From: Fibrobacter sp.
GTDB taxonomy: Bacteria; Fibrobacterota; Fibrobacteria; Fibrobacterales; Fibrobacteraceae
Direction of reading: 5' to 3'
NCBI GenBank assembly: GCA_021443065.1
Contig: JABUUR010000060.1
Location: forward strand, 1 to 12,139
Length of the DNA: 12,139 nucleotides
The notes below the pieces were generated by a model that saw nothing but the letters and a program-made list of their open reading frames with translations, was not told where the DNA came from and did not search any database. The translations under genes were made by a program, and so were the position numbers. This document shows positions 1 to 12,139 of this stretch, in pieces (the first letter of the stretch is position 1; the number at the start of each line of letters is the position of its first letter).

Positions 1-29
1 TGCCTCTAGGCGTTTACGCCGAACCACAC

Positions 30-43
30 TACTGACTACTGAT
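30..43. repeat. two tandem 7-bp units (TACTGAC/TACTGAT)
   Basis: The units TACTGAC and TACTGAT lie head to tail just before the thiE leader, with one mismatch between them. No upstream gene can be identified in the first 50 bases: all three plus frames meet a stop by position 52, so any upstream reading frame would be a C-terminal stub of at most 16 codons. The unit length matches the 7-bp array inside the U32 gene at 9724-9754, although the sequence differs. Two copies could be chance. Confidence 0.35.
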
Positions 44-71
44 AACTATTAGTGCCGAGCCGAATAATTTG

Positions 72-84
72 GCAGCGGAGCTGC
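72..84 (+). promoter_or_regulatory. small hairpin in the thiE leader
   Basis: GCAGC-GGA-GCTGC is a perfect 5-bp stem with a 3-base loop, ending 12 bases before the preferred thiE ATG. The GGAG that could act as a ribosome binding site is in the loop and first stem base, and it lies rather far (16 nt) from the ATG. No TPP riboswitch (no CTGAGA-type core) is visible in the bases available, but the window begins only 96 bases before the start, so a riboswitch further upstream is not excluded. Confidence 0.35.
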
Positions 85-96
85 AACCACCAAACC

Positions 97-720
97 ATGA
101 CTTTCGATTCTACACTCTACTTCATTACCGACAGTTCCACCGTCCCCGAGGAACAGTTCCTGCCTTCCATCGAGGCCGCCTGCAAGGGGGGAGCCACCCT
201 CGTGCAGCTCCGCGAAAAAAACAAGTCCACTCGGGAATACATAAATCTTGCCGCCGCAGTTCACGAGGTTACCCGCCGTTACAATGTTCCCCTCATCATT
301 GACGACCGTGTGGACGTGGCCTTGGCCGTGGATGCCGAAGGCGTTCACGTGGGCCAGACCGACATGCCCGTAGCATTAGCCCGCAAACTCATGGGCCCCG
401 ATAAGATTGTGGGTGCCACCACCAAGACGGTGCCCCAGGCTCTTGAGGCCTACCGTCAGGGGGCGGACTACCTTGGGGTAGGGGCCATTTACCCCACCAC
501 CACCAAGGTGGTGACCATCTTGACCAGCGTAGAGACCTTGAAGGAAATCGTGAAGGCCGTCCCCCTGAAGGTGAATGCCATCGGCGGGTTGAACAAGGAA
601 AACATCCACGTTCTCAAGGGGTCTGGAATTGCGGGAATTTGTGCGGTGTCCGCCATTCAAAAGGCGAAGGATCCCGAGGCCTCCGCCCGGGAACTGAAGG
701 ATGCGTTTCTTGCGCTGTAG
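97..720 (+). CDS. thiE: thiamine-phosphate synthase
   Basis: ThiE condenses HMP pyrophosphate with the thiazole phosphate (HET-P or its carboxylated form) to give thiamine monophosphate in the cytoplasm. The 207-residue protein is the usual family length and is a complete TIM barrel. Visible motifs are LYFITD (7-12), QLREK (37-41), the phosphate/Mg region IDDRVD (68-73), HVGQTD (84-89), GATTKT (106-111), the mobile loop PTTTK (133-137) with pyrimidine-pyrophosphate contacts, AIGG near 157-160 and the C-terminal CAVSAI phosphate-binding turn. Asp replaces the commoner Asn in the I(N/D)DR motif, a variant I believe also occurs in clostridial proteins. I chose the ATG at 97 over an in-frame GTG at 52 because the family begins just before LYxITD and the extra 15 residues resemble nothing. 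No other thiamine gene is in view. The stop lies 13 bp from that of the converging M23 gene. Confidence 0.93.
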   Translation: MTFDSTLYFITDSSTVPEEQFLPSIEAACKGGATLVQLREKNKSTREYINLAAAVHEVTRRYNVPLIIDDRVDVALAVDAEGVHVGQTDMPVALARKLMGPDKIVGATTKTVPQALEAYRQGADYLGVGAIYPTTTKVVTILTSVETLKEIVKAVPLKVNAIGGLNKENIHVLKGSGIAGICAVSAIQKAKDPEASARELKDAFLAL

Positions 721-733
721 ATATTCGCTGTAG

Positions 734-1936
734 TTATTTGGAACCTTTCAGTTTCTGCCCGACTTTTAGGGGCTGGCCCTTTTTCAAATTGTTGATTCTG
801 CAAACCGCGTCGGAAGAAATGTAGAAGTAACGGGCTACGTCGTCGATGGTGTCGCCGCTCTTGACTACGTAGAAATTTTCTTTCTTTAACTTGTTTTGCA
901 TGTTGTAGTGGGCGGAAAGAATCTTTTTCTTGGACACGTGTTCTGCGCCAGGTTGCAATTCCCATTTGGGAAAGTTGATGATGGACGCCGGATTGATGTT
1001 GATGTCCTTGTAGCGGATTTCAAAATGCAGGTGGGCTCCGGAGGACCTTCCGGTGTTGCCTGCCAAGCCGACGATGTCTCCCGGGAAAACCACGTCGCCA
1101 ACGCGAACAAGCCGCTGCGCCAAATGGCCGTACAGTGTTTGCAACCCGTCTTCGTGATCTACAATAACATAATGCCCGTAACCGCCCTTGTTGTATTTTG
1201 ATACGGAAACCCTGCCAGGATAGGCGGCGAGCATCGGTTCCCCTTTTTCAACGTGGATGTCTACGCCACGGTGCAGACGGTGGTCCCGGATTCCGTAGGG
1301 AGAGCCGAGTTTGGCTTCGTGAGTTACGGGAATCAGCATGGTGGAAAAATCAAAAAAATCTTCCTTGTTGAAACCGATTTTTGGAACGTTCTGCTTTAGT
1401 TTTTTTTCGTCGATGATTTCTACGTCGATGCCCTCTTTTTCGTAGAGCAGGGCCTTGGTAAAGCCTTTGGGGTCATTGGTGGTGATGATGACTTTCTTGG
1501 AGACGGAATCTTCTGGTGCGGGTGGGGGCGTTTCTTGGATTCGCTCTTCGTCTACCAGTTTTAATTTGGATTCTTGACTGACGGCCTTTGTTTTTTGATC
1601 ATTTTTTTTATCAAATTTTTTATCGGACGTTTTGCCGGATTTTTTATCGGATTTATTCTTTGTCGCTGATTTTTTTGAATCGTTCTTTGTGGAATCTTTT
1701 TTGCTTGCCTGGGACTTTTCTTTTGCAGGCTGATTGGCGGTACTTGTCTTTTTCGATTTATTCTTGTTTGCGTTATCCTTGTTGGATTTTTCCTTGATGA
1801 CGTTTTCGCTCTCGGGTTTGTTTTTTGCAGAACTGTTTTTGGACTTTGCCGCAAAAACGGGACTGCTGCAGCATAGCATTGCTGCGATGATCGCCACTAG
1901 GACTGCGGTCCACCTATGTTGCCCGAACAACGTCAT
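734..1936 (-). CDS. secreted M23 peptidase with Lys-rich linker and C-terminal LysM
   Basis: This is a 400-residue envelope protein of the EnvC/NlpD/LytM type, which cleaves or remodels peptidoglycan cross-links or activates amidases. Residues 1-29 form a signal peptide (hydrophobic 10-28, cleavage likely after VFA). Residues 31 to about 120 are a low-complexity Lys/Ser/Asn/Asp linker. The M23 domain spans about 205-320 and keeps the zinc and catalytic residues: H222 and D226 in HRGVD, and H302 and H304 in HLHFE. It is therefore predicted active, unlike degenerate EnvC-type domains. A LysM module occupies about 354-400 (VVKSGDTIDDVARYF). LysM usually precedes M23 in NlpD; here the order is reversed. 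The gene is last in a minus-strand unit, starting 6 bp after the DUF486 stop, with no clear Shine-Dalgarno sequence. The linker DNA is A-rich with runs up to eight A. Confidence 0.9.
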   Translation of the reverse strand: MTLFGQHRWTAVLVAIIAAMLCCSSPVFAAKSKNSSAKNKPESENVIKEKSNKDNANKNKSKKTSTANQPAKEKSQASKKDSTKNDSKKSATKNKSDKKSGKTSDKKFDKKNDQKTKAVSQESKLKLVDEERIQETPPPAPEDSVSKKVIITTNDPKGFTKALLYEKEGIDVEIIDEKKLKQNVPKIGFNKEDFFDFSTMLIPVTHEAKLGSPYGIRDHRLHRGVDIHVEKGEPMLAAYPGRVSVSKYNKGGYGHYVIVDHEDGLQTLYGHLAQRLVRVGDVVFPGDIVGLAGNTGRSSGAHLHFEIRYKDININPASIINFPKWELQPGAEHVSKKKILSAHYNMQNKLKKENFYVVKSGDTIDDVARYFYISSDAVCRINNLKKGQPLKVGQKLKGSK

Positions 1937-1942
1937 TTGCTT

Positions 1943-2314
1943 TTACTTGAGAAAGGCGAAGAACACCGCCGCAATGATCAGGACGAATGCCACGATGTGG
2001 TTCCACTGCAAGGTTTCGGTGTGGAACACGGTGACGGCGATGACGGTAAAGACGGTGAGGGATATGGCTTCCTGGATGATTTTCAACTGCATCAGACTGA
2101 AGGGCCCGCCATTGATTTTGCTGCCGATGTTGTTGGCGGGAATCATAAAGCAGTATTCTAGGAGTGCCAGCCCCCAGGAGGCAAGAATCACAAGTATCAA
2201 GGGCCAGTCGGTGCTGATATGCAATTCCTTGAGTTTAAGGTTGCCGTACCATGCAAACGTCATGAACACGTTGGAACAGCAAAGGAGTAAAATGGTGAAA
2301 ATTCCAGATCGCAT
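1943..2314 (-). CDS. DUF486 family small membrane protein (DMT-like)
   Basis: The 123-residue integral membrane protein has four hydrophobic segments (about 4-21, 37-58, 82-98 and 105-122). It carries the features I associate with DUF486: SNVFMTFAWYG near the N-terminus, LLEYCFMIPANNIG (51-64) and QLKIIQEAISL (76-86). The family is distantly related to drug/metabolite transporters of the small EmrE-like size, but no substrate is known to me. It lies between a DUF4416 gene (15 bp upstream) and the M23 gene (6 bp downstream), which suggests cotranscription. No Shine-Dalgarno sequence is visible before the ATG. The family assignment is confident from motif recall; the function is unknown. Confidence 0.85.
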   Translation of the reverse strand: MRSGIFTILLLCCSNVFMTFAWYGNLKLKELHISTDWPLILVILASWGLALLEYCFMIPANNIGSKINGGPFSLMQLKIIQEAISLTVFTVIAVTVFHTETLQWNHIVAFVLIIAAVFFAFLK

Positions 2315-2329
2315 GAGTATTCTGCTTTT

Positions 2330-2920
2330 TTATTGCTTGAGAGATTTTTGGGCTTGTACTTGTAAACGAAGCCTGTAGGGGTTGCCTGTGCTGTGCTGAT
2401 AGGCCAGACGGGCGCGGACTTGTTCAAGGTAATGTACGTAGGTTTCGCTTTGGTAGTCCCGGTAGGTCCAGTCGAAGGCATGAAAATGGCCGTCCTGGAA
2501 ATACAGGGTGGGCTCTACGAAAATGCCACGCTGCATGTATACGCGTTGGCGCTGGTCCTTTGTTGTTGCCAAAAAGAACTGCCCTAACGTCATGTATCCC
2601 GGGTCCAGGTTCACAGGGCGTAATCCCGGGGTTCCCGACCTTTGGGCGATTTCCAACTCTACGTCGTTGGTCCAGAGTTTTATGTCTACGATTTCCTCGC
2701 GGTTCACCAGGGTCTCGTAACTGAAAAAGGCTCGCACCGGGGTGCCTCCGATTTCGTCTATGTAGTAGTTGGTAAACGTGAAGGGGAATGGAGGAAGGTT
2801 CAGGTCCTCTTCGCCAAAGCGTTTTTTCAGGGTTTCGCGCACAGACTCTACTGCTTCGGCGTCCTTGGCCAGGATGCCGACAACGATTTTAACTTTCGCA
2901 GGAGTGCGTAATTCGCCCAT
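2330..2920 (-). CDS. DUF4416 family protein
   Basis: The 196-residue soluble protein fits DUF4416: PAKVKIVVGIL at the N-terminus, FPFTFTNYYIDEIGG (45-59), VDIKLWTNDVE (78-88), the signature RPVNLDPGYM (101-110), FFLATTKDQRQRVYMQRGIFVE (115-136) and FDWTYRDYQSETY (149-161). The length agrees with the family. Its biochemical role is not established, and nothing in the sequence (no signal peptide, no membrane segment) shows one. It is the first gene of a probable three-gene operon (DUF4416, DUF486, M23/LysM). A TACATTTG promoter-like element sits 5 nt before the ATG, so the mRNA could start at or very near the start codon. Confidence 0.88.
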   Translation of the reverse strand: MGELRTPAKVKIVVGILAKDAEAVESVRETLKKRFGEEDLNLPPFPFTFTNYYIDEIGGTPVRAFFSYETLVNREEIVDIKLWTNDVELEIAQRSGTPGLRPVNLDPGYMTLGQFFLATTKDQRQRVYMQRGIFVEPTLYFQDGHFHAFDWTYRDYQSETYVHYLEQVRARLAYQHSTGNPYRLRLQVQAQKSLKQ

Positions 2921-2925
2921 AGGTG

Positions 2926-2940
2926 CAAATGTAGATAAAA
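2926..2940 (-). promoter_or_regulatory. TAnnTTTG promoter-like element for the DUF4416 operon
   Basis: On the minus strand the bases TATCTACATTTG contain TACATTTG (2933 down to 2926), a full match to the Bacteroidota -7 consensus TAnnTTTG. It lies 5 nt before the ATG at 2920. No convincing TTTG -33 partner is seen at the expected distance. The predicted transcription start falls within a few bases of the ATG, leaving no room for a Shine-Dalgarno sequence. Confidence 0.55.
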
Positions 2941-2984
2941 ATTTCTAACTTGAATTTTTGTAACTTTTGAATGCGGAACGATTT

Positions 2985-3755
2985 ATGAATACCTTGTGCC
3001 GTAAGTTTTTTGTGAGTTCTTGGGCTGTATTTTCCTTGATGCTTGTCTCCACGGTATTTGCCGGGGCTCCTCGCGTTGTACCTGCCATCGTCGATTCCAT
3101 TCCCCACGACCAGAGTAATTTTACCCAGGGTCTTTTCTTTGACGGTACGGACCTGATCGAAACCACGGGCATGCATGGCGCATCCGGATTGTATCGATAC
3201 AGTCTTGACGGAAAATCGCTCAAGGTGCTGAATTCTACCCGGCTTGAAAAACGTTATTTTGGCGAGGGCTCTATCGGGGTGGGGGACGATATTTTTTACC
3301 TGACTTGGAAGGAGAAAAAGGCCTTTATTTACGACAGGCGCTCCTTTCGGCGGAAGGGTGAATTTTCCATTCCTACGGAGGGCTGGGGCCTGACTTATTG
3401 GCGGGACGCCCTTTTGATGAGCAACGGCAGCAGCGAACTATTGCAGATCGCCCTGGGCGGTTTTTACGTGGTGGGTGCCATCCAGGTGAACGACGGAAAT
3501 CGCCCGGTGCCCATGCTGAACGAACTGGAAATTGTGGGGGATACTCTCTATGCAAACATCTGGCAGAGCGACGACATCGCCGTTATTTCATTACCCAACG
3601 GCAAGGTGGTGCGGTACTTGAATTTTTCTGAAAAGGTGGGGGAACTTCGTCGCAAGTACCCTGACATAGATGTACTGAACGGCATCGCCTACGATGGAAA
3701 AAACCTGTGGGTCACCGGAAAATACTGGCCCTGGATCTATAAACTTGCGCCGTAA
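2985..3755 (+). CDS. secreted glutaminyl-peptide cyclotransferase (beta-propeller type)
   Basis: The protein is predicted to convert N-terminal glutamine of peptides to pyroglutamate with release of ammonia, as in the plant/bacterial Gln cyclotransferase family (PF05096, five-bladed propeller). The 256-residue form has a signal peptide (residues 1-26, RK followed by a hydrophobic stretch, cleavage near VFA/GA). Family motifs run through the whole chain: HDQSNFTQGLFF (41-52), ETTGMHGASGLYRY (59-72), YFGEGS (91-96), LTWKEKKAFIYD (106-117), EGWGLTYWRDALLMSNGS (132-149), LNELEIVGDTLYANIW (178-193) and VLNGIAYDGKNLWVTGKYWP (230-249). I prefer ATG 2985 over the in-frame TTG at 2967 because it gives a normal signal peptide and is preceded by GGAA at 7-nt spacing. 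It is transcribed away from DUF4416, and its TAA directly abuts the stop of the converging barrel gene. Acting in the periplasm or outside the cell, it would modify exported proteins. Confidence 0.9.
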   Translation: MNTLCRKFFVSSWAVFSLMLVSTVFAGAPRVVPAIVDSIPHDQSNFTQGLFFDGTDLIETTGMHGASGLYRYSLDGKSLKVLNSTRLEKRYFGEGSIGVGDDIFYLTWKEKKAFIYDRRSFRRKGEFSIPTEGWGLTYWRDALLMSNGSSELLQIALGGFYVVGAIQVNDGNRPVPMLNELEIVGDTLYANIWQSDDIAVISLPNGKVVRYLNFSEKVGELRRKYPDIDVLNGIAYDGKNLWVTGKYWPWIYKLAP

Positions 3756-5738
3756 TCAGTTTCCGAAGGCCCATACGATGCCATAGGCGAACCTTATGCC
3801 TTCTGGCGTGTATCCTGATTCCGGCATGTAAATGCTGTGGTTGAAGTTTTCGATTCGGGCGTAGAGCTCGAATTCTTGTATCTGCATCCTGGCCTCAAAA
3901 TCGAGGGCCAGGTAATGCTTCATTTTTTCCAGTTCCGCATAGCTATTGACGATGGTGCAGTCGTAGCGGTTGCCAAACCATTGCCAATCCACGCGGACGC
4001 TCACTCCCAGACGGTCAAACACAAAACGGTTCTGCCAGTGGATGCTGCCCTTGTAGTAAAGTTCCGGGGTGTCCAGCAGTTTGAAGCTTCGTCCCAGGGT
4101 CTGGCCCCGTTCCAGGTAGAATTTCCAGTTGCCCAGGCGAAAGCCCACCTGAAGCATCCAGTCCAGCGAATTTACCTCGTCGATGTTTGCCCAGGTAAAG
4201 GCGTTTTCCAGGGAACCTGTGGAATCTACGCCCCTCATTTTTACCCAGTTGGGCTTGATCAGATTTTCTGCATTTTCGTATCGGAAGCCCAGACCGTAGT
4301 AAACGTCTTTTTTTTGCCAATTCAGGTTCATGGTGGCGCGGTTGCGGATTTCTGAATCGAGACGTTCGTTGGGGTATGCCAACCGGCCTGTTTCCTTGAT
4401 TTTCAACTGGTAGACATCGGGGAACTTGTTGTCGTGCCTGAAGGATGTGGTAATCAAAAAGTTTCTGGGTAAAAGGGCCATGACATCGGCGGTGTATGCG
4501 GGTGCGAATTCCACCACGTCCAGCAGGGAACTGTTGCGCTGCAATCCTCCCTGACCGCGGAACAGCAGGGCTCCGAACAGGGTGTCTGAAATTTCGGCGT
4601 AACCGATCTCCCTATCCTGGAAGTATTTCTTTTTCGACGTGCTGTCTCCGGATTTTTCCGTATTCAAAAATTCGTAGTCGAATTTCAATGCAGGGTTCAG
4701 AAGGGTACGGTAGCTTACGCCGAAGCTTCCGAGGATGGTTTCGTAATTTATCCTGGATTTGGAATCCAGGAACGAGGCATCGTACTTGGGGAGGGAATCT
4801 TCCTTGACGGTATGGTTACCGTAACTGATGTCCGCGCTTGCGGTCAAGTTCCTGACGGGGTAGATTTCGACACCTGCGCCGTAGGTGGTTGTCTTGACAT
4901 CGGCGGTGTAGTAGCCCTTCTGAAATTTGCGGATGGACGGGTCCAGCGAATCGACGATGACTTTTGCGTTTGGCTCGTCGGCGTTCTCTAGGCTCAGAAA
5001 ATTCACCTTGGCATAGGCCTTTCCAAGGCCGAAACGCCAGGTCAGCGTAGGCTGGATGTGCATGCTGTTTATGGCGATGTTCCTGCCGCTGAAGGGAATC
5101 TGGGTGGAGTCGCGGCCAAGGGCGAAGAAGGGGGAATGGGTTACGTTCTGGTAACTGAATTCCTTGGAATTGACGTTGGAATGGCTGGAAACGCCCAGTT
5201 CCAGGGAGATGGAGTCTGTAATCAGCCTGCGAAAGTCGAGGCGCACCGCGTTTCCGTTAAAGGCGGCCCGCTCCCAGTTCACGTCCACTACGGGGGTGTC
5301 TACGGCTATGCCCTTGGGCTCTTCAAAAAGGATCCCGTTTTCGCCGTTCAAGGTGAGGGTGCTTCCGTCGTAACCCAGGCGTGTGGTGTAAAGGCCTGCG
5401 AGTTTGCTTGGGTAGCGGCGGCTGACGGAACTTATCCCCATGGCATAGGGGCTAAGTTCCGGGTTACCCAAAATGGACGTCCCCAGGACCCATTCGGATT
5501 TTTGACCCGACAAATCGTAGGTGCGCTGCATGATTTCCCGAAGGGGGAGCACCCAGCGGCCTGCGTCGGTTTCGCGGGGGGCGGGGTCGATGGCCAATGG
5601 CGAAAGGTAGACGGAGTCCTGGTTTGCGGGGAGTTTGCTTTTGTGGGGCTTGATAATGTCCGCGAAAGCGCCTGTTGCAAGGGACAGGGCGAGCATTGCC
5701 AGAACCGCGAAAGAAAATTTTGGGGCGACCGCTCTCAT
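3756..5738 (-). CDS. outer-membrane beta-barrel protein (putative porin / TonB-receptor-like barrel)
   Basis: The 660-residue protein has a Sec signal peptide (1-26, cleavage at GAFA/D). The rest is dominated by alternating, aromatic-ended strands typical of an outer-membrane barrel, for example LTWRFGLGKAYAKVNF, YYGLGFRYENAENL and WMLQVGFRLGNWKFYLERG. The C-terminus, ending in IRFAYGIVWAFGN, resembles the last strand of TonB-dependent receptors and of Bacteroidota putative porins. The residues between signal and barrel are too short and lack a recognisable TonB box or plug motif, so a large porin-like barrel is more likely than a complete TonB-dependent transporter. LGTSILGNPELSPYAMG (85-101) is reminiscent of the Porin_10 N-terminal region. 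The substrate is unknown. It is the last gene of a unit with PHP and GT9-like genes, starting 19 bp after the PHP stop. Its own stop directly abuts that of the cyclotransferase. Confidence 0.82.
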   Translation of the reverse strand: MRAVAPKFSFAVLAMLALSLATGAFADIIKPHKSKLPANQDSVYLSPLAIDPAPRETDAGRWVLPLREIMQRTYDLSGQKSEWVLGTSILGNPELSPYAMGISSVSRRYPSKLAGLYTTRLGYDGSTLTLNGENGILFEEPKGIAVDTPVVDVNWERAAFNGNAVRLDFRRLITDSISLELGVSSHSNVNSKEFSYQNVTHSPFFALGRDSTQIPFSGRNIAINSMHIQPTLTWRFGLGKAYAKVNFLSLENADEPNAKVIVDSLDPSIRKFQKGYYTADVKTTTYGAGVEIYPVRNLTASADISYGNHTVKEDSLPKYDASFLDSKSRINYETILGSFGVSYRTLLNPALKFDYEFLNTEKSGDSTSKKKYFQDREIGYAEISDTLFGALLFRGQGGLQRNSSLLDVVEFAPAYTADVMALLPRNFLITTSFRHDNKFPDVYQLKIKETGRLAYPNERLDSEIRNRATMNLNWQKKDVYYGLGFRYENAENLIKPNWVKMRGVDSTGSLENAFTWANIDEVNSLDWMLQVGFRLGNWKFYLERGQTLGRSFKLLDTPELYYKGSIHWQNRFVFDRLGVSVRVDWQWFGNRYDCTIVNSYAELEKMKHYLALDFEARMQIQEFELYARIENFNHSIYMPESGYTPEGIRFAYGIVWAFGN

Positions 5739-5757
5739 GAATTTCTACCACAGACGG

Positions 5758-6630
5758 TTAGTACCATTCGGCGCGGGACTTTTCACGACGTTCGCGCAAG
5801 GCCTGGACCACCGTGTAGGGCATCTTGGTGCAGTTGGGCGGGTAGGTGCCGCTTTCGGTGTGGAAATCGGAACCACCGGTACCCACCAGGCCGTAATGCT
5901 GGGCCATTTCCTTGTATTTGCGGCCTACGGCACCCTTCTGGGACGGGGTGTAGATTTCGATGCCTTGCACGCCCCATTCCACCATCTGCTCGATAAGTTC
6001 GTCGCTTACGCCCGATTTGTAGGGGTGGGCGAGCACCGCGATACCGCCTGCGTTTTCGATGAGGCGGATGGTCTGCTGGGGGTTGAGTCCCTTTTTTTCT
6101 ACGAAGGCGACGCATCCGTCCCCCAGGTACTTGGTGAATGCCTCGGAAAAACTACCGATGTATTCCTCGGCTACCAGGGACATGGCGATATGGGGGCGGC
6201 CAATGACTTTGCCCTTGCAGTAACTCAGCACTTTCTCGAAGGTGATGTCGATACCCAGTGCGTTGAGTTTTTTGATGATTGCCTTGACGCGGGTGATGCG
6301 TTGTTTGGCGAAATCCTGCAGTTCCATGTTCAGTGCCAGGTTGGTGGGGTCGCAGTAGTACCCCAGAATGTGAATGTCCTTGCCTTGCCATACGGCGGAG
6401 ATTTCGATGCCCGGGATGATTTCCAGCCCGATGTTCTTGGCTGGCTCTGCGGCGATGTTGTAACTGTCCAGGTTGTCGTGGTCCGTAATGGAAATGCAAC
6501 GGAGTCCCTTGCGTTTGCAAAGGGTGAGCAGTTCCTCCACTTCAAGGTTGCCATCGGAAAGCTTGGTATGCAGATGCAAGTCCGCATAGCCGCCGTTTTC
6601 GGTGATGATGGTGGAGAAACCTTTTTGCAT
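5758..6630 (-). CDS. PHP-domain phosphoesterase (RNase AM / TrpH / YciV family)
   Basis: The 290-residue protein is a complete PHP domain with all metal-binding motifs: DLHLHTKLSDG (17-27), SITDHDN (47-53), PGIEISA (73-79), HILGY (87-91), GRPHIA (144-149), LAHP (200-203) and GTGGSDFH (250-257). This pattern matches E. coli YciV (RNase AM), which hydrolyses short 5'-phosphorylated oligonucleotides, including pAp, and trims 5' ends of rRNA. The insert KKLNALGIDITFEKV after HILGY is characteristic of that subfamily. It is cytoplasmic. Its ATG overlaps the stop of the preceding GT9-like gene by one base (TAATG), which indicates translational coupling. Histidinol phosphatase of the PHP type is a less likely alternative. 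Family assignment is strong; exact substrate is inferred. Confidence 0.9.
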   Translation of the reverse strand: MQKGFSTIITENGGYADLHLHTKLSDGNLEVEELLTLCKRKGLRCISITDHDNLDSYNIAAEPAKNIGLEIIPGIEISAVWQGKDIHILGYYCDPTNLALNMELQDFAKQRITRVKAIIKKLNALGIDITFEKVLSYCKGKVIGRPHIAMSLVAEEYIGSFSEAFTKYLGDGCVAFVEKKGLNPQQTIRLIENAGGIAVLAHPYKSGVSDELIEQMVEWGVQGIEIYTPSQKGAVGRKYKEMAQHYGLVGTGGSDFHTESGTYPPNCTKMPYTVVQALRERREKSRAEWY

Positions 6631-7178
6631 TACTTGACCCCGTAGTACTGGCTAAGGAGTACGGCCTCGGAAGACTTGTCCGGGTGGAGGCTCAAGTTAA
6701 GGAACGGATAGCATGACTCGGTGCAGAACCCGATGCGGCAGGGGGCCCCGCTGACTTTTGCAAGGTATAGCCTGGGTAAAAAGGCCTCGCCCAGGTAGAT
6801 GACGACCTGGGGGGCGTATTCCTTGATTTTTTGCTCTATTTCCACAAAGACTGGTTCTTCGTAGCGGCATTCCTGATCGCTGTAGTAGACCGCCTTGGCC
6901 CGTTTGGCAGAAACCAGTGCGTGGAGCGATTCGTGGGCCACCACCAGGTTGCCACGGAAAAACGATTCGGGCATGGCCCGCATGAAACTGGAGGAATGCT
7001 CCATGTCACGGGGTAAAAAAATCAACGTCTTGGGATTGTCCTTGAGTACGTTTGGAAAATCGAAGGCACCCGACTCGCCACCGGCTTTTTCTGCAAACCA
7101 GTTGAACAACGATTCATTGCTGCTGAAACGCTTAAAAAAGTACTTGAAACGGTTTGTAAAATACTTGGATGGCTTCAC
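6630..7178 (-). CDS. short GT9-like protein (N-terminal half of a heptosyltransferase fold)
   Basis: The 182-residue protein begins at a GTG preceded by AGGA at 6-nt spacing (7185-7188). This start removes a long antisense extension over the RNase HI gene and gives a basic, aromatic N-terminus (FTNRFKYFFKRF). The middle resembles the first Rossmann-like domain of family 9 glycosyltransferases: PKTLIFLPRD (49-58), a segment spaced like beta2-beta3, APQVVIYLGEAFLPRLYLAKVSGAP (122-146), then CRIGF (147-151) and PFLNLSLHP (158-166). It stops where the second, nucleotide-sugar-binding domain should begin, so it is unlikely to be a complete transferase. No frameshifted remainder follows: the PHP gene starts at the very next base. 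It is first in the unit with PHP and the barrel. Function unknown; the GT9 link is by eye only. Confidence 0.68.
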   Translation of the reverse strand: MKPSKYFTNRFKYFFKRFSSNESLFNWFAEKAGGESGAFDFPNVLKDNPKTLIFLPRDMEHSSSFMRAMPESFFRGNLVVAHESLHALVSAKRAKAVYYSDQECRYEEPVFVEIEQKIKEYAPQVVIYLGEAFLPRLYLAKVSGAPCRIGFCTESCYPFLNLSLHPDKSSEAVLLSQYYGVK

Positions 7179-7202
7179 GATAGATCCTGTTTTATGCTTT
7201 GG

Positions 7203-7210
7203 TAAATATA
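7203..7210 (-). promoter_or_regulatory. promoter-like TATATTTA for the GT9-like/PHP/barrel unit
   Basis: On the minus strand TATATTTA (7210 down to 7203) matches TAnnTTTG except in the last base, and also serves as a near-consensus -10. It lies 24 nt before the GTG at 7178, leaving space for the AGGA ribosome binding site. It overlaps the plus-strand element that serves RNase HI, making a compact divergent promoter. Confidence 0.4.
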
Positions 7211-7219
7211 TTAAATTTG
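7207..7219 (+). promoter_or_regulatory. TAnnTTTG promoter-like element for RNase HI
   Basis: The bases TATATTAAATTTG contain a -10-like TATATT (7207-7212) and the TAAATTTG element (7212-7219), a full match to TAnnTTTG. The ATG follows after only 4 nt. No Shine-Dalgarno sequence exists, so the transcript would be leaderless or have a leader of a few bases. Confidence 0.5.
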
Positions 7220-7223
7220 CGCT

Positions 7224-7859
7224 ATGGCAAAGCAGAAGTTTTACGGGATAAAGACCCCTACCGAAAGTAAAATCGTTACCACCTGGGAGGAATGTGAAAA
7301 ATTTACCCAGGGCAAAAAGGGAGTAAAGTACAAATCCTTTGGTACAAGGGCCGAGGCCGAAGCCTGGATTAGCGGAGCGACTATTCCTGTCCCCCCGGGA
7401 ATCCGTGTTTTCGTGGATGGTTCCTTTACTCCGGATTTCCCATATTCCGGATGGGCCTTCGTGGTTACCGAAGACGATGTGGAAATCGACCGCGGCAACG
7501 GCTTGACTGCATTCGAGGCGGAAAGCCGTAACATTGACGGTGAGGTGATGGCCAGTTACCAGGCCATGCGCTGGCTGGACTCCCACGACAAGAACGGTGT
7601 TATTTGCCATGACTACGAAGGGATTGCCCGCTGGGCCAAGGGGGAATGGCATGCCAGGAGCAATATCGCCAAGCGTTACGTTTCAGCCTGCCAGCCTTAC
7701 TTACATCGGGTAAAGTTCGAAAAGGTGGCTGCCCATACCGGCGTCAAGTGGAACGAATTGGTGGACCAACTGGCGAAAGCCGCTATCGAACAGGGTAAAA
7801 AGTCCAAGGCGTCGCCGAAACAGTCCTCATCGGGAAATGTTGGCTCAGAAAAGGCGTAG
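7224..7859 (+). CDS. rnhA: ribonuclease HI with N-terminal viroplasmin (hybrid-binding) domain
   Basis: This 211-residue enzyme cleaves the RNA strand of RNA-DNA hybrids (R-loops, primers). Residues 4-49 form the viroplasmin/RNase H1 hybrid-binding domain (KFYGIK, TTWEECEKFTQGKKGVKYKSF, then AEAEAW). Residues 60-188 are the RNase H domain with its four acidic active-site residues: D65 in FVDGS, E107 in DGEV, D130 in CHDYEG and D181 in LVDQLAK. H171 in AHTG is the mobile-loop histidine. The tail from about 190 is Lys/Ser-rich and disordered. This architecture is like eukaryotic RNase H1 and Bacillus halodurans RNase H rather than E. coli RnhA. It is transcribed divergently from the GT9-like gene, and its stop lies 4 bp from that of the converging U32 gene. 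Confidence 0.93.
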   Translation: MAKQKFYGIKTPTESKIVTTWEECEKFTQGKKGVKYKSFGTRAEAEAWISGATIPVPPGIRVFVDGSFTPDFPYSGWAFVVTEDDVEIDRGNGLTAFEAESRNIDGEVMASYQAMRWLDSHDKNGVICHDYEGIARWAKGEWHARSNIAKRYVSACQPYLHRVKFEKVAAHTGVKWNELVDQLAKAAIEQGKKSKASPKQSSSGNVGSEKA

Positions 7860-7863
7860 TGCT

Positions 7864-10572
7864 TTAATCGCATTTTTTGCGGTCTTGCCATGTGCTGTCG
7901 TTGAACAGTTGACCTTCGCTTAAACCGTATTTCTCTTGAATGCCCGCCTCACGGATGGCATTTTCGATGGAGATTTTCCCAAGTATTGCCTGGGTGTAGA
8001 TCAGTACCTTGCGGCGTACGGTTTCGGCGTCTTCGGTTAGCATTTCAAGTCGGAAATGGCTTACGTTCAAAGCCCGAAGTTGGGGCATCAATTTCAGTGC
8101 AGATTGGGGGTGCCCCACGAACAAAGTATTGCGGCATTCCGCATCGGATTGCAAGAAGTGGCGCTCTCCCTTGTGATCCTGGATTTCGACCTTGTGCTTG
8201 GTGCAGATCTTTCCGCATTCCGGAAAGCGGCGGCCAGTGGTAAGGCTGCGGGCGAAGGCGCAGTACTGGGAATGGAATGCGGGCATGTACTGGTGTAGCG
8301 TCAGTTCCAGACGGCTTCCGTCGATGTTTTTTAGCAAGTCGAAAAGTTGGGTGCTGTTCAGGTCCCAGGAGGGGTGCAGCGTTTGCAGGCCCTGGTCCAG
8401 GAGCCACTGGTAGCTTGCACTGTTGGCGGCGTTCAGACTGTAGTCCCCGTAAAGAGGGATCCCGCAGTCCTTGAGCACGGAGAGTGCGCCCAGGTTTCGC
8501 ACCAGGGCGAAATCGGGGCAAAGTTCCAGAATTTTACGAAGGTAGTGGTTTTCGCCCGGCTTGTGGATGCGTAAGGTGGCCATGCCCGCCTTGAAGCCAA
8601 GGTCCCGAATTTGCTGGAGGGGTTCGTCGTATTTGACGCCCCAGTCAAAGTCCATGATGACATTGTCTACGGGGAGCCCCCTTAGGGCGGCAATCTGCTC
8701 CGGATTGCGGACAAGGACCGAAATGACGGGGCTTGGGGCGGTTGCGGGCTGAATAGCCTCGAATCGTTCCATTGCAGAATGGCCCGTCGCTTCTGTTGCA
8801 GAATGGGCCGTCGCTTCTGTTGCAGAATGGACCGTCGCGAAAGACCTTCGGGTGTTTTCTGCGAATTTTGCAGAAATGCCCTGCAGGAAATCTCGGCCAC
8901 CTTGGGCACTGATATGCATCTCTTTCCGCTGGAGCAGCTTTTCTTCCAGTTCCTGGATGGCGGTCTGGCGCAGGTTTCGCAGCACCTTCCCGTGGATAAA
9001 GGGGGAACCCTCGACATATGTGACGAAGGAGCCTAGTTCGTAGGCGGAGGCCGCAAGTGCTCCCAGTTCTTTTTTTGCAAGAGCGTGTAGTGTTGACTGT
9101 TCCACCGGATTCTTGGAGGCCTCGAGCGTGGTTTCGCTTGTGACCGTCGCCTCCAGGCGCTTGCCGTTGATAATGGTCCAGGCTTTTAAAGTCAGCGGCC
9201 TGCCTACAGCCCCCGAAAGTTCCATGTTCAGGGGGCGTTTCTTCTCTTGGTTGCGGTCGGAGAACGTTTTTCGCAGTTCCTTTTCCAGTGCCGGGGAATC
9301 GTTGCGGAACACGTCCATGTGGCGGCTAATCTGGCCCATGTCAAAATCGCGGCTGAAATCCAGACGCAGCAGCGGCCCCGTTCCGCGAAGGCCGTCTCCC
9401 CGTTTTGAATGGGGGTTGTGTACAATCTGTGCTCCGTACAGGCGACTGCCGCAACTGACTCCGAAACGGTAATCCTCGAAAAGGATGCCGTCGCCGTTGC
9501 AGGGGAGGGGAATGTCCCTGCTGTCGTCCAGGGCCACAAATAAGGAACTGCGGTCTGTCTTTACGACCTTTCCCAGGTACATGCCGTGATGATTGCTGAA
9601 TGTGCCGTTGACAAGTTCCTGATGGTTGTCTCCGTCCAGCCAGCCTGTGGTAAGCCCGCGGGAAAACAGCACCTCCAATGGTTCCCTGTCCTTCGGGGTT
9701 AAACTTTCGTCTACCTCACCCAATCTTTCGTCTTTCGTCTTTCGTCTTTCGTCTAACCCATCCAGAGCCTTGCGGTAAGCCCGTGAAACGGCTGCCACGT
9801 ATTCGGGGCTCTTCAAGCGGCCTTCCACCTTAAAGGATTCAACTCCGATTTGAACTAGTTCCTTCAATTTGGGCAGGGCGCACAGGTCACGGGTGCTGAA
9901 CAGGTACTGGGCGTCTGTTTCGGTGTGTTCCTTGCCGTCTACGAAAATGCGGTAGGGAAGGCGGCAACTTTGGGCGCACTGGCCGCGGTTTGCGGAACGC
10001 CCGCCGAAGTTTTCGCTGGTGAGGCACTGCCCGGAATAGGAGACGCAAAGCGCCCCGTGGATAAAGACTTCTATTTCCAAGTCGGTGCCCGCCTTGACAG
10101 CGGCAATTTCCTTGACGGAAAGTTCGCGGCTTAAAACCGCCCTGTTGAACCCGATGGGCTTAACCAGGTTTACGCCTTCGGCACTGGCCAGCGTCATCTG
10201 GGTGCTGGCATGTATTTCCTGCTCGGGGCAGATGGCCCGAATCAAGCGGGCAAGGCCGATATCTTGAATGATGAATGCGTCGGGCTGCAGTTCGATAATA
10301 TTTGCCAAAAATTCCGGCAGGTCTTGAAGTTCCCGCTCAAACACAAGAACGTTCATGGCCAAAAAACTTCGGACCCCGTGGGCGCGGGCGTAGCGGATCA
10401 TGGCGCCTACGTCTTCCAATGAAAAATCTTCGGTCCTGCCACGGGCGTTCCAGTGGGGAACCCCGAAGTACACTGCATCTGCACCGTTTTTCACGGCGGC
10501 TTCCAACATTTCCCAAGTGCCCACAGGGAGCAAAAGTTCCGAGATGCCCGAATAGTTCGTTTGTTCTTGCAT
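7864..10572 (-). CDS. tandem U32-family protein, probable RNA cytidine/uridine hydroxylase (RlhA/TrhP type)
   Basis: The 902-residue protein carries two U32 modules around a DUF3656-like middle. Module one (about 10-270) has LLLPVGTWEMLEAAVKNGADAVYFG, HASTQMTLAS (121-130), the U32 signature EVFIHGALCVSYSGQC (168-183) and SFKVEGRLKSPEYV (247-259). C176, C183, C199 and C203 are spaced as Fe-S ligands of this family. The middle (about 295-560) is DUF3656-like. Module two (about 605-880) repeats the pattern: TLHQYMPAFHSQYCAFARS, CGKIC, then SDAECRNTLF. Once called peptidases, U32 proteins such as RlhA (23S rRNA ho5C2501), TrhP (tRNA ho5U34) and UbiU/UbiV are now seen as prephenate- or oxygen-independent hydroxylases, so an RNA hydroxylase role is inferred. 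E. coli RlhA is about 650 residues and lacks the second module. Two in-frame tandem repeats lie near residues 273-284 and 579-601. The start is the only ATG compatible with the family N-terminus. Confidence 0.88.
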   Translation of the reverse strand: MQEQTNYSGISELLLPVGTWEMLEAAVKNGADAVYFGVPHWNARGRTEDFSLEDVGAMIRYARAHGVRSFLAMNVLVFERELQDLPEFLANIIELQPDAFIIQDIGLARLIRAICPEQEIHASTQMTLASAEGVNLVKPIGFNRAVLSRELSVKEIAAVKAGTDLEIEVFIHGALCVSYSGQCLTSENFGGRSANRGQCAQSCRLPYRIFVDGKEHTETDAQYLFSTRDLCALPKLKELVQIGVESFKVEGRLKSPEYVAAVSRAYRKALDGLDERRKTKDERLGEVDESLTPKDREPLEVLFSRGLTTGWLDGDNHQELVNGTFSNHHGMYLGKVVKTDRSSLFVALDDSRDIPLPCNGDGILFEDYRFGVSCGSRLYGAQIVHNPHSKRGDGLRGTGPLLRLDFSRDFDMGQISRHMDVFRNDSPALEKELRKTFSDRNQEKKRPLNMELSGAVGRPLTLKAWTIINGKRLEATVTSETTLEASKNPVEQSTLHALAKKELGALAASAYELGSFVTYVEGSPFIHGKVLRNLRQTAIQELEEKLLQRKEMHISAQGGRDFLQGISAKFAENTRRSFATVHSATEATAHSATEATGHSAMERFEAIQPATAPSPVISVLVRNPEQIAALRGLPVDNVIMDFDWGVKYDEPLQQIRDLGFKAGMATLRIHKPGENHYLRKILELCPDFALVRNLGALSVLKDCGIPLYGDYSLNAANSASYQWLLDQGLQTLHPSWDLNSTQLFDLLKNIDGSRLELTLHQYMPAFHSQYCAFARSLTTGRRFPECGKICTKHKVEIQDHKGERHFLQSDAECRNTLFVGHPQSALKLMPQLRALNVSHFRLEMLTEDAETVRRKVLIYTQAILGKISIENAIREAGIQEKYGLSEGQLFNDSTWQDRKKCD
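8773..8838. repeat. 24-bp tandem repeat inside the U32 gene, 2.75 copies
   Basis: Copies at 8773-8796 and 8797-8820 differ at one base. A third copy matches for 18 bases (8821-8838) before diverging. The unit is eight codons long, so the protein (minus strand, residues about 579-601) reads HSATEATA-type octapeptides in tandem, and any change in copy number keeps the frame. The repeat falls in the linker between the DUF3656-like region and the second U32 module. Confidence 0.9.
9724..9754. repeat. 7-bp tandem repeat (TCTTTCG)4 plus 3 bases inside the U32 gene
   Basis: Four perfect TCTTTCG units plus TCT run from 9724 to 9754, and a separate CTTTCGTCTA at 9704-9713 looks like a decayed extra copy. 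The array is read on the minus strand as DERRKTKDER (residues about 273-284), between the first U32 module and the DUF3656-like region. Because the unit is 7 bp, gain or loss of one or two copies would shift the frame, and only steps of three keep it. Confidence 0.92.
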
Positions 10573-10577
10573 GGCCT

Positions 10578-10585
10578 AAAAAATA
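10578..10585 (-). promoter_or_regulatory. promoter-like TATTTTTT before the U32 gene
   Basis: On the minus strand TATTTTTT (10585 down to 10578) fits TAnnTTTG except for the last base. It ends 5 nt before the U32 ATG, the same spacing as in the DUF4416 gene. AGG lies between it and the ATG but only 2 nt from the start, too close to act as a normal ribosome binding site. This is weaker than the three full matches. Confidence 0.35.
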
Positions 10586-10619
10586 GAAAGGTACGCAAAA
10601 CTCGGGTGAGCAAAGTTTT

Positions 10620-10627
10620 TATTTTTG
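10620..10627 (+). promoter_or_regulatory. TAnnTTTG promoter-like element for the lipoprotein
   Basis: TATTTTTG (10620-10627) fully matches TAnnTTTG and ends 4 nt before the ATG at 10632. No -33 TTTG is seen about 20 nt upstream. A transcript from here would start at or next to the ATG, with no Shine-Dalgarno sequence. Confidence 0.45.
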
Positions 10628-10631
10628 TCTC

Positions 10632-10859
10632 ATGAAGAATTTTTTACTGCCAAGACTCGTTGTTGTCCTGTCCCTTTTCGTACTGGCCTTTGCAGGGTGT
10701 TCCAACGAGGAGAAAATGGCTGAAATTGCCCGTTTGACGCAAGAAAATGCAGCACTTGAAAATAATATCCAGTCACTCCAGCTCAGTCTGGATTCCCTCA
10801 AGGCATACGCGGATTCTGTAAATGCAGTCTATGAAAAACTGGACCTGAAATCAAACTAG
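10632..10859 (+). CDS. small coiled-coil lipoprotein
   Basis: The 75-residue precursor has a lipoprotein signal peptide (basic MKNFLLPR, hydrophobic 9-21) and a lipobox FAGC with the lipidated cysteine at C23. The mature 53 residues (SNEEKMAEIARLTQENAALENN onward) show heptad spacing of Leu/Ile/Ala/Val with many Glu/Gln/Asn, predicting one continuous helix that forms a coiled coil. Size and shape recall the Braun lipoprotein Lpp, but there is no C-terminal Lys-Lys or Arg-Lys for peptidoglycan linkage: it ends KLDLKSN. It is not recognised as a named family. It is monocistronic: its own promoter-like element lies 4 nt upstream and a hairpin terminator begins 2 bp after the stop. Confidence 0.85.
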   Translation: MKNFLLPRLVVVLSLFVLAFAGCSNEEKMAEIARLTQENAALENNIQSLQLSLDSLKAYADSVNAVYEKLDLKSN

Positions 10860-10861
10860 CA

Positions 10862-10892
10862 CCCCAAGTCTACCCGATTTTGGGGATTTTTT
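10862..10892 (+). terminator. rho-independent terminator after the lipoprotein
   Basis: CCCCAA (10862-10867) pairs with TTGGGG (10880-10885), followed by A and then six T (10887-10892). It begins 2 bp after the lipoprotein stop. It separates the lipoprotein transcript from the promoter at 10903. Confidence 0.75.
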
Positions 10893-10902
10893 GTGAATAA
10901 AT

Positions 10903-10934
10903 TTTGGATTGGGCCGAAAAATTATCTATATTAC
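10903..10934 (+). promoter_or_regulatory. strong promoter for the candidate RNA / leader
   Basis: TTTG (10903-10906), 20 nt, then TATATTAC (10927-10934) fits the Bacteroidota architecture TTTG-N19-21-TAnnTTTG with two mismatches at the end. Read as sigma-70, TTGGAT (10904-10909), a 17-nt spacer and TATATT (10927-10932) also fit. Both readings put the transcription start near 10939-10940, exactly at the first base of the closing stem of the candidate RNA. Confidence 0.65.
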
Positions 10935-10939
10935 CGCCC

Positions 10940-11074
10940 GTGACTGCATGGTCCACCGCTACGGTGGGGACCCTAAACCCGCTTCGCCGGCCCTATTGCC
11001 CGAAGCCAACTAGCCGTCAAGCCTCCAACGTAGGCGTTATAAAGATGGCCCACAACTAACATAAATTCAGTCAC
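10940..11074 (+). ncRNA. candidate structured RNA (independent sRNA or 5' leader), unknown family
   Basis: The stretch between the lipoprotein terminator and the gene at 11138 can fold into a closed multi-hairpin structure. GTGACTG (10940-10946) pairs perfectly with CAGTCAC (11068-11074). Inside are hairpin 1 (10950-10972: GGTCC/GGACC plus ACCG/CGGT or CCACC/GGTGG), hairpin 2 (10981-11006: GCTTCG/CGAAGC enclosing GGC/GCC) and hairpin 3 (11013-11049: GCCGTC/GATGGC with one G-U pair enclosing GCCT/AGGC). A weak ACCC/GGGT hairpin with TTTATTT (11073-11093) follows and could end the RNA. I do not recognise it as 6S, SRP, tmRNA, RNase P or a riboswitch class known to me. It may instead be the 5' leader of the gene at 11138. 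From 11094 to 11125 I see nothing else. Confidence 0.5.
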
Positions 11075-11137
11075 CCTGCCTGCGGGTTTATTTCCAGCCT
11101 GCATGTACGGTCAACCCTTACTTATGAGGTGCCCCGA

Positions 11138-11806
11138 ATGGAATACATCGCAATCGCACTGTCTCTTGTAGCAGTGATTCTGTGCATTGTTATCCTGTCC
11201 AAGGTTAACAAGCTCCTTACTATGCTTCGTACCCCGATTTTCAAGAAGCTCACACCGGACATGAACTTGAAGCCCAATTCCCGTCGCCCGATCAGCGCAC
11301 AGGAAATGGCTCAGCGCGGTGAACGCAACAACAAGGAAAATCGCCAGAAGGAAAACAACGGTAAGGATCGTCCTTCCAAGGACAATCGTGACAAGGCTGC
11401 TCCTGCCCAGCAGGCCGCCCCCAACCGCGACCGCAACAACGACCAGCGCCAGGACCGCGGCAATCGCCGTGACCGTCGCGAAGGCCGTCCTGAACGTCCT
11501 CGTCGTGAAAACAACTTCGAAGCCCAGGGTGCAGCCCCTGCATTTGCACCTGCTGCTGCTCCGGCCGCTCCCGCAGCAAGCGAAGTTCCTGCTCCCGCTG
11601 TAGAACGCCGCCCCTTGGCTCCGCGTATTCCGGTTGAAACTCCGGCCGCTCCCGCAGCAGTGCCAGCTCCTGCCGCACCTGCAATCCCTGCAGTTGCCGA
11701 AGCTGACGTCGCTCCTGTCGAAAATACTTTTGATCCGTCCAAGGTTCGCTACGGCCGCCGCAACGTGATCAAGAAGGCTCCGGAACTCTCCGACGACGAA
11801 GCATAA
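11138..11806 (+). CDS. membrane-anchored disordered Arg/Ala/Pro-rich protein, unknown function
   Basis: I do not recognise this 222-residue protein. Residues 3-21 form one transmembrane helix (IAIALSLVAVILCIVILS) followed by basic residues, so the rest is probably cytoplasmic. Residues about 45-127 are a charged, Asn/Gln/Arg/Lys/Asp/Glu-rich polyampholyte. Residues 131-190 are Ala/Pro-rich with an exact 20-bp internal DNA duplication (11559-11578 and 11640-11659). A distinct tail (197-222, TFDPSKVRYGRRNVIKK then the acidic PELSDDEA) looks conserved in character and may bind a partner. I chose ATG 11138 over GTG 11129 because GAGGTG (11126-11131) then lies at an ideal 6-nt spacing as ribosome binding site. 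The basic disordered part could bind nucleic acid or ribosomes, but that is speculation. Upstream is the candidate RNA; downstream is a strong terminator. Confidence 0.8.
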   Translation: MEYIAIALSLVAVILCIVILSKVNKLLTMLRTPIFKKLTPDMNLKPNSRRPISAQEMAQRGERNNKENRQKENNGKDRPSKDNRDKAAPAQQAAPNRDRNNDQRQDRGNRRDRREGRPERPRRENNFEAQGAAPAFAPAAAPAAPAASEVPAPAVERRPLAPRIPVETPAAPAAVPAPAAPAIPAVAEADVAPVENTFDPSKVRYGRRNVIKKAPELSDDEA

Positions 11807-11832
11807 TCGCGTAACGCTTTAAAGCTAAAAGG

Positions 11833-11864
11833 AACCCCGATCCGAAAGGACCGGGGTTTCTCTA
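11833..11864 (+). terminator. rho-independent terminator after the disordered membrane protein
   Basis: AACCCCG (11833-11839) pairs with CGGGGTT (11852-11858), with an inner TCC/GGA stem around a GAAA tetraloop, one A-C mismatch, and then a T-rich tract (TTTCTCTATT). It starts 26 bp after the stop codon. It is the strongest terminator in the window. Confidence 0.85.
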
Positions 11865-11887
11865 TTGTCATCGCGGCCACAGCCGTT

Positions 11888-12055
11888 GTTGTCATCCCGG
11901 CCTCTGCGCCGGGATCTCAGCCGGAGTTGTCATCCCGGCCTCTGCGCCGGGATCTCAGCCGGAGTTGTCATCCCGGCCTCCGCGCCGGGATCTCAGCCAC
12001 AGCCAGAGTTGTCATCCCGGCCTCTGCGCCGGGATCTCAGCCGGAGTTGTCATCC
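11888..12055. repeat. REP-like array: four 38-bp dyad repeats plus a truncated fifth
   Basis: Full copies start at 11888, 11926, 11964 and 12008, each beginning GTTGTCATCC, and a fifth at 12046 stops after 10 bases. Every full copy contains the inverted repeat ATCCCGGC/GCCGGGAT around a 6-base loop, so each can form a hairpin. Copies one, two and four are identical; copy three differs at a loop base and in its last few bases, with six extra bases before copy four. A degenerate TTGTCATC lies at 11865. An open frame of 86 codons across the array is a by-product. The rest (12056-12107) holds only small dyads, TCCAC/GTGGA at 12053-12065 and CACT/AGTG at 12091-12103. Confidence 0.9.
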
Positions 12056-12107
12056 ACTACGTGGACAAGTCTTTCTAAGTGCTGACCGCTCACTAAATGA
12101 GTGTTGC

Positions 12108-12129
12108 AAAATTACAAACTTGTAATTTT
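12108..12129. other. perfect 10-bp AT-rich palindrome, operator-like
   Basis: AAAATTACAA (12108-12117) and TTGTAATTTT (12120-12129) are exact inverted repeats around AC. The arms are too AT-rich and lack a T tract of terminator form, so a binding site for a dimeric regulator in front of a gene just beyond the window, or the end of a mobile element, is more likely. The window ends 10 bases later. Confidence 0.55.
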
Positions 12130-12139
12130 ATAACCGAAT

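Follow-up and report, generated by a model that had tools for sequence, protein, structure and literature searches.

A structured mRNA leader overlapping the ribosome binding site of a membrane-protein gene in Fibrobacter: an undescribed cis-regulatory RNA family

The window analyzed in this work is a 12,139-nt stretch of a Fibrobacter contig (JABUUR010000060.1); genera are given by number, g1 being the window's own genus. The subject of the analysis is a leader element of ∼200 nt (10940-11143) that reaches past the start codon (11138) of the downstream gene. The features of the leader are as follows (P1 to P6, helices; SD, Shine-Dalgarno):

10927..10934, + strand: promoter box TATATTAC (equivalent in relatives, TAAATTTG); its first base lies 13 nt 5' of P1
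10940..10946, + strand: 5' strand of P1, GUGACUG, at the predicted transcription start (fold, covariation)
10950..10972, + strand: P2 hairpin with one bulge; both-side changes in 6 of 9 pairs
10981..11006, + strand: P3 hairpin, variable in length and sequence
11013..11049, + strand: P4, made of GCCGUC/GAUGGC, an asymmetric internal loop and an inner stem
11068..11074, + strand: 3' strand of P1, CAGUCAC (fold, covariation)
11076..11110, + strand: P5 hairpin, separated from P1 by 0-2 nt, with apical loop UAUUUCC at 11089-11095; found in the representatives of all seven leader-bearing genera
11092..11096, + strand: P5 loop strand UUCCA, proposed partner of the start region 11139-11143 (UGGAA)
11116..11129, + strand: P6, small hairpin CCUU/GAGG that contains part of the SD
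11126..11131, + strand: SD GAGGUG; GAGGU is invariant in alignments A1 and A6
11138..11806, + strand: gene of a 222-aa protein with no Pfam family, the putative controlled gene

Upstream of the leader, a terminator candidate (stem CCCCAA/TTGGGG, 10862-10885, followed by ATTTTTT) was spotted by eye, and it is known by eye alone because its 12-nt loop exceeds the range of our terminator scan. That pattern scan, limited to loops of 3-8 nt, returned no + strand terminator in 10800-11900. A hairpin at 11833-11858 may be the terminator of gene 11138; 3' of it, ∼4.5 copies of a 38-bp unit (CAGCCGGAGTTGTCATCCCGGCCTCTGCGCCGGGATCT), each with a GC-rich palindrome, fill 11880-12055. Tandem repeats are also present in the U32 peptidase gene at 9724-9754 (7-bp TCTTTCG, 4.4 copies) and 8772-8838 (24-bp unit, 2.8 copies), where they add repeated residues to the protein.

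Leaders of related loci were gathered by a pattern that demanded a promoter-like box, the start of P1, GAGGT, and ATGG. The resulting 82 distinct leaders cover 130 of 137 loci; the other seven are G024 and G061 with their named records, and G091. The G024 and G061 leaders are absent from the set, as the pattern does not match their box. Dropping the GAGGT and ATGG requirements yielded no extra leader and no other second codon. A TAnnTT box (TAAATTTG-like) has its first base 12-13 nt 5' of P1 in all 82 leaders, a conservation that is partly by design, since the pattern itself required the box and let its spacing vary only within 8 nt. We take this box to resemble the -7 box of Bacteroidota. The first-pass annotation of this DNA had predicted a promoter here; the box before P1 is present, with the search having demanded it. 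It is not of the E. coli sigma-70 type, for which a scan gave 0 matches. Judged from the sequence, transcription is predicted to start near 10940, at P1.

Next to the box, GTGACTG (10940-10946) pairs perfectly with CAGTCAC (11068-11074), and three hairpins are enclosed between the two strands. The 135-nt stretch folds with -44.2 kcal/mol (z -3.05; 1 of 200 shuffles equally good) and the full leader, L088, has a z of -2.85 (1 of 100 shuffles equally good), in support of the closing stem that the first-pass annotation had placed at the predicted first transcribed bases.

Homologous stretches were found by DNA search in 24 of the 25 genus genomes, the window's own included, with a chance-level match only in G017; the same search gave nothing convincing among 16 genomes outside the genus. 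The 24 leaders were aligned, and 21 of them make up alignment A1; omitted were L014, which has a long insert, and L006 and L009, which nearly duplicate L005 and L008. Of 924 cells in A1, 92.2% are paired, and slid controls drop to 37-48%. Both-side changes were counted in 17 of 44 pairs (shuffled mean 10.6) and in 61 cells (shuffled mean 19.0), and 0 of 500 shuffles reached either number; the counted structure (P1, P2, outer and inner P4, P5, P6) was derived from the same alignment on which it was scored. The further pair types were not above the shuffles (34 vs 37.8). The compensatory changes that had been proposed as the check on this fold are thus found in relatives, in P1, P2, P4, and part of P5. 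Support for the outer pairs of P5 is weak in this count, and P6 offers no covariation test within the genus because all four of its pairs are invariant. RNAalifold on A1 recovers P1, P2, P4, the inner part of P5, and the SD hairpin. A cross-genus MAFFT alignment misaligns P1 of g10 and was excluded from the counts.

To these counts we can add single folds of 21 representative leaders from seven genera, computed without coding sequence and judged by eye. All 21 have a loop closed by P1 with at least two hairpins, P5 within 0-2 nt after it, and a small SD hairpin. Genus covariation and this like fold in representatives of seven genera together uphold the three hairpins and the four-way-junction shape that had been read from the single sequence. 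The letters of P1 are fully replaced among genera (GUGACUG/CAGUCAC, GUGGUUU/AAACCAC, and GAAGUCG/CGACUUC), and P1 pairs completely in 13 of 13 leaders; these helix strands were hand-picked and serve as illustration, the reliable counts being the covariation in alignment A1. With 30 nt of coding sequence appended, P1 pairing had a mean of 0.94 in g1 (56 leaders) and was 0.57-0.58 in L073 and L074, and P1 was nearly lost in the g10 leader L119 (0.03). By eye, we counted 9 UNCG-type P2 loops among the 21 leaders of A1. In the junction of two leaders, L014 and L080 (from G011 and G068), an insert of ∼80-90 nt separates P4 from the 3' strand of P1; their predicted P1 pairing is 0.95 and 0.99, respectively.

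The internal loop of P4, GYUAKUAA opposite AA, is conserved and is retained in g1, g10, g12, and g16. In L002 and L004 (G009 and G024) an extra small hairpin sits within this loop, suggesting room for additions on the 3' strand of the loop. We rejected a sarcin-ricin or UAA/GAN reading of the loop, as the sequences fail a strict fit. The g8 leader has P4 reduced to a simple hairpin, L122 has no recognizable P4, and by eye the P4 motif was not seen in g11 or in the g9 leaders L072 and L073, where P1, P5, and the SD remain. In L071 the MFE model breaks P4; the covariance model nonetheless aligns it. In the aligned set (40 of the 64 distinct segments), P5 and its UUCC-type loop are kept, as are GAGGU and the start region. 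These observations bear on whether the element might be a metabolite or ion riboswitch, with the P1-P4 junction as aptamer and P5/P6 as expression platform. A multi-branched domain closed by P1, the conserved asymmetric loop of P4, and the SD close by would all suit such a switch. The aptamer of a riboswitch, however, is usually its best-kept part, and here the P4 core is plain in g8 and not seen in g11 and in two g9 leaders that keep P1, P5, and the SD; moreover, every accepted place of the RNA precedes one gene, and no metabolic domain was recognized in its product. We consider a riboswitch quite improbable.

The distribution of the leader was examined with a covariance model (R1), which found matches in 74 of 80 genus genomes and in all 40 of those with at least 90% completeness and at most 5% contamination. 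Among 150 genomes drawn from the phylum, R1 matched six more, in g8, g9, g12, and g16. By eye, the leader was also recognized upstream of the gene in further genomes that R1 had missed or that had not been drawn: six of g10, one of g11, and a third one of g9. Discarded before counting were the RNA matches of G155 (E 0.06), G158 (E 0.45), and G140 (lying within other sequence), weak second matches of G044, G050, G006, and G077 (E 0.42-0.63), and one of two match pieces of G091, where the contig ends within the leader. Each genome has one leader, except G018 (7% contamination) with two, each 5' of a gene copy. Directly behind all 81 accepted R1 places, in 80 genomes, lies the orthologous gene, and the six genus genomes lacking an RNA match (62-89% complete) also lack a gene match. 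A protein profile of the downstream gene matched 113 of 167 phylum genomes, of which the weak matches outside the family are uncertain because the protein is of low complexity.

These results bear on two readings offered by the first-pass annotation, a free small RNA and a cis-acting leader of gene 11138. A promoter-like box of its own and a closed structure of ∼135 nt are what a free small RNA would have, but the pattern scan showed no terminator-like site on the + strand before the gene, conservation reaches AUG and codon 2, and not one accepted place lies away from the gene; this reading is most improbable. The element had been taken to end at 11095, with a weak hairpin plus TTTATTT following it. 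That hairpin is P5 of the leader with its U-rich apical loop, not a terminator, and conservation continues through P5, the SD hairpin, and the start codon. The cis-acting reading is the one borne out, by the adjoining gene at every place and by the conservation that covers SD and start codon. We concluded that the leader is a new cis-acting RNA family in one bacterial family, which we take as Fibrobacteraceae.

The P5 apical loop, extended by two bases on each side, was tested for pairing with the start region, taken from the base preceding AUG through the two codons that follow AUG. The loop (UUCC) and the start region (AUGGAA) form at least five consecutive Watson-Crick pairs in 81 of the 82 distinct leaders; the remaining one forms four, the fold program having picked a smaller loop. 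In controls run for five typical loops, a fraction of 0.051-0.154 of 156 genes reached at least five pairs, these genes being mechanical ORFs with an SD-like motif from one complete Fibrobacter genome. Of the 82 leaders, 80 use GAA as second codon; the controls have GAA in 8 of 156 and GAG in 0 of 156, so that the use of GAA over GAG means little alone. Two lineages depart from the common form. The g9 leader L122 has AUGGUAA and the loop CUUUACC, which restores a UUACC/GGUAA pairing. In L014 of g1, the start AUGGAUAA faces the loop CCAUUUCCA in a shifted register (UCCAUU/AAUGGA), and its relatives L083 and L087 have the loop CUUUUUCC with AUGGAA. Such loop changes alongside codon 2, in two lineages and once in a shifted register, are suggestive of compensation; elsewhere the P5 loop and AUGGAA hardly vary. 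A pseudoknot between the P5 loop and the start codon is, in our judgment, likely, and the match of UUCC with AUGGAA is a simple, testable prediction.

The same data can be held against a constitutive 5'-end stabilizer, in which P1 at the first base would block 5'-end-dependent decay and the rest of the leader would be scaffold. Its two arguments are the place of P1, which begins at a distance of 12-13 nt from the first box base in every one of the 82 leaders, and the complete pairing of P1 in the hand-picked leaders despite its changing letters. The near-invariant P5 loop, the surroundings of the SD, and the compensating changes of loop and start are left unexplained by a stabilizer, and we give this alternative little credence.

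The SD GAGGUG is presumably complementary to the 3' end of 16S rRNA. The members of alignment A6, in which GAGGU is invariant as in A1, were collected with GAGGT required; a search without that requirement gave no exception. For the first four SD bases, the predicted unpaired probability had a median of 0.038 in the 82 leaders vs 0.299 in the 156 controls, and an SD as buried was found in 12% of controls; the small P value of this comparison should not be taken literally, because the leaders are related. In single leaders of g9, g10, g11, and g16 the values were 0.30, 0.24, 0.24, and 0.27, respectively, near the control median. With 30 nt of coding sequence included, ∼0.7 of the SD pairing in g1 was with downstream bases and not with P6, as estimated by subtraction. 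We also considered a switch whose opened P1 would free its 3' strand to mask the SD; upon deletion of the first 9 nt, SD pairing shifted little and inconsistently (mean unpaired in g1, from 0.07 to 0.11), and the switch was rejected. In the computation, then, leader structure overlaps the ribosome binding site by way of P6 and the complementarity of P5 loop and start, the burial being weak outside the genus.

The product of gene 11138 has one N-terminal hydrophobic stretch (residues 3-21, Kyte-Doolittle 2.91), an Arg/Asn-rich middle segment of low complexity (17-27% Arg in 12 of 12 homologs), and an Ala/Pro-rich stretch; at the C-terminus, a motif around RYGRR is conserved. Pfam assigned no family to it and no metabolic or nuclease domain was recognized; its NCBIfam matches are all far below cut-off. 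Among 118 protein matches, most of them without an organism in the name, those that bear one are Fibrobacter, plus one Fibrobacteraceae bacterium, and the four named relatives of the gene are Fibrobacter sp. MAGs. From its composition, the product may be disordered and may bind RNA. An Arg/Asn-rich, family-specific membrane protein of this kind deserves study.

The best explanation of the whole, held with moderate confidence, is a leader that traps the start codon and is perhaps autogenous. The mRNA of gene 11138 would start at P1, which in the computed fold closes the multi-branched domain of P2, P3, and P4. P5, 0-2 nt on, may stack on P1, and its loop UUCC(A), complementary by computation to the start and second codons (UGGAA), would pair with them in the cell to form the pseudoknot, with the SD held in the P6 hairpin. 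This closed state would exclude the ribosome. As trigger, the gene's own membrane-anchored, Arg/Asn-rich product might bind the P1-P5 domain in a negative feedback. The parts of this scheme differ in strength. Control of translation by the leader is very probable; since the translation start appears to be hidden, the leader probably sets the amount of protein, and so tight a translational leash would mean a product that is probably harmful in excess. The autogenous trigger is a tentative proposal, possible rather than probable; we prefer it on two grounds, namely that a single gene follows the leader, with a product that looks like an RNA binder, and that conservation is stronger at the ribosome-binding end than in the junction domain.

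In some lineages another gene occupies the place of the leader. In g13, g14, g17, and in g5, which belongs to another family, a gene for a small membrane protein lies 5' of the orthologous gene. The protein (L125, L130-L135) has 65-70 aa, with the g13 consensus VAFVTxVLGISLFLLLTFILSLLSRINLLERQI. Judged by the aligned start, the first codon of its gene would be a GTG located where P1 would lie in L125, L131, L132, L134, and L135, and an ATG in L133. In the five loci with GTG at the predicted transcript start, the small gene seems to be leaderless. A profile of the small protein matched 20 of 167 genomes, in g13, g14, g17, g5, and g6 plus one dropped as chance. Not accepted were G102, whose match (E 0.006) falls within a frame of 986 aa, and the weak additional matches of G162 and G146. 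The profile gave 0 matches in the seven leader-bearing genera, so that RNA leader and small gene are mutually exclusive in these data, and this alternation of RNA and protein gene in one slot among relatives makes the origin of a regulatory RNA traceable. A bolder reading, which we rate as unlikely, is a new RNA class that arose in the slot in which sister lineages have the small gene, directly after the same promoter. Its leader, kept as a start-codon pseudoknot to which a branched domain may be added, would sense a scaffold protein that binds RNA, is anchored in the membrane, and is translated from the same mRNA; if true, it would be a feedback loop at the membrane.

We also searched for known identities of the element. 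The first-pass annotation could not fit it to a known RNA class, and this holds: Rfam 15 gave 0 matches above the gathering cut-off in the window and in 10 plus 7 related loci, and at E up to 10 only three chance-level matches appeared. SRP RNA and RNase P RNA were covered only by these Rfam scans of the loci. tmRNA was rejected, being located elsewhere in the genome (above cut-off in 5 of 6 genomes), and so was 6S RNA (RF00013), which had no match at E 0.001 in any of 6 genomes. 6S RNA is a long single hairpin with a central bubble. The leader shares with 6S RNA and tmRNA that it is structured, at a similar size or below theirs, and differs from both in being branched and joined to an mRNA. 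A leader peptide read from the first-base GTG was rejected as well: in 64 leaders neither the length nor the sequence of this frame is conserved (mean 29.9 codons vs 12.6 and 28.0 in the other frames). In the open-access literature on RNA of Fibrobacter and Fibrobacteraceae and on the mechanism, we did not find the element described. We concluded that the leader is a real, undescribed cis-regulatory RNA family with respect to Rfam 15 and the literature searched. It adds a strongly supported structured RNA to those described.

Comparative genomics has reported 104 orphan bacterial RNA motifs (PMC2864571). The main text of that article contains 'Fibrobacter' just once, as 'Fibrobacteres' in the title of a reference. 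As an orphan motif like those, the leader is defined by covariation and gene context; the difference is that the leader has no Rfam match above cut-off.

For the proposed mechanism, the nearest known systems are leaders of ribosomal-protein genes. The E. coli rpsO/S15 and alpha operon S4 leaders are autogenous and use pseudoknots. The closest mechanism that we found in print is the entrapment idea for E. coli S15 (PMC4137082). Like the rpsO/S15 and S4 leaders, the present one is structured, overlaps the ribosome binding site, and is attached to its own gene. It differs from them in structure and in its product, a membrane protein and not a ribosomal one, whose binding is here only proposed. 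Autoregulation through the own transcript, as proposed here, also has parallels among ribonucleases. RNase E exerts feedback via a stem-loop in the 5' part of its own mRNA. For RNase Y, cleavages were reported in two regions of the rny mRNA, one of them in the first ∼100 nt of the reading frame (PMC10303841). In both of these cases an enzyme acts on its own mRNA, whereas the product of gene 11138 has no recognized nuclease domain.
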